In this document: in pieces, positions 1 through 64,000 of the stretch | How positions within the stretch are numbered: the first letter of the stretch is position 1 | Layout: each line of letters opens with the position of its first letter | Assembly (NCBI RefSeq): GCF_013343295.1 | Contig: NZ_CP049074.1 | Location: 1,469,501 to 1,533,500, forward strand | DNA: 64,000 nucleotides | Origin: Metallosphaera tengchongensis | Lineage (GTDB): Archaea; Thermoproteota; Thermoprotei_A; Sulfolobales; Sulfolobaceae | Reading direction: 5' to 3' | Program-made: the position numbers and the translations under genes | The notes under the pieces: model-generated | The model's database searches: none | The model's input: only the letters and a program-made list of their open reading frames with translations | Told to the model about the DNA's origin: nothing

Positions 1-12
1 AAAATGATCCCC

Positions 13-2812
<2,800 letters not shown>

Positions 2813-3051
2813 AATTCTCTAATGATAATATGCTTTGATGGGTATTAAAGTGAATCTGCGAATGATTATAAGTACGTTCCCTTTCATTTAAATTTCTGAA
2901 CAAATCTAATGAAAAAACTAGTACTATCATGATAAATAAAGGGTGATGTGCGGGGAAGGGACTCGGACGAGGATCTCATAAGCTTGGACTGATCTGTCCT
3001 GTAGTGGCACAACAAAACCCACTTATATCGGGGGGCAGATGATTACTAGAA

Positions 3052-3543
3052 ATGAAGGAAGTTAGCGTTCAGGACGCGGTTTACTTAAAGCTTGAAGCGT
3101 TGTCCCTTCAGACTAGGAAAAGTATATCAGAATTGGTGGCAGACTTAGTCCTAGGTCTCTTGGGAGAGGAGGAAAAGTTTTCGTTTCTCCAAGAGTTAAG
3201 CGTGGAGATGGAGGAAGAGGGCGAGAGACTTAGAAAGGAAGGAGACCTCATAAATTCAGGGGAAGCTTTCTGGAGGTCCCTCTCTTACCTAATGAGGGCC
3301 GTTGGACTTAAGGTGGGCCTAGACGTCTCAAGTTATCAAGACCATTACTCCCTTGTGGAGTACCTAGCGTATAAGACTGGGAACAACTCCCTCATTATCA
3401 GCTTCGTTAACGCCGAGAGGCTCCACGGAGAGTTTCACCCGAGACCGCAGAACCCGGAGGAGTTTGAATTTAGAGTCAAACACTTGAAATCGTTACTTAA
3501 TGAACTAAGAAATTTAATTGACAGACACAATCTTTTGGTATGA
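3052..3543 (+). CDS. PaREP1/HEPN-like protein with ribbon-helix-helix-like N-terminus
   Basis: This is a 163-residue protein. Residues 1-40 (VSVQDAVYLKLEALS...SISELVADLV) have the strand-helix-helix spacing of a ribbon-helix-helix DNA-binding domain. Residues 50-160 resemble PaREP1/HEPN helical proteins: a KEGDLINSGEAFWRSLSYLM stretch and a late LHGEFHP like the family's LHxxFY/GFHE box. A TATA-like cttatat at 3022-3028 lies about 27 bases before the ATG, suggesting a leaderless transcript. The stop overlaps the start of the molybdenum hydroxylase gene (ATGA), so the two are probably co-expressed. Function is unknown; regulator, adaptor or nucleic-acid binding are all possible. Confidence 0.75.
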   Translation: MKEVSVQDAVYLKLEALSLQTRKSISELVADLVLGLLGEEEKFSFLQELSVEMEEEGERLRKEGDLINSGEAFWRSLSYLMRAVGLKVGLDVSSYQDHYSLVEYLAYKTGNNSLIISFVNAERLHGEFHPRPQNPEEFEFRVKHLKSLLNELRNLIDRHNLLV

Positions 3544-5621
3544 GACGACTCGACGTCCACGAGTTATTGACAGGAAGAGGAACGTTTGTAGACGACGTGA
3601 ACTTCAAGGGTTACTATGGGGTTTTCGTAAGAAGTCCATACCCCCACGCATACGTGAAGAGGATAGACTACAGCGATGCTACAAAGAGAGGGGCCCTTGT
3701 TCTAACCGGGAGGGACATGTTGGTGTCAAAGGGAGGGGAGGAGGATAGGGAGGGATCAGCCCTAAGCTCAACTCCACTTGCCATCAAGAAGGTCAGGTAC
3801 GTGGGTGAGCCCGTGATCTTCGTGATGGCCAAGGACCTTTACGAGGCTATGGACCTAGCTGAGACCGTTCAGGTGGATTATGAGGAGATCCAACCAGTCA
3901 ACGACATTGACGAGGCTCTTGGAGGTGAGTCCCTAGTATTTGAAGAGCTTGGAACTAACTTGGTGGGGAATAAGGTTTTCGAGTTCGGTAGCATCCCGAG
4001 GGACAAAGAAGTTGACCTTGAACTATACTGGTCTAGATCTTCAGGGAACCCCATGGAGAACTTTGGTGTAGTGGCATTCCCTGAGAAGTGGGGGGTCAGA
4101 CTTATAGCCAACATGCAAGCACCTAACTTTCTCGCCAAGGAGATTTCAAAAGCGCTTAACCTCAAGGTTATTGCAGAACCCATAAGACAAGGAGGTAGTT
4201 TCGGAGCTAAGTTCTCCCTTCTAAACTACGCCACCATAGTTACATTCGCTTCGTGGAAATTTAAAGTACCAGTCAAGTGGATTGAGACTAGATCGGAGCA
4301 CCTTGTGGCTTCAGGGAGCTCAGGACCAGAGAGGAAGTTTAAGGTAAGGGCAACGTTCTTATCAGATGGGACTGTAACTGGGCTTGACGTAAAGGTGTGG
4401 GAGGACCTAGGAGCCTCTACCTCAGGTGGTCAGGCCTTTAAGCCCACCGGTATCTTGGCTGGACCTTACTCCGTGAGGAACATAAGGTACGAGGTCAACT
4501 TAGTAGCTACGAATAAGAACCCTCCAGGAGCCTTTAGGGGTGCCGGGACACCTCCCCACACCTGGGCCCTGGAAAGGGTCATGGACGCTGTCGCTGACGA
4601 GCTGAAGATGCGTAGGGAAGAAGTTAGACAGAGAAACCTGATCAAGTCCTTCCCATATGAGGCGCCCTATGCCCTCTACGACTCTGGAAACCCAGGGGAA
4701 TTAATGAGGATGGCTTTGTCTAGAAGTGACATCTTCTCCCTAAGGGAGAAGGGGTACGGAGTAGGGATAGCCTGCTCTACAGACCCCAGTACTCCATCTG
4801 GGCAGGAGGAGGTTAGACTGTCGGTTAAGGAGGGAAAGGTTGTGGTGGGTATTGGATACGGACCTGAGGGACAGGGTAACGAGCACACCGCGATTAAGCT
4901 AACTTCAGAACTCTTGGGAGTTCCTACGGATGTTGTATCGGTTGAGACCCTGGACTCATCCACCATGAGCTCCAGTTTTGGCCCAGGGGGTAGCAGGATG
5001 GCAGTCTTCATGGCTGGGGCTATTAGAGGTGCAACTGAGGAGCTAGTAAGGAGAATTAGGGTCAGACTAGAAAGAGAGACAGGAGACTCAGTGTCCTACC
5101 GCAACGGTGTGTTCTTACTGGAGAAGGAGAGAAAGGAGATACCCCTTACCCAGATCAACGAGAACGCTAGTTACACCTTCTCTCTTCATGGCAAGTCTAG
5201 GTTTAACGCCTATCCCTTCGCCGTAGATCTAGCAGTGGTAAAAATGGACCAGGAGACGGGGATGATAAGACCAGTCAAGCACGTGGTCTACATTGATCCG
5301 GGGACCCCCATAGACGAGGACCTGGTGAAGGAACAAGTGACTGGAGGGACATACATAGGTATTTCCATAGCGCTATACGAGAGCTATAGATATCAGGATG
5401 GAAGACCCTTAGTTGCTAGCTTATCGGATTACAATATGCCCACTGCGGTGGAAATTCCTGATATTGAGGTGAATTTGGTTCCTTATCCGTCACCTTACAC
5501 ACCGATGGGAGCCAAAGGAATAGGGGAAATTCCAGTTGGAGTCGCAGCAGCTGCCGTTACGTCCGCTGTGGAAGACCTCATAAAGAGGAGAATAACTAGG
5601 GTTCCAATCCAGCTGGAATAA
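3540..5621 (+). CDS. Molybdenum hydroxylase large subunit (xanthine dehydrogenase/aldehyde oxidase family)
   Basis: The 693-residue protein binds molybdopterin cytosine dinucleotide and hydroxylates aldehydes or heterocycles in this family. It has the small N-terminal domain (LTGRGTFVDDV, GEPVIFVMAKDLYEAM) and then the cofactor domain with QGGSFGAKF, AFRGAGTPPHTWALERVMD, GPEGQGNEHTA and the C-terminal GAKGIGE holding the catalytic Glu. The form-I CO dehydrogenase loop (AYxCSFR) is replaced by AFRGAG, so CO oxidation is unlikely; an aldehyde or glyceraldehyde oxidoreductase role is more plausible. The FAD and 2Fe-2S subunits are not in the window. The gene overlaps the upstream PaREP1-like gene by four bases. 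Confidence 0.9.
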   Translation: MRRLDVHELLTGRGTFVDDVNFKGYYGVFVRSPYPHAYVKRIDYSDATKRGALVLTGRDMLVSKGGEEDREGSALSSTPLAIKKVRYVGEPVIFVMAKDLYEAMDLAETVQVDYEEIQPVNDIDEALGGESLVFEELGTNLVGNKVFEFGSIPRDKEVDLELYWSRSSGNPMENFGVVAFPEKWGVRLIANMQAPNFLAKEISKALNLKVIAEPIRQGGSFGAKFSLLNYATIVTFASWKFKVPVKWIETRSEHLVASGSSGPERKFKVRATFLSDGTVTGLDVKVWEDLGASTSGGQAFKPTGILAGPYSVRNIRYEVNLVATNKNPPGAFRGAGTPPHTWALERVMDAVADELKMRREEVRQRNLIKSFPYEAPYALYDSGNPGELMRMALSRSDIFSLREKGYGVGIACSTDPSTPSGQEEVRLSVKEGKVVVGIGYGPEGQGNEHTAIKLTSELLGVPTDVVSVETLDSSTMSSSFGPGGSRMAVFMAGAIRGATEELVRRIRVRLERETGDSVSYRNGVFLLEKERKEIPLTQINENASYTFSLHGKSRFNAYPFAVDLAVVKMDQETGMIRPVKHVVYIDPGTPIDEDLVKEQVTGGTYIGISIALYESYRYQDGRPLVASLSDYNMPTAVEIPDIEVNLVPYPSPYTPMGAKGIGEIPVGVAAAAVTSAVEDLIKRRITRVPIQLE

Positions 5622-5996
5622 GTTTTTTGATATACCGTTTATGAAAACAAGTTATATTTTCGATCGACCTTGAACTAAATCTATCCCTGTGTTAACGTCC
5701 GTTAAGACCCATTGACCTATATGGACTTGTAACTTTTTCCAGGGACTAGTTAAGACATATGGTGTAAGTAAAGTTATGGACAATCTACACGGATGCGTCC
5801 CCTTCTTATACCCATTATGACTTAACACTAGGAAGAAGATAGCCAGTACCTTCCTTAATGAGGACTGTTTAACGCTCCATAATGGGCCCAAGCCCTCCTC
5901 GCGTTGCACGAGTGAGGATTCGGTGGTCCCTGCTTTCAAATGACTAGCCACGTAAATTACGGAACTGTGAAGTCTAAAACCCACTTAAGGAGACGT
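5622..5996. other. Gene-free gap, possible decayed DNA
   Basis: These 375 bases separate two genes converging on the gap. A 110-codon open frame on the minus strand has no recognisable domain, no promoter and an odd composition. The left edge has T-rich tracts (gttttttgatat) that could end the molybdenum hydroxylase transcript. A short string near 5966 also occurs near 25200 inside a decayed IS, hinting at old IS sequence but not proving it. Confidence 0.4.
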
Positions 5997-6785
5997 TCAA
6001 ATCTTGCTGACAAAGGCCTCTACTATCTCCCTCCCCAAAATATTTTTCTTTTTATAGTCATAATATAAAGATGCTTTAGATCTAGCACTTAGTGTACCTC
6101 CCTTTAGAACGTCCTTACTGTCTGCCTTTCCCTTCACTATCTCAAAGAAAATCTCCTCTCCTTCTCTCTTAACTTTTACTTCATTATCCCATAACTTAAG
6201 GTTCATTGCCAAGACAGAGCTGAAGATAGTGTAGTTTGTAAGATAGAAGTTCAGGACAACTCTCCCACTAGTTAGGGAGTCAACTGACTTGTTCTCTATG
6301 AATATGTTTCTCTTCTTCTCCATCTTTACTACCTTCCCTCCACTGAACTCCACTACAATGTCGTCCTCCTCCCTAGAACTTATCGCTCTATCTAGGCTCT
6401 CATAGGAGTCGTAGGGCAAAAAAGAGAGCCTAAGCCTTCCCTGGTTCACTATTACCTTTGGAGGGACTTGGTTGTTCTCCACGAAGGTGACCGATATCTG
6501 GGATTCCGGCAAGGCATAGTAGGGAAATTCAATGATGTCCTTACGGATTTCATTTAATTTTTCCATTACAGCTTTAATAAAAAGATCTCTATTATTTTCA
6601 TATAACTTATATAAATAGCCTAGAGGATTTTCTAGAGATTTAATAAGCTCTTTAAGTAAATCGTCTTCGAGATAAAAAGAAACAATAGGAACTAAATTCA
6701 TTTCGGATGAGAGCGTTGAAGCTATCTCGGCCATACGCCTTGATAGGGTGTTGCTCAGAAATGCCTGAATTGATTTAGGCTCCAT
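5997..6785 (-). CDS. Hypothetical protein (262 residues)
   Basis: I do not recognise this protein. Residues 1-95 are predicted helical (SIQAFLSNTLSRRMAEIASTL, a DDLLKELIKSL segment). The remainder is strand-rich and basic, with repeated short beta segments (ISVTFVENN, VVLNFYLTNYTIF). There is no signal peptide or membrane segment, so it is probably cytoplasmic. The ATG is preceded by GTGAGGAG, a reasonable Shine-Dalgarno, and by an AATATTTATTTT TATA-like box. It is a single gene; codon use resembles its neighbours. Confidence 0.7.
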   Translation of the reverse strand: MEPKSIQAFLSNTLSRRMAEIASTLSSEMNLVPIVSFYLEDDLLKELIKSLENPLGYLYKLYENNRDLFIKAVMEKLNEIRKDIIEFPYYALPESQISVTFVENNQVPPKVIVNQGRLRLSFLPYDSYESLDRAISSREEDDIVVEFSGGKVVKMEKKRNIFIENKSVDSLTSGRVVLNFYLTNYTIFSSVLAMNLKLWDNEVKVKREGEEIFFEIVKGKADSKDVLKGGTLSARSKASLYYDYKKKNILGREIVEAFVSKI

Positions 6786-6979
6786 GGGAGAAACTCCTCA
6801 CTGAAAATAAATATTTGTCGCCAACTTTGACATTTTTCAGTTATTTATTGAAATATCACTCAGTGGAACGGGTTTAAAACATCTTTTCCCAGATATTTCT
6901 CAATCGAAATGGGGAAGAACGAAGAAGGCTTTCGCTCTGGCTTTTATAGAGGAATACCCTACTACGTCATAGAGCAAAA

Positions 6980-7546
6980 ATGAAGAGCTCCATATTAGCC
7001 CTAATCGCTCTAGTCGCTCTAGGGTCAGGTATTGCAGCGTCCTCGGTAGCTGGGTTCGGTCCCCTAGCATATATATCATATCATATAATAACAGCACAGG
7101 AACAAAATGCCAATATAACTATTATTCCAGCTAACATAAATTTAGGTAATTTAACGCCAGGAATGAAAGGAAATGTTACTGTAAATGCCACAATAACCTT
7201 GAGTAAATCGGATAATTATACGGTGATGTTGCTTCACGTGGAGAAACTAAGAAAAGCGTTCTCGGAGTTTAAGGTAATGATTAGTCTAGGTAATGAGACG
7301 TTTAACGTAAGTCTTGATAAACCTTACCACGTTTTGTACCTGCAGAACGGTACCTATCACGTATACGTTACCATATTCTACAAGGTTTCCAATAATCCTA
7401 AGGGGGATCTAAACGTTAACAACGAGCCCTTACTTATAATACATCCTGGAATAGCCCACGATCACCACGACCATGACCATGATAACGGTAATCATGATAA
7501 CGGTAATCAAGGTAAGGATCAGGATAACGAGAACGAGAGTAGTTGA
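6980..7546 (+). CDS. Exported protein with sequons and a His/Asp-rich C-terminal tail
   Basis: The 188-residue protein begins with a Lys-bearing hydrophobic leader (residues 1-28, ALIALVALGSGIAASSVAG) typical of an archaeal signal peptide or anchor. The middle is a beta-rich extracellular-type domain with many N-X-S/T sequons (NIT, NVT, NAT, NYT, NET, NVS, NGT), consistent with S-layer-side glycosylation. The last 30 residues are a low-complexity HDHHDHDHDNGNHDNGNQ tail of the kind that binds Ni, Zn, Cu or Co. A TATA-like cttttata lies near 6940, so the leader is short. The function is inferred as metal binding or buffering outside the cell; no partner transporter is adjacent. Confidence 0.75.
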   Translation: MKSSILALIALVALGSGIAASSVAGFGPLAYISYHIITAQEQNANITIIPANINLGNLTPGMKGNVTVNATITLSKSDNYTVMLLHVEKLRKAFSEFKVMISLGNETFNVSLDKPYHVLYLQNGTYHVYVTIFYKVSNNPKGDLNVNNEPLLIIHPGIAHDHHDHDHDNGNHDNGNQGKDQDNENESS

Positions 7547-7608
7547 TATTCGTCTCGTCTCTAAAGTTAAAGCATTTTTTATAAAGTCCCAATAATCTTC
7601 TGCACGAT

Positions 7609-8334
7609 TTAATTTTTTGAGTCTAGTTCTTCCACCGAAAACTGGACAATCTCCTTCATCCTTTCCAACCTTATTTGGAGATAGGATATTGGGTCTATAT
7701 CAGCTATGGTGTAGCCATCTTCCTCACCCATCTCAGCCACTACCTTAAGATCCACTATGTCTCCTCTCTTGTAGGGGACTACAGCTATGCTACCTCCTGC
7801 AAAGTTAGGTATTTCGACGGCGTTGGCGTTAACTACAGCTATCCTGTTCTCAAGAGACCTCATCCTGACGTAATCCCTCCACCTGTCCATACCATCCCTC
7901 CTTATCTTGGAAGGGACTAAAATTATTTCCACCCCCTTGAGCAAAAGTGACCTCGCCACTTCAGGAAAGTCCAAGTCGTAACAGATGACCACCCCTATCT
8001 TGACCCCATTTGCGGAAAAGTACGTAGCGCTGGTCCCTGGGAGAAGCCTGCCCTTTTCCCTCCCGAAAAGGTGTATTTTTTTCGCCAGACCTAAGATTTG
8101 GCCCCTGGGGGAAATAACGGGAGAGATTACGGAAACCTCGTCCTCAACAGCCCCAGGTATAATGAAGGCGGTGTACCTGACTGCAAGCCTCTGTAGGTCA
8201 GTAAGTGGTAGCTCATCGATGGATTTTACCCATTTTTCAGGTAAGAGGACAACCTGAGAGCCTCCCTGAAGTGCCTTCTCAGCGTTCCTAATTGCCGAAT
8301 CCTTGCTAGTAGGCTGAACTATTCCTATTTTCAA
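7609..8334 (-). CDS. Carbon-nitrogen hydrolase (nitrilase superfamily)
   Basis: The 241-residue protein has the complete Glu-Lys-Cys triad of the nitrilase/amidase fold: E33 in LLPEKW, K86 in the KKIHLFG motif and C118 in VVICYDLDFPE. Such enzymes hydrolyse amides, omega-amides or carbamoyl groups through a thioester in the cytoplasm. The length is slightly short for the family (260-280) but all motifs are present. Its ATG overlaps the TGA of the upstream CBS-domain gene (ATGA at 8331-8334), so the two form an operon. The substrate cannot be predicted. Confidence 0.9.
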   Translation of the reverse strand: MKIGIVQPTSKDSAIRNAEKALQGGSQVVLLPEKWVKSIDELPLTDLQRLAVRYTAFIIPGAVEDEVSVISPVISPRGQILGLAKKIHLFGREKGRLLPGTSATYFSANGVKIGVVICYDLDFPEVARSLLLKGVEIILVPSKIRRDGMDRWRDYVRMRSLENRIAVVNANAVEIPNFAGGSIAVVPYKRGDIVDLKVVAEMGEEDGYTIADIDPISYLQIRLERMKEIVQFSVEELDSKN

Positions 8335-9458
8335 ATTACCTCTTCCTTATCACCCTTCTTCTCCTGGATTCTCTTTAACTTTTTGATCAGCCTTTGCTCT
8401 AACGTATCCACAGCCCTCTTCACTGCTGCAACAGGATCCCTATCGCTCTCGTTGGCGATGAAGTTCCCTATCTTGGTCGCGACGTTTACCGATACCTTGT
8501 AGAGAGGTCTCCCTTGACTGGAAGCCTCTTCCTTGAACGAGACCTTAAAGTTGTCAACGTCTACGAACTTCTCCAGCTTAGAGAGGTACCTCTCCAAGAC
8601 ACCGTCCAGCTGCGCCTTAAGTTCCTTATTCCTCAGACCTGTGGTGAGCTTAGCCTCGATTGGCATGGATAGGTGGAACTTGGACTCCAAGGATCTAATT
8701 AAGTCCACCCCGCTAATTACTCCCACGACTACCTCCCCCTCCATCACGGGGGCTCCAGATATCTTATTCTTCAACAACTTCTCAGCTACAGTCCTCAGAC
8801 CGTCTTTACCGTTCACCGTTATGACGTTAGTGACCATTATATCCTTTACGGGGCTAGCCATTATCCTCTCCTCCTCTGACAGTATGGATGCCCTCTTCCT
8901 CTCACTTAGGGGGGTATACAAAGCGTTGACTATGTCCCTCGTAGTCACAATCCCCACAAGCTTCTTATCAGAAAGTATAGGTATCCTTGTAATGTTATCC
9001 CTGACCATGGTCCACCTCGCCTTGGCGATCGAGTCCTCCGGTCCAAGGATCACAGGAGGAGAGGACATGTAACCCCTCGCGGTCCCAGAGTCCAAGTGAC
9101 CGTTGCTTATCAAGTAAGATAGTACCTGCTCCCTGGTAATCATCCCAACCAAGTTCCTGGAGTTATCAGTCACTGGTATGGCGCGAGCCTTAGTGGAATA
9201 GAACTTAACAACTACCTTCGCGAAATCGTCGTTTTTGGATAGGGAGATCACCGGTGAGGTCACGTTGGCCACCCTTGTCTCCAGGTTGACCCGTCTCTTT
9301 ATCAACTCCTTGAAGCTTAGGATACCGACGAGTCTCTTATTGTAAACTACAGGGACTACCCACTGGTTCACCTCCTTCATCTTGTTTAGAATGTCTTTCA
9401 ACTTATCATCCGATTTAGCCACCAGAGAGGGTGAAATCATGAGTTCTGTGGCGCTCAT
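8331..9458 (-). CDS. Four-CBS-domain protein with C-terminal HPF/RaiA-like domain
   Basis: The 375-residue protein carries four CBS motifs in two Bateman pairs (about residues 1-60, 65-120, 128-185 and 205-262), each with a VxxxxLVGxxT/S type strand-turn. Such pairs bind adenine nucleotides. Residues 275-365 do not look like CBS; VSVNVATKIGNFIANESDRD followed by PVAAVKRAVDTLEQRLIKKLKR resembles the ribosome hibernation factor (HPF/RaiA) signature with its final basic helix. The inferred role is a nucleotide-sensing ribosome-binding or hibernation factor. It is co-translated with the nitrilase-fold gene and divergent from the deacetylase gene. Confidence 0.85.
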   Translation of the reverse strand: MSATELMISPSLVAKSDDKLKDILNKMKEVNQWVVPVVYNKRLVGILSFKELIKRRVNLETRVANVTSPVISLSKNDDFAKVVVKFYSTKARAIPVTDNSRNLVGMITREQVLSYLISNGHLDSGTARGYMSSPPVILGPEDSIAKARWTMVRDNITRIPILSDKKLVGIVTTRDIVNALYTPLSERKRASILSEEERIMASPVKDIMVTNVITVNGKDGLRTVAEKLLKNKISGAPVMEGEVVVGVISGVDLIRSLESKFHLSMPIEAKLTTGLRNKELKAQLDGVLERYLSKLEKFVDVDNFKVSFKEEASSQGRPLYKVSVNVATKIGNFIANESDRDPVAAVKRAVDTLEQRLIKKLKRIQEKKGDKEEVI

Positions 9459-9506
9459 ACAGTATCGTGTAATCTTTTAATTTACTGAATTATAAAATCT
9501 ACTAGG

Positions 9507-10559
9507 ATGCACAGAACAGCGTTCGTTTGGGATGATAAGTATCTAAACTACTCCTTCCCTGGGGATCATCCCTTCAAGTCGATCAGGGAGAGCAGGGCTA
9601 AGAAGTATATGGAGGAGAGGGGGTTCTTCCACGTAGTGGAGATGGTGAAACCGGATGAGCCCGATGAGAGTTTACTTCTCTCTGTCCACTCTGCGGATTA
9701 CGTTGATTTCGTGAAGTCTATGAGCGTATTGGGGGAAGGCCTACTGGACTACGGGGATACACCCGCCTTTAAAGGGGTGTATGAAAGCGCCCTGATCAGG
9801 GTAATGGGGAGCGTGACGGGCGTGAGACTGTTGAGCAGAGGGTTCGATCATGCCGTTAACGTTGGAGGGGGTCTACATCACGCCCAAAGGAGGTCAGCCT
9901 CTGGTTTCTGTGTGTTTAATGACGTCGCAATAGCCGCCCTGGAAGGTAAGAAGTATTTCAACAAGGTCGCCATTGTGGATGTGGACGGACACCACGGGGA
10001 TGGTACGCAGGCTTTACTATATGACGATCCAGATGTACTCAAAATATCTCTCCATATGTACCACAGGGGGTTCTTCCCGGGGTCGGGGGACGTTAACGAA
10101 ACAGGGGAAGGTGAAGGGAAAGGGTACACCGTCAACGTGCCTCTTCCCCCTGGCACTGGGGACGACGCCTACCTGTATACTTTCGAAAACGTCGTGTTAC
10201 CCCTGCTGCAGAGATTTAGGCCTAATCTCATTATAATTCAGGAAGGAGGGGACTCCCACTTTGACGACCCCCTCGTAGAGCTCAAGCTTAGTACCAGGGG
10301 ATATCTCTCACTGATAAGGAAACTTCATGAGTTTTCCCACAGCCAGGGAAACGGGAAGATCCTCCTGTTAGGGGGAGGAGGATATAACTACGATGCTACG
10401 GCCAGAACGTGGGTCGTGTCTGTGGCTGAACTGGCAGGGATTGAGGAGCAAGAGGTGGAATCCCTTCACGACTGCTGCCTGACTAGCTCATCCCCCTTCG
10501 TTATGGAGAGGGTGAAGGAAGTAGTTAAGAGAGTGAAGGAAGTACACGGTATCCCTTGA
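9507..10559 (+). CDS. Histone deacetylase / AcuC-family deacetylase
   Basis: The 350-residue protein is a zinc deacetylase of the arginase-deacetylase fold. The paired histidines H124-H125 (GGGLHHA), the zinc ligands D160 and H162 (DVDGHHGDG) and D249 ([12 protein letters not shown]), and the catalytic tyrosine Y293 in LLGGGGY are all present, so it should be active. Substrates could be acetyl-lysine on proteins such as Alba or acetyl-CoA synthetase, or acetylpolyamines; the sequence does not decide. The ATG at 9507 is divergent from the CBS gene across 48 bases, which must hold both promoters. Confidence 0.9.
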
Positions 10560-10573
10560 GGTCGTCTACTGAA

Positions 10574-10592
10574 CAAAAGCTTCAAGCTTTGA
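10574..10592. terminator. Palindrome between convergent genes
   Basis: AAAGCTT and AAGCTTT (10576-10582 and 10584-10590) form a perfect 7-bp inverted repeat with a one-base centre, just after the deacetylase stop and in the gap to the convergent purT gene. It may be a bidirectional end signal, although archaeal termination usually relies on T-tracts and the loop is too short for a normal hairpin. Confidence 0.3.
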
Positions 10593-10726
10593 GGATTGTC
10601 CCTTACGTGAGCTAGGTTACCTGACCACCTCCCTACCTTAGAGGGCCAGTCTGCCGTATTTTTATTAAAGTGTGAATGCGACGAGGTCAACCAAATAAAT
10701 CGACGCGTTAATTTTCTTCCTCTCAT

Positions 10727-11914
10727 TCATTTCATTAAGATCAAGGAGGACGCCTTCCTTGCCTTCTCCCTGGCCTCGTCCACTGTGGTACCGTTTGCAA
10801 TCACAACTCCCATTCTCCTCTTCTCATAGCTTGAAGGCTTCCCAAACAGCCTCACTTGAACGCCTGGAATGGACAGGGCCTTGTCTACGTTCAGGAATGA
10901 CGGGGCCCAGACTTCGTGCTCCGCTAGTATAACGTGGGAAGATGCAGGAGTTAGGACTCTCACCTGAGGAATAGGAAGGCCCAAAGCTGCCCTCACGTGT
11001 ATCTGGAACTCACTAATATCCTGGCTAGCTAACGTAACTAGCCCCGTATCGTGGGGCCTGGGCGAGACCTCGCTAAACAGAACCCTGTTTCCCGAAACTA
11101 TTATCTCAACTCCGAAAATACCGAGTCCCCCCAACTCATTGACTACCCTCACGGCGTACTCCCTTGCCCTCGTCTTGACCTCTTCGTCAACAGAAGAGGG
11201 TTGCCACGACTCCACGTAATAGTAACTAGGTCTTTGATGCTCTATTGGCTCTAGGGTTACTGTCTCCACCGAGGCTCCACCCATATGTCTGTAAGTCAGA
11301 ACCGTAAGCTCGGTGTCAACCTTAACGTACTCCTCCACTATCACTGTCCTACCTTTACCTCTAGCGTGGGAGACCGACTCATAAAACGCCTTCTCAACTT
11401 CACCCTCTGACCTCACCAACACGTGACCGTGCCCGCTGGAGCTCATCTCTGGCTTAAGGAGACAAGGAAAACCTACCTCTTTACAAGCCTTTCGAGCTTC
11501 TTCGGGCGTGCTGGCGAAGCTGTACATGGTCGTGGGGACTCCAACTTTCTCAGCTGCCAGCCTTCTCAAAGATACCCTGTTCATACACGTCCTAACCGCA
11601 TTGGCGTTAGGAATAATTCTGAAACCTTGATCCTCCAGGTCCACGAGTGCGTCGGTGTCTATTGCCTCTATCTCGGCAATGACCGCATCTGGGCTCTCCC
11701 TCCTTATGATGGCCCTTATGGCGTTACCGTTCAACATATCTACCACGTACTTTCTGTGTGCAACCTGCATGGCAGGGGCCATATCGTACCTGTCCACAGC
11801 CACAGTTTCTACTCCCATTCTCTGGGCCTCAATGACCATCTCCTTGCCCAACTCTCCGCTACCTAGGAGAAGTATCTTCTTGGAGTTTCCTACAAGGGGT
11901 GTGCCGATTTCCAT
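10727..11914 (-). CDS. purT: Formate-dependent GAR transformylase PurT
   Basis: The 395-residue ATP-grasp enzyme makes formyl-GAR from glycinamide ribonucleotide, formate and ATP in purine synthesis. The N-terminal [20 protein letters not shown] is the pre-ATP-grasp motif. [15 protein letters not shown] and [15 protein letters not shown] form the nucleotide site, and [16 protein letters not shown] is the PurT-specific signature separating it from PurK. Length and order are as in E. coli PurT. It is a single gene with start ATG at 11914 and an AT-rich upstream stretch shared with the intergenic gap to the nuclease-fold gene. Confidence 0.95.
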
Positions 11915-11969
11915 GCGTGGATTACTTAGTTAAGTTAAAAAATCTTATGCTTTCCTAGTGGAATTTTAC

Positions 11970-12578
11970 TTAACCAAGTAAAACCTCATCCAGCCAACTT
12001 AGAAGAGGTGCACGATCCTTGGTTAGGTTGGTGAAACACCTCCAACCAGGAGGAACCCTGCACTGTTCGGAGAAGGGCAAGGTCAGCGCACCCACTGGGT
12101 ACTTTATAGAATATTCCAGAATTTGTTGATAATTATAAAAGCTGACTTTCGCTTCCACCGGAACCCTTCCCTCCACAATTAGGTCTGGAGTGTTGTGACT
12201 GCTTCTCCCCGAGAGTTTAGGGAGTGAGGTGTAAATCTCAGGTCTCCTTGAGACTGAGAAGCGAGATGACAGGACTAGATATACATACTCCTCGAACGCA
12301 GCCCCCATCAATTTGGAGAGCATTAGTACCCTGGACTTTCCAGGGTAGGCGAGCGCAGGTAAGGGGTCCACCTCAACTCCGGTCATCTTGGACAGCAGTT
12401 TTAGTCTGTCTAGGAGTAACCTCTCCCCGCTGGAGAGATGAAACCTGGGGGTTATTTCCCTATCTCCTATCCTAGCCGTTACCTGCCAACCGTCTGTGAA
12501 GACTAGAACCTCTCCATGCTCATCTGGATAAAGCAAGTCGTCCTTAAGGGTGTACCTGAATACCTTCACGGAGACCAC
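11970..12578 (-). CDS. Predicted PD-(D/E)xK nuclease-fold protein
   Basis: The 202-residue protein contains TPDLIVEGRVPVEAKVSFYN near residues 131-150, matching the PD-(D/E)xK core (Asp, then Glu-x-Lys after a short hairpin). This supports a restriction-like nuclease fold that could cleave DNA. The N-terminal half is strand-rich and unrecognised. The start is GTG. It lies 45 bases after a hypothetical gene on the same strand, so the two may form one transcript. No methylase is nearby, which argues against a classical restriction system; a repair or CRISPR-independent nuclease role is open. Confidence 0.7.
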   Translation of the reverse strand: MVSVKVFRYTLKDDLLYPDEHGEVLVFTDGWQVTARIGDREITPRFHLSSGERLLLDRLKLLSKMTGVEVDPLPALAYPGKSRVLMLSKLMGAAFEEYVYLVLSSRFSVSRRPEIYTSLPKLSGRSSHNTPDLIVEGRVPVEAKVSFYNYQQILEYSIKYPVGALTLPFSEQCRVPPGWRCFTNLTKDRAPLLSWLDEVLLG

Positions 12579-12623
12579 TTCGCACCTTTTAGAGCTCCTG
12601 GACCCAAAAAATCCTAAGGAGGG

Positions 12624-13094
12624 CTAAACCTGGTTCTTTGATTTCCATATCTCCAAGTGCATCTCTTTAGCCTTCTCGTCGTTGAAATCAACGCTCAGAT
12701 GGGCTCTCTGCGCCTCCTCGCAGTCTTCACAGTCGTAGAGGATCCAGCTACCCATGAACTCCCAGTCATGATAATATTCAATGGCTCTCCAGTTCCTCCT
12801 TTCAACTAGTTCCCTAACGTCCCTCAGCCGAGCCAGGGGGAACGTGACGTAGCCCTTTAACTTTATGAAGATAGGCCTCAGAAACTTCACGTTCATCGGG
12901 TGAATGAGGACAGTGACTTGAGAGTGAAATGGGGACAAGTCTGAGACCTTCACCACCTCGACTACGTTACTGGAGTTAACGTACACCGCTGCGTTCTCCA
13001 CGTCCTGAAACAGGTCCCTAAGGTAATCCCAACTGGGGGACTCCCCTCCTATTAGCCACGAAATCATAGGAAATCGTTTTAACGGGTAGTACAT
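12624..13094 (-). CDS. Hypothetical protein (156 residues)
   Basis: I do not recognise this protein. It mixes helices and strands, with a ELVERRNWRAIEYYHDWEF segment and a late acidic Cys pair (YDCEDCEEAQ) that could bind a metal but is not a standard zinc motif. It precedes the nuclease-fold gene by 45 bases on the same strand and diverges from another nuclease-fold-like gene 73 bases away. The context suggests a shared role in nucleic acid metabolism, as weak inference. Confidence 0.65.
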   Translation of the reverse strand: MYYPLKRFPMISWLIGGESPSWDYLRDLFQDVENAAVYVNSSNVVEVVKVSDLSPFHSQVTVLIHPMNVKFLRPIFIKLKGYVTFPLARLRDVRELVERRNWRAIEYYHDWEFMGSWILYDCEDCEEAQRAHLSVDFNDEKAKEMHLEIWKSKNQV

Positions 13095-13166
13095 AAGTTT
13101 TAGTTAGTGATGACGTGACGGTTTCCTGAACTGTGAGGAACGTTTCCCATTCCTGAGGAGAGGGAT

Positions 13167-13799
13167 ATGAAAAGGAGTTTCGAGGAAGAATTGAGAAATT
13201 TCATGGGTAGATTTGAAGGCGAAGACCCTAGGCTGAGGGATATCTATAGGCGAGTCGCTTCCTTGAGGACTATGAACTCTCATCACGCCATGATGGAGAT
13301 AGTGGTAGCGAACTACCTTCTAAGTGAGGGCAGGTCCGTGTTCGTTGAGGAGGAGCTAGATGGAAAGATACTGGACATTTACTCGCCAGAGCCAGGCGAC
13401 GTTATGGGGGTGGAGGTAGAGACTGGATACGTACCGGCTGAGTTTTCCCATGCCCCAGAGGAGTATTTGATGGCCAGGTTCTCCACTAAGATTGCCAGGT
13501 ACGGTCCACTTGTGGACAGGTTTTACATCGCCATATCGTCGTATCTGTTGCCCATGATTCCAGGGGAGTTGCTCAAGAGCCCTGAGGACAGGGATACTGA
13601 CCGTTTGAAAAACCTAGTGAGACTGATCAGGAAGTTCAACGGCTCTCCGGAGATAGACGTCAAGGGATTAACCAGAGCGAAGCTGGATGGTATTATGATG
13701 GTGGATCTCTCCAGAGTACAGGTGTACCATTTAGACCTTCAGGACGTGAGGTCCCTCACCCGAATCTTACGGCGGCATACAGGAAGAAGAAGGAGATGA
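13167..13799 (+). CDS. Hypothetical protein, possible restriction-like fold
   Basis: In this 210-residue protein, residues 36-90 run helix (MMEIVVANYLLSEGRSVFVEE), strand (ILDIYSPEPGD) and strand (VMGVEVETGYVP). That order, with Asp then Glu-x-Glu, resembles a PD-(D/E)xK-type core. The C-terminus is basic (RILRRHTGRRRR), which would suit nucleic acid binding. The ATG is preceded by GAGGAGAGGG, a likely ribosome site. The last 44 bases overlap the 3' end of the convergent dolichol-kinase-like gene. Function is not known. Confidence 0.65.
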   Translation: MKRSFEEELRNFMGRFEGEDPRLRDIYRRVASLRTMNSHHAMMEIVVANYLLSEGRSVFVEEELDGKILDIYSPEPGDVMGVEVETGYVPAEFSHAPEEYLMARFSTKIARYGPLVDRFYIAISSYLLPMIPGELLKSPEDRDTDRLKNLVRLIRKFNGSPEIDVKGLTRAKLDGIMMVDLSRVQVYHLDLQDVRSLTRILRRHTGRRRR

Positions 13800-14403
13800 A
13801 GGACACGCTCAAATTATCGTCAATGAAAGGTAGGATCTCCACGGCAGTAGCTATCACAGCTGAGAGGGAGCCAGGTATCGAGAGAAGTAGGAACCCCAAG
13901 GGTACTGAGAAGGCTAGCATACCCACTGAGCCCCAGAAGCCCTTGAATCTCCTCCCATAGACGTAATTCCTCACTATCCCAGTGATTCCGTCTCCAAATG
14001 ACATGAAGAGGAGAGGGAGTAAAGCTACGTAAAGGTATCTGTTCCCGAGTTCCCAGAAATTATGGTTAAGTATCCAGGAGATGAGGAGTATCGTACCGAA
14101 GGAGAATGAAAAATACACTTCTCCAAGGTTGTCGGACTCCTGGAACCAAGACAAAGGTTTACTGTAATGCCTCGCCAGGAGATAAGCCATCATTAAGTAG
14201 GACGCTACAATTACAACCAGGGGGGAGGAGAGAAGGAACGGTGCAGTGCAAGCTACAACTCCCCCTCCAGCCATGTGTATGAACTTTCTAGCTACGTAGT
14301 TGTTGGTCCTTTTCGCGACTACCTTTGAAATCTTCAAAGTGACCACTGCCACCCAGACTACATAGATGACCCCGACGAGTAAGTCCTTGATAGAAAGGAT
14401 CAT
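13756..14403 (-). CDS. Dolichol kinase / CTP-dependent polyprenol kinase-like membrane protein
   Basis: The 215-residue protein has about six to seven membrane helices. RKFIHMAGGGVVA (near residue 40), SDNLGEVYFSFSFG and FGDGITGIVRNYVYGRRFKG match the SEC59/DGK-CdsA-like family that uses CTP to phosphorylate or activate polyprenols. In Sulfolobales such an enzyme would feed lipid-linked sugar carriers for protein glycosylation. It is a single gene starting with ATG and overlapping its convergent neighbour by 44 bases at the 3' end. The exact substrate is inference. Confidence 0.75.
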   Translation of the reverse strand: MILSIKDLLVGVIYVVWVAVVTLKISKVVAKRTNNYVARKFIHMAGGGVVACTAPFLLSSPLVVIVASYLMMAYLLARHYSKPLSWFQESDNLGEVYFSFSFGTILLISWILNHNFWELGNRYLYVALLPLLFMSFGDGITGIVRNYVYGRRFKGFWGSVGMLAFSVPLGFLLLSIPGSLSAVIATAVEILPFIDDNLSVSFISFFFLYAAVRFG

Positions 14404-14460
14404 TGATCTTTCGCCATAGTTCGCGATTAAAAATCTATTCTAGTAAGGGGTTGGTCGAAT

Positions 14461-14520
14461 CGACTTCCCTCTAGCCCTGAGGGACGAGGCTTTCCTCAAC
14501 TTTGTAAGTTGAGGGAGTCG
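14461..14520. repeat. Solo IS left-end hairpin
   Basis: About 45 bases here match the sequence just before the intact tnpB element (22203-22245, inverted): both have GCGAGG- or ACGAGG-CTTTCCTCAACTTTGTAA. CCTCAACTT and AAGTTGAGG (14494-14502, 14506-14514) form a perfect 9-bp stem. An outer pair (14461-14471 with 14511-14520) extends it apart from one extra base. It sits alone between two genes with no tnpB beside it. Confidence 0.7.
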
Positions 14521-14575
14521 TACATTTACCGGTTTCCCCAGATTACTTTACCCTGATAGATCCATGCTCTTTACC

Positions 14576-15556
14576 CTATATCTCGTGGGGTTCTCGCCCT
14601 ATCGTAAAGTCCCCGACTTCAGAGAATCTCTCTGCGTAGTACTCCCTCTCAACTTCTCCCTTCATTATTAAGTCTAGCAAAAGCTTAGCTAATCCTGGTC
14701 CTACTTCAGCTCCATATCCGTCCAGTCCCCCAGCGTAATAAACGTTCTCTCCTATCTTTCCATAGGACGGTTTCATATCCGGAGTTCCCTCACAGAACTC
14801 TCCTGCGGTATATAGAGGGACGAAATGTCCAACTCTATCCCTCACCTTGGCCATGACCTCTTCCTTGTCTAGGCTCACCCTGTTCCCAGGAGGGGATTCC
14901 ACTGCCTTCCCGTCTCCAACTATGGCCATCCCAGTTGCTAACCCTATTACCGGTCTAGAGTAAAATCCCTTCTCGTAATCGTAAACGAAGTGACTTCCCA
15001 GTTCCCTTATCTTACTGTATATCAACGTAGCCCAACAGTAGTAGCTCTTACTCTTAACCCCAACTAAACACGGGTTCCAAGGTCCAGCTGTGACAATTAT
15101 CTTGTCAGCCTTCACCTGTTTCCCCCCAACCGATACGACCCCCTTACTTAGATCGATCTCAGCGCTCCCCTCGATATAGGGGACGGCGTAGATCAGCTTG
15201 GACACGTAAACTAACCTGTCCCCCCCTAGAGCAACTATTGCGTCAGATGAGATCCAACCCACGTACTCCTCCCTTATCTGGACGCCTACCTCTTGCCATT
15301 GGGTTATAACATCCATACTCACCTTTCCAATGGTCAATGAAGGGAACTCTCTCATGGGGACGTTGAACTCCCTGTAGAACTTCAGGCTCTCCATGGCCAG
15401 TTGAACGTCCTTTCCCTTGAGGAGAAGGGAGTGAATCAAGCTGGGGAAAACCCTTCTCTTCCTTGACTCTATGACCTTAACCTCGTGCCCAGCTTTGGTG
15501 AGCATAAAGTATAACGAACTCCCTAGGATACCCCTTCCCACTATTGCGAACTTCAA
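14576..15556 (-). CDS. FAD-dependent oxidoreductase (DadA/glycine-oxidase-like)
   Basis: From TTG 15556 the protein is about 326 residues and starts directly with the Rossmann beta strand KFAIVGRGILGSSLYFMLTKAG. The C-terminus has the FAD-closing YYAGGLDGYGAEVGPGLAKLL motif. The family oxidises secondary amines or D-amino acids to imines with O2 or a carrier. An ATG at 15622 would add 22 residues and overlap the divergent gene by 33 bases. I prefer 15556 because a TATA-like TTTTAAAT lies about 26 bases before it and the flavin fold normally begins there. The substrate is unknown. Confidence 0.8.
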   Translation of the reverse strand: MKFAIVGRGILGSSLYFMLTKAGHEVKVIESRKRRVFPSLIHSLLLKGKDVQLAMESLKFYREFNVPMREFPSLTIGKVSMDVITQWQEVGVQIREEYVGWISSDAIVALGGDRLVYVSKLIYAVPYIEGSAEIDLSKGVVSVGGKQVKADKIIVTAGPWNPCLVGVKSKSYYCWATLIYSKIRELGSHFVYDYEKGFYSRPVIGLATGMAIVGDGKAVESPPGNRVSLDKEEVMAKVRDRVGHFVPLYTAGEFCEGTPDMKPSYGKIGENVYYAGGLDGYGAEVGPGLAKLLLDLIMKGEVEREYYAERFSEVGDFTIGREPHEI

Positions 15557-15589
15557 CGACTTTTTGTTCTTGGACAGGGATTTAAAATT

Positions 15590-16402
15590 ATGGAGATATT
15601 CGAGGGGTTCATGGTAGTCCACAAGGGAGTTACATGGTCAGTGAAGGGGTGCTATCACCCTGAGGGTTTCGCCGTAGCTATGCCTAGATATGTTGACGGT
15701 AGGAAAATTAAGACCCTTAAGGAGGGTCTAGAGTTCGTCAGGTCTAGGTTTCCAGAATACCTCAAGTTAGTTAAGGAGATAGGTTTTCAAGTCCCGTTGG
15801 TCCCCCTCAAGGAAAGTGTCGTTTTGAACCCTTTCCTCGTGTCCCTTGAGGGAACAGTGAATAAATTCAAGTCCCTGTTTAAGAACACCGGTGTGACAGG
15901 AAGTTATCTCTACCTAGGGAAGGGACATGACATGGACTTGGTCAGCACCGATGTGGGCAACGTCGAGATTCTCAAGGAACTTAGAAGGAAAGGGGTTACA
16001 TCCCCCCTTGAGGAGGTCAATGAGACTGAGTTGGAATCGCTCCCGAAGGAGGACTTTCAACAACTGAAGAGAAGGAGGATAACAGAGGGGATCTTCATGG
16101 GGGTACCCTATACCTTTAAGATTGTCGAGTGCGAGAGTTTTGGAGAAGTGACTAAGGTAGAGAACTTCAAGGATACTGTGAAGATCATCAGAGTGACAAA
16201 ACCTTACTCCCTCCCAGTTAAATACTACACGGATGTAGGAGTGACCATAACAAGTTTCAGGACTAGGTTCACGGAGTTACCTCCAGGTACAAAACTCAGG
16301 GTGAAAGGCCTCCTCCTCCATAGAGACTTCCTTGATTTAGACCTTGATCTTGCTGAGGAAGTGAGGATTGTGCAACTTGGCGGAGCTGATCCAGCCTCCT
16401 GA
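15590..16402 (+). CDS. Predicted nucleotidyltransferase-like protein
   Basis: The 270-residue protein resembles the archaeal family annotated as 'DNA polymerase beta-like nucleotidyltransferase'. It has the N-terminal GVTWSVKGCYHPEGFAVAMP box and, near residues 100-125, GSYLYLGKGHDMDLVSTDV where a Gly-Ser...Asp-x-Asp arrangement is expected of such enzymes. Residues 170-260 form a separate strand-rich domain (TKPYSLPVKYYTDVGVTIT) that may bind nucleic acid. The 3' end overlaps the convergent membrane protein gene by 107 bases. Biochemical activity is not known. Confidence 0.65.
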   Translation: MEIFEGFMVVHKGVTWSVKGCYHPEGFAVAMPRYVDGRKIKTLKEGLEFVRSRFPEYLKLVKEIGFQVPLVPLKESVVLNPFLVSLEGTVNKFKSLFKNTGVTGSYLYLGKGHDMDLVSTDVGNVEILKELRRKGVTSPLEEVNETELESLPKEDFQQLKRRRITEGIFMGVPYTFKIVECESFGEVTKVENFKDTVKIIRVTKPYSLPVKYYTDVGVTITSFRTRFTELPPGTKLRVKGLLLHRDFLDLDLDLAEEVRIVQLGGADPAS

Positions 16403-16949
16403 CCAACAGCCCAAAGGTAAAACCGTTGGTCAAAATGGTAGCTATCTCTAGACCCATGGCATCCGGGACGTACCTCCCCCCTAGACCTACCTGCCCCATT
16501 AGGATTATCAAGTTCCTGAACTTGGAGATTTGTCCTCCTAGATAATATACTAGAGGAATAACGTTAAGTAGAGGTATTTGGTTTATCACCGAAAACACGA
16601 GTAAGACAAGGAAAGTTTTCAGTGAACTTTCCCTTGTATAATTCAAAATTTTCAAGTTTTGGTAACCGTAGAGGTAAATGGGGGAGTTCACGGGCTGAGT
16701 CTCGATGAGGGTTTTCAAACGCTCAACTAATGAGCTGTACTGTCGTCTGCTGTCCTCTACGACCGCAATGGTCTCATACACTAAAGCTACACCAGTAATG
16801 AAGTAAATTGCTAGAAATAGACCAACTAGAGAGGAAACGCTAGCAAGAGTAGGCTTACCCCCCAAAAGGCTTATGGGAAGGCTCAGCAGAGCCAAGAGCC
16901 CTGACACCGCATGAACCATCCCTATCAAAGTAGATCCTGTACCTCTCAT
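16296..16949 (-). CDS. Hypothetical multi-pass membrane protein
   Basis: The 217-residue protein has four or five predicted membrane helices (about residues 8-28, 34-58, 110-135 and 160-185), a soluble central loop and a Gln/Gly-rich cytoplasmic tail. No family is recognised. A TATA-like ttatatac on the minus strand at 16972-16978 lies about 25 bases before the ATG, so the mRNA is probably leaderless. The last 107 bases run antisense through the end of the nucleotidyltransferase-like gene, an unusually long convergent overlap. Confidence 0.65.
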
Positions 16950-16988
16950 AAGTGTTTTTATGAACTAAGAGTATATAACTTGATTCCA

Positions 16989-17528
16989 ATGAGTCACTCT
17001 CATCAGAGCCACAGGGAAATGGCCCCGAAGAAGCTAGGCTTTTACGTGATAACCGTGAGCACCTCAAGGTACCAGAAGTTTGAGAAGAGGGAACCAGTGG
17101 TTGATGAGTCTGGGGACAGGATTAAGGAGGCTGTCATAAAAAACGGACATGAACTAGTAGGGTACTCCTTAGTGCCCGATGATAAGCTGATGATATTGAA
17201 GGCTGTGGTAGACGCTGTGCTTATGGAAAAGGTGGATGTAATAGTGACCACTGGAGGTACTGGTTACACCCAGTCTGACGTCACAGTGGAAACTGTTAGG
17301 GGCGTTCTGGACAGGGAGATAGAGGGCTTCGGAGACGTATTTAGATCCCTAAGTTTAAGGGAGCCTGCGGTCGAGGCTGCAGCGTATTTAAGCAAGGCGA
17401 GCGCTGGGATAATCAAGGGGAAAGTGGTATACATGCTCCCAGGGTCCCCAGACGCTGTGAAGCTTGGTATGGAAAAGCTAGTGATTCCAGAAGCCCCTCA
17501 CCTAGTGTTTCTGGCACGTTCAAAATGA
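16989..17528 (+). CDS. moaB: Molybdenum cofactor biosynthesis protein MoaB/MogA family
   Basis: The 179-residue protein adenylylates molybdopterin before metal insertion. [16 protein letters not shown] is the substrate-binding signature, followed by the [15 protein letters not shown] ending of the fold. The start at 16989 ([17 protein letters not shown]) is chosen over an upstream ATG at 16911 because Sulfolobales homologues begin in the same His-rich way and the extra 26 codons overlap the divergent gene. The cofactor would serve the molybdenum hydroxylase encoded at 3.5 kb, although the genes are not linked. Confidence 0.9.
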
Positions 17529-17536
17529 GCTGCAAA

Positions 17537-17574
17537 AAGGACAGTAAGCCTCGTCCTTTAGGGCAGTAGTGAGG
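17537..17574. terminator. IS-end-like hairpin between convergent genes
   Basis: AGCCTCGTCCTTTAGGGC followed by AGTAGTGAGGTT can fold with CCTC/GAGG outer and GTCCT/AGGGC inner pairing. It resembles the right-end hairpin of the local tnpB elements. It fills the 46-base gap between moaB and the convergent Fe-S gene and probably ends both transcripts. Confidence 0.5.
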
Positions 17575-19419
17575 TTAGGTCGTCCATACCTCCCTAATCT
17601 TTTTCTCAAGGATTTCCTTCACTTTAGAACCCTTAATGGGCTCAAGCTCGTTCATCTTGACGTAAATGTACACCAAGTCAGCTGGATTCTTCCCCTTTAG
17701 ATAAGAGCCTATGAGCTCGTTCATAAAAGAGTCCAGTATACCCTCGTCTATCCCCTCGTACCACGAGAGGTCCTGGATAACGTCTTGGTTCTTGCTTAGG
17801 AGGTTGACAAGTTCGCTCTGTATCTGAGTGAGATCACTCCCCTTCTCGACCTCAAGCAAGTCCAAATAGCTTAAGATCTTCAACTTCTTGGAAGCTAATG
17901 GGCAAAGACTTACCTTGGACGAGGTAACTTTCGAGTCCCTGGACGGCTCACCGTTGACCATCTCCATAAACGCGAAACTGCAGCTTTCATCTCCCTTAAC
18001 GTCCCCCCTGTACATACACGTCTTATGAACGGTGAGAGAGTTCAGCCTCTCCTTGACTTCCTTAGGTAGAGCATCGAACAAGAAAATGACGTCCACCACA
18101 TTCCTAGGTTTTGCCCGGAGCAAGTAAACTCTCTCCTCAGGGGTAAGGGTATAGATCTCCTCAACTCCCTCTGGTACCTTTATTTCCTCACCTTTAACTA
18201 GTTTCTCTAAAGTAGTGTCTACGGTAATTATTCCCAGTCTTACGTCCTTTGAGAGGAAGTATCTAATCGCAGTTAAAGCCTGCTCAAGAAGACCGTCTGA
18301 TATTGGCGTTATTACCAAGGCTTTCTTGCTGGGAAGGGAGACGGAGACGGACGAGGTCTTATCCTTGGGCCTTGAGCTGACCTTCAGGTCTTTCACGATC
18401 TCAAGCTTTGCAGGGCAGACCTCCTCGCACTTACCGCAGAAGTTACAAGTGGCGAACTGGCTCTCCATGCCCTGAGCCTTTGCGATGAAGAACCCAAGGG
18501 GAGAGTAATCCTTATCCCCCCTCTGGTCTACGTGTGGACAGACGTAAACGCATTTACCACACAGGATACATCCGGAGAAGAGGTCTGGAGAGTTGTCGTC
18601 AGAATAAGGTAAAAGGTACTGCTGTGGTAGGTTAAGAGGTAAGTTGGAGGAAACTATGAACTTAGACACGTCCTTTCTAAGGAAGATTATGACCTGGTCA
18701 GCACCGCTGAAGAGAGTGTCGCTGAGCTCTTGAGTATTGATATATCCAAAATACTTGTACCTGTAGTTTCCAGTCTCAAAGAAATAGGGCCTGTCGGGAA
18801 CCATGTCATCCAATTTGTCCTTTAAGAGCTCCTCCCTAGCCTGAGGGTAAGAAACGTAGAGGGCAGAGGAATCGCCCCTCTTAATGATCGTCACGTCCCT
18901 GAACGCAGGAAGCCCTGTGGAGTACCAGTACTTAACCCTATTTAGGAGGAAGCTTAAGCTCCTCTCCAACTTCTTGTACACCAAAGGCCTTAGATCCTTT
19001 CTAATGGTCACTGAAGTTATTGTACCTCCCCTATATTGCCCGACGTAGACTTTACCCTCAGCCACTGCCTCTACTTCAACCCTTCTCCTCAGCGAACCAA
19101 ACTCGTTAAAGCCGAAGAAACCGTCCTCGTAGTAGACTGAACCACCTACGCTAGCCTCAAGGGGACCAAACACCTCTAAACTAAAGTTGACTAGGTCAGA
19201 CCAAGGGGTCCCAGCTTTCACCCTAATCCTGTCCCCCAGGTCCTCTACTCCCCTGAGGTCAGTTAGGTCTAGTACGGTCTCCCCGCTCTCTCCCCTAAAG
19301 TACTCGTACCTCGGCTTTCCGTCGGTCATTGCGTCCTCCGTTTTGAAGACTCTAATGACTTGCTTTGGCGTCTCTCCCCTCCTGGTCCGCGATATGGCCG
19401 AATAGATGATGCCTGCCAC
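17575..19419 (-). CDS. FAD/Fe-S oxidoreductase (GlcD-like domain fused to two 4Fe-4S clusters)
   Basis: The 614-residue protein has a degenerate FAD-linked oxidase N-terminus (residues 40-260; VFGPLEASVGGSVYYEDG resembles the PCMH FAD loop). A bacterial-ferredoxin domain follows, with CILCGKCVYVCPHV and CNFCGKCEEVCPAK, giving two complete CxxCxxCxxxCP sets. The C-terminal 240 residues are less conserved and carry a few Cys but no full CCG motif. It probably oxidises a hydroxyacid or similar and passes electrons to the chain. It is a single gene. The start at 19419 is the one that leaves the FAD domain intact; the substrate is unknown. Confidence 0.75.
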   Translation of the reverse strand: MAGIIYSAISRTRRGETPKQVIRVFKTEDAMTDGKPRYEYFRGESGETVLDLTDLRGVEDLGDRIRVKAGTPWSDLVNFSLEVFGPLEASVGGSVYYEDGFFGFNEFGSLRRRVEVEAVAEGKVYVGQYRGGTITSVTIRKDLRPLVYKKLERSLSFLLNRVKYWYSTGLPAFRDVTIIKRGDSSALYVSYPQAREELLKDKLDDMVPDRPYFFETGNYRYKYFGYINTQELSDTLFSGADQVIIFLRKDVSKFIVSSNLPLNLPQQYLLPYSDDNSPDLFSGCILCGKCVYVCPHVDQRGDKDYSPLGFFIAKAQGMESQFATCNFCGKCEEVCPAKLEIVKDLKVSSRPKDKTSSVSVSLPSKKALVITPISDGLLEQALTAIRYFLSKDVRLGIITVDTTLEKLVKGEEIKVPEGVEEIYTLTPEERVYLLRAKPRNVVDVIFLFDALPKEVKERLNSLTVHKTCMYRGDVKGDESCSFAFMEMVNGEPSRDSKVTSSKVSLCPLASKKLKILSYLDLLEVEKGSDLTQIQSELVNLLSKNQDVIQDLSWYEGIDEGILDSFMNELIGSYLKGKNPADLVYIYVKMNELEPIKGSKVKEILEKKIREVWTT

Positions 19420-19541
19420 ACTATGTAGAATGAATGTGAAGATTAAATAGTCTCTTTATAATTTGTAGTGATATAAGAAACGTAAACGATGACATGCTCC
19501 TGGATTACCTCGAACATAAAATACGAGGTGATGGATCCTCA
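19420..19541. promoter_or_regulatory. Upstream region of the FAD/Fe-S gene
   Basis: An AT-rich stretch (TTTATAATTTGTAG near 19454-19468) on the side of the minus-strand gene probably contains its promoter. No other structure was seen. Confidence 0.3.
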
Positions 19542-19850
19542 TGGGATTGGGTTTCATCGGATCTCATATAACTTAATATCAACCATCAACCCTTGGGCTT
19601 CACGGTAGTAGAGCAAGGAACTCGGTCTCACCCCCTATCGATCCAAGGGATGAACCCGACCTACCTGATGGGTGAGGGAACCAGCACGCCTTGGGCCGTG
19701 CATACCCTTATCTACCTTCCTAGGTACAGGCCCATACATGGGCGAGACCCTTAGCGGTGAAACGTCTTCAACTATCCAGATTATATAGACATTAATAGCC
19801 TCACGGAAGTTGTTCATTATGGTGTCGAAAGAAGGCTGGATGAGAACCTA
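19542..19850 (-). mobile_element. Decayed IS remnant (end fragment)
   Basis: The left edge (GGGATTGGGTTTCATCGGAT) matches the left end of the decayed element at 25004 (GGGATTTGGATTTCACAGGA). Both continue with a shared CAACCCTT-GGCTTCACGG block. A 60-codon open frame on the minus strand holds AGSLTHQVGRVHPLDR, similar to SGFLTIQVGQGHPLGD read in the other copy. No intact transposase remains. The family is not identified. Confidence 0.55.
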
Positions 19851-19965
19851 AGGAAAAGCACAGGTCTCAAAAGCCTTTGCCTTTTCTTTCTTTGAATGAA
19901 ATATTATTCAACCTAATTTATTAGGAACCATAAAACATGAACAGAACATCCGTCAATATGCAAAA

Positions 19966-20000
19966 CTGACTTCTAGCCCATATAAATTGCGGGACTACCC
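19966..20000 (-). repeat. Right end of a decayed tnpB element
   Basis: ACTGACTTCTAGCCCATATA followed by AATTGCGGGACTACCC aligns, inverted, with the right-end hairpin of the intact copy at 23436-23472. It marks the 3' boundary of the pseudogene beside it. Confidence 0.6.
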
Positions 20001-21143
20001 TCATTAGTTCATGGCTACATATCTCATCTGAGGGAAATCGAGAGGGTCAGAGACCCCTCCCATAGAGGCTCATAACCACAATAACATCGCTATCGTTCTC
20101 ACAACCACAACTAAAACAACGATAATCCTAAGTCTTACCTCTTCCATTTCTTTATTGCACTTGGGACAATGAGTGAAGGAGTAGTCTGGGTAAACATATA
20201 TTACCTTTGCCATTTTCTCTTAGCCTGCCACTCAATCCAGTATTGAAACCTACGGTACTGCATTAAGTACAGCTTGTCCCTGAACTGTGCCGGTAGCTTC
20301 TTCATGCTCTTTATGAGCTTTTTAAGTCCTCCAAGAAGATGGCTGAGACGTTGAACGACTTAGCTACATCTGCAATCCATTTCCCAACTTCTTAGGGAGT
20401 CCTCCAAGACGTTTTAACCTTCCTATGGTATGATCTTATCCTATTTAGGACCCTGTCGTTCTCTTTCCACCTCTTCTCATGCTTCTTCTGAAGTTGCTGG
20501 GCTAAGCTCTTGTCTTGGTGGGCGTCATCCAACCTAGTAGGTATCCTAACGTAGTGTCCGTCATCTTTGCCTACAACTACTTCAGCCCTGTTAATGTCCA
20601 CGTCAACGCTGTCTTTGACTTCAGGCTCTTTCCACCCTTCTTCAGAAGAGTGACCTTTGGGTACGCCCTGCCATCCCTCAATACCAGCCTAGCCTTCTCG
20701 ACTCTCAGTCCTTGCAGAAAGTTAGGTCCCTAGGGTAGCCCTCTATTGATGTTTCGCCAACTCCTGCTATTCTCACAACCATCCTATCGAAGTCAATGGA
20801 GTACGATTGTCCTGGTGTTAACCAGACAAAGAGCCTCCTTATTACTGGGTACCTACCATGCTTAGGGTTTTTAGCCGCGACTTATAGATCGCTAAGGCGT
20901 CCATGTAGCAGTCTATGGGTACCTTTGACGGTAGACCGTACTTTTGCCTTAAGATCTAATAAGTACCGTTGGGCGTTTCCGTCTAGAGCTTCTTTGGTCT
21001 GTTATCCCTCAACCACTCTAAAACGAAATGCAGACCTCGTCTATAACTAGATACAAGAGAGAGCAGAGGGCGGTGGGGGAAATCTTCATTGCAACTGTGG
21101 CTCTGATTTGGTTCTTACCCTTGTCTCTAAGCCCTGTGCCCAC
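20001..21143 (-). pseudogene. tnpB: tnpB pseudogene, copy 1
   Basis: Segments on the minus strand match the intact TnpB at 22287 along its length, from VEPHRLS-type N-terminal codons near 21100 to the zinc finger and the LTLST tail near 20040. A readable middle piece (20392-20601) has [20 protein letters not shown], where the intact protein has [20 protein letters not shown]. Many stops and frameshifts interrupt it, the start codon is lost, and its left end (near 21150-21215) still carries the GGGGGCGAGG hairpin. It is inactive. Confidence 0.8.
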
Positions 21144-21218
21144 AATAAGGGGTAGAGGAAAGGGATTTACATACTTTCCACATCCCCGCCCTAGGGGGCG
21201 AGGATTGCCCTTCCTCTG

Positions 21219-22196
21219 TCAGTCATCTTGGTCAGTCCCTAACAGAGATCTAGCCTTTTCGTTGATATCAGCTAAGAAGTCGTCGAACTCATCGTTATAT
21301 GATATCTCATGTAGGGCATTACTCACTTGAGCTAGGTTTTCGAGCATCTCTTTTTGGTGATCCCTGGTTTCTTCTAAGTACTTCTCATCATTTTCGTCTC
21401 TGCCTTCGGAATAAGCGGCTACCCCTTTAGCGGCGTGGGCTAGGTAAGCTGTATATAGGAGCGTGTCCGTGAGCGCGTAAAGGCCCAGATCCATTATGCT
21501 TAAAATTTCATCCAATAAGTAAGGTTTATCCAACAATATTTTAATTATTTCTTTTTCCCTATCGCTCAGCCCTTTACAGTAACCAGTAGTTTCATTAGGG
21601 TTAGGCAATAAGCAACTTCTCAATAAATTAATTATATTGTCGTTTAAATCTCTGAGTCTAAACGAACTTGTAATTCTCTTTTTTAAGTTAGAGAGATCTT
21701 CGTACCTTCTGTCTTTAGTGGGCTTCTTTATAAATGTGTTCACCTCGTCAAAGAGGTTCTTTAGCTCGGGTTGACCCAGCTTTCTCAACAACTCGCTAGA
21801 GGCTCTGAGCAGCTCAACTATTTTAGATCCTCCTATTGGATCATGACTTAACTTTTTCCTTACGATATTGGGTGAAGTCGCCTGTTTAATCAATTCTCTA
21901 AAAGTGCTTTCTATTTCCTGGATTTGTCTAGGAAACCTTATACTAGATTTTCCTCCTATAGAAAGGATTGCAACGGGCATAAGTATAATAGCACCATAAG
22001 TAGATAACAAAGCCTTTGAGTAAGCCTCATAAGCCCTTGACATCGAAAAAATCTTTTTCTCTTCTAGAGCTCGGATATTCTTTACCTCTTTGGCCTTGTT
22101 TTGCAGTCTATCGTATGCAGCTTGGGCCTCTTCAAAGAAACCTTCACCATCATTAACAAAGTTGTAAAAGGTTGACCTCTTCTTACGCTTCCCCAA
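21219..22196 (-). CDS. Hypothetical protein between two tnpB elements (325 residues)
   Basis: I do not recognise this protein. It is strongly helical with a basic start (MGKRKKRSTFYNF), one hydrophobic segment around residues 62-82 (LLSTYGAIILMPVAILSIGG) and a second moderately hydrophobic stretch near 245-265. It is acidic at the C-terminus. It sits between the decayed tnpB copy on its 3' side, whose left-end hairpin lies about 10-35 bases beyond the stop, and the intact tnpB on its 5' side. It may be cargo, a bystander, or truncated by the insertion. AT content is higher than in neighbouring housekeeping genes, suggesting transfer. Confidence 0.6.
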   Translation of the reverse strand: MGKRKKRSTFYNFVNDGEGFFEEAQAAYDRLQNKAKEVKNIRALEEKKIFSMSRAYEAYSKALLSTYGAIILMPVAILSIGGKSSIRFPRQIQEIESTFRELIKQATSPNIVRKKLSHDPIGGSKIVELLRASSELLRKLGQPELKNLFDEVNTFIKKPTKDRRYEDLSNLKKRITSSFRLRDLNDNIINLLRSCLLPNPNETTGYCKGLSDREKEIIKILLDKPYLLDEILSIMDLGLYALTDTLLYTAYLAHAAKGVAAYSEGRDENDEKYLEETRDHQKEMLENLAQVSNALHEISYNDEFDDFLADINEKARSLLGTDQDD

Positions 22197-22251
22197 TTAA
22201 CTTTCCCCTAATTACAAAGTTGAGGAAAGCCTCGCCCTTCAGGACTGGGAT

Positions 22252-22263
22252 GAGGGTATATAA
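22252..22263 (+). promoter_or_regulatory. TATA box of tnpB
   Basis: GTATATAAAC at 22254-22263 lies about 27 bases before the ATG at 22287, the spacing for a leaderless archaeal mRNA. It follows directly on the left-end hairpin. Confidence 0.65.
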
Positions 22264-22286
22264 ACCTCCTTTTCATACCTGTATTT

Positions 22287-23451
<1,165 letters not shown>

Positions 23452-23472
<21 letters not shown>

Positions 23473-23925
23473 CTTGTCCCGTATGACAGAGAATGAAGTG
23501 TAGTCCGGGTAGCGTCTGTAAACATAAGTGAGAATTTCCTCTCTAGACTTTGTTACCCAGGCTTTAAAGAACTGTATCACATCTTCTTTTACATTAGCAA
23601 TTTTGGCATTGTCCGTCACTACGTATTTCCTCTTTATCCCTATAGTCATACCCGATACGACGTCCTTAACCTCTTCTTCCTCCACGTCAACCGTGCCGAG
23701 GTCGATTAACGCGTTGATGTGGTCTTGCAAGAGCTTTGAGTAAGGACCAAACAGCCATGGCTCAAAGCCGAGCCCTAGATCCACTCCCTCCTCTTTCTCT
23801 AGCAGGAAGAAGATCTTCTGGAGCTTTGTAGCAGTTACTTCAGCATTTTCCTCCCTAGCGACCTTAAGGAGTGCGAGGATATAGTCGTAAACGTTGTCCA
23901 TAAACACTTCACTAAGTACATACAC
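23452..23925 (-). CDS. Panacea-domain (SocA-like antitoxin) protein with IS-derived end
   Basis: The 157-residue protein matches the Panacea/SocA-like domain. Residues 28-75 (ATKLQKIFFLLEKEEGVDLG, then FEPWLFGPYSKLLQ) carry the typical TKLQK and YGPYS-like motifs. The family is found as antitoxins and phage- or element-borne adaptors. The final residues (LTSSPP) and the stop are encoded by the right-end hairpin of the tnpB element, so the natural C-terminus was probably replaced. ATG 23901 is an alternative start. No toxin partner is recognised next to it; the 325-residue gene beyond the element may once have been adjacent. Confidence 0.7.
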
Positions 23926-23935
23926 TGTATCTCTT

Positions 23936-24055
23936 CATATTTATTCTGACTTCCTCCATGGCGAGGCTTATCCTTCCTTTGTCAGATTCGATATGTGGAT
24001 ACTAATACTATTACAGTTACAATACTAACAATAATAAAGCAAAAACAAGACGTCT
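23936..24055. repeat. IS-end-like repeat, copy A
   Basis: TTATTCTGACTTCCTCCATG followed by GCGAGGCTTATCCTT and a GGATACTAATACTATTACAG-type tail resembles copy B at 24255-24385. Both begin TTATTCTGACT, carry a CTTATCC box and end in similar AT-rich sequence with ACAGT-ACAAT. They flank the candidate RNA gene. Confidence 0.5.
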
Positions 24056-24062
24056 TTAAATA
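24055..24062 (+). promoter_or_regulatory. TATA box for a structured RNA
   Basis: TTTAAATA lies 25-27 bases before the GGGG at 24084-24087, the normal archaeal distance to a transcription start. No start codon follows at leaderless distance, so the unit is probably an RNA gene. Confidence 0.5.
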
Positions 24063-24081
24063 AGTTCTTATATAAGAAGAA

Positions 24082-24165
24082 TTGGGGTTGGTGAAGGATT
24101 ATGAACGGAGTTACCGCGGAGCTATGAAGATTTGCTCGGAAGCTAACCCGCCAAACCCCTAATTT
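24082..24165 (+). ncRNA. Candidate orphan structured RNA
   Basis: GGGGTTGG (24084-24091) pairs with CCAAACCCC (24151-24159), with one bulged A, closing about 75 bases. Inside are GGTGA/TTACC (24090-24094 with 24110-24114), GCGG/CCGC (24116-24119 with 24148-24151) and GAGC/GCTC (24119-24122 with 24134-24137). This suggests a three-way junction; some pairs share a base, so not all can coexist. A TATA box precedes it and a T-rich tract (ATTTCCTTATTACGTTTTA) follows. It is not a tRNA (no T-loop) and lacks CTGA D boxes. The apical loop TATGAAGA could be a K-loop as in H/ACA RNAs, but this is unproven. Confidence 0.45.
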
Positions 24166-24254
24166 CCTTATTACGTTTTAGGTTAAAAGGATTTTCTTGA
24201 TTTACTCCAAAATTCATTGAGAAGCATTCAACTTCTGCTATTGCTGCTATTGTC

Positions 24255-24385
24255 TTGATCCTTATTCTGACTTTCACCACTGGGGAAAGTCTTATCCTTT
24301 AGGGGAGAGGAAGTAAGTCCACTCCTCTTGGATCTGTGATATTATGACAGTAACAATATTAAAGATAAAGTGGGGAATAAAAAGC
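24255..24385. repeat. IS-end-like repeat, copy B
   Basis: This is the counterpart of copy A, with TTATTCTGACTTTCACCACT, AAGTCTTATCCTTTAGGGG and GAGGAAGTAAGTCC. The match is imperfect. It may be a decayed end of the tnpB element family or a small non-coding element. Confidence 0.45.
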
Positions 24386-24419
24386 TTTTTAATCTAATTT
24401 CAAAATCTGATTGTAATTA

Positions 24420-24585
24420 GCGAGAAATACAGAATAAGGTTCATGATGAAGGAGGTAAAAAAGCAGAAGAGCTTGAAGAACAGTTACAAGATGAGTTTTC
24501 TAATACTAAAATCATTAGACTAGTCAAGGAAAGCTGTTGTCAATACTCACAGATCCTTTCAAATACACCAGGGAAAAGCTAGGTA
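24420..24585 (+). pseudogene. Unidentified coding remnant
   Basis: An open frame reads REIQNKVHDEGGKKAEELEE, then QLQDEFSNTKIIRLVKESC before a stop at 24580. Its charged helical composition looks coding, but there is no start codon, promoter or known domain. It is probably the end of a lost gene. Confidence 0.25.
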
Positions 24586-24723
24586 GAGATAAATATGATA
24601 ATCCTAAAATTTTCAATAGAAGTTATGGGTGATGTAAGGATAGTGATGATACAAAAAACTGTATTATTCACGTTTGGCAGATTGGATCCCATAATAAGGT
24701 CTACTTCTAGACTTTCCCATACT

Positions 24724-24951
24724 TTAGCCTCTTTGATAAGCGCATCGGAATCTATCCAGTTCTTCCTCACTCTCAAACTTTACGTAACAGTAACCTTTTT
24801 CGTCTCTATCTACTAATTTCGTGTGCGCACAATCAGCGAATGAGGAAAGAAGGTTTTCCTTTTGGTTAACCCCCCAGTTAATGAGAAAAATATTAACTTT
24901 TGAGGAAGCAGAGGAGGTCTGGAGAACTAGTAACTTATACCTGAGCGTCAT
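24724..24951 (-). CDS. Hypothetical small protein, possibly frameshifted
   Basis: This is a 75-residue frame (MTLRYKLLVLQTSS... ending FESEEELDRFRCAYQRG). The second half looks like a folded protein rather than a shadow frame. A second open frame (24579-24776) continues in the same direction in another phase, beginning MRVRKNWIDSDALIKEAKVW, so the two may be halves of one broken gene. No family is recognised and no clear TATA box was seen. Confidence 0.3.
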   Translation of the reverse strand: MTLRYKLLVLQTSSASSKVNIFLINWGVNQKENLLSSFADCAHTKLVDRDEKGYCYVKFESEEELDRFRCAYQRG

Positions 24952-25003
24952 AAAACGGACTTAAGAGTATTGATGCCATGCTCTAAGTTACTAAGCAAAG
25001 TCC

Positions 25004-26119
25004 TGGGATTTGGATTTCACAGGATTTCGTCTTCATATCAGTCCTCGACCCTTAAGCTTCACGGGGGTTGAGTTAGCAATCCGCGTCCACCCTTCGCCGC
25101 ATCATCGGGATACCCCAGACCCAACTAAACAGGTTGCTTTGTACGTCAGGGAATCCAAAACTTAGGCAGATGTCCAGGTAAACGTTCAACTGTCTGTGAA
25201 GTCTAAACAAACGACCTGGGCACTCGAAGGTCTTGCCGACCTCTTGGGTTGGGCTCTGCGCCTTGTGGTAAGGTCAGGGTTTACCCCGACTACGCTGAAA
25301 CCTTGTAAAACAGTCCGCACTTAAGCTCTCCATGAAGAGTCGCTCAGAAGGTTCTGAAAATCTTCTTGAAGAGCGAGTTGCTAGAGTCCCCGAACATCTT
25401 CTGCTTTTCCAGCCTTCTAAGGGCGAAGGTGGTTAAGGGGTATGACCTAATAGTGTCTAAGCAGACCTAAGAACGTAACCTAGAACCCTGTCCCTCCTGA
25501 GGTAGAACTGTAGGTATTTTCCCTTTCCGGTCACGTTTTGGATCTAACGACTGAACCTAACGCTTCATAACCATCCCGTATTTCAAAAGTATAGCTCCTT
25601 CAGTGAAGGAGTTATAAATTTCTCACCGTCAAAGGCGGCCACCGTGAACAAATTTGAGCCAATAGCAGAGAGGCTTAAGGGATTGAGGTCGGACTTCTTT
25701 TTGAAAAGGTAAATACGCCCTCCTCTCCTTAATTATCGATCTCCCAGTTTCTAGACCCTTAACTCCGGCGTGACAGCGCTCTTCAGGCAAGGATGGAGTC
25801 GGATTTCAACTGAGGAGCGAAGAGAACTCCACGAGAGAGCGGATTGAACCGCGATCAACGGTTTCCGTGAGACCGTTAAGTTTACATGGTTAGGATTGTT
25901 AAGGACTTTATACACCGCAAAGGGGTCTTCCTTGGATGTGGCCCTAATCAGAAATGCAGATAAGCCCTATAGGCAGTCCAAGGTGTCCGGGTTTCTCACT
26001 ATCCAGGTAGGTCAGGGTCACCCCTTGGGGGATGAGAGCGAGTCCCCCGCTTTACCCTCGTGTCTAGGGTTAAGGATCAATATCAAACGACATGGAATCC
26101 GGTGAGACTCAAATCCCCC
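25004..26119 (-). mobile_element. Decayed insertion sequence with imperfect terminal inverted repeats
   Basis: The left end (GGGATTTGGATTTCACAGGA) and the inverted right end (GGGGATTTGAGTCTCACCGG) are about 70 percent alike over 27 bases, and both share subterminal blocks with the remnant at 19542. The 1.1-kb interior reads as a broken protein on the minus strand with several stops; KGKYLQFYLRRDRVLGYVL and LTTFALRRLEKQKMFGDSSN are legible pieces. A DDE-type transposase is likely, but the family cannot be assigned. The right end abuts the stop of the next gene. Confidence 0.6.
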
Positions 26120-26322
26120 TAAGAGCCCCTATACTCTAAAGTGAGTTTGAAATAATCGTTGGGGAGGTCCTCTGCGTCCACCAGAGCGTAGTTGTACTTC
26201 TTGATGACTGGAATACAGGATGTTATCAGGGCCTTTCCTACTATTATCTTAACCTTCTGTTCTCCTTTCACCCTCTCCAGATAGGAGGACAGCTCACTCT
26301 CATTGATCAAAATCTCTGACAT
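26119..26322 (-). CDS. Hypothetical small protein (67 residues)
   Basis: This compact alpha/beta protein (ILINESELSSYLERVKGEQK, then VKIIVGKALITSCIPVIKKY) is divergent from the helicase gene with 15 bases between the starts, so both promoters overlap the opposite genes. Its stop lies at the edge of the decayed IS, so the C-terminus may be altered. The function is unknown; pairing with the helicase is only positional. Confidence 0.55.
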   Translation of the reverse strand: MSEILINESELSSYLERVKGEQKVKIIVGKALITSCIPVIKKYNYALVDAEDLPNDYFKLTLEYRGS

Positions 26323-26337
26323 GTTTTTTAGTTTTAG

Positions 26338-28581
26338 ATGAGGAGTTATAAAGCAAACATGGATTTACTGGAGAAGCTCAACGAGGGTCTTAAGGTATTC
26401 AATGCGTCCCTAGCCCACGTATATACGGAGACTGCGCTAGACCCTGAAGTAGGACCTGAAGTGAAGGAAGTTGACCTTGACGAGAGACTGAAGGAAAACC
26501 TAATCGCCTCTGGGATAGAGAGGCTTTACAGGTACCAATGGGAAGCTATGGGCCTGATCCTCAAGGACAAGAACGTTGCCATAATATCTGGGACAGGTAC
26601 TGGAAAGACCGAGGCGTTCCTTATCCCCTTGCTCGAGAAGGCTATGAAAGGAGAAAGGAGTGTCCTCATTTACCCTACCAAAGCCCTGGCGAGGGACCAG
26701 CTAAGCAGGATTAACAACTTCACCCGAAGTCTAGACGTAAGTGTCAACGTCCTGGACGGAGACGTGGATAGGGAAACTAGAAGGAAGATATACGAAGACC
26801 CCCCAGAGGTCCTGATCACTAACCCCGACATGATCCACTTGGGACTATCGTTGTCCCCAGACTTCAGACATCTGATAAGGGGAGCTGAACACTACGTCGT
26901 GGATGAAATGCACGTCTACGAGGGAGTGTTGGGGTCTCACCTGAGGAGAGTCCTAGACAGGATAAGGGAAATAGAAGGGGAAATTCACGTCGTGGGGGCC
27001 AGCGGGACTATCGAGGCTTCCCCCTTCCTACTCAACGAGCTGTTCGGAGTTGAGGGACAGGTGGTGAGAGGGGTGTCCAGGAGAAGGGGGATGGCGATCC
27101 ACTCGCTGGTGAACTCAAACGGGATGAGCAGGTGGACCCTCTCAGCCTACCTTGCAGGTCTTCTGGTCAGGGAGGGGTTAAAGACTCTCGTCTTCGTGGA
27201 CTCTCAACAGATGGCCGAGAGGTTGGCAAAGATAGCTGAGAGGTTTGGAGCAAACCTGGCGGTTCACAGGGCGGGAATACTCAAGGAGGAGAGGGAGGAG
27301 GTGGAGGAGAAGTTGAGGAGCGGGAGTTTGCAGGGTGTGGTCGCTACACCGACGCTGGAGCTCGGTATAGATATTGGATCCCTTGACTCAGTAATAATGG
27401 CTGAGAACCCTCCGAGCTACTCCAAATACGTCCAGAGATCAGGGAGAGCCGGTAGAAGGAATAGGGTCGGTTTCATTTTCACGATCCTAGGGGACAGCCC
27501 AATAGATAGCTACTTTTTGAGGAGACCTCAAGAGTTCTTCTCGAGGAGGCTCACCCCTATAACCTTTGACAACACGAACATGGAGGTCCTCAAGGTCCAC
27601 GCTGCCTCTTACCTCCTGGAGAAGATGAGGCTCAAGAGGGAGGATTTACCCGACCTATGGGTAAAAGCGATGGAGGGGCTGGTACAGGAAGGGGTGGTCT
27701 CAGAGAATCATGGAACCTTCTACGCAACAAGCAGGACTAGGGACTTTGTAAGGTCCACATCACTGAGGAGTTCAGGTCCCGTTGTGGAAGTCAGTGCTGA
27801 CGGGAAGAAGATCGGGGAGAGGGAACTACCAGTTGCACTATATGACTTACACCCCGGGGCTCTCTACTTAGCATCCAAGAGGTCTTACGAGGTGAAGGAA
27901 CTGGACCTGAAGAGTCTAGAGGCTAGAGTAGTCAGGGTGAAGGACGACCCAGGTTACTACACTAAACCGCTCTACATGGTGGATTTAAGGGAATTTACTG
28001 AGGTCGAGGAGAGGAAGGTCTTGGGGCTTCCCGTAAAATATGGGGAGATGACCCTGACAATCTCAGTGATCGGATACGTAATCTACGACGCGTATTCCAG
28101 GAAGGAGAGGACCAGAGGGAGGGTCGAGTACGAGGACCCAATATCCTTTACCTATAAAACAAAGGGGTTGATCATAAAACATCCTGCTGTTGAAGAGTGG
28201 GACCTGATGTCCTCAATGGAGGCCTATCACGCCACGGAGCACGTCCTCATATCTGCTGGAAGAGTTGTGGCCGGTGCCTCTATGACTGACCTGTCAGGAA
28301 TTAGCTACCCATCAGGACACGTGGTGATCTATGACTCTACCATTGGAGGGAGCGGCGTCTCTCGACTGCTTTACCAGAGGCTGGAATCTGCGTATGACAT
28401 AGCCTTGGACATAGTGAAGAACTGCGACTGTGAGGACGGATGTCCGAAGTGTGTCTATGACCCATACTGCGGTAATAACAATAGGGTCTTATCAAGGAGG
28501 AAGTCCATGAGGCTGATCGACCTCGTACTTAAGGGAAATGAAGTAGAAGACGACTCACCTAAAGGGGAAAGCGTGAGGTAG
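26338..28581 (+). CDS. Hrq1-like DEAD/H helicase with MZB (DUF1998) domain
   Basis: The 747-residue superfamily-2 helicase has motif [19 protein letters not shown], motif [12 protein letters not shown], motif III SGTIE, and motifs V and [14 protein letters not shown] and [13 protein letters not shown]. The C-terminal [20 protein letters not shown] supplies four spaced cysteines of the MZB domain typical of Hrq1/YprA-type 3'-5' helicases involved in DNA repair. Length and order fit archaeal members. The ATG at 26338 is the first start after the divergent small gene. All motifs are intact. Confidence 0.9.
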
Positions 28582-28759
28582 TCAGCCCCACATAATACCC
28601 AGCTACTGAGAAGGGGCTCTCCTAGGTCTACGGGTCCTGCCCTTTACCTAAGTTTCATCTACCTTCCGTCAGACGTGTTTAGACATAAATGCTAGTTTGT
28701 AGGGTCAATAGGATAAAGTTAAATTGGCCCCCGGTTACCTCATTGTCTAGGTAGCAAGA

Positions 28760-30148
28760 GTGTGTAGCGTATCTGGAGTACTAATCCTGGACCACTCGAA
28801 ATACGAAGAAATAGAGAGGAAGTTCGTAAAGATACTTACCAAAGCTGAGGATAGGGGTAGGGACAGCTTTGGAGTGGTGACCCTCTCCAGGGATGGGAGA
28901 GTCCACGTAACGAAGTCAATAGGGAGACCTTCCCAGAACTTGGAGAAGTTGTCAGGCTTCGTCAAGGAAGACACCACTGTCATCGTAGCGAACAACAGGG
29001 CTGAACCGACGACGGAGTTCGTGAAGTATAAGGGCGAAAAGGACATCCAACCCTTCGTGGGGAAGAGGTTCATAGTTACGCACAACGGGATAATAGCCAA
29101 CGACCATGAACTGGAGAAGAAGTATGAACTTGAAAGAGTGACCAATATAGATAGTGCAGTCCTACCGCCACTCCTAGACAAGATATGGGACGGCTCCATT
29201 GAAGGTCTGAGGGACGTCCTGGGGAGGGTCAAGGGCAGTTACGCCCTGGTGATCGCAGACAAGGAGAGACCAGATAGACTGTTCCTAGCACAGAACTTTA
29301 AACCCCTTTACATGGCTTACGACTTCGGGTTGGGGGCCCTGTTCTTCAGTTCCCTGGACGACTACTTTCAGGCAGGACCTTTCGATATGGTAAACGTCAG
29401 GAAGCTCGAACCTTACTCCTTAGTTGAGGTAACAAATTCCAAGGAGATGAGAACGCTCAACCTAAGACCGGAACTGAAAAAGAGAGCTCTAGTCATAGCC
29501 AGTGGGGGCCTAGACTCCACCGTAGCAGCGACCAAAATGATAAGGGATGGATATGAGGTGACCCTCCTCCATTTCAACTACAGGCACAAGGCTGAAGAGA
29601 GGGAGAGGGAAGCAGTAAGGAAGATAGCCTCTCGACTTAACGTAGATGTGATTGAGGTCAACACGGACTTGTTCTCCATGATAGGTAACACTACCCTACT
29701 CAAAGGGGGAGGAGAGATAGTCAAGGACCGGAAAGGCCAGGAAGGCGCTGAGTTTGCCCATGAGTGGGTCCCCGCTAGGAACGCCATATTTTTCACCGTA
29801 GCTTTGGCGATAGCAGAAGCGAAGGGTTTCAGTGCCATCGCATCAGGTGTGAACCTGGAGGAAGCAGGTGCATATCCTGACAACGAGATGGAATTCGTGA
29901 GGATGTTTCAGAGGCTCTCTCCTTACGCTGTGGGACCTGACAAAAGGGTTGAGGTCGTTATGCCAGTGGGGAACCTGGTGAAGCATGAGATAGTTAAGTT
30001 AGGGTTACAGATTGGTGCGCCTCTCGACTTAACGTGGAGCTGCTACGAGGGTGGAGATAAGCACTGTGGAAAATGCGGACCGTGTTACATGAGGAAAACT
30101 GCTTTCCAGATCAACGGAGTCAAAGACCCGGTTGAGTACGAATCTTAA
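28760..30148 (+). CDS. gat-queC: GAT-QueC, archaeosine synthase (amidotransferase fused to QueC)
   Basis: The 462-residue protein starts GTG-Cys-Ser-Val-Ser-Gly, placing the class-II glutamine amidotransferase nucleophile at C2, so the GTG start is firmly set. Residues 1-230 are the amidotransferase domain ([19 protein letters not shown]). Residues 240-455 are QueC-like, with the PP-loop ASGGLDST and a C-terminal zinc set [15 protein letters not shown]. In Crenarchaeota this fusion is reported to replace ArcS in converting preQ0 in tRNA position 15 to archaeosine. QueC paralogs making preQ0 are not in the window. The gene stands alone. Confidence 0.9.
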
Positions 30149-30169
30149 TAGTAGCAATTTCCTCGATCC

Positions 30170-30553
30170 TCATTTCCTTATTAAAATAGGGACTATGAAA
30201 ATGGCAATCAATATATTAATTAATACAACCGCTGATATTACAGTGTATAATACGTCCTTATTTTTCATGAAGTCGGCTACCAACAGGGCCACCCTGATTA
30301 CTGGAGTCGCAATAAGAACCATAAGCCCTAGGTATATGAACGATAGACCGTCCAACTTTGGAATCCCAGAGAACACCTTAGTTGGGGTCGTGGTGGAAGT
30401 GTTCACAGGAGATTTCACGCTCCCTATCTGACTAATAGTTAGTCCTTGGCCCCCTCCATGCACAAAGAGTAAAGCGACCCCAGCTACAACTAACGCTATG
30501 CTGAGGACTACCCCGATAATAAGCGAGTAACTAATTACGTCCTCTATCTCCAC
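30170..30553 (-). CDS. DUF1634 membrane protein
   Basis: The 127-residue protein has three membrane helices (about residues 8-32, 72-92 and 102-124) with a soluble loop between the first two. The family (DUF1634) is found beside TauE/SafE exporters in archaea, as here. Its GTG start at 30553 directly follows the TGA of the upstream gene (30554-30556), so the two are co-translated. It is probably an accessory subunit of the exporter; its role is unknown. Confidence 0.8.
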   Translation of the reverse strand: MEIEDVISYSLIIGVVLSIALVVAGVALLFVHGGGQGLTISQIGSVKSPVNTSTTTPTKVFSGIPKLDGLSFIYLGLMVLIATPVIRVALLVADFMKNKDVLYTVISAVVLINILIAIFIVPILIRK

Positions 30554-31417
30554 TCAAAACACCCCTAAACCTCTCAATATCATTTGAATTCCTAGGAAGC
30601 CTAAGATCACCAAAAACACCGCCCTGATTCTCTTATTCTTCAATCTAACCAAAACCCTCGTACCGACCAAGGATCCAACCAGAACGCCTATGGCTGTCGG
30701 GGCAGCTAGGAAGGGCTGGATGTAACCTAAAGCCCAATAGATCCCGCTACCAGTCGCTGCAGTCACTCCTATCATAAAGTTGCTTGTTGTAGTCGTGACC
30801 TTCATGGGTAGGTTCATGGCGTAGTCCATGCCCAATACCTTGAGGGCTCCAGAACCGATCCCCAAGAGCCCGGAGATAAAACCTGCGAAGAACATTACTA
30901 TGAGTCCTAGCCACCACCTCACTCCCCAATATTTTACCGTGGTATTGTTAGCCGGATCGTAATACTCACCGTAAAGGTTCAGTAGCTTAGTGGTCCAATC
31001 TGGAGGGCGGGGAGAGGGAAACTCACCTGACATCTTCTTGAGAGTAGGGTAAATGGAGAAAAGTAGAACTATCCCGAAAACGATGTACACCAAGTATTCT
31101 AGATGAAGAGAGTATATGTACGCAACCGTGAGCGACCCAACTATTGATCCAGTTGTTGTAGCGATTTCAAGGGAGATCCCTATCCTGACGCTGGTTATCC
31201 TCTCCTTTACGTAAGCTGAGGCAGAACCGCTAGATGTAGCTATGGTAGAGATTAGACTTGAACCAGTTGCGTAAATAATTGGTATACCCAAATACAACGT
31301 TAGGATGGGGACTAGGACTGTTCCTCCGCCCAGCCCGGTCAAGGATCCCAAGAAACCTGCCAGAATACTGAATATAAGTATAAGTAAAAAAGTTAGTATT
31401 ACACTCATGATTATCAA
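30554..31417 (-). CDS. TauE/SafE-family anion exporter
   Basis: The 287-residue permease has about eight membrane helices in two repeats. GFLGSLTGLGGGTVLVPIL near the start and GFISGLLGIGSGALKVLGM in the second half are the paired Gly-rich TauE motifs. The family moves sulfite, sulfoacetate or related anions across the membrane; in a sulfur-oxidising archaeon sulfite or thiosulfate is plausible but unproven. A soluble insert near residues 130-165 separates the halves. It forms a two-gene unit with DUF1634. Confidence 0.85.
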   Translation of the reverse strand: MIIMSVILTFLLILIFSILAGFLGSLTGLGGGTVLVPILTLYLGIPIIYATGSSLISTIATSSGSASAYVKERITSVRIGISLEIATTTGSIVGSLTVAYIYSLHLEYLVYIVFGIVLLFSIYPTLKKMSGEFPSPRPPDWTTKLLNLYGEYYDPANNTTVKYWGVRWWLGLIVMFFAGFISGLLGIGSGALKVLGMDYAMNLPMKVTTTTSNFMIGVTAATGSGIYWALGYIQPFLAAPTAIGVLVGSLVGTRVLVRLKNKRIRAVFLVILGFLGIQMILRGLGVF

Positions 31418-31419
31418 AG

Positions 31420-31619
31420 AGAGTAAACTCCGAGTATTTTTAAAATCATCCCATATCAGGTTACTCTAGAAAATATTCAATTTTTATTTTTAAATTTAAA
31501 TCGACGCAAAAGTTTATACAATTATCTCTTTAGCTTAGATATTTTTATTCATAATATTAGAGCATATTGCTCAATGTTTGTTAATATACTTTTATACCCT
31601 ACTATAGACTATATATTGT
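31420..31619. promoter_or_regulatory. Divergent AT-rich promoter region
   Basis: About 200 bases, markedly AT-rich, separate the exporter and the small gene at 31620. TTTATACC near 31590 is a TATA box about 26 bases before that gene's ATG, giving a leaderless mRNA. Overlapping AT-rich repeats (ATATTTTTATTCATAATATT) may bind regulators. Confidence 0.5.
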
Positions 31620-31913
31620 ATGGACGGAATAACAGCCGGTTTTATGAAGTTCAAAGAGCTGGTGAAGGGAGCTAGGGCCTTTAAAATGGAGGACCAGGTG
31701 ACATTCGTAGGTTTTATGAACGCTAGCTGTAGTCAGAAGTCAAAACTCGTTGATGCAGTACTGGACGAAGTTTACAAGTATGGTGAGAGCTTCAACTTAA
31801 CTATTCTCGTCCTTAGCGAGGACAAATCCCGTGAACTGGGGTCGAATCTAGGGGACGATATAACCCAGGAACTGCTCAAGAACCTTCAGAAGGAGGCACG
31901 TCAAAGAGCCTAA
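31620..31913 (+). CDS. Hypothetical small protein (97 residues)
   Basis: This alpha/beta protein is unrecognised (KFKELVKGARAFKMEDQVTF, then NASCSQKSKLVDAVLDEVYK). The lone Cys lies in a segment followed by a helix; the end is highly charged and helical. The start is well supported by a TATA box at leaderless distance. Its 3' end overlaps the convergent PhoU-like gene by 38 bases. Confidence 0.65.
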   Translation: MDGITAGFMKFKELVKGARAFKMEDQVTFVGFMNASCSQKSKLVDAVLDEVYKYGESFNLTILVLSEDKSRELGSNLGDDITQELLKNLQKEARQRA

Positions 31914-32805
31914 CGCTCTTGTTGACAGCGTTGTCCATTATTGCCACACAATATGATCCCATCTTTACTAGTTCCCTCCCGCTTTCCGTCTTAGGGGCAT
32001 CGTCCTCCAATCTCCTGAATCCCTCCCTGATCTTTGCCATGGGTGAGAGGTCCTCCGTCAGGAACATGTTGGTTGACATTACGAACATCTCCCGTAGAAG
32101 CTGAAAGCTGGGGGTGAGTCTAAGTATTTCCTCACCTCTCAACTCCTTGAGGAAGAGGGTAAGATGAGTGATGAACCTTCCCAGATCTCTCATGGTGATT
32201 GCGAAAAGGATCACGTCCTTAGTCTGCATCTTAAAGTTAATCTCATCGTCTCTCTGTACTCCAACAGCTATTTGTCTTATGAGCAACCTGTAGTCCTTGT
32301 TTAGGATGGAGACCCTTGCAAGGAGGTCCTCCCTCATTTCTGGGCTGAAGTTTGACAGCAGAAGCTCCACGTCGCTCAGGATGGAGTTGATCTTGATCAC
32401 AAAGGACTTCATAGACCCGTTTAGGTCACCGTCTACTTTGACGTTTACCTTGAACGAAATACTGTCAAAGGTTTCCGATTCCACCTCAAGACCATAACAT
32501 TGAAGCTGGAGTTCCCTTAACTCTTTCTTAGCCTCCAAGGGAATGACAGAACTGGACTTGACCACAATCCTTTCGACGCCTTGCATATAGTACGTGACGA
32601 TAAGATACTTGGTCGTTTCCAAATTGGTCAACGGTAACTCTTTTTCCAGGGATGGCTTTAAGGGGGGTCTTATTTTCAAGCCGTCGAAAACCTCGTATAC
32701 CTTCAGTTCGCTCTTGACGTCCAAGTTCATCTTCCTTACCCATTGACTAGGTAAGGAGATAATGTAGCTCCCTCCCTTAATTTTCTGAAGCCTTCTAACG
32801 TCCAT
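31876..32805 (-). CDS. AbrB/PhoU-type phosphate-uptake regulator
   Basis: The 309-residue protein joins an N-terminal SpoVT/AbrB DNA-binding domain (residues 1-50; RRLQKIKGGSYIISLPSQWV) to helical PhoU-like domains in the rest (LLSNFSPEMREDLLARVSIL, FKMQTKDVILFAITMRDLGR). Crenarchaeal proteins of this design are taken to regulate phosphate uptake genes; neither phoB nor pst genes are nearby, so the target is unknown. The last codons overlap the convergent small gene. Confidence 0.8.
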   Translation of the reverse strand: MDVRRLQKIKGGSYIISLPSQWVRKMNLDVKSELKVYEVFDGLKIRPPLKPSLEKELPLTNLETTKYLIVTYYMQGVERIVVKSSSVIPLEAKKELRELQLQCYGLEVESETFDSISFKVNVKVDGDLNGSMKSFVIKINSILSDVELLLSNFSPEMREDLLARVSILNKDYRLLIRQIAVGVQRDDEINFKMQTKDVILFAITMRDLGRFITHLTLFLKELRGEEILRLTPSFQLLREMFVMSTNMFLTEDLSPMAKIREGFRRLEDDAPKTESGRELVKMGSYCVAIMDNAVNKSVRLFDVPPSEGS

Positions 32806-32894
32806 AATTCATATGGATAAATAGTTGTTTAAAAGCTTATGATTGGCTAGATAAACAAACATGTTTATTTAAATGAGTATATTTTGCAAACCAG

Positions 32895-33911
32895 TTAGAC
32901 TAGGACACCTTCTGGGTCCAATGCCGATTTTAGGAGATGAAAAGCTTGCCCGAGTGAAGGAAGACAGTCCTTCGTGCAACCCTTCTCCCCATACGCTGTA
33001 TATCCCTTACTCCTCAGTTCCTCCAATTCCTCCCCATTGAAGACTCTAGAGTATCCGGTGCCGTAATATGAAACTATACACTCGCCCTTCAAGCGCCGGG
33101 CTACCTCTATCTCCTTACCCCTTGCTGTCAGTACTGAATTTACCCTGTCTCCTGAGCACTCCTCTACCTCAGCTACCCTGAAGTTCTCAATTGACCTCCT
33201 AACGTAGCTGGAGTGACCTGCGAACCACGCCACGATGGTCTCTCGATCAGCTTTTAACAGGGTTATCCCATGTGCACCCCTTGAAATCACGTCCGCGACC
33301 TGTTCGTACTTAACCTCCACAGGCACTACCTCCTCAGGTAGAGGCACTGTCTTAAGCGTGATCTCCAGGTACCCTCCCAGTTTACCTAGAGATCCAGACA
33401 TAGCTTTCCATATCTTGTAACCAGAAGAGAACTTTGGGTTCTTGCTCCCGGTGTTGATTACCTCACCTTTGCCCGTAACTATCCTAGCCCCCAGTAGCCA
33501 GTCCCTCGGGTATCCATAGAAAAGACTGAAGTGGTCAGGGATGTTCAAGGAGGCGAAGCCCCCGACTGACCCGTGATAGGCAAAGGGTAGCCACATCTGC
33601 TCACGCCTTAGCGCTGCGTTTAGGTCCTTGAATAGTGTACCGGCTCCAACTTTGACGTAGAGGTCAGCCATGGATGCTTCCCTTAACCCAGTGAAGAAGG
33701 ACATAGATAAGTACACGTCAGCTTCTACCCTCTCTCCTATGTGGTGAGTCCCAGTACCGATAAAATGGCCCTTAAGCCCCTCGGAGGAAAGGAGGTGGAT
33801 GACCTCTGAAACTTCCTCCTCGCTACTGGGCTCCACTAAAGCTCTAGGTCTAGAGTCTTCTCTATTCAGCACACGTACCTTGGTGATCTTCTCAAGCTCA
33901 TCGATCCACAT
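32895..33911 (-). CDS. FAD-binding oxidase (GlcE-like)
   Basis: From ATG 33911 the protein is about 338 residues with an FAD-binding PCMH domain: ALVEPSSEEEVSEVIHLLSS, FIGTGTHH and GSVGGFASLNIPDHFSLFYG. It resembles the GlcE subunit of glycolate oxidase. The ATG (MWIDELEKI) is preferred over TTG 33935 because a TATA-like ATTTAAAG on this strand lies about 26 bases upstream. The late Cys residues (GEKGCTKDCLPSLGQ) are unusual for GlcE. It diverges from the GlcD-like gene by fewer than 40 bases and probably works with it. Confidence 0.75.
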   Translation of the reverse strand: MWIDELEKITKVRVLNREDSRPRALVEPSSEEEVSEVIHLLSSEGLKGHFIGTGTHHIGERVEADVYLSMSFFTGLREASMADLYVKVGAGTLFKDLNAALRREQMWLPFAYHGSVGGFASLNIPDHFSLFYGYPRDWLLGARIVTGKGEVINTGSKNPKFSSGYKIWKAMSGSLGKLGGYLEITLKTVPLPEEVVPVEVKYEQVADVISRGAHGITLLKADRETIVAWFAGHSSYVRRSIENFRVAEVEECSGDRVNSVLTARGKEIEVARRLKGECIVSYYGTGYSRVFNGEELEELRSKGYTAYGEKGCTKDCLPSLGQAFHLLKSALDPEGVLV

Positions 33912-33947
33912 ACGCTTTAGTATTGGTGTATCCAAATCTTTAAATTG

Positions 33948-35327
33948 ATGAATATTGTTGACGAGTTGGCTTCCATAGTCGGGGAGAATTGGGTTATTTC
34001 AGGGGAGGACAGGAGACTATACTCCTATGACGGTTTCACCGCAGTGGAGGCCGAGCCCTCTCTTGTAGTCCTCCCTGGAGATGAGGAACAGGCAGTCAAA
34101 GTGATAAGGTTACTCCTAGAAAGGAGGAAGAAGTTTCTCATAAGGGGGACTGGGACTAGTCTAAGCGGGGCCACAGTACCTATTAACAACGAGGTCGTTG
34201 TTTCCATGACCAGATTGAATAGAGTCCATAGGGTAGATGGACTGGAGATCGAGGTTGGCCCTGGTATTGCCAACGTGATGGTGACTAGAAACGCTCCCCC
34301 TCACCTGTTTTACGCTCCAGACCCATCGAGTTACACTGTGTCTTCCATAGGAGGTAACGTCTCCCATGACTCTGGAGGCGTCCATGTCGTAAAGTATGGT
34401 CCTACGTCCAACAGCGTCCTTGGGTTAAGGGTGATTCTCCCCAACGGATCGGTGGAGGACTTGACCGCAGGGCCTTTCCTCTCCCCCCTTCCTATTTTCA
34501 TAGGAGCAGAGGGGACCCTCGGGGCTATCCTAAGGGCTACCTTGAGGTTGTTTCCAAAACCCCAGTCAAAGGTAAGCGTATTCGCTACCTTCAACAGCGT
34601 AAAGGACGCGGGAGACGCGGTGGTGGGAATATTCAGGACCGGAGTAATACCCTCAGCGTTGGAGATGATGGATAAAAACGCCATAAGAGTGGTGGAAAAA
34701 AGTAGATACAAGGCAGGACTACCAGACGTAGAGGCCCTCCTACTCATAGAGTTGGACGGAAGCGAGGACTCGGTTAGGGAACAGGAAAGGTTAGTGCTCA
34801 ACGTAATAAGGAACTTGGGGGGTGAGACTTTACCCTCACAAAATGGTGAGAGGATATGGAACGCCAGGAAGGGGGCCTTCCCAGCGATGGGCGTGGTGTC
34901 CCCTGCCTACCTAACGTTGGACTGTAACGTTCCCAGGGTGGCCCTACCAGAGGTACTTACGGGAATATCCAGGATCTCAGAGACGAAGAGGGTGTTCGTA
35001 GCCAACGTATTTCATGCGGGGGACGGGAACCTTCACCCCCTGATACCTTACGATCCAAACAGACCTGAAAGTCTCAAGCAGGCCTTAGAGGCGAGCTCGG
35101 AAATCATGAAACTTGCCCTATCCCACGGTGGCGTACCATCAGGTGAACACGGGATAGGAATCGAAAAGCTCAAGTTCATGGACCTCTTTTACACAGAGAC
35201 GGAATTGGAGGTATTAAGGAGGGTAAAGAGCGCCTTTGATCCAGAGAACCTCATAAATCCGTGCAAATTACTCGGCGGTTGTACCCCAATAAACGAAGTC
35301 ACGAGGTGGATGTGGGAATGGGACTAG
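33948..35327 (+). CDS. FAD-linked oxidase, GlcD / D-lactate dehydrogenase-like
   Basis: The 459-residue protein has the PCMH FAD domain (VVLPGDEEQAVKVIRLLLER, RGTGTSLSGATVP, GGNVSHDSGG) and the FAD-oxidase C domain with FHAGDGNLHPLIPYDP and GEHGIGIEKL. It probably oxidises glycolate, D-lactate or another 2-hydroxyacid. The ATG at 33948 is used rather than a TTG three bases before it. It overlaps the Fe-S gene by 10 bases and diverges from the GlcE-like gene, together giving the D, E and F functions of the bacterial enzyme. Confidence 0.85.
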   Translation: MNIVDELASIVGENWVISGEDRRLYSYDGFTAVEAEPSLVVLPGDEEQAVKVIRLLLERRKKFLIRGTGTSLSGATVPINNEVVVSMTRLNRVHRVDGLEIEVGPGIANVMVTRNAPPHLFYAPDPSSYTVSSIGGNVSHDSGGVHVVKYGPTSNSVLGLRVILPNGSVEDLTAGPFLSPLPIFIGAEGTLGAILRATLRLFPKPQSKVSVFATFNSVKDAGDAVVGIFRTGVIPSALEMMDKNAIRVVEKSRYKAGLPDVEALLLIELDGSEDSVREQERLVLNVIRNLGGETLPSQNGERIWNARKGAFPAMGVVSPAYLTLDCNVPRVALPEVLTGISRISETKRVFVANVFHAGDGNLHPLIPYDPNRPESLKQALEASSEIMKLALSHGGVPSGEHGIGIEKLKFMDLFYTETELEVLRRVKSAFDPENLINPCKLLGGCTPINEVTRWMWEWD

Positions 35328-36322
35328 AGAGCCAGTGCGTCCACTGTGGTTTCTGCCTGGAGGCTTGTCCTACATACGTTGTGACCAGGTCTGAGGTACA
35401 TTCCCCAAGGGGTAGGATAACTGCCGTAAAGCTCGGTGTTCCCACTGAAGGGATAGAGACCTGCATGTTTTGCAGGAGATGCGAGCTGGCCTGTCCCAGC
35501 GGAGTGGAATACGGAAAGCTCCTCCATAACGTTAGAAGGCCTACACCCCTTAAGTTCGCCGTGAACCTCGTAATGGAGAATCCAGCACTTGCATACAAGA
35601 TAATTAGGTCGGCCAGGGGTACCAACTCCAGGCTCTTGAGCAGAATAAGGACCTTTCTACCTGATCCAAGCGAACCTCTAGAGTATAGAGAGGAGACCCC
35701 AGACCTACTGTTGTTCCCCGGGTGCGTTACGTCAATCTCGTTCAGGAAAACCGTGGAGAACGCATTAAATTTCATTAAGTCGTTAGGTTACAAGGTGGAG
35801 ATAGTCAACGGGTGCTGCGGGCTTTCTCACTATAGTGAGGGGGAGAAAGGGAGAAGCAGTTTGTTGATCGAGAGGCTGAGGTCTAGGTTTCAGGGTAAGA
35901 GAGTAGTCTCCCTCTCAGCGAACTGTTCAGCCCACATGAAGGAAATGGGGCTTGAGATTGAGGACTTCTCCGAGTTCGCTCTGAAGCATATTAAGGAAAA
36001 AAGGGTGGACATTGAGTTAACGGTCCACGATCCGTGCCATGCTAACCTTGTGGGGTTGACCAAGGTTACCAGAGAGGTGTTGAAAAGACTTAACGTAAAG
36101 GTCAGAGAGATGGACGAACCGTCCTTTGAGTGCGGTGCAGGCGGAGGCTATTTCATCTTCCATCCTGAAATAGCTGACCAGGTCATGGAGGAGAAAGCTA
36201 GAAAGGTTAGAAAATCAGGTACTGAGTTGGTCTTGTCAACCAACCCAGTGTGTTCTATAGCCCTGGCCTTTAAGGGACTTAAACCCGTTCATCTAGCCGA
36301 TATCCTGTCCCATGGCAGTTAA
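35318..36322 (+). CDS. Fe-S oxidoreductase, GlcF-like (CCG domains)
   Basis: From ATG 35318 the protein is 334 residues. CVHCGFCLEACP and CMFCRRCELACP give two [4Fe-4S] sets, followed by two CCG-type repeats: FPGCVTSI...NGCCGLSHYSEG and HDPCHANLVG...FECGAGGG. These bind a further cluster in heterodisulfide reductase and GlcF families. It would take electrons from the GlcD-like flavoprotein to quinone. A longer frame from 35261 would overlap the previous gene by 67 bases and add a basic stretch not typical of the family, so 35318 is preferred. Confidence 0.85.
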   Translation: MGLESQCVHCGFCLEACPTYVVTRSEVHSPRGRITAVKLGVPTEGIETCMFCRRCELACPSGVEYGKLLHNVRRPTPLKFAVNLVMENPALAYKIIRSARGTNSRLLSRIRTFLPDPSEPLEYREETPDLLLFPGCVTSISFRKTVENALNFIKSLGYKVEIVNGCCGLSHYSEGEKGRSSLLIERLRSRFQGKRVVSLSANCSAHMKEMGLEIEDFSEFALKHIKEKRVDIELTVHDPCHANLVGLTKVTREVLKRLNVKVREMDEPSFECGAGGGYFIFHPEIADQVMEEKARKVRKSGTELVLSTNPVCSIALAFKGLKPVHLADILSHGS

Positions 36323-36778
36323 GATCTCTAGCCTGGCCCTTTCCCTCTCCCTCTCTAGGTCATACCCGTTCTCTTGCGCAACTTCCAGAACTTCCTTCCC
36401 TATTTCATTGCTCACGTAGATCCTAGGACACTCCCTGGCTTCCCTTAGATCCTGAAGATCTACCCCACTCTCTGAGGCCCTAACGGCAATCCCCCAGTCA
36501 CATCCTATGCAAATCTGCCTCCTGTAAGGAACGGGTAGTGCAAAAAGTTTTGCTTTAGCCATAGCCACCGAACCTGAGGGGAGGAACCACTTTATTGCAT
36601 CTAAGCCTAACCTAAGAAATGCTACCCCTAAATTCTTACCAACAACTGGGTAGTCCCTTTTCATGGATATGAACATGCCCCCTATTTCCTCAGGCCCTAA
36701 TGGTCTTTTCATGACGATCTCAGAGAACGCATTGGCGTTGAAATAAGCCCGGATCACGTCCCTTTCGAGAACATACAT
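36293..36778 (-). CDS. Hypothetical protein (161 residues)
   Basis: This protein is unrecognised. It begins MYVLERDVIRAYFNANAFSE and has a Cys pair in ICIGCDWGIAVRAS near residue 92. A Glu/Arg-rich helix (LERERERARLEIL) lies at the end. A TATA-like GTATATATATT on the minus strand lies upstream. It overlaps the convergent Fe-S gene by 30 bases and diverges from the parA gene across a 120-base AT-rich gap. Confidence 0.6.
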   Translation of the reverse strand: MYVLERDVIRAYFNANAFSEIVMKRPLGPEEIGGMFISMKRDYPVVGKNLGVAFLRLGLDAIKWFLPSGSVAMAKAKLFALPVPYRRQICIGCDWGIAVRASESGVDLQDLREARECPRIYVSNEIGKEVLEVAQENGYDLERERERARLEILTAMGQDIG

Positions 36779-36892
36779 GTTTATACTCTTTAAGTATCTA
36801 ATATATATACATTACGATAGTTTAAGTTATTATTATTAATTTAAGTATTTTTGTAAATGAAATCCATATTATCGTGAATTCTCCTTTTTAAA

Positions 36893-36909
36893 AGTATTCT
36901 GTGAATACT
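36893..36909. promoter_or_regulatory. Palindromic operator candidate at the parA promoter
   Basis: AGTATTC-TGT-GAATACT is a perfect 7-3-7 inverted repeat. It lies between the TATA-like TTTTTAAAAG (36885-36894) and the likely leaderless ATG at 36916, where a bound protein would block polymerase. CTCTAGAC (36909-36915 region) follows and shares the TCTAGAC core I recall for the Sulfolobus SegB binding motif. Confidence 0.5.
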
Positions 36910-36915
36910 CTAGAC

Positions 36916-37575
36916 ATGATTGTAACGGTCATTAATCAGAAGGGAGGAGTAGGGAAGACTACGACTGCTGTAAACCTAGCATACATTATGGCTAAAGACA
37001 AGAACGTAGGTCTTCTGGACATGGATCCAGAAGGGGGAACCTCGTTCTCCTTTGGTATTAGGAGGGATAAGAGGGAGTTTCCCATCGGAGGGAAAAGCGT
37101 CAATATATTTAACGTGGAGGTTTTCCCAGCCCACTTAGGTCTCCTTAAGCTAGAGCTCGGCGGTGAGGTGGAGGATGTGGTCAAGGAGATAAAGGCGTTA
37201 GGAAAGGATTACGACGTGTTAGTAATAGATACTCCGCCTAACCTGGGAACCTTGGCAGTTGCCTCCATGATTGCGGCGGATAAGGTCATATCCCCCGTTA
37301 CTCCCCAACCCTTGGCTATGGAGGCTGTAAGGAACTTAGACTCTAGACTACAGAGTCTAGGGAAATCCGCGTCTGCTTTCACAAACATGTCCAAGAAAGC
37401 TGTAGAGCTTGAGCTAAAGTCTGTCAAGTTCGTGCACGTCGCCATACCGCCGTCTAAACTCTTCTCTGAATCCTCTAGACTTGGAGTACCTGCATCAAGA
37501 TATGAGGAAGTGAGATTCAAGAAGGCTAGGATAGGAAAACTCTACGAGGAACTAGGTAAGGTGGTATTGGAGTGA
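36916..37575 (+). CDS. ParA/SegA-like partition ATPase
   Basis: From ATG 36916 the protein is 219 residues, the size of Sulfolobus SegA. It begins MIVTVINQKGGVGKTTTAVN, the deviant Walker A motif of ParA proteins, then LLDMDPEGG (A') and VLVIDTPPNLGTLA (Walker B). These ATPases drive chromosome or plasmid segregation with a DNA-binding partner. A TATA box about 25 bases upstream supports 36916 rather than GTG 36901. The gene overlaps its partner by four bases (GTGA). This could be the chromosomal segAB locus or a relic of an integrated plasmid. Confidence 0.85.
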   Translation: MIVTVINQKGGVGKTTTAVNLAYIMAKDKNVGLLDMDPEGGTSFSFGIRRDKREFPIGGKSVNIFNVEVFPAHLGLLKLELGGEVEDVVKEIKALGKDYDVLVIDTPPNLGTLAVASMIAADKVISPVTPQPLAMEAVRNLDSRLQSLGKSASAFTNMSKKAVELELKSVKFVHVAIPPSKLFSESSRLGVPASRYEEVRFKKARIGKLYEELGKVVLE

Positions 37576-38315
37576 GCGAACTAGATTTTTTACTTAAGCG
37601 GAAAAAGAAGGATGAACAGAAGAGTGGAGAGAGCGTAGAGAAGAGAACGGAGGGAAGAGTGCAGAGTGGAGAGAGCGTAGAGAAGAGAACGGAGGGAAGA
37701 GTGCAGAGTGGAGAGAGCGTAGAGAAGAGAACGGAGGGAAGAGTGCAGAGTGGAGAGAGCGTAGAGAAGAGAACGGAGGGAAGAGTGCAGAGTGGAGAGA
37801 GCGTAGAGAAGAGAACGGAGGGAAGAGTGCAGAGTGGAGAGAGCGTAGAGAAGAGAACGGAGGGAAGAGTGCAGAGTGGAGAGAGCGTAGAGAAGAGAAC
37901 GGAGGGAAGAGTGCAGAGTGGAGAGAGCGTAGAGAAGAGAACGGAGGGAAGAGTGCAGAGTGGAGAGAGCGTAGAGAGACCAAATATACATGAAGTAGAA
38001 TTAAACGTCGTTACAATCGGAAACGTAAAGCCCGACCTCCCACCTAGGGATGACGCCCAGGAAAATACGGAGACCCCGTCCTCTGGCATAGACGAAGTCG
38101 AGAAGTTAATGGGAAACTTTCTGGATAAGGATCCAAAAATAGGTGTATGGAGCTATCCGAGTTACATGGTCCTTCAATACCTGTTTCATACTAAGCCAGG
38201 GTTCAAAATGAGCAAAATGGCGAAAGACGCATTGGAGATAGGTATGAGACAACTTTTCCCTGATCTTTATTCCAAGGCCGAGAAAATAGCGAAAGATAAG
38301 GGACTACTTAGATAG
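37572..38315 (+). CDS. ParA partner (SegB-like) with eight 14-residue repeats
   Basis: The 247-residue protein starts with GTG overlapping the parA stop. Residues 1-17 are basic. Residues 18-129 are eight identical SGESVEKRTEGRVQ repeats plus a partial ninth, predicted to be a charged flexible or helical linker. Residues 175-247 (SYPSYMVLQYLFHTKPGFKM, SKMAKDALEIGMRQLFPDLY) form a compact helical C-terminal domain that resembles SegB-type DNA-binding ends. It probably binds centromere-like sites and stimulates the ATPase. The repeats are far longer than anything in the 109-residue S. solfataricus SegB. Confidence 0.75.
   Translation: MSELDFLLKRKKKDEQKSGESVEKRTEGRVQSGESVEKRTEGRVQSGESVEKRTEGRVQSGESVEKRTEGRVQSGESVEKRTEGRVQSGESVEKRTEGRVQSGESVEKRTEGRVQSGESVEKRTEGRVQSGESVERPNIHEVELNVVTIGNVKPDLPPRDDAQENTETPSSGIDEVEKLMGNFLDKDPKIGVWSYPSYMVLQYLFHTKPGFKMSKMAKDALEIGMRQLFPDLYSKAEKIAKDKGLLR
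37623..37976. repeat. Eight perfect 42-bp tandem repeats plus partial ninth
   Basis: The unit AGTGGAGAGAGCGTAGAGAA continues with GAGAACGGAGGGAAGAGTGC-AG and is repeated without a single difference eight times (37623-37958), with a ninth truncated at AGTGGAGAGAGCGTAGAG. The strand is almost pure purine. Since the unit is a multiple of three, copy number can change without a frameshift. Confidence 0.95.
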
Positions 38316-38327
38316 ACTGTTCCGCAA

Positions 38328-38369
38328 CTTAACTAATTTTAGATTTCTCTTAACTAATTTTAGATTTCT
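38328..38369. repeat. Two tandem 21-bp repeats after the partition genes
   Basis: CTTAACTAATTTTAGATTTC-T occurs twice back to back (38328-38348 and 38349-38369) with no mismatch, a dozen bases after the stop of the repeat protein gene. The T-rich units could act as a doubled terminator or a binding site. Confidence 0.8.
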
Positions 38370-38387
38370 ACTTGTTTATCCAGCTTC

Positions 38388-38432
38388 AGGCTAGCAGATG
38401 GCCTCCCCTAAAGCGCAAGGCTTATCCTCATG
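38388..38432. repeat. IS-end-like hairpin remnant
   Basis: GGCCTCCCCTAAAGCGCAAG with GCTTATCCTC resembles the CTCCCC...GCGAGG-CTTATCC boxes found at 23936 and 42157. It lies between the partition genes and the convergent SQR gene. Confidence 0.4.
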
Positions 38433-38438
38433 TTATCT

Positions 38439-39509
38439 TTATGGGATATATCCCTTCAGTGACGTCCAGTAAATGTGGGTAAACATCCTCTTCATCCTGT
38501 TAAAGGCTACAGACTCATTGTAAGCCCTGCTTCTCTCAAAGTTCATGGTTATGAAAAGGCCCTTAGTGAAACCGGAGTACACAGCGCACATGGCGCTCCC
38601 GTCATATTTCTTCTCTTCCCCACCTTCCACCTTAGCCAGAATGTTGTTGGCAACTGTCTTTGCCTCATAGTGAGCCTTGGAGCCTGTTTTAGGTGGAACG
38701 ATAATGTTGTTAGCGTCTCCCACTACGAATACGTTATCGTAATTTCTATACCTTAACGTAGTCTTGTCCACAGGAATGAAGCCAGACTGGTCAACTAGTC
38801 CTGAGAACTCTTCGCTGACCTTAACGGGGGCATCTAGAAGGGCGAGGTCGTACTTTACTTTCTCCCCGTCCTCCGATTCTACCTCCTTCTCCTTGGTGTT
38901 AACGCTCCTTATTTTGAACCCCCTCTTTATTTCTATTCCTAGCTCCTTAGCCCTCTTGCCTAATCTCTCAGCCATGGGTCTCTGAATCTCTGGGGGGTTT
39001 GTAACAGGGTTCAATAGGGTGACCTGAGCGTCCTTAAACCTCTCCTTTAATAGGAAGGAGAACTCAAAGGGCGCTGCGGGGCACTTTATAACTCCCCAAT
39101 AGCCTACCACTATCCTCTTTCCATTGAATGAGGACAACTGCTCCTTGAGTTTTTTCCCCTCTTCCAGGGTGTGCCATGAGGGTACGTCAGGTGGATTTTT
39201 GCTTCTCACCCCAGGAGCCAATACAAGGTAGTCGTACTCCAATTTCCTATCCCCGACAAAAACAGTGTGATTATCTACCTCTACTTTGGTAACTTTTCCT
39301 TGAATTAGGCTGGCAGATATTACCTGGTCTACTCTCTTCACTATGGACTCTTCGCTCTCCACTCCAAAAACGTAGTCCACTATGCCAGGTTGGTACAAGT
39401 GGTAAGGAGAGGGGTCTACTACCGTGACATCTAGCTCTCTGCTCCTAAGCCTATTAGCGACAACCGCTCCCCCGTTGCCTCCTCCAACTATAACTACTTT
39501 CTGAACCAT
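38439..39509 (-). CDS. Sulfide:quinone oxidoreductase-like flavoprotein
   Basis: The 356-residue protein has two dinucleotide-binding segments: VVIVGGGNGGAVVANRLRSR for FAD at the start, and DYLVLAPGVRS with FVVGDANNIIVPP later. The membrane-associated SQR/NDH-2 fold is clear. C in VIKCPAAPFEFSFLL and C in AMCAVYSGF fit the redox cysteines of archaeal SQR; a third expected Cys is not evident. It would oxidise sulfide to polysulfide and reduce caldariellaquinone. A TATA box is visible about 25 bases upstream on the minus strand. An NDH-2 function is the alternative. Confidence 0.8.
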   Translation of the reverse strand: MVQKVVIVGGGNGGAVVANRLRSRELDVTVVDPSPYHLYQPGIVDYVFGVESEESIVKRVDQVISASLIQGKVTKVEVDNHTVFVGDRKLEYDYLVLAPGVRSKNPPDVPSWHTLEEGKKLKEQLSSFNGKRIVVGYWGVIKCPAAPFEFSFLLKERFKDAQVTLLNPVTNPPEIQRPMAERLGKRAKELGIEIKRGFKIRSVNTKEKEVESEDGEKVKYDLALLDAPVKVSEEFSGLVDQSGFIPVDKTTLRYRNYDNVFVVGDANNIIVPPKTGSKAHYEAKTVANNILAKVEGGEEKKYDGSAMCAVYSGFTKGLFITMNFERSRAYNESVAFNRMKRMFTHIYWTSLKGYIP

Positions 39510-39567
39510 ATTATCATCGTTTATATTGAAGAAAGAATATTTAAGATAAACTCTGTTTTTCCAAAAA

Positions 39568-39606
39568 CTGACTTCCTCCCCGCCTTAAAGGACTAGGGTT
39601 CCCCTC
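39568..39606 (-). repeat. tnpB right end, copy 2
   Basis: CTGACTTCCTCCCCGCCTTA with AGGACTAGGGTTCCCCTC is the inverted right-end hairpin of the tnpB family. It sits directly after the pseudogene's stop. Confidence 0.7.
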
Positions 39607-40047
39607 ACCGGTTTGGGTTTACGTCTCTGGTGTGGGAGCAGTCGAGAGGCCCAGAGGACCCCCTATAAAGGTCCATGACTGTGACTACGTCACGGTGGTT
39701 TTCATAACCGTAGTTGGGACAACCGAAGAACCTATGACTAACCTCTTCTATCCTTTCCCCACGCTTGGGGCAGTGAGTAGAGGAAGAGGGGCCTGCGTAC
39801 ACAACTTTCAAACCATGCTTTCTAGCTTGCCTCTCAACCCAGTACCGGACATGGGGTACTGCACGAGGTAGAGATTGTCCCTGAACTCTTTTGACAACTT
39901 CTTCACGTCCTTGACCATGTCGTTAAAGTCCTCTGAGAAGATCGCTGAGACGTAAATAGAGTTAGCTACGTCAACAACCCATCTATAGACTTTTCTGGCT
40001 GAGTCCTCCAACATGTTCCTAGCCTTCCTGTGGAAAGCCTCGCCCAC
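39605..40047 (-). pseudogene. tnpB: tnpB pseudogene, copy 2 (C-terminal half)
   Basis: Two frames on the minus strand cover residues from about 238 of TnpB to its end: FHRKARNMLEDSARKV, VSAIFSEDFNDMVK, and after a frameshift AGPSSSTHCPKRGERIEEVS and VTVMDLYRG. The RuvC Glu is preserved in SEDF, but one zinc cysteine is Arg (CPKRG). The N-terminal half is missing. It is inactive. Confidence 0.75.
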
Positions 40048-40099
40048 GAGACGGAAATTGAAGGCATATGAAACCCTTCTCCTGTCCCTTCTCCTTGAG

Positions 40100-40216
40100 C
40101 AGAGAGCTAGATGAGAGGGGTTCTCTGAGCTTCCCCACTGCCCCTTGGATTAGAGTTTACCCAAAATCGATGGGAGAAACCCTCGCCTTCGAGGCGTGGC
40201 GGAAGTCGGCTTGTGA
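40100..40216 (+). repeat. tnpB 3' end fragment in opposite orientation
   Basis: GGGGTTCTCTGAGC..., AAAATCGATGGGAGAAACCC and CTCGCCTTCGAGGCG follow the order found at 23375-23472 on the plus strand. Only the last hundred bases of a copy remain, facing the minus-strand pseudogene, so two elements were joined here or one inverted. Confidence 0.6.
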
Positions 40217-40260
40217 CAAGTAGTTAATATTAGCTGCAAACTAATTGTTTTTTGGTTTTC

Positions 40261-40845
40261 ATGGTTCACTCTAGGGGAGAAAACTTGAGGGAAAAGCCTG
40301 AGCTCGAAGAAAACTCTTCTCCTCAATTTGATGAGATAACCCTGAAGGTACCAACGGCTGTAATAATGGCTGGGGGCAAGGGATCGCGGCTTTCCCCCAT
40401 GAAGCCTGTACTAAAGGTCTGCGGAAGACCAATGATCCAGTGGATCATAGACGTAGCGGAGAAATTCTCCGAGAGGGTTATTGTAGCCACTGTGAGGGGG
40501 CATCCTGCAGAGGAGGAGCTCTCCTTATTGTCCAAGGAGATCATTTACACATCAGGGAAGGGTTACGAAGAGGATGTCGTCGAGGCATTAAGGCAGGTCA
40601 AGTTGCCAGCCCTCGTGCTCTCATGCGACCTTCCCTTCATACCGAGAGAGGCCTTTGAGACCCTATTGAGGAGATGTAGGTCTTCCATTTGTTCCCTGTA
40701 CACGGGATCTGGGTTTGTGGGAATGAGTCTGTGGAATTCTTTGAATTTAAACGACTACGAGACTATTCACTTCCATAAGGATATAATTAACGTGAATACG
40801 ATAGACGAATTGGAGAAAGCTAATAAACTATGCTCTAATTTATAA
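40261..40845 (+). CDS. Nucleotidyltransferase, CobY-like (GTP:adenosylcobinamide-phosphate guanylyltransferase)
   Basis: The 194-residue protein has the GT-A fold signature TAVIMAGGKGSRLSPMKPVL and a LSCDLPFI metal-binding Asp. Length and lack of extra domains fit CobY, which adds GMP to cobinamide phosphate in archaeal cobalamin synthesis. Its first 35 residues are extra and charged. ATG 40261 is preferred to a TTG nine bases before it. The next gene, DUF1614, starts ten bases later and the two are probably co-transcribed. A MobA-like role is possible. Confidence 0.75.
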   Translation: MVHSRGENLREKPELEENSSPQFDEITLKVPTAVIMAGGKGSRLSPMKPVLKVCGRPMIQWIIDVAEKFSERVIVATVRGHPAEEELSLLSKEIIYTSGKGYEEDVVEALRQVKLPALVLSCDLPFIPREAFETLLRRCRSSICSLYTGSGFVGMSLWNSLNLNDYETIHFHKDIINVNTIDELEKANKLCSNL

Positions 40846-40855
40846 TCTGGTTCAG

Positions 40856-41575
40856 TTGAAGAGGATCCTCATTGTCTCCCCAGTTAGGGGAGTCTTCTTT
40901 CCGATCTATCTCGTGCTGGGACTACTCCTTCTCCTCGTCTCCATAAGTTACTTTGAGTACCTTCTAGTGCAGACAGGACTGCCAAAAGAGATTGGGTATG
41001 CCCTAGCAGTGGAGATTTCGTTTCTCAGCTTAGCTACTAGTCCTGTCAACGTGATAGTCAAGGAATTGAGGACACCACCTATTGAGCCAGAGTATGAAGT
41101 GATTTACGTGTTCGGATTTCCGGTTTACTATCGTAGGATTGAGATGCCTACCTACACTCTTCTGGCTTTCAACGTCGGCGGAGCCATAATCCCGGCTTTC
41201 CTGTCGTTAACCCTTCTTTACCTCGTTTCTGAGAAGCTCCTTATTCTCGTCAATGTATTGGTAATAGTCGTTATCTCGAAGTTATTTTCCAAGGTCTCTA
41301 AGGGAGTGGGGGTTGTAATGAACCCTCTTATAGCACCGCTTTTCTCGGTCACGGTAAGTTATCTACTATTTTTCAGGGACCCAATACTGGTTCCAACTTC
41401 AGCATACATAGGTAGCGTCTTAGGGACTCTCATTGGTGCTGACCTCCTAAATTTAAGGAAGATTCTAGAGGCCAGACCCCAGCTCATAAGTGTAGGGGGC
41501 ATGGGGACTTTTGACGGGATATTCATGTCAGGTCTGCTATCGATAGTCCTAGGTCAGTTGCTGATCTCTCTGTAG
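40856..41575 (+). CDS. DUF1614 membrane protein
   Basis: The 239-residue protein has six or seven membrane helices and the DUF1614 features LSLATSPVNVIV and GGMGTFDGIFMSGLLSIVLG. The start is a TTG directly after the CobY-like gene. The family often sits beside cobamide genes in archaea, and the two genes here form an operon; a role in corrinoid or metal handling is inference. Confidence 0.75.
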   Translation: MKRILIVSPVRGVFFPIYLVLGLLLLLVSISYFEYLLVQTGLPKEIGYALAVEISFLSLATSPVNVIVKELRTPPIEPEYEVIYVFGFPVYYRRIEMPTYTLLAFNVGGAIIPAFLSLTLLYLVSEKLLILVNVLVIVVISKLFSKVSKGVGVVMNPLIAPLFSVTVSYLLFFRDPILVPTSAYIGSVLGTLIGADLLNLRKILEARPQLISVGGMGTFDGIFMSGLLSIVLGQLLISL

Positions 41576-41704
41576 TCTAGAGACTAGAGAAGTGTGTGAT
41601 ATTTGGGACCAGGTATTATGGGCTATCCAGGAAGGTGAGTTTCTTCCAAACCTCTGTAGTTGGGAAAAGAGAAGATATTTTTGATATGAAGCTAATTCTA
41701 GGAT

Positions 41705-42172
41705 ATGAAAATGAATATAGAAAGGTTAAGGAGAGGGGCACTAAAAATGTTGATACTAGACGCCCTCGTCGGTAAACCTATGCATGTTTATGAAATAATG
41801 AAGTCCATAGAGAAGAAATTTAATGGGGTGTATAAGCCTAGCCCTGGCTCAATTTACCCTGTGCTTAAGACCCTCATAGGAGAAGGTCTAGTCGAAGTAA
41901 AGGAGGTAAACGGAAGGAAGGTCTATGAAATAACCCAGTTAGGTAGAGAGAAATGGGAAAAGGGAAAGAGCGAAATCAAAAGCGTATTCTCCTCAAACTC
42001 TGGTTACAGAAGAGTTATTTCTTCCCTATTTGACATGAGCCTAGTCATCTACAACTACAAAGATAAGCTCGCCGATCAAGAAGTGTATGATAAGATCAAC
42101 GCAATCCTAATGGAGTGTAGAACTAAGCTGGAGGAGACGTTGGAAGCTCGATCGAGCTCCTCCCCGCATTAA
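41705..42172 (+). CDS. PadR-family transcriptional regulator
   Basis: The 155-residue protein has an N-terminal winged helix (residues 8-85; MLILDALVGKPMHVYEIMKS, SPGSIYPVLKTLIGEGLVEV) and a helical C-terminal dimer segment. The ligand and target are unknown. The last codons (SSSPH) and the stop lie in an IS-end-like hairpin at 42157, so the original C-terminus was probably altered, as with the Panacea gene. Neighbours are DUF1614 upstream and ThiN convergent. Confidence 0.85.
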   Translation: MKMNIERLRRGALKMLILDALVGKPMHVYEIMKSIEKKFNGVYKPSPGSIYPVLKTLIGEGLVEVKEVNGRKVYEITQLGREKWEKGKSEIKSVFSSNSGYRRVISSLFDMSLVIYNYKDKLADQEVYDKINAILMECRTKLEETLEARSSSSPH

Positions 42173-42192
42173 AAGGCGAGGTTTATCTTTCC
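42157..42192. repeat. IS-end-like hairpin between padR and thiN
   Basis: CTCCTCCCCGCATTAAAAGG with CGAGGTTTATC can pair CCTC/GAGG and CCGC/GGCG-like arms. It contains the padR stop codon and nearly reaches the thiN stop. It probably also serves as a terminator. Confidence 0.55.
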
Positions 42193-42734
42193 TCTATCAG
42201 GGATAACAGGTGAAAAGCCCTTTCCACAACCTCCTTTGGGTTTCTACCTAGAATAAAGGTCCCTGGCTCCTTTCCAAAATCTCCCTTATCTACTATGAGC
42301 TCCGGAATCGCCCCAGTTTCCTCAAACGCCTTTCTTACCATGAAGTTCATTGTCCTCCTCTCCACTTGTTTATCTGAAGTGGACTCCGACGCTCTATCAA
42401 AAACGTAAGGGTTCAATGTCAAAAATTTTGGATGAAATATGACGTTCATCGCACTCCTCATCCGCTGGTCAAACTCCATAGCAGTTAAGATCACTCTGGC
42501 TATGTGATCTGAGGCCCCGAAGGCAGGAGGCAGGCAATAAAGTATCCTTTGAAATGCTACTGATACCCTTCCAGGCACAGCTGCAACATCAAAAACATTT
42601 TTTGCGCCATTGACAGCATATCCCAAGTTTGTTCTCACTTCAGGTATCAGTAAGTAAGACCTCTCGTTGGAGGAGAAGACCTTTAATGCGTCCTGAAGTT
42701 CTGTTAGAACTTCCCTCCGTTCTTGTTCCTCCAT
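42183..42734 (-). CDS. thiN: Thiamine-phosphate synthase ThiN-domain protein
   Basis: The 183-residue protein is a free-standing ThiN domain: IPEVRTNLGYAVNGAKNVFD, VPGRVSVAFQRI, FGASDHIARVILTAM and VDKGDFGKEPGTFILG match the archaeal ThiN block order. It condenses HMP-PP with thiazole phosphate, replacing ThiE. In many archaea it is fused to ThiD; here it is separate with an N-terminal helical lead of about 25 residues. Other thiamine genes are not in the window. Confidence 0.8.
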   Translation of the reverse strand: MEEQERREVLTELQDALKVFSSNERSYLLIPEVRTNLGYAVNGAKNVFDVAAVPGRVSVAFQRILYCLPPAFGASDHIARVILTAMEFDQRMRSAMNVIFHPKFLTLNPYVFDRASESTSDKQVERRTMNFMVRKAFEETGAIPELIVDKGDFGKEPGTFILGRNPKEVVERAFHLLSLIEER

Positions 42735-42778
42735 GTGTCATTATGTGGCAATTCCCGATTAAAAATCGTCTCTGTCCT

Positions 42779-44023
42779 TTACCGCTGGACGCTTAATATT
42801 CTGTACAGTACGAGGCCTATCCCTGAGACCATGGTATATCCTAAAACTATGAAGTAGACATCCAGGAATGATCCGTGAACCACGAAAAATGAGGAAATCA
42901 AAGGAGATAGACCACCAGCGTACATTGCCCCAATTTGATAAGAGAACCCGCTAGCTGTATATCTAACTTCCACAGGAAAGCTCGAGGCGTTCAAGAGCCC
43001 ATATTGAGCCCATGATATTGTTGAAAGCTTAAGTAACACGATAGCTAGGAGTAAGTCCTTGCCTGAAAAAAGGAAGTATAGACCTGGTAAAGAGACTAAC
43101 GCTCCCAAGAGGACTAAGAATGACATTGCTACCAGTGATCTCCTCAATGTGGTCCCAAGCCACGTTAATGGAAGGAGGGATATCAGCACGACGGTGTCCC
43201 CAACCATTAGATACTGTATGCCGACGGCCAGAGATACGTTGTCCAATTTCATTATGGGAAGAGCATAAGTAGCTATCAAAGTGGTAACTGACGCACCCAA
43301 ACTCACCAACGCTGAGGAAACTAAAATTTGCTTGTAATAATTCTTAATAGCCCGAGCTAAAGGTGTCATCCTCCTTAACCTTAAAACTTCAAGGAATGCA
43401 GGGCTCTCGCTAATGTTTTTTCTAACGAAGAAGTTTATTATAGCTATTATGCCACCAAGTAAAACTAGCACTCTCCACCACAAAGTTAAATCCCGATGAA
43501 ACACTAAGAGACCGAGTAACGCAAACATCTCCCCTAAGGCAGGTCCAGATTGGACGAACCAGGACCACAGCCCCTTGTTCTCGCTTTTCCAGTTGCACTC
43601 TAAAACTATAGCTATAGCTCCACCATATTCACCTCCTATCCCTAGACCAAATAGGAATCTAAGCAAGACCAGTAAAAGAACTGAGTCAAAGCCTAGAGCG
43701 CTATAACCTGGAAGTGAACCAATCAAAACGTACGAGGCACCAACTAATACCATGTTAAGGGATAGTCCTGTCCTCCTACCTTGCTTATCTCCCATATTCC
43801 CAAAGATCATAGCTCCCACTGGTCTTGCCAAAAAGGAGACAAAGTATGTGCTTAGGGATATCAGCATAGCGCTCAATTGACTGTAACCTGGAGGGAAGAA
43901 TATCTTTGGGAAAACTAGAACCGAGAGAAGGGCGTAAAGAAAGAAATCATAGTACTCGATGGTTGTTCCTACCAGGGAGAAAATACCCACCTTCACCTTT
44001 TCGCCTAACTTTAGATCAGACAT
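42779..44023 (-). CDS. MFS transporter (metabolite:H+ symporter type)
   Basis: The 414-residue protein has about twelve membrane helices, the MFS loop-2/3 motif GNMGDKQGRRTGLSLNMV and the helix-4/5 motif LGIGGEYGGAIAIVLE typical of the MHS/ShiA-KgtP subfamily. It probably imports a carboxylate with protons. It is a single gene starting with ATG at 44023. The substrate is not readable. Confidence 0.85.
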   Translation of the reverse strand: MSDLKLGEKVKVGIFSLVGTTIEYYDFFLYALLSVLVFPKIFFPPGYSQLSAMLISLSTYFVSFLARPVGAMIFGNMGDKQGRRTGLSLNMVLVGASYVLIGSLPGYSALGFDSVLLLVLLRFLFGLGIGGEYGGAIAIVLECNWKSENKGLWSWFVQSGPALGEMFALLGLLVFHRDLTLWWRVLVLLGGIIAIINFFVRKNISESPAFLEVLRLRRMTPLARAIKNYYKQILVSSALVSLGASVTTLIATYALPIMKLDNVSLAVGIQYLMVGDTVVLISLLPLTWLGTTLRRSLVAMSFLVLLGALVSLPGLYFLFSGKDLLLAIVLLKLSTISWAQYGLLNASSFPVEVRYTASGFSYQIGAMYAGGLSPLISSFFVVHGSFLDVYFIVLGYTMVSGIGLVLYRILSVQR

Positions 44024-44339
44024 TGTGAAATTTAATGGATTCGGGATTCCTTTGAATATTTCGTTAAATGCAAATTTTGCATAAATCGTTTGTTAGGAAT
44101 GACGCCAGCCCTAAGATTCCTAGTCCCTCGCAACTTGGGTTTAACGCTAAGGCAACGCATAAAAGGAACATGGAGGACGGGAGTGTCGGTCACGTCCTTT
44201 ACTTCCTACCAGATGAGAGTTTTAGTCACTTTCTCAGGACATCTATCTCCACAAAAGTACAAGATCGCTATCATCACGTAGACTAAGAGGATATTAAACT
44301 AATACTTAAGTTATTTAACCTCTTTACACGATTTCTGGT
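44024..44339. other. Divergent gap with promoter elements
   Basis: This 316-base gap separates the MFS gene and the Rdx gene. TTATTTAAC at 44310-44318 is about 26 bases before the ATG at 44340, so that mRNA is leaderless. The AT-rich left side should hold the MFS promoter. The middle (44090-44281) has overlapping open frames of 60-70 codons without recognisable domains or promoters, possibly old decayed DNA. Confidence 0.45.
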
Positions 44340-44579
44340 ATGCATAACGTTAAAATCGTATATTGTAGACCGTGCGGTTATCTGGATAGAGCCCTGGATA
44401 CAGCGAGGGAAATCCTGTCCTATTTCGAGGACGTTAAGGTAGAGTTGGAACAGGGGAAAAACGGTATTTTTGACGTATACGTCGACGGAGAGCTGAAGTT
44501 GTCCAGATATCAACTCAAGAGGTTCCCAGAAATCCAGGAAATCCTAATGGAAATAGGTAAGAAAAAACAGGTAACTTGA
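44340..44579 (+). CDS. Rdx-family (SelW-like) thioredoxin-fold protein
   Basis: The 79-residue protein has the SelT/SelW/SelH fold: VKIVYCRPCGYLDRALDTAR with the CxxC redox pair at residues 9 and 12, then GKNGIFDVYVDGEL and a KRFPEIQEI helix. Members act in thiol redox; the selenocysteine of animal relatives is Cys here. Leaderless start. Its 3' end nearly touches the convergent oxidase gene, though no link is implied. Confidence 0.8.
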   Translation: MHNVKIVYCRPCGYLDRALDTAREILSYFEDVKVELEQGKNGIFDVYVDGELKLSRYQLKRFPEIQEILMEIGKKKQVT

Positions 44580-44587
44580 CTTTCTTT

Positions 44588-46225
44588 TTAAACTCTAGTT
44601 CTCATCCTATCGAAAATATGTTTTAGCTTCATCTCTTCCATTCTTATGGTCTTTAACAGGTTTGGACTGCTGAAACTTAACTCTGGAGCACCTAGTTGAA
44701 GGGATATGGTACTAATGGTTTCCCCTATTGAGAGGGAACCTAGGTTAGCAGTCCTCCCTTTCAGTAAGGTGAGCAGCACGTTCCCTAACCAAAGCATTGT
44801 AGCTGCGTCTGCAATTAGCGCTCCGAAGGCTGATATAACCTCAGGGGTGACATATACTGGAGTTCTGGGGAAGACCTCAGCCCTCCTGGTCAATCCTGCC
44901 AGCCCTAGAGCGTCAAATCCGTACACTACCATCGCAGTACCCACCATATATCCGGCCATATGGATCCATCCTAACTTAGTGGAGAACCACATTCTGCCAG
45001 TCAGCATCGGAATTAAGTAATATAGAGTAGCGAAACCGGCAGGAACTATGGACCAGAATATCATGGCGTGGAAGTGGCCAGGAACCCACATCGTGTTGTG
45101 TATAATGGAGTTGAAGGCTATGTCCGCGTTAGATATACCAGTGACACCTGCAGCTATGGATCCGGCAAAGGATATGGCTATCCAAGCTGAGATTAAGTTC
45201 ATCTTGACTGAAGCTCCCTTCACGGTCGCCCACAGATTGAAGAAGGTAAGCATAGAGGGGACAACTACAGCGTAGGTCAATACTTCCTGAAGAACCTTCA
45301 GTGAAACGGGGAAGTCGACCATGTAGAGGTGGTGAATGGGGACGTTATTGGAGAATATTAGGTACATTAAGGCAGCTATCCTCGCCATCTTGTCACTATA
45401 TAGGGGTTTATTGGCCAACAGAGGGATCAAGTAATACATGGACGCTATGGCAGGCATCCACACTATGTACACAATGGAGTGACCTAGTATCCAAAAGGCA
45501 ATCTGATTAGCTATCACGTTCATTCCAGTGACGCCAGCTATTGCCAGTAGATCCCAAGTGTTAGCTGCAGCTTCTCCGCTCCATCCCAATGCTATCATAA
45601 GGGCTGTTACTAGGGCGAACACCGCGAAGATCGGTAGCTTTTCCTTTGTAGTCTTTGAGGCGAGGTAGAAGTGATATATGAGCCAAATTACAAACATGTA
45701 AGTCCCTATGTCCAAGAGTTCCATACCGATGTACCACAGAGGGCTCAAAACGTACTGAGATACGTTTGGAAGACCCAGTGGAGCGAGGTAGTACCAAGAT
45801 CCTGCGGAGAAGTAGTTGTCATTGAAGGTAGGGTAGAGGACTATTGGTCCCTCCAGAAGCATAAAAGATATGTTAAAAATTACGAAGGCTAAGTTCATGA
45901 ACCATTTAGCTCTAGGCTGTAGGTTAAGCATCCTAAGGGAGAGGAACGCGAATATTGCTATCTCGAGCTGGACTGCGAAACCGAAAAGGTCCCTAGCGCC
46001 ATGCAGGGTAATCGATCCATAATACTCCTGGGAGGTGAGGATGAAGTTAGAGGAGCTTGCCCACACCACTTCCTGAATCCTAGCCATGAGAGCGTCTATG
46101 ATACCCAAGATCCCCCACACTAGGCTCATCACAATCATAGCCATTGTAATTCTTGAGAGCCAGTCCTTGTCAAGTTGAAACACACTTTTAACAAAATTTA
46201 CCAACCCGCTTAGTGGAGTTTCCAT
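44588..46225 (-). CDS. Haem-copper terminal oxidase subunit I (type B)
   Basis: The 545-residue protein has about 13 membrane helices. [12 protein letters not shown] resembles the CuB His and cross-linked Tyr helix (GHPxVY) of ba3 oxidases, HHLYMVDFP carries the paired CuB histidines, and [12 protein letters not shown] holds the haem a3 and haem a ligands. [10 protein letters not shown] supplies the other low-spin haem His. It resembles FoxA/DoxB-type subunits of iron- and sulfur-oxidising Sulfolobales. Its own TATA box (TATATATAGG) lies about 25 bases before the ATG. No subunit II gene is adjacent. Confidence 0.85.
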
Positions 46226-46299
46226 ATCTTACATTAACGGGGCTACCTATATATACGTTTATCTTATAAAAGCTAAAAATAGTTCCCAATTAAATGTAT

Positions 46300-46337
46300 T
46301 GAATTCTTTTTTTCAAAAAATAAATTTTTGACTTATA
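46300..46337 (-). terminator. T-rich terminator of the polyferredoxin gene
   Basis: On the minus strand the sequence after the stop at 46338 reads TTTATTTTTTG then more T and A runs. This kind of T-tract ends archaeal transcripts, separating the gene from the oxidase, which has its own TATA box. Confidence 0.5.
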
Positions 46338-48275
46338 TTAAGTACCATTGCTTCCTAATTTCTCCCTTATCCAAGATCTGAAGTCATAGATCCTGATATT
46401 TTCGTACGGGCACGCCTCCATACAGTCACCGACCCCAATACACCTCATGGATTTGAATTCTCCCTCCTTGATGAATTTTCCAGGGAGGTCAGTGTTACCT
46501 ACTGGGCAAGCTTCACTACAAGCTTTGGTCTCGCACTTTACGCAGAGATCAGGGTTCTTAACCCTCAACCTGAATAGTCCCAGCCCGCCAAAGAACTGGT
46601 TGAAGGTGCCCCAAGAGCACCATCCCTGAGTTACGCAGGCATAAGAACCCATGAAGGGGATGGAAATGAAAACAACGTACCAAAGGAAGTTAAAGTAGAA
46701 GGAGTAAAGAAACACTGTCGGGTCGTTTCCCAGGATGGTGACATTTATTACCCCATCCTGGTTTAAGAACGATAGGACGGCGAAGGCTAAGAGTGATCCC
46801 CATACAACTAGGGCAATAACCTTATACCAAGGTCTCAGCCTACTTGATAACGTTTTCCTTCCCAACCTTGAGGTCCTGTTATATGACTTCAAGGACTCAT
46901 AAAACGTACCCTGATACATGGTGGGGGCGGTGCAGGTTACTGAACAGATTTGTCTGGAGCCGAATAGGAACGATAGAACCGCGCTCACCACGTAAGTTCC
47001 AATTATACCTGGGATGAGATAGTTGGAGGCAACTGGTCCCAGAGTACCCAAGCCCATGCTCCACATATAGGGGATGAAAGCTATCTTGGAAGATAAGGGG
47101 GAAAAATTCGGAAGGTAAATGGTATAAATGGCGTAGGCTGATACCATTAGGGCTAACCTGATCTTGTTCTCCCTAAACTTCACCTCCCTTATCCTAAATA
47201 ACGCTAACATCCCCATTTCCGTTCCCATCATGACTAGAAACCAAGTCGACCCGGTGACTGAGCCGAAGATCGAGAGGAAATCGAACAGGGAACCTAGTCC
47301 GTAATAAGAGAGCGGGTTCACGAAGCCTAAACCAAGTGAGGACAAGAAACCCCTCACTCCTGTTGAGAAATTCCCTGAAGCGAAGTCCAAAACCCCTCCC
47401 ATTAGCCACTCCATGATAAAAGTTACTAGTATGAAAGAGAAGGTCCACTTGGAGTCCTTCATATAGTTTCCTTTAACGTGATTTGGTCCGTTAATTGCTC
47501 TGTATATGAACCACGTCATTCCTCCTAGCATTGAGGCGTCAAAGAGGTACCAGGAACCTGTCAAAAAGTAGGTAAATATTCCAGCCATCATGAACGAAAA
47601 AACTAACATCAGTTCAAGGGAGGTCATGGTCTCTTGGGTTCTCTTCAGTCTGTCTCTATATAGTGATTCATAGATGAGAATTGTGGCTATGATCATTAGG
47701 CTTGCGTTAAACCATATGGTGTCGTTCACATATTGGGTAACTTGTGGGAGGATAACGGGTGATATTCCCATGATTGGAAGTGCAATAATGAGGTAATTTC
47801 TCAAGGGTTGGGTCAAACTCTTGAAGGAGTAAAGGAGAGTAAATAACATCTCTGATATCATAACAGCGTAGTACCAGTAGTTCTCAACACCCAGTAGTGG
47901 GTTCCCAAGTTGTTTCGTGACCATGGTAAAGAACGTCTGACCCATAAACGCCTCGGAAAGAGCCATAAGTCCAGCGAAAACCAAGATGGTGTACCAACGC
48001 CTTACTTTTACCTTCTTGTTGATGTTAAAGAGAATGGGGATAAGACCGAAAATCATATAGGCTGAATTTGAAGCTAGGGCTACTGCCTCCGTGACCTGGT
48101 TGGGTGACGAAAAGAAAACTGATAGGGAAGCGAACATGACGACCATGCTACCTGTCAGGTACAGTACCAGCAGGAAGCCAACACCATCTATCCCTCTTTT
48201 AACTAGATAAATGAGATAAATTGAGAATGCTGCCATTAGACCAGCTATCAGTAGAAAAATGGGAAAATAATCCAT
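46338..48275 (-). CDS. Membrane polyferredoxin (FoxG/NapH-like)
   Basis: The 645-residue protein has at least twelve membrane helices and C-terminal Fe-S motifs: [14 protein letters not shown] and [13 protein letters not shown], suggesting two clusters though the spacing of each is slightly unusual. Two further Cys pairs in membrane-edge loops ([19 protein letters not shown]) resemble NapH/NosR. In the iron-oxidation (fox) clusters of Metallosphaera and relatives a membrane Fe-S protein lies by the oxidase; a similar role is likely but not certain. The electron donor is unknown. Confidence 0.75.
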
Positions 48276-48394
48276 TGCCCTTCTCTGTTAAACTAAGGGA
48301 TCTCGATGTATTTAAGGGTTGTTAAGGAGAACCAGTTCTACTGTTTATTTCGTTCAAAATTTATGTTATTGCTTGCAACTGTTGCTAGAGGATT

Positions 48395-48430
48395 CATATA
48401 TGCGAGGCTTTCCTTACCTTGTAAGACTTT
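48395..48430. repeat. Solo IS left-end fragment
   Basis: GCGAGGCTTTCCTTACCTTG-TAAG matches the left-end box GCGAGGCTTTCCTCAACTTT-GTAA of the tnpB family with a few changes. It lies in a 257-base gap before the enoyl-CoA hydratase gene. Confidence 0.45.
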
Positions 48431-48532
48431 CACCTAGATCCCTAACCGAAGTACAACAATTAGAGACCATTCATTCATCCCTTGTATTGATCAAAGTGAA
48501 AGAGATTTAACCCTTCCTCCTAATTACCCTAC

Positions 48533-49297
48533 ATGGTAGTGAATCTAGAGAGGAGAAAGAATTACCTTCTCCTTTCGTTCAATACGGAAGGTAAGTATAA
48601 CGTTTTTAACTCAAGGTTTATGATAGATATGATAGATGCCTTAGACAAGGTCGAGAAGGTTCGTGACGTTCACTATCTGGTAGTGAGAGGGGAGAACGGT
48701 AACTTCGGTTCTGGGGCAGACATAAGGGAGCTCCTAAAGGCCTCAACCGATAAGGAGTATGCTAAGGTCTTTTTTGGGCATATGAAGGACCTTTTCGTAA
48801 AGATGATGTCAATAAATAAGGTCACCATAGGGCTAGTGGAAAACGTTGCTTTTGGAGCCTCCATGGAGTTGCTTCTAATCCTTGACGTTGTGTTGGCCAA
48901 GTCTGGAACTAGGTTCGCTGCCCCTGGTGGGAAGTTGGGAGTTTTCCCGCCTGTTCTGGTTTCAATAGGTCCTTACATCTTAGGACATAGGGCATCGAGA
49001 AAGCTGGCAATGTTAGGAGAAGAACTTGACACTAAAAGGGCTTTGGGGGTAGGTCTGATAGATCAGGAAGTAGAGGATCTCGATAAGGGACTGGTCGAGA
49101 TACTGGAGAGGATGAAGCAGATGTCCCCCTCCTCTCTCGTCAGGATGAGGAAATTGATCCTATTTTCCCTAATCCCTTACTTAGACAAGGCCTTCGAAGA
49201 GCTGTCGACCCAAGTAATCACTGACGAGGCTAGGGAGGGAATAGGCTCTTATCTGTCCAAAACTTCTCCATCATGGACTTCAGTCAGTTTCTCTTAA
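48533..49297 (+). CDS. Enoyl-CoA hydratase/isomerase family protein
   Basis: The 254-residue crotonase-fold protein has the oxyanion-hole segments GSGADIRELLK and VAFGASMELLLILDVVLAKS. A Glu expected in the second helix of hydratases is retained in GASMELLL. Possible roles are fatty-acid breakdown or the 3-hydroxypropionate/4-hydroxybutyrate cycle. A TATA-like GATTTAAC at 48504 is about 27 bases before the ATG, so the mRNA is leaderless. It overlaps the convergent ABC permease gene by 18 bases. Confidence 0.8.
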   Translation: MVVNLERRKNYLLLSFNTEGKYNVFNSRFMIDMIDALDKVEKVRDVHYLVVRGENGNFGSGADIRELLKASTDKEYAKVFFGHMKDLFVKMMSINKVTIGLVENVAFGASMELLLILDVVLAKSGTRFAAPGGKLGVFPPVLVSIGPYILGHRASRKLAMLGEELDTKRALGVGLIDQEVEDLDKGLVEILERMKQMSPSSLVRMRKLILFSLIPYLDKAFEELSTQVITDEAREGIGSYLSKTSPSWTSVSFS

Positions 49298-50275
49298 CTT
49301 CATCAATTTCCCTCCGGCGTAAACGAACGCGACAGTAGCCACTCCTATGTAAACTACTTGGGCAAAGGAAGGCAGGGTGTTATACACCACTAAGTCCCTT
49401 ATCACGTCGTTTATTATGGATAAGGGCTGATATGCAACTAGGGGTCTGAGCACTGTCGGAAATGCCTCTATCTGGAAGAACGCGTTACTGAGGAACATAA
49501 GGGGGAATACAAGGATATTGGCAGCTGTCTGGGCTACGAAGAGCTTGTCCTTGGGGCTTAATCCGAAGATCACCGAGCCTAGACCAGCGAACATCAAAGT
49601 TGAGATAATAAGGAAGACTATGAAAGAAAGACTGATCAGGGGTAAAAACCCAAACGCTATTCCCAAGAGGAGAATAGGCACTATGGAGATCAACGTTATG
49701 ACTATCTCGTAAATTATCAGCCCCATTACCCACTCGTAACTCCTAAGTGGAGACGCAGCCAGCCTGTCAACTAGTCTATCTCTGTAGTAACCGGCAGCTA
49801 CTCCAGTAATACCAAAGAGCCCATTTGAGAGAGACACTACTCCGATCATTCCTGAGATGACGTATCCGTAGTAGGAGAATCCCTCTTGTGGGAGGTTTTG
49901 AAAAGTAACTGCCTTATTCCCAGAGAAGAACTCCTGTACTAGGGCTTCAAGTGAGGGAATCAGGTAAGAGTCATCCTGGGGATAGTAGAGGTATACCTTA
50001 TCCCCATTGACTTGCGCAAATATGTAATTATGGAGCAGGGCTTCCCTCATTCCCATTCCCGTCGTTCCTGTAAAGAGCGATGAGGAATCGAGGAAATGAG
50101 CCAAAGAAGAGTTCCCCTGAACGACTACGGTAACGTGAGGTTGAGCAGCTGAACCGAAGCCCAAGGCAAAGATTAAGGTAAGGAACAATGGGAAGAATAT
50201 TACAAAGAAAAGGGTTGTCCTACTGCTCAGGTTGTCTTTTATTATTGCTAGTGCAGTGATTAAGGCTTTCCTCAT
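49280..50275 (-). CDS. ABC-2 type transporter permease
   Basis: The 331-residue protein has one N-terminal membrane helix, an extracytoplasmic loop of about 100 residues and five C-terminal helices, with the ABC-2 motif GYYRDRLVDRLAASPLRSYEW. It is typical of DrrB/NodJ exporters for drugs, lipids or polysaccharides. The start overlaps the end of the ATPase gene by four bases, so the two form one exporter. Confidence 0.85.
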   Translation of the reverse strand: MRKALITALAIIKDNLSSRTTLFFVIFFPLFLTLIFALGFGSAAQPHVTVVVQGNSSLAHFLDSSSLFTGTTGMGMREALLHNYIFAQVNGDKVYLYYPQDDSYLIPSLEALVQEFFSGNKAVTFQNLPQEGFSYYGYVISGMIGVVSLSNGLFGITGVAAGYYRDRLVDRLAASPLRSYEWVMGLIIYEIVITLISIVPILLLGIAFGFLPLISLSFIVFLIISTLMFAGLGSVIFGLSPKDKLFVAQTAANILVFPLMFLSNAFFQIEAFPTVLRPLVAYQPLSIINDVIRDLVVYNTLPSFAQVVYIGVATVAFVYAGGKLMKLRETD

Positions 50276-51000
50276 GAAGTATCACCCAGAAGTTCCATTA
50301 GGGCTAAGTACGCTTCCTCTAAAGTCTGTTTCCTGAACTCTTCCATTAATTCTCTCGGGCTAGAAAGCCTTACTAATTTCCCGTCAAAAATTACCCCTAC
50401 TCTATCGGAGAGCCTCTGGGCCTCGTCCAGATAATGGGTTGTTAGGAGCACGGTCACACCCCTCCTCTTAACCTCGGTAATGAGGTCCCAGAGATCCCTC
50501 CTTGATCTCGGATCTAACCCCACGGTCGGTTCATCCATGAAAAGCAACTTGGGGTCTCCGGCTAAAGAGCACGCAATGGCTAACCTCCTTTTGTAGCCCC
50601 CTGAAAGGTTCCTATATCTAGTCTTCCTGTACTCAAGCAAGTCCACAGTTTTCATCAGCTCTTCAACCTGGGACTCATCCCCGTTGTAGAGCTTGACGAA
50701 GTACCTAAGGTTCTCCTCAGCTGTTAGATCCGAGAAGCCCTGAAACTCCTGGGGGACTACTCCTATTTTTTCCCTTATCTTATTACACTCTTGGGGCACG
50801 TTAAAACCAAGAACTTCAACCTTACCTTGGCTAGGCTTAATCATACAGGACAGTATCTTCACGGTAGTGGTCTTTCCCGCACCGTTCGGACCTAGAAGGG
50901 AGAACACCTCCCCATGATCCACGTGGAACGTTATCCCCTTTAAGGCCTCTTTCCTCTTATTGTAAACTTTCCACAAGTTTTCAACGTTAATTATTTTCAT
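50272..51000 (-). CDS. ABC transporter ATP-binding protein (DrrA-like)
   Basis: The 242-residue ATPase has Walker A GPNGAGKTTTVKI, signature LSGGYKRRL, Walker B LLFMDEPTVGLDP and the H-loop TTHYLDEAQ. It pairs with the permease downstream, with which it overlaps by four bases. The ATG at 51000 starts directly at the fold. The substrate is unknown. Confidence 0.92.
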   Translation of the reverse strand: MKIINVENLWKVYNKRKEALKGITFHVDHGEVFSLLGPNGAGKTTTVKILSCMIKPSQGKVEVLGFNVPQECNKIREKIGVVPQEFQGFSDLTAEENLRYFVKLYNGDESQVEELMKTVDLLEYRKTRYRNLSGGYKRRLAIACSLAGDPKLLFMDEPTVGLDPRSRRDLWDLITEVKRRGVTVLLTTHYLDEAQRLSDRVGVIFDGKLVRLSSPRELMEEFRKQTLEEAYLALMELLGDTS

Positions 51001-51059
51001 AAGGCTGAGTTGCCTATCTCTTATTTTAGTAATAACTTTTTCTCAAAGGGATTTGACCC

Positions 51060-51245
51060 TCAGTTGATAAAGGAAGGGCGAATCTCGCCTTCTAGGCGGT
51101 ATCTTGTTTTTCAAGCCTTGACATAACTCTGCTCTATGGCACTCCCATCCGGTAAACTCCTAAAACATGAGGAGCGGGAGCCGATCTCTCGCGCAATACC
51201 GGAGGGGCCGTCTGTACTATAGCTGTCTGGCTACTTCTGAATAGA
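51060..51245. mobile_element. Decayed IS fragment
   Basis: GGCGA-ATC-TCGCC (51076-51090) forms a small hairpin and GAGGAGCGGGAG (near 51170) recurs at 55015. The rest reads in no frame as a recognisable protein. It separates the ABC genes from the PaREP1 genes and is probably the end of a lost element. Confidence 0.35.
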
Positions 51246-51503
51246 TCACAAGATAAAATTAGATACATATCTTGAGAAAACCCTTCCTGAAGCTTCAAAT
51301 AGTAAGGAAGACGTCCATCTCCTATTAGCCTTTACTTTTTCTATTACGTCCTTAAGGTTTAGTGTTTTTACTAGTAGTTTTATTGCCTCTTCAGCTGCCT
51401 TGTAATATTTCTCTGGAGCTTGTAAAACATCTCCCTTCTCTATTAAGTTATCAGCTTCCTCAATCCACTCTAAGATTAGCGGTTTTATCTGAGAGCTCGA
51501 CAA
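51246..51503 (-). pseudogene. Truncated PaREP1 copy (second)
   Basis: This frame encodes LIEKGDVLQAPEKYYKAAEE and the rest of the duplicated N-terminal segment, then a different C-terminus (ANRRWTSSLLFEASGRVFSR) that resembles the usual PaREP1 WxxxLLxEA region. Its N-terminus overlaps the end of the first copy in another frame. It looks like the original downstream half of a PaREP1 gene, now separated from a complete start. Confidence 0.6.
51331..51464. repeat. 134-bp direct repeat, copy 1
   Basis: This stretch is identical to 51671-51804, offset by exactly 340 bases. It encodes the core of the PaREP1 N-terminal domain. Perfect identity implies a recent duplication or gene conversion. Confidence 0.95.
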
Positions 51504-51846
51504 GTTTTTTCACTTTTTCAGCTTCTATGGCTAGAATATCTTTAGGCAGATTTACAGTTAAAATCACTACAGCTGATTTCCATAGGTCAATAATTTCCTC
51601 ATCACGCAGCCTTTTAGCTATCTCGATTACAGCGTCGTGTAAAACTCCCAAACTCCAATAACCTTCTTCTTTTACTTTTTCTATTACGTCCTTAAGGTTT
51701 AGTGTTTTTACTAGTAGTTTTATTGCCTCTTCAGCTGCCTTGTAATATTTCTCTGGAGCTTGTAAAACATCTCCCTTCTCTATTAAGTTATCAGCTTCCT
51801 CAATTAAAACATCCGAAGCAGATAGTAGATTAATACTCTCCATCAA
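51460..51846 (-). CDS. PaREP1-family protein
   Basis: The 128-residue helical protein has the PaREP1 features SDVLIEEADNLIEKGDVLQA and YYKAAEEAIKLLVKTLNLKD. The second part (LGVLHDAVIEIAKRLRDEEI) continues the HEPN-like bundle. The end (TANLRVD) lies in the junction made by the duplication, so the natural C-terminus may be lost. The function of the family is unknown, with proposed links to toxin-antitoxin or RNA metabolism. An AT-rich upstream region is consistent with a promoter. Confidence 0.65.
   Translation of the reverse strand: MMESINLLSASDVLIEEADNLIEKGDVLQAPEKYYKAAEEAIKLLVKTLNLKDVIEKVKEEGYWSLGVLHDAVIEIAKRLRDEEIIDLWKSAVVILTVNLPKDILAIEAEKVKKLVELSDKTANLRVD
51671..51804. repeat. 134-bp direct repeat, copy 2
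   Basis: Second perfect copy of 51331-51464, lying inside the complete PaREP1 gene. Confidence 0.95.
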
Positions 51847-51999
51847 AATGAATGTAGAGTATACCTTAATAAACCAAAATCAAAAAGAATTATTAGTCCA
51901 TGTTGTGTAAAAAAGGCTAACTGAGACTATTGTAGTTGCCCTTCTGTTTGGACTTATAGCTGGTGTTACAATCGTTGTTTATATGTGCTGGGCGATAGG

Positions 52000-53125
52000 T
52001 GAATTGGGATACGGTTTCGATGAGGATTTCCCCTACCGTCCTCTGCTCAGCCATATCTCAAACTATGAGAAAGATCTACGTTTCGTTTTAGGGTGGTTAA
52101 GAAAGAACAGACCAAACAAGTTGTTAAAAGAGACACACAAAGGGATCTATGAGACACTAAGGAAAAAGTTTGATCTACCTCCAAGTTAGCTATAGACTGT
52201 TATAGGGACGCCATAGTAGAGTACAAGTCGTGGTTGAAGAACCCTAAACGCGGTAGGTACCCAGTAATAAAGAGGGCCTATGTCTGGTTGACGCAAGAAC
52301 CGTTATACTCCATTGACTTCAACAAGATAACAGTGAGGATAGCTAGGGTTGGCGAGTTACCAATAGAGGGTTATCCAAGGAACTTGCCAGAATACAAGGG
52401 CTGGGAGATGAGGGAGGCTAGGCTAGATTTAAGAGATGGAAAGGCGTTTCTGAAGGTCTCTTTCCTCAAGGACTGGGAGGAGCCAGAGGCTAAAGACGGT
52501 GTCGCCGTAGACATAAACATGGCTGATGTAGTTGTAGGCAAAGACTATAAGTAGTACGTCAGAATACCAACGCGTTTAGAGCGCGTTTAGAGGATGCACA
52601 CCACTACAAGTCACTAGCTGAGTCACTACAGAAGAAGTACGAGGGGAGGTGGAAGGAAAACGAGAGGGTCCTTAGCAGGATTAGGGCGTACCATAAAAAA
52701 CCTAGGAACGTCTTAGAGGACTCAGCTAGGAAAATCGGAAAGTGGATAGTAGAGATAGCTAAGTCGTTCAACGTCTTAGCCATACTCTTAGAGGACTTAA
52801 ATGACCTCATCAAGAGCGTGAAGAAGCGATCACCGCGGTTTAGGGATAAACTCTATCTTATGCAGTACCGTAGGCTTCAGACTGGGTTGAGTAACATACT
52901 AAGAAACACGGACTTAAGGTAGTATACGTTGACCCACAATACTCCTCTACTCGCTGTCCTAAGTGTGGGAAAGAAATGGAGGAAATGTGATATAGGTATT
53001 TTCGTTGTCCTTGTTATGGTTATGGGGATGACTGTGACGTTATCGCGGTCATGAACTTGTATGGGAGGGAGTTTCTGACCCTCTCGACTGCCCCCAGATG
53101 AGAGATGTAACTCCGAACCGATAAG
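52000..53125 (+). pseudogene. tnpB: tnpB pseudogene, copy 3
   Basis: Plus-strand segments match TnpB from its residue 25 onward: [57 protein letters not shown], then SLQKKYEGRWKENERVL and a zinc-finger relic (CPKCGKEMEE). Stops at 52187 and 52552 and several frameshifts disable it, a GCGCGTTTAGA duplication has occurred at 52571-52590, and the first 20 codons are replaced. The RuvC Asp remains. Confidence 0.8.
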
Positions 53126-53162
53126 GGGAACCCCGCCGTGGCGGCGAGGAAGTCAGAACGTC
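53120..53162 (+). repeat. tnpB right end, copy 3
   Basis: GGGGAACCCCGCCGTGGCGG followed by CGAGGAAGTCAG corresponds to the intact right-end hairpin at 23436-23472. Host sequence (a peptidase relic) starts directly after it. Confidence 0.65.
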
Positions 53163-53445
53163 GTCTACTGTAATCCAGTGGGGAGTCAGGGTTATGGGGA
53201 GGAGTTCGCAAAGGACGTAGTCGGGGACTGAGGAGGGAAGGACTTCCAGCAGATAATGGCCTTCGTAAAGCTAGTCAACGAGGAGTTCAACCTCAAAGGA
53301 AGTTCGGCTTTACGGGGGCTCCTACGGGGGCTACATGACCAACTGGATAGTCACCAAGACGGACTTCTTTTCGTAAGCAATTAGCGAGAGGAGCACATCA
53401 AACTTGGTGAGCATATGCGGCACTAGCGACATAGCTGAGACAGAC
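53163..53445 (+). pseudogene. S9-family peptidase fragment (acylaminoacyl peptidase-like)
   Basis: Frames with one shift and two stops read NPVGSQGYGEEFAKDVVGD, GGKDFQQIMAFVKLVNEEFN and then GSYGGYMTNWIVTKTDFF, the catalytic-serine block of prolyl oligopeptidase/acylaminoacyl-peptidases, ending ISERSTSNLVSICGTSDIAE. The beta-propeller and the Asp-His part are missing. It was cut by the tnpB element on its left. Confidence 0.7.
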
Positions 53446-53720
53446 AAAGAGTATACGCGTTATGCCTCACATCCTAGAAGTTACGTTATCAAACCAGATG
53501 GCTCTATAGCAAAAATACTGTTGATATGTATAGTGTGTTAAGAATAATTGGCAGATTGAAAGAAGACGGAGGATTAGAAATAGATCTGGAAAAGCATAAG
53601 TGGTGGATAAGCGGTATATGTAGTAAAGATATTAACGCCTTAAGATGCCCATTTTACAGTAATAAGAGATGTCTGATTCAGTTAAAGGCATTAAGAAATT
53701 GTTGGCGAAGAAAGAGGTAA
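53446..53720 (+). pseudogene. Radical-SAM/SPASM protein C-terminal remnant
   Basis: HPRSYVIKPDGSIAK (from 53475) matches the SPASM 'NSYVIDPDGxxYK' strand. After a frameshift the frame from 53526 reads IIGRLKEDGGLEIDLEKHKW, then CSKDINALRCPFYSNKRC, the spacing of the last SPASM cysteines. The radical-SAM barrel is missing. Its end overlaps the start of the membrane protein gene, showing that the two were once co-translated. The assignment is by motif only. Confidence 0.5.
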
Positions 53721-54934
53721 TGCTGCTCACGGTTTTGAGGCCAATAATATTGAGCGAGGTCGTAACTGGGGTCATCTCGTACTATCTTTTTCAGACCGGG
53801 ATCATACACAGAGACCTATTTTTACAGTCCCTTGTTCTATCGTACCTTCAGCCCATAATCTACATAGCTCAGAGCGTTAGGTTTTTAGGGGATTACATAA
53901 GGAGCCCAAGGGCGAGCTGGGTCTTACTTTCCTCCATATCTGCGACTTCCTTGATATTGATTGGCTTCCTAGTTAAGGAGCTCTCACTGGCTTCGCTTGT
54001 TGCGGCCTTAGTCCTTCTGTTCACCACAGTGGCTCCGGGTTCAATCATGGGCACTCTGGCGTTTGGAGTGTTTAAGAGGGTGTTAAAGGAGGAGCAGGAA
54101 TATATGGCGCTCTCTCAAATCCAGAGGGCTATGTACATCTCTTCTGCATTGGTGGAGTCACTACTCCTTTTCCTCATAGGGCTATACGGCGTAGCCGTAA
54201 TAACGTTCTCATTTATATTCCTCGGAGTTTATTACTTAATAGTGAACATATTTCTAGCGTTGAAAATAGACATAGAGAGAACCAACAACGGGGGAAAGGG
54301 TTTTTCCATAAGTAAGGAAGCCCTCTCAAAGTACTGGGAGATACTGAGGAAGAACAAACGTTATTTTTACGGGGTATTCCTCTTACGTATTCCCTTTGTA
54401 TTAGTATCAGCTTCTTCGCTATACTTTTACTCGTTGTTCGGTAGTTCGGCTGACTACTATCTATTTGCTTCAATTTGGAACATAGTGGGAATCGTAGGGA
54501 TAGTTGCAGCAATTTTGACAGCGTCTGAACTCATGAAAAGTCTAAAGACGCTGTCAAACGGATCCCTCGTGCTCCTAATGTCGTCTATCTGTTTCTTCGT
54601 ATATCTAATAGCAGTATATACGCTAAAGTTTACTCCCTACGTCTATTTCGCCCTTTTATTACCAATAGTCTACATAGCGAATGCATTAATAATAGCGTTA
54701 AATATGATATCTGATGTAGTCGTCCCCAAAGAATATTTCGGCCACATAACTAGCATAGAGAGCGTGATGTCCCTCCTCCTCTCAGACGCTTCCCTAATAG
54801 GGATCGGATATCTTGCCCAAAACGTTAGCGTCACCCTCTCCTTAGTCATAGTGACGTTAGGGGTGGTTATCCCCAGCGCTTTTGTCTATTTTAAGGCAAA
54901 GGACATAAATTTGATTAACGATAGTTCTTCATAA
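53669..54934 (+). CDS. Twelve-helix membrane protein, MFS-like exporter
   Basis: The 421-residue protein has about twelve membrane helices without clear motifs. The arrangement of two six-helix halves with a charged central loop (LALKIDIERTNNGGKGFSIS) suggests a major-facilitator carrier. Position after a SPASM relic and a peptidase relic suggests export of a modified peptide, as inference. The ATG at 53669 lies inside the end of the SPASM frame. It is intact although its neighbours are decayed. Confidence 0.65.
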   Translation: MSDSVKGIKKLLAKKEVMLLTVLRPIILSEVVTGVISYYLFQTGIIHRDLFLQSLVLSYLQPIIYIAQSVRFLGDYIRSPRASWVLLSSISATSLILIGFLVKELSLASLVAALVLLFTTVAPGSIMGTLAFGVFKRVLKEEQEYMALSQIQRAMYISSALVESLLLFLIGLYGVAVITFSFIFLGVYYLIVNIFLALKIDIERTNNGGKGFSISKEALSKYWEILRKNKRYFYGVFLLRIPFVLVSASSLYFYSLFGSSADYYLFASIWNIVGIVGIVAAILTASELMKSLKTLSNGSLVLLMSSICFFVYLIAVYTLKFTPYVYFALLLPIVYIANALIIALNMISDVVVPKEYFGHITSIESVMSLLLSDASLIGIGYLAQNVSVTLSLVIVTLGVVIPSAFVYFKAKDINLINDSSS

Positions 54935-55027
54935 TTTCTGTTTCTCTTGCCGCCTTCACAAAGGGGAGGCAAGCCGTTCGACGACCTTTCCTATGACGCT
55001 GTCTTCTTCTCTACGAGGAGCGGGAGT
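54935..55027. other. IS-related intergenic sequence
   Basis: After the membrane protein a GCCGCCTTCAC...GGGGAGGCAAGCC stretch could form a weak hairpin, and GAGGAGCGGGAG at 55015 repeats the sequence near 51170. No gene is seen. Confidence 0.3.
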
Positions 55028-55252
55028 TTAGTTTGAGGCTAGCTTACTGGGATGCCGTTCACAGAGTTGCCCAGTAACGGTTGAAACGCGTAGTTGGGGG
55101 CGCGATCGTAAAAGCCCTAGAAGAGGAGAGAGGAAATTAAAGGTGTTACTCCCCTTTACGGGAGTTACGTCGCCTAAGGTAATTGTGGCTAACATGTTTA
55201 TGCCTAAGTCTATTGAAGCTGCCTTGTTACCTATAGGCGTCTCTATCTGCAC
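55028..55252 (-). pseudogene. tnpB: TnpB fragment of a second lineage
   Basis: The first half of this frame reads GNKAASIDLGINMLATITLG, the RuvC-I block of typical OrfB/TnpB proteins (IDLGINxLA). It differs from the VDINMAEL of the other copies, so it derives from a different IS200/IS605 lineage. Only about 40 residues are recognisable. Confidence 0.65.
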
Positions 55253-55329
55253 CTTGCTCTGGCATTTTTCTCTGTTTCTCGTGAGGGTTGTAGGTCTTAA
55301 AAACCTCCGCTAATTGTCATAAAAGAATG

Positions 55330-55366
55330 CCAACCCTCGCCCTTTAGGACGGAGAGGAGGTCAAAT
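55330..55366 (+). repeat. Solo tnpB right-end hairpin
   Basis: AACCCTCGCCCTTTAGGACG followed by GAGAGGAGGTC matches the right-end hairpin order (AACCCTCGCC...GGCGGGGAGGAAGTC). No matching tnpB precedes it in this orientation. Confidence 0.5.
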
Positions 55367-55542
55367 ACATTTTCACGTGAAATCTTAAAACCATTGAAAC
55401 CAATGACTCCCTCTCCAGATGGCCGTGATAAAAGGAAACAAAACCCTTCAGAACTTAGAGGAGGAAGGGAAAAGGACGTATATGTGAGAACGAGAAGTTT
55501 TTAAAAAAGCGATTTTTAAACGAGTATCGTCTCTTTGCTCAA
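55367..55542. promoter_or_regulatory. Upstream region of the radical-SAM gene
   Basis: TTTTTAAAC at 55515-55523 is about 25 bases before the ATG at 55543, indicating a leaderless mRNA. An earlier TTTTTAAAAAAG tract adjoins it. No small precursor-peptide gene was recognised in this stretch. Confidence 0.5.
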
Positions 55543-56598
55543 ATGCTGTGGCTGGTATTTACGTCAGGGAAGTGCAACTTGGTCTGCGACTACTGTGGGG
55601 GATCCTTTGAGAAGACTGTAGTCCCGTGGAGCGTTAAGTATGATATCAAAAAGATCAAAGGACTGATCGAGAGGGACCCAAAACCGACAGTTATCTTCTA
55701 CGGAGGAGAGCCCCTGTCAAATCCCAAGTTCATTGAGACTTTTATGGATGAGATCAAAGCCACTCGATACGGTATCCAGACTAACGGTACCTTAGTGAAA
55801 TTGTTACCAGAAAATTACTGGAGGAGAATTAACGTGGCTCTCCTTTCCATTGATGGTAGGAGGGAGGTGACTGATAAACATAGGGGAAAGGGCATTTACG
55901 ATAGGGTAATAAAGAATGCAGGCTACTTAAAATCGCTTGGCGTAGAGACCATAGCAAGGATGACCGTTACGATGGACAGTGATATCTTAATGGAAGTCTC
56001 CCATCTTCTTGAAACGGGTGTTTTCGACAAGATTCACTGGCAACTGAACATAGTGTGGACCGATAGGTGGGATGTGGAAACTTGGTCTAAAAACGTTTAT
56101 CTCCCAGGTATTAGGTCCCTAGTTGATCTGTTTGCCTCCAACCTGGAGAGAGGTAAGGTGCTCAAGATAATCCCCATCCTGGGCGTAATTAGTGCTCACT
56201 ACTTCGGAGGGTACAGAGGTTCTCCGTGCGGAGCTGGGTACAACTCAGTTTCAGTCACAACAGATGGGAGAATCTTGTCCTGCCCGATCGCTGTCAGGGA
56301 GAAGTGGGCTGAGCTCGGGGACGTGAACTCTGGATTTTCTCTTATGGACGAGCCATTACCTAAAGAGTGTATGAACTGTGAATTCAAAAGGTATTGCGGA
56401 GGAAGATGCCTCTATGCCTCCAAGGAGAAGTATTGGGGAGAGGAAGGTTTTAAGATAACGGATGAGATAAATAAGGAATACCTTAGAACCGTTCTGTCCC
56501 TGATACCTAAGATTGACCAACTACTCAAGAAAGGGGTAATTTCCCTATCCGATCTCAGGTACGATCCCACGCAGGATTCCACGGAAGTAATACCCTGA
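55543..56598 (+). CDS. Radical-SAM/SPASM peptide-modifying enzyme (AF1577-like)
   Basis: The 351-residue enzyme starts with the radical-SAM motif CNLVCDYC (C11, C15, C18) and FYGGEPLSN, then a SPASM domain with [20 protein letters not shown] and [14 protein letters not shown] holding the ligands for auxiliary clusters. The design fits the archaeal family annotated as putative peptide-modifying enzymes. All Cys are intact, so it should bind its clusters. The substrate peptide is unknown. It lies just before leuS, with 54 bases between, but each gene has its own TATA-like box. Confidence 0.8.
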
Positions 56599-56652
56599 GT
56601 CTCCCTTGAAACACCAACAAAGTAATTAACGCCCGACACTTTTATAGTGATT

Positions 56653-59472
56653 ATGGATTCCTCCGGATTCTTTAACGAAGTAGCTGAGAGATGGCAAAGG
56701 GAGTGGGAGAAGGCCAAGCTCTTTGACGCAAATCCATCAGACAAGGAGAAGTATTTCATCACGGTCGCCTTCCCATACACCAACAGCCCACTTCACATAG
56801 GTCACGGTAGGACTTACGTCACGGCAGACATAGTGGCCAGGTACCAAAGAATGAAGGGAAGGAACGTGCTGTTCCCTTTCGCCTTTCAATTTACCGGTAC
56901 GCCAATCCTGTCCATAGCAGAGTCCATAAAGAGAGGAGATAAGGACATTATCTCAGACTTCATAAACCTCTACAACATTAGTGAGGAAAAGATTAAGGAA
57001 TTTGAGGACCCGTACAGGTTGGCTGAGTACTTTAGGGAGGACATGAAAAGAATGGCCAAGGCGTTAGGACTGAGCGTCGATTGGAGGAGGGAGTTCACAA
57101 CTGTTGACCCACGCTTTGAGCAGTTCGTGAAGTGGCAGTTTAGGAAATTGAGAGAGAAGGGATTCATTGTCACGGAGACCGACGCTGTGGGTTTTTGTCC
57201 AAACGACAACTTCCCCGTAGGGATGCATGACACTAAGGGAGACGTTGAGCCTGAAATTCAGGAGATAGACGTTGTTGAGTTTGAGGGGGAGGACCTGGTT
57301 TTTCCAACAGCGACAGCCAGACCTGAGACGGTTTTCGGAGCTACGGCAATTCTGGTAAACCCAGAGGCCAATTACGTAGTGGTCAAGGGATCTAAGTGGG
57401 TATTATCCAAGGACACCTTTGAAAAAATATCCTATCAGAGGGAACTCGTTGTGGAGAGTGAGATCAAGGGGAGCGATCTGATAGGAAAGAAGGCAAAAAA
57501 CCCGATCACAGGTAAAGAGGTTAAGGTTTACGGGAGCAAGTACGTGGACTCAGGGGTGGGTACAGGGTGCGTAATGGCGGTTCCTGCCCATGAGCCTCTT
57601 CACTATCTTGGTCTGTCAGAGTTGATGAATGAGGTGGAAGTGATACCGGTCATCACAACTGAAGGTTACGGCGATTTCCCTGGGCCTGAAGCTTTGGCTA
57701 CTGCAGGAACCAAGAACCCCGCTGAGCTCAAGGACTACATAGACACCCTGTATAGGGAGGAGTACTATAAAGGCGCTGTGAGAGAGGACGTTGTGGACCT
57801 AGTTCCAGACTTCATGAGGCCTTTCGTTAAGGAAAGGATAGCCGGTAAGAGGGTGCCCGAGGCTAGGAAAGCTACAGTGGAACTGCTCAGGAACATAGGG
57901 AAACACGATTCTATATTCGAGATCGCAAATGGACCTGTCTACTGTAGATGCGGAACAGAGATAGTGGTGAAGGTGTTAAGGAACCAATGGTACATAGCCT
58001 ATGATAACCCGCTATGGAAGTCCTGGACAATGAAAGCCCTAGAGAGAGTCAACGTAATACCGGAGGACACCAAGAGAGACTTGGCAAAGGCTGTATTTTC
58101 AATGAGGAAGAGGGCCTGCTCCAGGAGTAGAGGGTTAGGAGTTAGATTACCTTGGGATGACTCCCAGATCGTGGACAGCCTAAGTGATTCAACGATCTAC
58201 ACAGCTTTCTATACAATAGCCCATCAGCTCAACGTTGAACCAGAGAAGCTCAGTGATGCCTTCTGGGATTTTGTGCTTCTGGGAAGAGGAGACCCCTCTG
58301 AAGTCCAAAAGGCTACAGGTTTAAGCCACGAGGAGCTCACTTCACTGAGGAAGGAGTTTACCTACTGGTACCCCTTGGATTCCAGACACAGTGGGAGGGA
58401 CCTCATTCAGAACCACCTACCCTACCTCATATATAACCACTTGGCCATATTCGGGGAGGATTACCTCCCAAAACAGCTCGTGGTGAACGGTTTTGTAAGG
58501 GTAGGAGGCAAAAAGATGAGCAAGAGCTTCAGGAATATATACCCTCTGTACAAGGCTGTCCAAGAATATGGCGTTGATCCTGTGAGGCTGGCCCTGACCG
58601 TGTCATCCCAGCTGAAGGAAGATACGGACTTCGATCCAAAACAGGTTAAGAGCGTTACGGAACAGCTGAGAAGAATTCACGACCTGGCGGTGAACCTTAC
58701 CAAGCTAAAGGATAACGAGACCCTAGGGCTCCCGGAGAAGTGGTTACTTTCAATCCTTCATTATAAGGTGGAGGAAGTTAACAACCTCATGGATTCTCTA
58801 GACCTTAGGTCGGCGTTTAACGTTATCTTATACGATGTATACGAGATAATAAGAGATTACCTCAGTATGGTAAATTCGCCAAACAAGTCAGTCTTGAGGA
58901 AGTCTGTGGAAGTGTGGTCTAGACTCATAGCCCCTGGTGCTCCACACATTGCAGAGGAGATTTGGCACATCTTCAACAACAGCTACGTTTCTACGGAGAG
59001 GTACCCATCTCCGGAGGAGTTACCAGTTGACGGTGAAGCCATGCTACAATTGGAGTATATCAGGCATGTAATTGAACAGGTTAGACAAGTCTCCTCGTTG
59101 GCGAATAAGCAACCCGAGAAGGTGATTATCTACGTCTCCAACTCCGACGAGTTGGGTATATTGAGGGCAATACTTAGAGGACTCAAGGAAAGGAAGAACT
59201 TCAGAGAGTTGAGTGCAATGACCGGGCAAAGGGAAGAATACCTTAAGACTTTAGTTGAGAGAATCCAGGCCTTACCCAAGGTAATAAGGGAATTTATAAC
59301 TACATATCCTGTGGACGAGTTTAAGACAATTACAGATAACGTTAACTTCCTAATGAGAAGGTTGGACGTCGACGAGATCCAGGTCTACAGGTCCGACGAT
59401 CCGAGTGCTCCAGACATTAAGGAGAAGAAGTCCACTGCCTTGCCCATGATGCCCGGTATAGTCATAATTTAG
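56653..59472 (+). CDS. leuS: Leucyl-tRNA synthetase with altered editing site
   Basis: From ATG 56653 the protein has 939 residues with PLHIGHGRTYV (HIGH), GKKMSKSFRNI (KMSKS), the zinc-like CRCG segment and LSDSTIYTAFYTIAHQ as in archaeal LeuRS. The CP1 editing block reads GTGCVMAVPAHEPLHY: the universal Asp before Tyr is His (codon 57601-57603, residue 317), so hydrolytic proofreading may be impaired. Sulfolobales commonly carry two LeuRS genes, one divergent; this could be the divergent one. The start MDSSGFFNEVAERWQ matches the family better than GTG 56647. Transcript is monocistronic or with the next gene. Confidence 0.88.
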   Translation: MDSSGFFNEVAERWQREWEKAKLFDANPSDKEKYFITVAFPYTNSPLHIGHGRTYVTADIVARYQRMKGRNVLFPFAFQFTGTPILSIAESIKRGDKDIISDFINLYNISEEKIKEFEDPYRLAEYFREDMKRMAKALGLSVDWRREFTTVDPRFEQFVKWQFRKLREKGFIVTETDAVGFCPNDNFPVGMHDTKGDVEPEIQEIDVVEFEGEDLVFPTATARPETVFGATAILVNPEANYVVVKGSKWVLSKDTFEKISYQRELVVESEIKGSDLIGKKAKNPITGKEVKVYGSKYVDSGVGTGCVMAVPAHEPLHYLGLSELMNEVEVIPVITTEGYGDFPGPEALATAGTKNPAELKDYIDTLYREEYYKGAVREDVVDLVPDFMRPFVKERIAGKRVPEARKATVELLRNIGKHDSIFEIANGPVYCRCGTEIVVKVLRNQWYIAYDNPLWKSWTMKALERVNVIPEDTKRDLAKAVFSMRKRACSRSRGLGVRLPWDDSQIVDSLSDSTIYTAFYTIAHQLNVEPEKLSDAFWDFVLLGRGDPSEVQKATGLSHEELTSLRKEFTYWYPLDSRHSGRDLIQNHLPYLIYNHLAIFGEDYLPKQLVVNGFVRVGGKKMSKSFRNIYPLYKAVQEYGVDPVRLALTVSSQLKEDTDFDPKQVKSVTEQLRRIHDLAVNLTKLKDNETLGLPEKWLLSILHYKVEEVNNLMDSLDLRSAFNVILYDVYEIIRDYLSMVNSPNKSVLRKSVEVWSRLIAPGAPHIAEEIWHIFNNSYVSTERYPSPEELPVDGEAMLQLEYIRHVIEQVRQVSSLANKQPEKVIIYVSNSDELGILRAILRGLKERKNFRELSAMTGQREEYLKTLVERIQALPKVIREFITTYPVDEFKTITDNVNFLMRRLDVDEIQVYRSDDPSAPDIKEKKSTALPMMPGIVII

Positions 59473-59481
59473 GGTGATTTT

Positions 59482-60189
59482 TTGGAACTTTTGGAGACTC
59501 AAGAGCTCTTTGAAAGAATAAGAAGTATGATAAATTCGTCCTCCCAAACGTTGATCTTACTTACAGATAAGATCAGCGACTTCATAGCGGAAGACCTACT
59601 GCGAAAGGCAGGGAGCGGAGTTGACGTCACTTTAATTACAGGTGACCTAAACTGGGCCAGATGGCTCGAAAATAAAGCCACTGGCTATATGAAAGATGAA
59701 GAGGAGAAGATATCCCAGGAAATCCGGGCTCTATCTGAAAGGATAGAACTTTATGGTAGGATCCCTTGGATTACATTGACGGTAATTGGGGCGATCTGGA
59801 TCATCCTTTTGATAAGAGGAGTTAAGGGCGCTGAAATACTCCTGGCAATCTTGATTGGGCTCGCCGCTCTCTTTGGTATCACCTTCTTCTCGCTTAGGAA
59901 GAGAAGCAGCTGTACTCAGGAAATAACGGTTAAGTTTGAAAACAAACAGAGAATAGCTGACGAGTATAAAGGGGTAAGGGAGAGCCTGTCAAAGCATCTA
60001 CACATTGACGAAATTGAATTCGAGGTGAGCTTCACGGTCATAGTGTCGGATAATGAGGCTGTGATAACCTCAACACCGCTGAGTACAGGAAAAGAGAAGG
60101 GTTACCACGTTGTGACAGACATATCTAGGGACGACGCTATGAAAATAGTAGACCACATTCAGTCTAAGCGAGCTTCGAAACAGCCTTAA
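59482..60189 (+). CDS. Membrane protein with PLD-like N-terminal domain
   Basis: The 235-residue protein starts with TTG nine bases after the leuS stop. Residues 1-60 (SMINSSSQTLILLTDKISDF, GSGVDVTLITGD) resemble the first half of a phospholipase-D-like domain without an HKD motif. Two membrane helices follow (about 94-112 and 116-136), and the C-terminal 95 residues are a soluble alpha/beta domain facing the cytoplasm. The function is unknown. It overlaps the convergent aminopeptidase gene by 26 bases. Confidence 0.7.
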   Translation: MELLETQELFERIRSMINSSSQTLILLTDKISDFIAEDLLRKAGSGVDVTLITGDLNWARWLENKATGYMKDEEEKISQEIRALSERIELYGRIPWITLTVIGAIWIILLIRGVKGAEILLAILIGLAALFGITFFSLRKRSSCTQEITVKFENKQRIADEYKGVRESLSKHLHIDEIEFEVSFTVIVSDNEAVITSTPLSTGKEKGYHVVTDISRDDAMKIVDHIQSKRASKQP

Positions 60190-62500
60190 GTAACTCCAGG
60201 CCCTGCTGGATCCCCCTCTCAGCCCCCTTTATTTTGTTCTTCTGGAAGAACTCGCTCACTTCTACTTCCCTGCCCACCCCTAGGAGAGGAATTACGTCTG
60301 ACATTACCCTACCAAATATCCCGGTCCCACTGTAAATTTCAGCGACCTTGTTTATGTGAATCTTTATCCACTCCCACACAGCTTCTCTAACTGAGGGGAA
60401 GAAGAGAGAGTACTGTAGTGACCTTATGATATCCTGCTTCTTCATTTCCCCAGTGAAAACCATGCTTAGGACGTTGACCACAGTATGGGCTGACTTCATA
60501 GACAGTAATGCAGTGAGTATTCTGTTCTTCTCTTCGTCAAATTTGGACTCCTTGTACATCTTAAGTAAAGTGTCCAAAGCCTTAGCTCCCTGAGATACGG
60601 AGTAGGCAATTGCCACTGCTCTCTTCACGTCACCGTCAAGTTCGTTGTACTGACTAAATTTCAGCGACAGCTCCCTTGCGTAACCTTCGTCCATCTTGGC
60701 TAGGCTTGACGCTAAAGTAGAAAACGTTCTGACGCCTATAGGGTCCTCCCTTTTGGCCCACTTAGGGGTCTGAAGCCTATGAAAGTCTAGGGATATTTTT
60801 CCATACTTTTCAGGGTTTATTGAGTACAGGAATGATAGCTGATCCGATAACTCCAGGACGACAAGGTGATTGTCCGAGTTCATGAGGTGCCTCACAACCT
60901 TTTCGTAGTCGCTATAGTCTACTTTACCGGCTATCAGGAAGGCGAAGTAGTCGTTGGCAAGTCCCCATTCCTCCTCTAGATTTAGGTCACTGGATAAAAC
61001 TGGGTTTAGGTCCTTATATAGGACCCTGTAAAATCCGGCCTTGTCCAGGTTTACCTTGAGCGACTTCAGGTCCTCAGCCTCAAGCTCAATCCTCTCGCTC
61101 TCCAGGAGAAGCTCTTGCCTCTTACCGTTGATCTCGAACGTTAAGGGAATAGGATAAGTCATGTCCCTTACGTTCAAAATACCGAATCGTTCTTGCCTGA
61201 AGGAGATCCTAGAACCCCTCGCCTCCACTTCGACCATTGGATACCCCTCGTTAAGAACCCAGTACGACATTATCTTGGACACTGGTTTTCCTGACGCCTC
61301 CTCTAAGCTCAACCAAAGGTCGTTCCCCTCAGCGTTGGAGAAGCTGAACTTAGTCAAATAGTTATGGATCCCACTCCTGAAGTTCTCCTTTCCTATGTAG
61401 GACTCTATCATTCTCAGGATTGAAGCCCCCTTTCCGTAACTAATGTCATCGAAAATCTGCTCTATCTCCTCTGTTGTGTTTACCTTGACCTGAATTGGGT
61501 GGGTTGTGGGAATGGAGTCCTTCAGTAAGGCACCTCCAGTCTCGTCCATCAGGAACTCCCCCCACATATACCAGTCCGGGTAAAGGGAATCAATTATTTT
61601 GTAACTCATAAAGGTCGCGAAGCTCTCATTTAACCAAAGGTCGTTCCACCACTTCATGGTAACCAAGTCCCCAAACCACTGGTGGGCGAGTTCATGGGCT
61701 ACGACCTCTGCTACCCTCCTAATGTTTGAGAAGCCTGACTTCTCATCCGCCAGTAAAGCCGTCTCCCTAAATGTGATAGCTCCCCAGTTCTCCATAGCTC
61801 CGAAAGCGAACTCTGGGACTGCTATCAGGTGGACCTTGGGTAATATGTACTTTATTCCGAAGTAATCTTCATAGGCAGCAATGAACTTCTTGGCCATCTC
61901 CCCAGGTACCTTTCCTTTGGAGATCTTCCCGGGTACGGTGGCCACAATGATTTCTGGAGTGTTGTTGATTTTCAGCTCTTCGAAGTTTCCGATACCGAGA
62001 TAGAGAAGGTAAGTTGACATTGGTGGAGTTTCCTTGAAGATGTAGGTTACCTTATCTCCTTTCTCTTCCACCCTCTCTACGTCCATGTTGGATATTACCT
62101 GAAGTTCCCTTTCAACTGTTACAGATAACTTAAACTTAGCCTTATAGGAAGGATGGTCCACGCAAGGTATGAACTCTCTGGCGTGGCTTGATTCAAACTG
62201 CGTAGAAATGACATATGACCCGTTGTAAGGTGCTCTATAGATCCCTACTAGGGAATCCTTGACTTTCCCCCTAAAGTCCACCTCCAGGTTACCACGATAG
62301 CTTCCAGTGTTAACCTTTACCTTGTTATTAGCTACCTCATACCTTACTTTTTTCCCGTCCAATGTCACATTGTCAATTTTAAGGTCAACAGCGTCCAGCT
62401 CTAGATCCTGGTCGGTTTCAATATTTATAATTTCATGCCCCTGATATGTTAACTCCTTAAAGTTGAAGTCCAAAAATATATCATAGTAGTTTATCTTCAT
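60164..62500 (-). CDS. M1-family zinc aminopeptidase (tricorn factor-like)
   Basis: From ATG 62500 the enzyme has 778 residues. GAMENWGAITFRE is the substrate-binding exopeptidase motif; HELAHQWFGDL with a Glu in WLNESFAT gives the HExxH-x18-E zinc site. The C-terminal 300 residues are the helical domain of the family. It removes N-terminal residues from peptides, as do the tricorn-interacting factors. The ATG (MKINYYDIFLDF) is preferred to ATG 62551 because a TATA-like CTTTTTATG lies at about 26 bases and relatives start this way; the upstream 17 codons are not a typical leader. Confidence 0.9.
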   Translation of the reverse strand: MKINYYDIFLDFNFKELTYQGHEIINIETDQDLELDAVDLKIDNVTLDGKKVRYEVANNKVKVNTGSYRGNLEVDFRGKVKDSLVGIYRAPYNGSYVISTQFESSHAREFIPCVDHPSYKAKFKLSVTVERELQVISNMDVERVEEKGDKVTYIFKETPPMSTYLLYLGIGNFEELKINNTPEIIVATVPGKISKGKVPGEMAKKFIAAYEDYFGIKYILPKVHLIAVPEFAFGAMENWGAITFRETALLADEKSGFSNIRRVAEVVAHELAHQWFGDLVTMKWWNDLWLNESFATFMSYKIIDSLYPDWYMWGEFLMDETGGALLKDSIPTTHPIQVKVNTTEEIEQIFDDISYGKGASILRMIESYIGKENFRSGIHNYLTKFSFSNAEGNDLWLSLEEASGKPVSKIMSYWVLNEGYPMVEVEARGSRISFRQERFGILNVRDMTYPIPLTFEINGKRQELLLESERIELEAEDLKSLKVNLDKAGFYRVLYKDLNPVLSSDLNLEEEWGLANDYFAFLIAGKVDYSDYEKVVRHLMNSDNHLVVLELSDQLSFLYSINPEKYGKISLDFHRLQTPKWAKREDPIGVRTFSTLASSLAKMDEGYARELSLKFSQYNELDGDVKRAVAIAYSVSQGAKALDTLLKMYKESKFDEEKNRILTALLSMKSAHTVVNVLSMVFTGEMKKQDIIRSLQYSLFFPSVREAVWEWIKIHINKVAEIYSGTGIFGRVMSDVIPLLGVGREVEVSEFFQKNKIKGAERGIQQGLELLKAVSKLA

Positions 62501-62720
62501 GTTATCAGCGACATGAACCAGGCATAAAAAGATTATTGTAAATTTTGTCAAGGTTACCTAAACGATAGGATCAACGCTTCATCGAATACGCCACATAAAA
62601 CCTTAAGGGGATGTGTATCGGCTATTTGCCTTAGTTGCGGAGGAAAGTTAGCTTGGACACAGATCTAAGGGGCTTTACCAGCGCCAAACTGCATGGATAG
62701 GTCGGTAATGTAAATCAATC
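62501..62720. other. Upstream region of the aminopeptidase gene
   Basis: It holds the TATA box for the aminopeptidase near 62523-62531 and then about 160 bases without recognisable genes up to the right end of the decayed tnpB element. Confidence 0.4.
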
Positions 62721-62752
62721 TGACTTCCTCCCCGCAATGACGGGGGTTCCCC
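62721..62752 (-). repeat. tnpB right end, copy 4
   Basis: GACTTCCTCCCCGCAATGAC with GGGGGTTCCCC is the inverted right-end hairpin, almost identical to that of the intact copy. Confidence 0.75.
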
Positions 62753-63824
62753 TCATCGGCTCGGGGCTATATCTCTCATGTGGGGGTAGTCGAGAGGGAA
62801 GAGGACTCCTATACAAGTTCATGACTGAGATGACGTCGCGGTGGTCCTCATAACCACACGGACAGCGGAAGTACCTATGGGCTACTTCCTCCACCTCTTT
62901 ACCGCATTTAGGACATGAAGTAGAGGAGTAGTGTGGGTCAACGTAGACTACCTCAAGTCCGTGTTTTTTAGTTTGCCGCTCAACCCAGTACTGAAGCCTA
63001 CGGTAATGCATGAGGTAGAGTTTATCCCTGAGCTTAGATGGTAGGTCCTTCACCTAGATGAGGTTGTTTAAGTCCTCTAAGAAGGAGGATGAGGCGTTAA
63101 GCGAGTTGGTGACCTTTACGACCCACTCCCCGACCTTCCTTGCTGAGTCCTCTAATACGTCTCTAGCCTTCTTGTGGTACGACCTTATCCTGCTAAGGAT
63201 CCTCTCGTTCTCCTTCCACCTCTTCTCGTACTTCTTCTGTAATGACTCAGCTAGTGACTTGTAGTGGTGGGCGTCCTCCAAACGTGTTGGTATCCTAAAG
63301 CACTTTTCGTCGTCCTTACCTACAACTACCTCAGCCATGTTCACGTCTACGGCGAGACCTTCCTTAACTTCTGGTTCCTTCCATCCCTTGAGGAATGAGA
63401 CCTTCAGAAATACCTTTCCATCCCTCAGCAACAGCCTAGCCTCCCTCACTTCCCAGTCCTTGTACCCAGAAAAGTTCCTTGGATAACCTAGTATTAGTAA
63501 CACACCGACTCTTGCTATCCTCACGATCATCTTGTTGGAGTCGACGGAGTATGACTGTACTGGGGTTAGTCATATAAAGACGTTGCGGACACTAGGCCTA
63601 CCGCGTTTAGGGTTGTTTAACATGACTTGTACTCTGCTATGGCGTCTCTATATCAGTCTACAGCTAACTTGGAGGGTAGATTGAACTTTTGCCTTAGTGT
63701 CTCATAAGTACCCTTGTGTGTATTTTAACAGTCTGAAACAAGGCTGAGCAGGGGGCGATGGGGAAACCCTCATCGAAACCGTAGCTCCTATTTCTTTCCC
63801 ACTCTTTTTACCCCCTCTACCCAT
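62753..63824 (-). pseudogene. tnpB: tnpB pseudogene, copy 4
   Basis: This is the best preserved decayed copy. The ATG at 63824 and MGRGGKKSGKEIGATVSMRV are legible, and two long frames cover residues 123-278 and 280-370 with [27 protein letters not shown] and [22 protein letters not shown] replaces Lys after NLI at 63054 and a TGA replaces Trp in the WLTP motif near 63575. Frameshifts affect the N-terminal third and the last ten codons. The original end is MRDIAPSR. Confidence 0.85.
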
Positions 63825-64000
63825 AAATGGACGAATGAAAAAGGGGTTAAAATCTTTCACAACTCCACCCTAAAGGGCGAAGCTTCCTCTACCTTTTGTG
63901 AATTCTTAAGTTAAAATTCTCCAAAGGAAGACTCCTCTTGAAACGGTATCATCTGAGCTTCTGTACTTATGCTTATACTTTGAGTCAACTTCCCACAAGC
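63825..64000. repeat. Left end of tnpB copy 4 and flanking sequence
   Basis: CCACCCTAAAGGGCGAAGCT-TCCTC (63866-63890) is the left-end hairpin box. The remaining hundred bases to the window edge show no gene start that I can support. Confidence 0.5.

Follow-up and report, generated by a model that had tools for sequence, protein, structure and literature searches.

Judged by homology, the window, a stretch of 64,000 nucleotides on the complete 2.18-Mb chromosome of the heat- and acid-loving archaeon Metallosphaera, carries the ordinary Seg partition cassette (SegC, SegA and SegB) of a Metallosphaera chromosome, in which the middle of SegB is a perfect tandem array. We read this linker as an expandable polyampholyte tether that joins a SegA-contacting N-terminus to the DNA-binding domain, and give this reading a probability of about 0.55. 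The cassette and the 14-residue repeats of SegB are already published at genus level (PMC12284271). Relative to the accessible part of that article, the new elements are an array in the Sulfolobales archaeon HS-7, concerted evolution of the arrays, and codon-level conservation of a site nested in segA.

The segC-segA-segB cassette

All three known Seg proteins are encoded at the locus. segA (36916-37575, plus strand) encodes a Walker-type ParA ATPase of 219 residues that belongs to Pfam AAA_31 and has SegA as its nearest relative; its match to the structure 7dut covers the full length (phmmer, residues 1-219, E = 2.2e-96) and confirms that the ATPase of the cassette, initially described as ParA, is SegA. 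Its start is most likely the ATG at 36916 rather than the GTG at 36901, and a putative TATA-box-like element, CTTTTTAAAAG, can be read at 36884-36894 (plus strand), approximately 25-30 bp 5' of this ATG. Divergent from segA and upstream of it, a segC homologue occupies 36293-36778 on the minus strand (phmmer, 8wq8 SegC, E = 1.4e-19), and it combines homology to SSO0033 with the expected place upstream of segA; that segC adjoins segAB in Metallosphaera has already been published. The first-pass annotation had correctly grouped segA and segB, but segC belongs to the cassette too, and the segA start moves to 36916.

The GTG start of segB (37572-38315, plus strand; 247 residues) lies at 37572 and shares a GTGA with the segA stop codon TGA at 37573-37575, which bears out the GTGA overlap described earlier. 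SegB begins with the motif MSELDFLLKRKK (37572-37620, plus strand), which is kept in 30/30 orthologues of the family and presumably contacts SegA. It is followed by the tandem array, by an acidic and polar non-repeat end of the linker (37978-38093, plus strand; pLDDT 31-50), and by a ribbon-helix-helix DNA-binding domain (38094-38312, plus strand). The last 73 residues match the structures 7duv and 7dv2 (phmmer, E = 3e-25), as anticipated from the likeness of the C-terminus to SegB, and an alignment of 20 relatives contains 19 invariant columns in this domain. The assignment to SegB is therefore based on the C-terminal ribbon-helix-helix homology, the gene overlap with segA and the conserved N-terminal tail. 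Of the initial label 'ParB/SegB-like', the second half holds by homology and the first by role only, as the fold is ribbon-helix-helix. In particular, the nuclease/CTPase and helix-turn-helix domains of a canonical ParB (CTPase clamp) were not found in the Pfam/NCBIfam search, in which the segB product matched no Pfam model and gave two weak, sub-threshold and unrelated NCBIfam matches.

This organization is that of the SegAB(C) systems of Saccharolobus solfataricus and Sulfolobus acidocaldarius, which share the SegA ATPase, the overlapping segB, the ribbon-helix-helix C-terminus, the conserved N-terminal tail and SegB-type sites around the locus, with segC nearby in Saccharolobus (PMC12284271, PMC11381335, PMC12557731). 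In contrast, SegB of S. solfataricus has 109 residues and lacks a repeat array. The ParF/ParG-type partition systems of bacterial plasmids have a similar build: a ParA-type ATPase is acted on by the flexible N-terminus of a small ribbon-helix-helix partner. By analogy of architecture and of the presumed role of the N-terminus, SegA/SegB may be likened to them.

SegB appears as a single-copy chromosomal gene of the family, with one copy per genome in 30 of 31 genomes and exactly one in all 28 that are well assembled. It adjoins segA wherever the neighbourhood was checked (29 entries), with an overlap of 4-8 bp in nearly all. A SegB profile run against 398 genomes sampled across the phylum found no member outside the family, and a search of mobile replicons gave no match in phages and one weak match in an archaeal plasmid. 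Across the family the flanking domains of SegB are conserved, while the length and predicted fold of the linker vary, its core between the N-terminal motif and the DNA-binding domain ranging from 23 to 213 residues in 30 orthologues.

Some other features of the locus deserve mention. Directly 3' of the segB stop codon, a perfect 21-bp direct duplication, CTTAACTAATTTTAGATTTCT, which is T-rich and terminator-like, occupies 38328-38369. The long minus-strand open reading frames that run through the array (37526-38089 and overlapping frames) are by-products and not genes, since the 42-bp period is a multiple of three and the unit contains no stop. A search of the window against Rfam found no structured RNA. 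The nearest Orc1/Cdc6 gene of the same genome (G000:C1:1642444-1643448) lies approximately 135 kb away from segAB; for M. sedula, oriC1 has been reported to adjoin segAB (PMC12284271).

Turnover of the SegB arrays

The array (37621-37977, plus strand) has a period of 42 bp and 8.5 copies with 100% match and zero indels (Tandem Repeats Finder, score 714), a regularity far beyond chance. At the protein level, the eight perfect copies described in the first-pass annotation were recovered as eight identical SGESVEKRTEGRVQ units, and a partial ninth was added to them. The unit is neutral in net charge, has few hydrophobic residues and is devoid of aromatics. The idea that the repeat is a mobile or dispersed element was rejected, since the 2.18-Mb genome contains no further copy.

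Among the relatives compared, we take G003 to be M. sedula and G005 to be M. cuprina; G004 is Metallosphaera javensis AS-7, G001 is M. yellowstonensis MK1 and G011 is Sulfolobales archaeon HS-7. G002 would be M. hakonensis, as its SegB has the 300 residues given for that species in PMC12284271. The SegB of M. hakonensis, described in section 7 of that article, likewise has perfect 14-residue repeats (12.5 of them) leading from the N-terminus to the DNA-binding domain, and the window's SegB differs from it in its unit SGESVEKRTEGRVQ, with more charge and fewer glutamines, its 8.5 copies and its 247 residues.

A survey of copy number, proposed in the first-pass annotation, gave 3.9, 8.5, 10.9, 11.0 and 12.7 copies in five sister species of Metallosphaera. 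The array is in frame in 5/5 species of this subclade, and its 14-residue unit is common to them and in register (R-V-Q-x-x-E/D-S/N-x-x-Q/K-R-x-E/D-x). Units are identical inside each array-bearing species and different between species. The arrays of G003 and M. javensis show two synonymous differences, each fixed in all copies, which amounts to concerted evolution. Judged from these sequences, the Metallosphaera arrays undergo rapid concerted turnover, and the variation of copy number between 4 and 13 may be neutral drift. In M. yellowstonensis, sister to the five array bearers, the linker looks similar and contains no perfect array. As a hint of heptad ancestry, some linkers that lack an array (those of M. 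yellowstonensis, G012 and G015) show elevated periodicity at lag 7 (z 2.8-3.1), though others do not and many lags were examined.

A second array is present outside Metallosphaera, in the SegB of HS-7 (AP024596.1; 994-1749 of L023), where 13.25 copies of a 36-bp unit encode the 12-residue EEKGLESTLKRE. It sits at the equivalent place and has a similar array length, but its unit is unrelated to those of Metallosphaera in sequence and in period, and is predicted to be helical. The HS-7 segB starts 13 bp past the segA stop codon, without overlap. The tree requires two array changes, and a topology that unites all array bearers in a single clade is disfavoured (AU test, p = 0.031), HS-7 forming a long branch. 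The HS-7 array is thus probably of independent origin, with a placement of HS-7 that is uncertain owing to its long branch.

Could such arrays be without function? Neutral slippage might have given an already disordered linker a perfect repeat that is merely tolerated, as would be consistent with the threefold variation of copy number among sister species, the lack of a perfect array in M. yellowstonensis and the fact that S. solfataricus SegB manages at 109 residues. The preserved reading frame of the arrays across the five-species subclade, the second gain in HS-7 and a net charge of 0 per unit in 5/5 Metallosphaera arrays (it is -1 per 12 residues in HS-7) speak somewhat against this explanation, although each is compatible with neutrality, and we regard it as the foremost alternative, if an unlikely one.

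Predicted fold of the linker

The published interpretation of the 14-residue repeats of Metallosphaera SegB is a β-helix modeled by AlphaFold2, for which a membrane link has been suggested from a resemblance to bactofilin (Kabli et al., 2025; PMC12284271). The repeats would thus form a solenoid domain that multimerizes or anchors SegB. The models of M. hakonensis SegB are of high confidence and display glutamine ladders (PMC12284271), the units of G002, G003 and G005 are heptad pairs that segregate small residues and charges onto opposite faces, and single-sequence AlphaFold2 predictions for the window array also yield β strands or a stack, at low confidence (pLDDT 64-75; five-model means from 58.6 to 45.4). 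More generally, charged residues and glutamines of the Metallosphaera units are mostly on alternate positions, as expected of a β strand, so that a real β solenoid is possible.

Several observations argue in the other direction. AlphaFold2 has been found to build confident yet unrealistic β solenoids from perfect repeats of random sequences, in 32 of 78 cases, and stacked buried charges have been proposed as a warning sign of a false solenoid (Pratt et al., 2025; PMC11795689). In the window unit, a lysine replaces one of two glutamines and a glutamate is on the inward face, and the five models are of only modest confidence and differ among themselves in it. Even the DNA-binding domain of the window's SegB reaches a pLDDT of only ~50-66 in the single-sequence prediction, indicating that the window model discriminates poorly. 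In the published dimer, the helix is lost in the best AlphaFold2-multimer model and the AlphaFold3 pTM is 0.4 (PMC12284271), and the HS-7 array is predicted by single-sequence AlphaFold2 as one continuous helix of 168 residues at a pLDDT of ~89. Altogether, a β-solenoid domain appears rather improbable, and we favour the linker as an expanded polyampholyte or mixed tether. The alternatives differ in their consequences, as by simple arithmetic the 119 residues of the array would measure ~43 nm when fully extended, 18 nm if helical and 4 nm if wound into a solenoid, and if folded in the last form the array would make a poor long tether.

The linker might also be prone to condensation and drive the formation of SegB-DNA foci by phase separation. 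The SegB proteins of relatives do make foci and compact DNA, and the window linker is a low-complexity repeat, but the array is net-neutral, has few hydrophobic residues and no aromatics, and S. solfataricus SegB, which lacks such a linker, is itself able to compact and loop DNA in vitro. We consider this reading very doubtful.

SegB-type sites and the proposed reach of SegB

Directly abutting the segA start, a putative SegB site-1-like element, GAATACTCTAGAC (36903-36915, plus strand), agrees by eye at 10 of 13 positions with STAGASTCTAKAG, the ChIP consensus established in relatives (PMC12284271). In S. solfataricus, a SegB site is known at the corresponding place directly upstream of segA. 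When the 20-kb surroundings of segAB are scanned at 20 loci, core sites of the TCTAGASTCTAGA type with one mismatch number 76, as against 11 in the reversed control. In the window there are four, at 27916, 35678, 37336 and 41577 (within 14 kb around segAB), compared with one in the control, and there is no excess across the whole genome of the organism (40 versus 38 in the reversed control).

The SegB-like site at 37336, TTAGACTCTAG, is nested in segA codons, with further ones at +7 and +14 (37336-37360, no strand assigned). A site is found at these same codons, which encode N-L-D-S-R-L, in 15 of 19 family representatives, with synonymous conservation in excess, and the score sum of 103 over 11 genera exceeds that of synonymous recodings (86.1 +- 3.9), which never reached it in 2000 trials; the recodings serve as the null, and the shared ancestry of the genera remains in the statistic. 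This conservation agrees with the published ChIP peaks over segC-segAB. The bases in question may be doubly constrained, as codons and as a candidate SegB site. Farther downstream, at 37474-37479, the TCT AGA codons within LFSESSRLGVP of segA form a TCTAGA but not the full two-half site; they belong to the stretch of segA where synonymous conservation peaks (alignment columns 184-189).

That the array DNA is itself a centromere-like tandem of SegB-binding sites within the gene is highly improbable: each Metallosphaera unit contains GTAGAG or GTAGAC, the HS-7 unit contains TCTAGAGTCCACA (by eye 11/13 to the S. solfataricus consensus), and two-mismatch sites are modestly enriched in linkers without arrays (8 versus 2.5 in synonymous recodings, P = 0.003), but none of the units stands out in site-likeness from synonymous recodings under local codon usage (P = 0.19-0.65). 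For the window array the proposal is rejected, as it has zero SegB sites even at two mismatches and its units do no better than recodings.

For the tether, the following scheme can be proposed. As shown for relatives, SegB dimers would bind clustered sites of the TCTAGA-S-TCTAGA type around segAB through their C-terminal ribbon-helix-helix domains, and SegA, sitting on the nucleoid, would be engaged by the short basic N-terminal tail of SegB. Between the two, a low-complexity, charge-balanced linker would in this genus have grown through slippage or unequal crossing-over of the 42-bp unit, with repeated re-homogenization. Lengthening a neutral tether would allow the SegA-contacting tails of DNA-bound SegB dimers to reach farther, and what is tolerated or selected would be a soluble, near-neutral and aromatic-free spacer, rather than one fold or one length. 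The adjustable spacer of the first-pass annotation fits a SegB built of a conserved N-terminal motif, a linker of variable length and a DNA-binding domain at the C-terminus, provided that 'adjustable' is restricted to variability in evolution. A broader proposition is more tentative, with chances somewhat below even: that linkers were expanded at least twice in the Sulfolobaceae, by unrelated units of opposite predicted structure homogenized by concerted evolution, that selection was for SegA-DNA reach and not for fold, and that the published β-helix is a prediction artefact.

No chromosome-segregation machine of the Sulfolobales is better defined than SegAB, and what is at stake is the way in which SegB links distant DNA sites to SegA. 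The published β-helix model may reflect the known bias of AlphaFold2 for perfect repeats, and the natural arrays of 4-13 units in sister species offer a ready length series for determining whether tether length matters.

Follow-up and report, generated by a model that had tools for sequence, protein, structure and literature searches.

The segB gene of the window, by which we mean the whole stretch of 64,000 nucleotides that was analysed, carries a perfect, in-frame array of a 42-bp repeat between the conserved N-terminal peptide of SegB and its ribbon-helix-helix (RHH) DNA-binding domain. At the DNA level, the repeat shows a sub-period of 14 bp (2 x 7), which is not demanded by the encoded protein. 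The account that combines these observations best, and to which we give about an even chance of being right, is that the array is a repeat-expanded, probably disordered linker of SegB, which grew from DNA resembling SegB-binding sites and now acts as a spacer or tether.

SegB binds DNA site-specifically and is the partner of SegA, a ParA-like ATPase. Its published site, TCTAGA-S-TCTAGA, consists of two palindromic hexamers 7 bp apart (PMC12284271). In the account that we propose, the repeat unit would descend from SegB-binding DNA inside the gene, namely from tandem S-TCTAGA heptamers with a 7-bp period. Such heptamers would read L-E/D-S-R-V/L and then a stop, in whose place Q or K would now stand; a unit of 42 bp is divisible by 7 and by 14 and keeps the frame. 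Replication slippage or unequal recombination would then add, remove and homogenise whole in-frame units, and the array of today would serve mainly as a charged, flexible and length-tolerant spacer, or as a multivalent tether, that joins the N-terminal peptide to the DNA-binding domain. Linker DNA that carries SegB-binding sites, or descends from them, would, if true, account for the length of the repeat, for its place next to segA and for the separate emergence of an array in a second genus.

The array lies in segB

The identity of the array-bearing gene as segB, the partner of segA, is practically certain. Residues 173-243 of its product match the SegB of structures 7duv and 7dv2 (E 4.4e-26 and 2e-24, respectively), residues 1-18 match the SegB N-terminus, and the gene begins directly downstream of segA with an overlap of 4 bp (the end of segA at 37575 against the start of segB at 37572). 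It combines an RHH domain related to that of Saccharolobus solfataricus SegB with a placement that overlaps and follows segA. The initial annotation had guessed at a role of the locus in segregation, a guess that the gene now bears out. Neither SegB nor SegC was assigned to a family in a Pfam search at E 0.1. The features of the locus are compiled in Table 1.

Table 1. Features of the segAB locus in the window, with strand and main database evidence.
Feature	Positions	Strand	Description	Evidence
segC	36293..36778	-	divergent, upstream of segA	SegC 8wq8, E 1.4e-19
SegB-site-like 13-mer	36902..36914	+	3 mismatches; immediately precedes segA, where S. solfataricus has its site 1	
segA	36919..37575	+	ParA-like Walker ATPase	7dut, E 9.9e-96 over 218 aa; Pfam AAA_31, E 2e-28
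Run of four SegB-site-like heptamers inside segA	37335..37361	+	encodes LDSRLQSLG; 13-mers with 2, 2 and 3 mismatches to TCTAGASTCTAGA	
segB	37572..38315	+	247 aa from a GTG start; SELDFLLKRKKK at the N-terminus, then the repeat linker and a C-terminal RHH domain	open reading frame and SegB structure matches
42-bp repeat array	37621..37977	+	8.5 exact copies, 14 aa SGESVEKRTEGRVQ; imperfect 14-bp (69%) and 7-bp (25/42) sub-period	
Non-repeated part of SegB linker	37978..38087	+	diverging fast	sequence; comparison of relatives
SegB RHH DNA-binding domain	38088..38312	+	residues 173-247	structure match; homologues in family genomes

The array extends over 357 bp with an exact 42-bp period and zero mismatches (TRF score 714 in the 64-kb window), and such a perfect array cannot be the work of chance. 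All its units stand in one open frame in which the peptide SGESVEKRTEGRVQ is repeated, and the third codon positions are invariant as well. On the plus strand, 306 of the 357 bases (86%) are A or G. The initial annotation had described identical 42-bp repeats on a purine-rich strand within a coding region, without differences between copies even at third codon positions, and our analysis of the complete units confirms this description, except that the array begins two bases further left and ends one base further right than the bounds it gave (37623-37976).

Several other open frames run across the array, namely three on the minus strand (187, 133 and 129 aa) and a second one on the plus strand, and all were rejected as genes; they exist because the unit is free of stops and its length is a multiple of three. 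A second repeat-bearing SegB in the same genome was likewise rejected, the weak second match being the same array read out of frame with eight stops.

Distribution and turnover of the array among relatives

Using residues 165-247 as the query, we found a SegB homologue in 30 of the 31 genomes of the family, the single miss being a genome that is 79% complete, and in 30 of the 214 genomes of the order, all 30 of them within the same family. No SegB was detected among 72,556 plasmid records. All 30 segB genes were read for arrays and linkers, and six of them contain a perfect array. Five of these belong to the window's genus, from which six genomes were available, and have 42-bp units in 8.5 (window genome), 11.0 (G182), 12.7 (G183), 3.9 (G184) and 10.9 copies (G185); these arrays are orthologous, and all set in at an identical distance behind the N-terminal peptide. 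The remaining one, in the SegB of a genome from another genus (G180), consists of 13.25 perfect copies of a 36-bp unit. No perfect array is present in the segB of G186, which completes the six genomes of the genus. As a separate observation, the linker of this SegB contains seven SegB-like sites (at most three mismatches), against 1.7 to 2.8 expected.

A tree of SegA together with the SegB C-terminus was built with 29 rows, G197 being left out for its cut-off contig. The five congeneric genomes with arrays form one clade, G186 is its sister, and G180 stands apart on a long branch, a topology that forces two changes. The 36-bp array of G180 arose independently of the 42-bp arrays of Metallosphaera.

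Within any congeneric genome, complete units show no differences at all, while between genomes 2 to 22 of the 42 bases differ. Because orthologues in the same register are found in five of the six genomes, perfect within each and different between them, the sequences indicate that the array is old and continually homogenised, that is, that it undergoes concerted evolution by repeated expansion, contraction and homogenisation. The initial annotation had offered a choice between a very recent expansion and constant homogenisation; the latter stands, whereas a very recent first expansion is contradicted by the orthologous arrays, and what is recent would be the turnover.

Perfect tandem units, as in in-frame minisatellites and the phase-variable repeats of contingency loci, are likely to expand and contract. 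The copy number does vary between species, from 3.9 to 12.7 with one genome per species compared. The idea of phase tuning, also put forward at first, found no support, as the 42-bp unit lies in an uninterrupted frame. Since 42 is a multiple of three, a change in copy number alters the length of the protein and never switches its frame, and we rejected frame-switching phase variation of the contingency-locus type for this reason. The array thus differs from phase-variable repeats in its unit length, in belonging to an intracellular segregation protein and in the lack of on/off switching.

A 7-bp rhythm in the DNA of the repeat

The repeat finder reported, besides the 42-bp period, the 14-bp sub-period given in Table 1. 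We compared the autocorrelation of the window unit with synonymous recodings, for which the codon usage was taken from the surrounding 60 to 64 kb. At a lag of 14, 29 of the 42 positions are identical against 17 expected, a value reached by none of 3000 recodings, and at a lag of 7 the identity is 25 of 42 against 14 expected (p about 0.001). None of 422 purine-rich coding windows attained this lag-7 identity. The related units of G183, G184 and G185 show the 7-bp lag as well (p 0.002 to 0.03). The units of G182 and G180 have no significant 7-bp period, which speaks against our combined account. It should be added that lags 2, 5, 9, 12, 16 and 19 are raised in the window unit along with 7 and 14, because the heptamers are made of alternating A and G; part of the period signal is thus this alternation.

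The heptamers of the window unit, viewed as a possible heptad-type parS, agree weakly with the SegB consensus, at 23 of 42 positions; among 569 polar coding windows, 1.9% agree as well as this. A tandem SegB site leaves one of its three frames without an immediate stop, and the change of TAG to CAG gives LESRVQS; the repeat peptide fits the translated heptamers twice per unit, with 8 of 14 residues in the window (permutation p 0.003), 9 of 14 in G182, 10 of 14 in G183-G185 and 6 of 12 in G180 (p 0.035).

SegB-like sites in the linkers and around segAB

The 24 segB linkers without an array, which include close pairs and are therefore not independent, contain 19 sites with at most three mismatches, compared to 9.15 in synonymous-codon shuffles (p 0.005, the floor for the 200 shuffles made within each linker). 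When 180 composition-matched palindromes were ranked by the same measure, the true SegB motif came first. The excess is confined to the eight long linkers (18 sites against 7.8), the 16 short ones having 1 against 1.4. In a breakdown by region, the 3' half of segA shows an enrichment of sites too, and none was seen in the SegB C-terminal domain or in the first 400 bases of segA. The heptamer run inside segA is kept at the same place in relatives, and NLDSRLQSLGK or a similar peptide is encoded there in nearly all 29 segA genes.

For perfect arrays, codon permutation within the linker is uninformative (16 against 18.1, p 0.77), and recoding at the level of the unit, again with the codon usage of the surrounding 60 to 64 kb, was used there. 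By this measure G180 gives the clearest result: each of its 13 units has an 11-of-13 match, TCTAGAGTCCACA, with a unit-level p of 0.02 and rank 1 of 180 motifs. It is the only array with a consensus site of the kind expected of a heptad-type parS (two mismatches). The best match of the window unit covers 9 of 13 positions (four mismatches; p 0.13, rank 8 of 180) and falls short of the consensus, and this weak match is a second point against the combined account. The whole linker of the window has eight sites against 2.05 expected at up to four mismatches (p 0.006) and none at up to three. The units of G183-G185 match at chance level (p about 0.5), and their array linkers have 0 to 2 sites against 1.0 to 3.7 expected. 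The expected values for these array linkers come from a first synonymous null, in which segA and the C-terminal part of segB alone supplied the codon usage.

Taken together, we favour an origin of the array from SegB sites, as judged from these sequence comparisons; for present binding by SegB, the window array is a candidate. The proposal that the DNA of the segB linker carries, or descends from, SegB-binding sites offers an alternative to the published beta-helix discussed below, and bears on the open question of how segregation complexes are built in archaea that have no bacterial-type centromeres.

A possible present role of the array DNA as a SegB target

The same observations lend themselves to a bolder reading, in which SegB binds the DNA of the array today, so that one sequence would both encode the protein's linker and form part of its target. 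On half-sites every 7 bp, SegB dimers would bind next to one another, and the segregation complex would nucleate at segAB; the protein repeat would be a by-product, its 14 residues resulting from the need to read 7-bp sites in threes. In that case, the segB product would assemble on its own coding sequence, and the copy number would tune the strength of the centromere and the length of the protein together. We regard such a coding centromere as unlikely, although it is the alternative that survives best.

The precedent is the plasmid pSM19035, whose RHH protein omega binds contiguous 7-bp repeats, at least four of which are needed for the full activation of its ATPase partner (PMC9499535). The two systems share a ParA-like ATPase with an RHH partner, contiguous 7-bp repeats would be common to their targets, and both SegB and omega have been described as wrapping DNA in a left-handed superhelix (PMC9178275). 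The parS of pSM19035 is, however, located at promoters and has a clear consensus (PMC9499535), whereas the window array is coding, has degenerate heptamers and is a candidate target only.

The units of G180 and the site excess in the eight long linkers fit present binding, and so does the clustering of sites around segAB, where 9 of the 76 SegB-site-like 13-mers of the genome with at most two mismatches, three of them with a single mismatch, lie within about 14 kb (27908-41588). On the scale of the whole genome, however, these 76 sites are no excess over the 84 found with the reversed motif as control. The non-significant match of the window unit and the lack of a site excess in the array linkers of G183-G185 also weigh against binding. 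In favour of binding, no 13-mer with five or fewer mismatches is present in S. solfataricus at -59, where the centre of bound site 2 has been published to lie, so weak bound sites can be very degenerate.

Codon divergence provides a further line of evidence. Compared with neighbouring genes, the units of G183 and G185 differ synonymously at 0 of 13 codons against 6.75 expected (P 4.5e-5), those of G184 and G183 at 1 of 13 against 6.4 (P 0.0013) and those of G184 and G185 at 2 of 14 against 5.8 (P 0.026), the three pairs not being mutually independent. This high conservation of codons would be expected of a DNA target and is left unexplained by a pure protein spacer, and thus also counts against our combined account. 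It does not extend to the window, since the divergence is not reduced in any pair that includes the window genome (P 0.14 to 0.92). Conversion of the array between species could also mimic codon constraint among G183-G185. The codons just before the array have diverged, with 4 to 6 of 11 to 13 differing, so such a transfer could only have involved the array itself.

Passenger, fold or artefact

A neutral passenger, meaning a part of a length-tolerant linker that is prone to slippage and functionless in itself, would account for the wide range of copy numbers in close relatives, for the lack of a perfect array in G186 and for the free divergence of the linker beside the array. We nonetheless consider it rather improbable: the array persists in five of the six genomes of the genus, a separate lineage (G180) made a similar one in the same place, and in G183-G185 both the peptide and the codons of the unit are much better conserved than the linker beside them, and better than the neighbouring genes.

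The protein repeat itself has a published interpretation. M. hakonensis SegB has 300 residues with 12.5 identical 14-aa repeats, for which a beta-helix was predicted from AlphaFold2 with high confidence (PMC12284271), and the repeats are read there as an ordered beta-solenoid that attaches SegB to a membrane or scaffold. For the window SegB, AlphaFold2 run on the single sequence also draws strands across the array, with pLDDT mostly 60-75 and a mean of 58.6. In the same single-sequence setting, a meaningless out-of-frame reading of the array obtained a higher pLDDT of 93.3, though as one helix and not as a solenoid, and AlphaFold2 has been reported to give confident but unrealistic beta-solenoids from perfect repeats (PMC11795689). 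In addition, the published dimer models disagree with one another (PMC12284271). A charge-hydropathy boundary places every one of the 30 linkers, with repeats or without, among disordered sequences and each of the 30 C-terminal domains among ordered ones, and the N-terminus of S. solfataricus SegB is described as unstructured (PMC12284271). For these reasons an ordered beta-helix seems doubtful to us, and we lean towards a flexible spacer, as the composition of the linkers suggests. The result also advises caution when the fold of a perfect repeat is deduced from an AlphaFold2 model.

That the array or its count was made by the assembler, perfect repeats being hard for short reads, is very improbable, since independent congeneric genomes carry orthologous arrays with unit sequences of their own and such arrays are reported in PMC12284271. 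The count of 8.5 copies is that of the window genome's assembly, a single contig of 2,176,897 bp, and is less certain than the array itself.

Relation to published SegB proteins

Kabli et al. (2025) described direct tandem repeats of 14 aa in Metallosphaera SegB, whose sequence and number differ by species, and called their function unknown (PMC12284271). The array of the window agrees with theirs in gene, genus-level group, repeat length and position between the N-terminus and the RHH domain, and the SegB of G183 (300 aa, 12.7 copies) fits the M. hakonensis protein of that study. The S. solfataricus SegB of 7duv and 7dv2 has the N-terminal peptide and the RHH domain in common with the window SegB and differs in its length of 109 aa, its short linker and its lack of repeats.

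As far as the main text of PMC12284271 goes, the repeat is treated at the protein level only, with no DNA-level role, no synonymous tests and no 36-bp array. The protein repeat is thus already published for the genus, and what the present work adds to that text is the 14-bp sub-period, the proposed link between the 7/14-bp period and heptamers of the SegB site, the tests against synonymous recoding and, in G180, the array of 36-bp units. Our search of the SegB literature gave no other title pointing to repeats, and a broad search for centromeres inside coding sequences gave nothing on point.

Other features of the window

Directly after the stop of segB, at 38328-38369, a 21-bp AT-rich sequence, CTTAACTAATTTTAGATTTCT, is exactly duplicated head to tail. 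A further exact short tandem repeat, of 2.1 copies of 15 bp, is found at 7478-7509. On the plus strand at 28760-30148, the window encodes a protein that we take to resemble a class II glutamine amidotransferase fused to a QueC-like domain.

Follow-up and report, generated by a model that had tools for sequence, protein, structure and literature searches.

The systems most similar to the locus described here are the RiPP maturases of the TIGR04463, Clo7bot, CefB and CteB/SCIFF types. Within the archaea, the available parts of PMC12144867 report radical-SAM RiPP classes found by genome mining across superphyla that include TACK, and those of PMC10105419 describe archaeal lanthipeptides. Known antagonistic agents of the Sulfolobales are few, and the only archaeocins from this order named in the available parts of PMC10105419 are the sulfolobicins, which are membrane-associated proteins. 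A Sulfolobales cassette of the kind described below does not appear in the available parts of either paper, and a literature search on TIGR04463, Clo7bot, ChlB and Sulfolobales RiPPs returned nothing specific.

The window analyzed here is a 64,000-nucleotide stretch of the Metallosphaera tengchongensis genome (G000:C1:1469501-1533500), for which a preliminary description had proposed the remains of a radical-SAM peptide-modification locus consisting of four pieces: a broken S9 peptidase, a broken SPASM C-terminus, an intact 12-helix exporter-like protein and an intact radical-SAM/SPASM enzyme. A reading of all frames of 52.9-55.6 kb places these pieces at the same coordinates. The SPASM relic and the exporter are supported as remains of such a locus, whereas the S9 peptidase and the intact enzyme do not belong to it. 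With a probability of about 70%, the relic and the membrane protein are what is left of a RiPP-type precursor-maturase-exporter cassette in which the exporter has possibly been kept for immunity.

The SPASM relic and its intact relatives

The relic of the maturase C-terminal SPASM part (53435-53720, + strand) is recognized by its identity to the L010 locus and by its match to a SPASM profile. Its frame is broken near 53510, and the two resulting pieces match the profile with E values of 8e-12 and 3e-4. Two of the three SPASM Cys residues of the family are missing: CYAS has become RYAS, and KCTV is lost at the frame break. This broken tail is all that remains of the window maturase and does not amount to a functional enzyme. 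As previously described, the membrane protein begins inside the relic, at 53669, and continues as an open frame of 421 aa to 54934 on the + strand; with homologues located beside maturases, it is the putative exporter of the cassette. The same pair is observed in a second genome (G024, locus L010), where the exporter homologue comes after a SPASM fragment that shares 55% identity with the relic. The relic and the intact membrane protein are a genuine pair.

Intact relatives, which the preliminary description had suggested looking for in related genomes, were located by searches with the SPASM tail and are precursor-maturase-exporter cassettes. Intact or nearly intact examples are found at L063, L066, L097/L086 (UBA167), L064, L099 and L100, with one stop in the L064 enzyme and a frame change that splits the L099 exporter in two frames in a draft genome. 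At the intact loci, an ORF of 38-54 aa precedes a short radical-SAM/SPASM enzyme, and the gene for an MFS-like exporter overlaps or abuts that of the enzyme. The carriers include Sulfolobus sp. UBA167, Vulcanisaeta and Micrarchaeota MAGs, and scattered bacteria. The family is rare: the SPASM tail is present in 9 of the 229 genomes of the class, and the one further relic pair, in the genome studied here, is the window itself. The cassette is patchily distributed and has probably moved horizontally; its patchy and decaying occurrence is typical of antagonistic peptides. No relatives were found in viral contigs, and bacterial plasmids carry relatives of the enzyme with small upstream ORFs and other partner genes.

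Two further loci (L065, 4877-6885, and L098, 4445-6459) carry an intact solo enzyme of the same SPASM type, conserved in the two genomes and coupled to a protein of 366-369 aa that occupies the place of the exporter and has no Pfam match. Neither a recognizable precursor nor an exporter is seen at these two loci.

The exporter and its retention after enzyme loss

Homologues of the exporter occur in 11 of the 229 genomes of the class, and none were matched in plasmids. The frame of this protein is intact, and the 12 helices proposed earlier are plausible at most, as hydropathy shows 9-11 peaks across the family and the structure model is poor. The protein itself matches no Pfam or NCBIfam model, and the PDB matches are weak, coming from a single MFS exchanger with a best E of 0.18. 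Against PF07690 (MFS_1), with a gathering cut-off of 33.4 bits, the L068 exporter scores 30.4 and that of L063 21.7. A structure model of the window exporter was too poor (pLDDT 38.5) to serve as the basis of a fold search. The weak MFS_1 similarity of the relatives would suit a general MFS transporter of drugs or metabolites that lies behind radical-SAM genes and has survived by chance and recency, as would the decay of exporter copies at L050, L070, L101 and L135. This explanation is unlikely, however, considering that at every well-preserved locus examined the exporter gene comes immediately after an enzyme of this type or what is left of one, in many cases overlapping it, even though the exporters diverge down to ~20% identity.

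The cassette decays in a particular pattern. Seven loci (the window, L010, L068, L096, L132, L133 and L134) combine a gutted enzyme with a full-length exporter frame. The reduction can be extreme: L133 retains seven codons from the start of the precursor, fused to the final codons of the enzyme and followed by an intact 413-aa exporter, and at L132, 15 codons of the enzyme tail are all that is left. The reverse pattern, decay of the exporter beside an intact enzyme, is not clearly seen among the loci examined. Enzymes without this exporter occur at L065, L098 and L087, and both genes are broken at L070, L101, L067, L094, L102, L135 and others.

Roughly one silent change to three replacements is expected without constraint. 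The L132 branch of the exporter carries 26 synonymous and 12 non-synonymous changes, and the L133 branch 13 and 15. By these substitution counts, the exporters on the two branches, where the enzyme has been lost, still show constraint. Between G028 and G030, which have an enzyme relic in common, the exporters are 98.3% identical and the relics 93.8% (p 2e-4). The exporter of G030 is itself broken, and the dN/dS of 0.6-0.9 for this exporter pair has too few changes behind it. In Vulcanisaeta, the exporter dN/dS (0.23-0.32) does not indicate stronger selection than on the remaining SPASM tail (0.15) and so does not set the two apart.

The existence of seven loci with a gutted enzyme and a whole exporter, with the reverse not clearly seen, suggests an immunity role for the retained exporter, the simplest reading of the pattern. 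Immunity is put forward here as a hypothesis because the dates of the losses are not fixed and the G030 exporter is broken. A wider proposal, offered tentatively, is that of a modified-peptide archaeocin system in thermoacidophilic archaea with an exporter that doubles as immunity, in which lineages would repeatedly drop the precursor and maturase and stay resistant non-producers, the window being one case. Resistant non-producers are known for bacteriocins, and repeated maturase loss with exporter survival would provide an archaeal counterpart to them, should immunity be confirmed as its basis. What is left in the window is not enough for making a peptide; export or resistance may still be possible.

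Candidate precursors and enzyme class

The preliminary description identified no precursor gene, which holds for the window and not for the intact relatives, where candidate short ORFs precede the enzyme. Such ORFs start the cassette 10-53 nt 5' of the enzyme gene at L063, L064, L066, L097, L101, L099 and L087. They are 38-54 aa long with Cys in the tail, and several end in Cys; examples of the tails are ...KCGNFIC, ...CTDGRPISGFVC, ...VCEAGPGGGSDLYSAC, ...CGPSDC and ...ACLNIRNCR. The candidates at four of these loci are MILDQFGRIKETKGINENTIEYLILANQLTGPILKCGNFIC (L063), MLLNNLGIIEEIENINENSINYINLVKQLARADRFKCGNFFC (L101), MVVKIDNIKTLMNEINTIIEDIQPIYCTDGRPISGFVC (L064) and MAKRIKSMENVLQIEPIYEEIYRHPEIRAANEIVCEAGPGGGSDLYSAC (L066). 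With a fixed ORF-picking rule, the upstream ORFs of 21 enzyme loci were compared with those of 189 control genes by Fisher tests, whose p values are indicative only, as common descent of part of the loci means that independence is overstated. The upstream ORF ends in Cys at 6/21 enzyme loci versus 4/189 controls (p 8e-5) and has at least two Cys in its last 20 residues at 11/21 versus 12/189 (p 4e-7). An hDxxGR-like leader motif, framed after examples had been seen and with variants allowed, is present at 10/21 versus 5/189 (p 2e-8).

Homologues of two of the precursors, searched for in 31 genomes, lie at cassettes in all six cases, with none in G000. For the L066-L070 precursor pair, dN is 0.17 and dS 0.95, the changes being mostly silent. 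Judged from their sequences, several of the precursor ORFs are coding, and a short precursor beside a modifying enzyme is present, at the level of sequence, in the intact relatives. The precursor families cannot be aligned with one another, and none matches an NCBIfam model. Some archaeal candidates share the hDxxGR motif with bacterial relatives, whose small upstream ORFs on plasmids also carry C-terminal Cys. A leader profile from those relatives recovered, among the archaeal candidates, only that of L100 (3,666 small ORFs), a precursor not readable in one frame; the shared leader motif therefore stands as a short pattern. No convincing ORF with a leader motif or Cys was found near the window relic.

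Similar arrangements are seen on bacterial plasmids. In L115, L116, L118, L119 and L120, ORFs before radical-SAM genes share the leader hhDxxG[RKE]hhhxdPE and Cys-containing tails; where annotated, these short ORFs are hypothetical proteins only. On a Deinococcus plasmid (L121), a related radical-SAM gene has two short ORFs and a lantibiotic dehydratase in its vicinity, which hints at a locus of mixed modification.

The enzymes of L063, L065 and L066 exceed the PF04055 (Radical SAM) gathering cut-off of 29.5 with 59.9-70.5 bits, and the CNFRCxYC motif, an instance of CxxxCxxC, is conserved in the enzyme relatives. Their nearest NCBIfam models (TIGR04463, Clo7bot, CefB and geopeptide) are RiPP maturases, all matched well below the cut-offs; full-length relatives reach 109-148 bits against the curated TIGR04463 cut-off of 525. 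The Micrarchaeota homologue, modeled at pLDDT 82.8, has AnSME, CteB and ChlB as its nearest structures (Z about 23), and Foldseek ranks CteB first. Together, the RiPP-maturase profile neighbors and the AnSME/CteB/ChlB-like predicted fold make it well supported that the enzyme modifies a peptide or protein. The best guess for the bond, by analogy, is a thioether to Cys; a ranthipeptide- or sactipeptide-type cross-link would agree with the enzyme fold and the Cys-containing tails, from which it is inferred.

Short precursors and radical-SAM enzymes also yield peptide-derived cofactors, and the enzyme might accordingly modify a cellular protein or make a small cofactor, as for PQQ or mycofactocin, with the peptide a consumed scaffold and not a secreted antagonist. 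The nearly constant exporter partner in the Sulfolobales, the patchy occurrence and repeated loss, and the lack of a recognized dehydrogenase partner near the loci make this quite improbable. In the preferred reading, that of an exported modified peptide, an intact cassette would encode a precursor of the above length with Cys near or at the C-terminus. The short radical-SAM/SPASM enzyme (CxxxCxxC and three auxiliary Cys, too short for an N-terminal leader-binding domain) would read the leader and modify the Cys-containing tail, which by analogy with CteB-type enzymes would be cross-linked through a thioether to Cys. The MFS-like exporter, encoded by the overlapping or abutting gene, would then move the product out and protect its maker. 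With concrete sequences for the precursors of so compact a cassette, radical-SAM peptides can be tested directly in thermoacidophilic archaea.

Neighboring genes and comparison with known systems

The pair lies in an IS-rich region, 51.1-55.5 kb, that a search of the own genome and the gene order of relatives place at a rearrangement breakpoint. In four other genomes of the genus, a homologue of the gene at 44588-46225 is directly 5' of the TIGR04084 gene discussed below; in the window, it is 9 kb away on the opposite strand, and its usual place is taken up by 4.4 kb of other sequence. This displacement and the intervening sequence indicate that 51.1-55.5 kb is an insertion at the breakpoint. 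Short repeats lie on its flanks, that on the right (55141-55363, no strand assigned) having further copies elsewhere in the genome. The gene order of 44588-51000 is unlike that of related genomes: two genes (44588-46225 and 46338-48275) have changed both orientation and position, and the IS-rich insertion occupies the breakpoint. Upstream of the window (G000:C1:1456872-1461657), three more radical-SAM genes are close together; judging from matches in related genomes, this cluster seems to be conserved.

At 52010-53157 (+ strand) is a broken TnpB element with in-frame stop codons, which from known sequence motifs we take to be of the IS200/605 type. It is homologous to a TnpB-like ORF at 22287-23435 and has ~35 related stretches in the own genome, many of which end at the equivalent of 53156-53157. 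Exactly where this element ends, the S9 (acylaminoacyl-peptidase-like) fragment begins (53157-53434, + strand), and the broken peptidase with its serine block, GGSYGGY, and in-frame stops is seen as originally reported. The fragment is 76-77% identical to sequences in G003 and G002, S9 relatives are present in 31/31 Sulfolobaceae genomes, and an intact own copy (G000:C1:1353389) shares 63% identity with it. No S9 gene lies beside the intact cassettes at L063, L064, L066, L097, L099 or L100. The fragment lies beside the cassette by chance and does not belong to it. The precursor and the greater part of the enzyme would have been lost through a deletion or rearrangement involving IS elements, which would also have joined the S9 fragment to the enzyme tail; the exporter was left intact and perhaps kept for immunity.

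The intact radical-SAM/SPASM enzyme (55543-56598, + strand) is present as described and belongs to the TIGR04084 (AF0577) family, with 597 bits over the full profile versus a curated cut-off of 225. The family is found in 31/31 Sulfolobaceae genomes at 66-79% identity, and leuS adjoins the gene in 17 of 30 loci, within the flanks examined. In five other genomes of the genus with the TIGR04084-leuS pair, no exporter-like or SPASM-relic-like sequence was found. Outside the window, wherever both occur, exporter homologues and TIGR04084 are in different parts of the genome and never neighbors, the arrangement named beforehand as speaking against this enzyme as the maturase of the locus. It is a housekeeping core gene and a neighbor unrelated to the cassette. 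That all four parts form one locus, with an S9 leader peptidase, a TIGR04084 maturase and the membrane protein as exporter, as their position within 3.4 kb on one strand and the SPASM domain of TIGR04084 had indicated, is extremely improbable given that TIGR04084 and S9 are universal in the family, the one often beside leuS without exporter or precursor and far from the exporter homologues, the other elsewhere in the genome, and that neither is in the intact cassettes.

Among known families, TIGR04084/AF0577 thus resembles the cassette enzyme as a radical-SAM/SPASM enzyme adjoining the relic in the window and differs in being a distinct gene of the universal core that has neither a precursor nor an exporter. 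The PapB-family ranthipeptide maturases (NF047865) are matched by the intact relatives at 82-97 bits, below the cut-off of 340. With the archaeal RiPP clusters and lanthipeptides in the available parts of PMC12144867 and PMC10105419, the cassette has in common that these are archaeal modified-peptide loci. TIGR04463 ('rSAM vs C-rich'), the Clo7bot maturase, CefB and CteB/SCIFF provide the best profile matches and a similar fold, and share the CxxxCxxC core, the SPASM-type auxiliary Cys and a Cys-containing precursor gene directly upstream. In contrast to these systems, the archaeal enzyme is ~330 aa long, has no N-terminal leader-binding extension and scores far below the cut-offs (148 versus 525 bits), and the archaeal cassette pairs it with an MFS-like exporter and with precursors of which many end in Cys.
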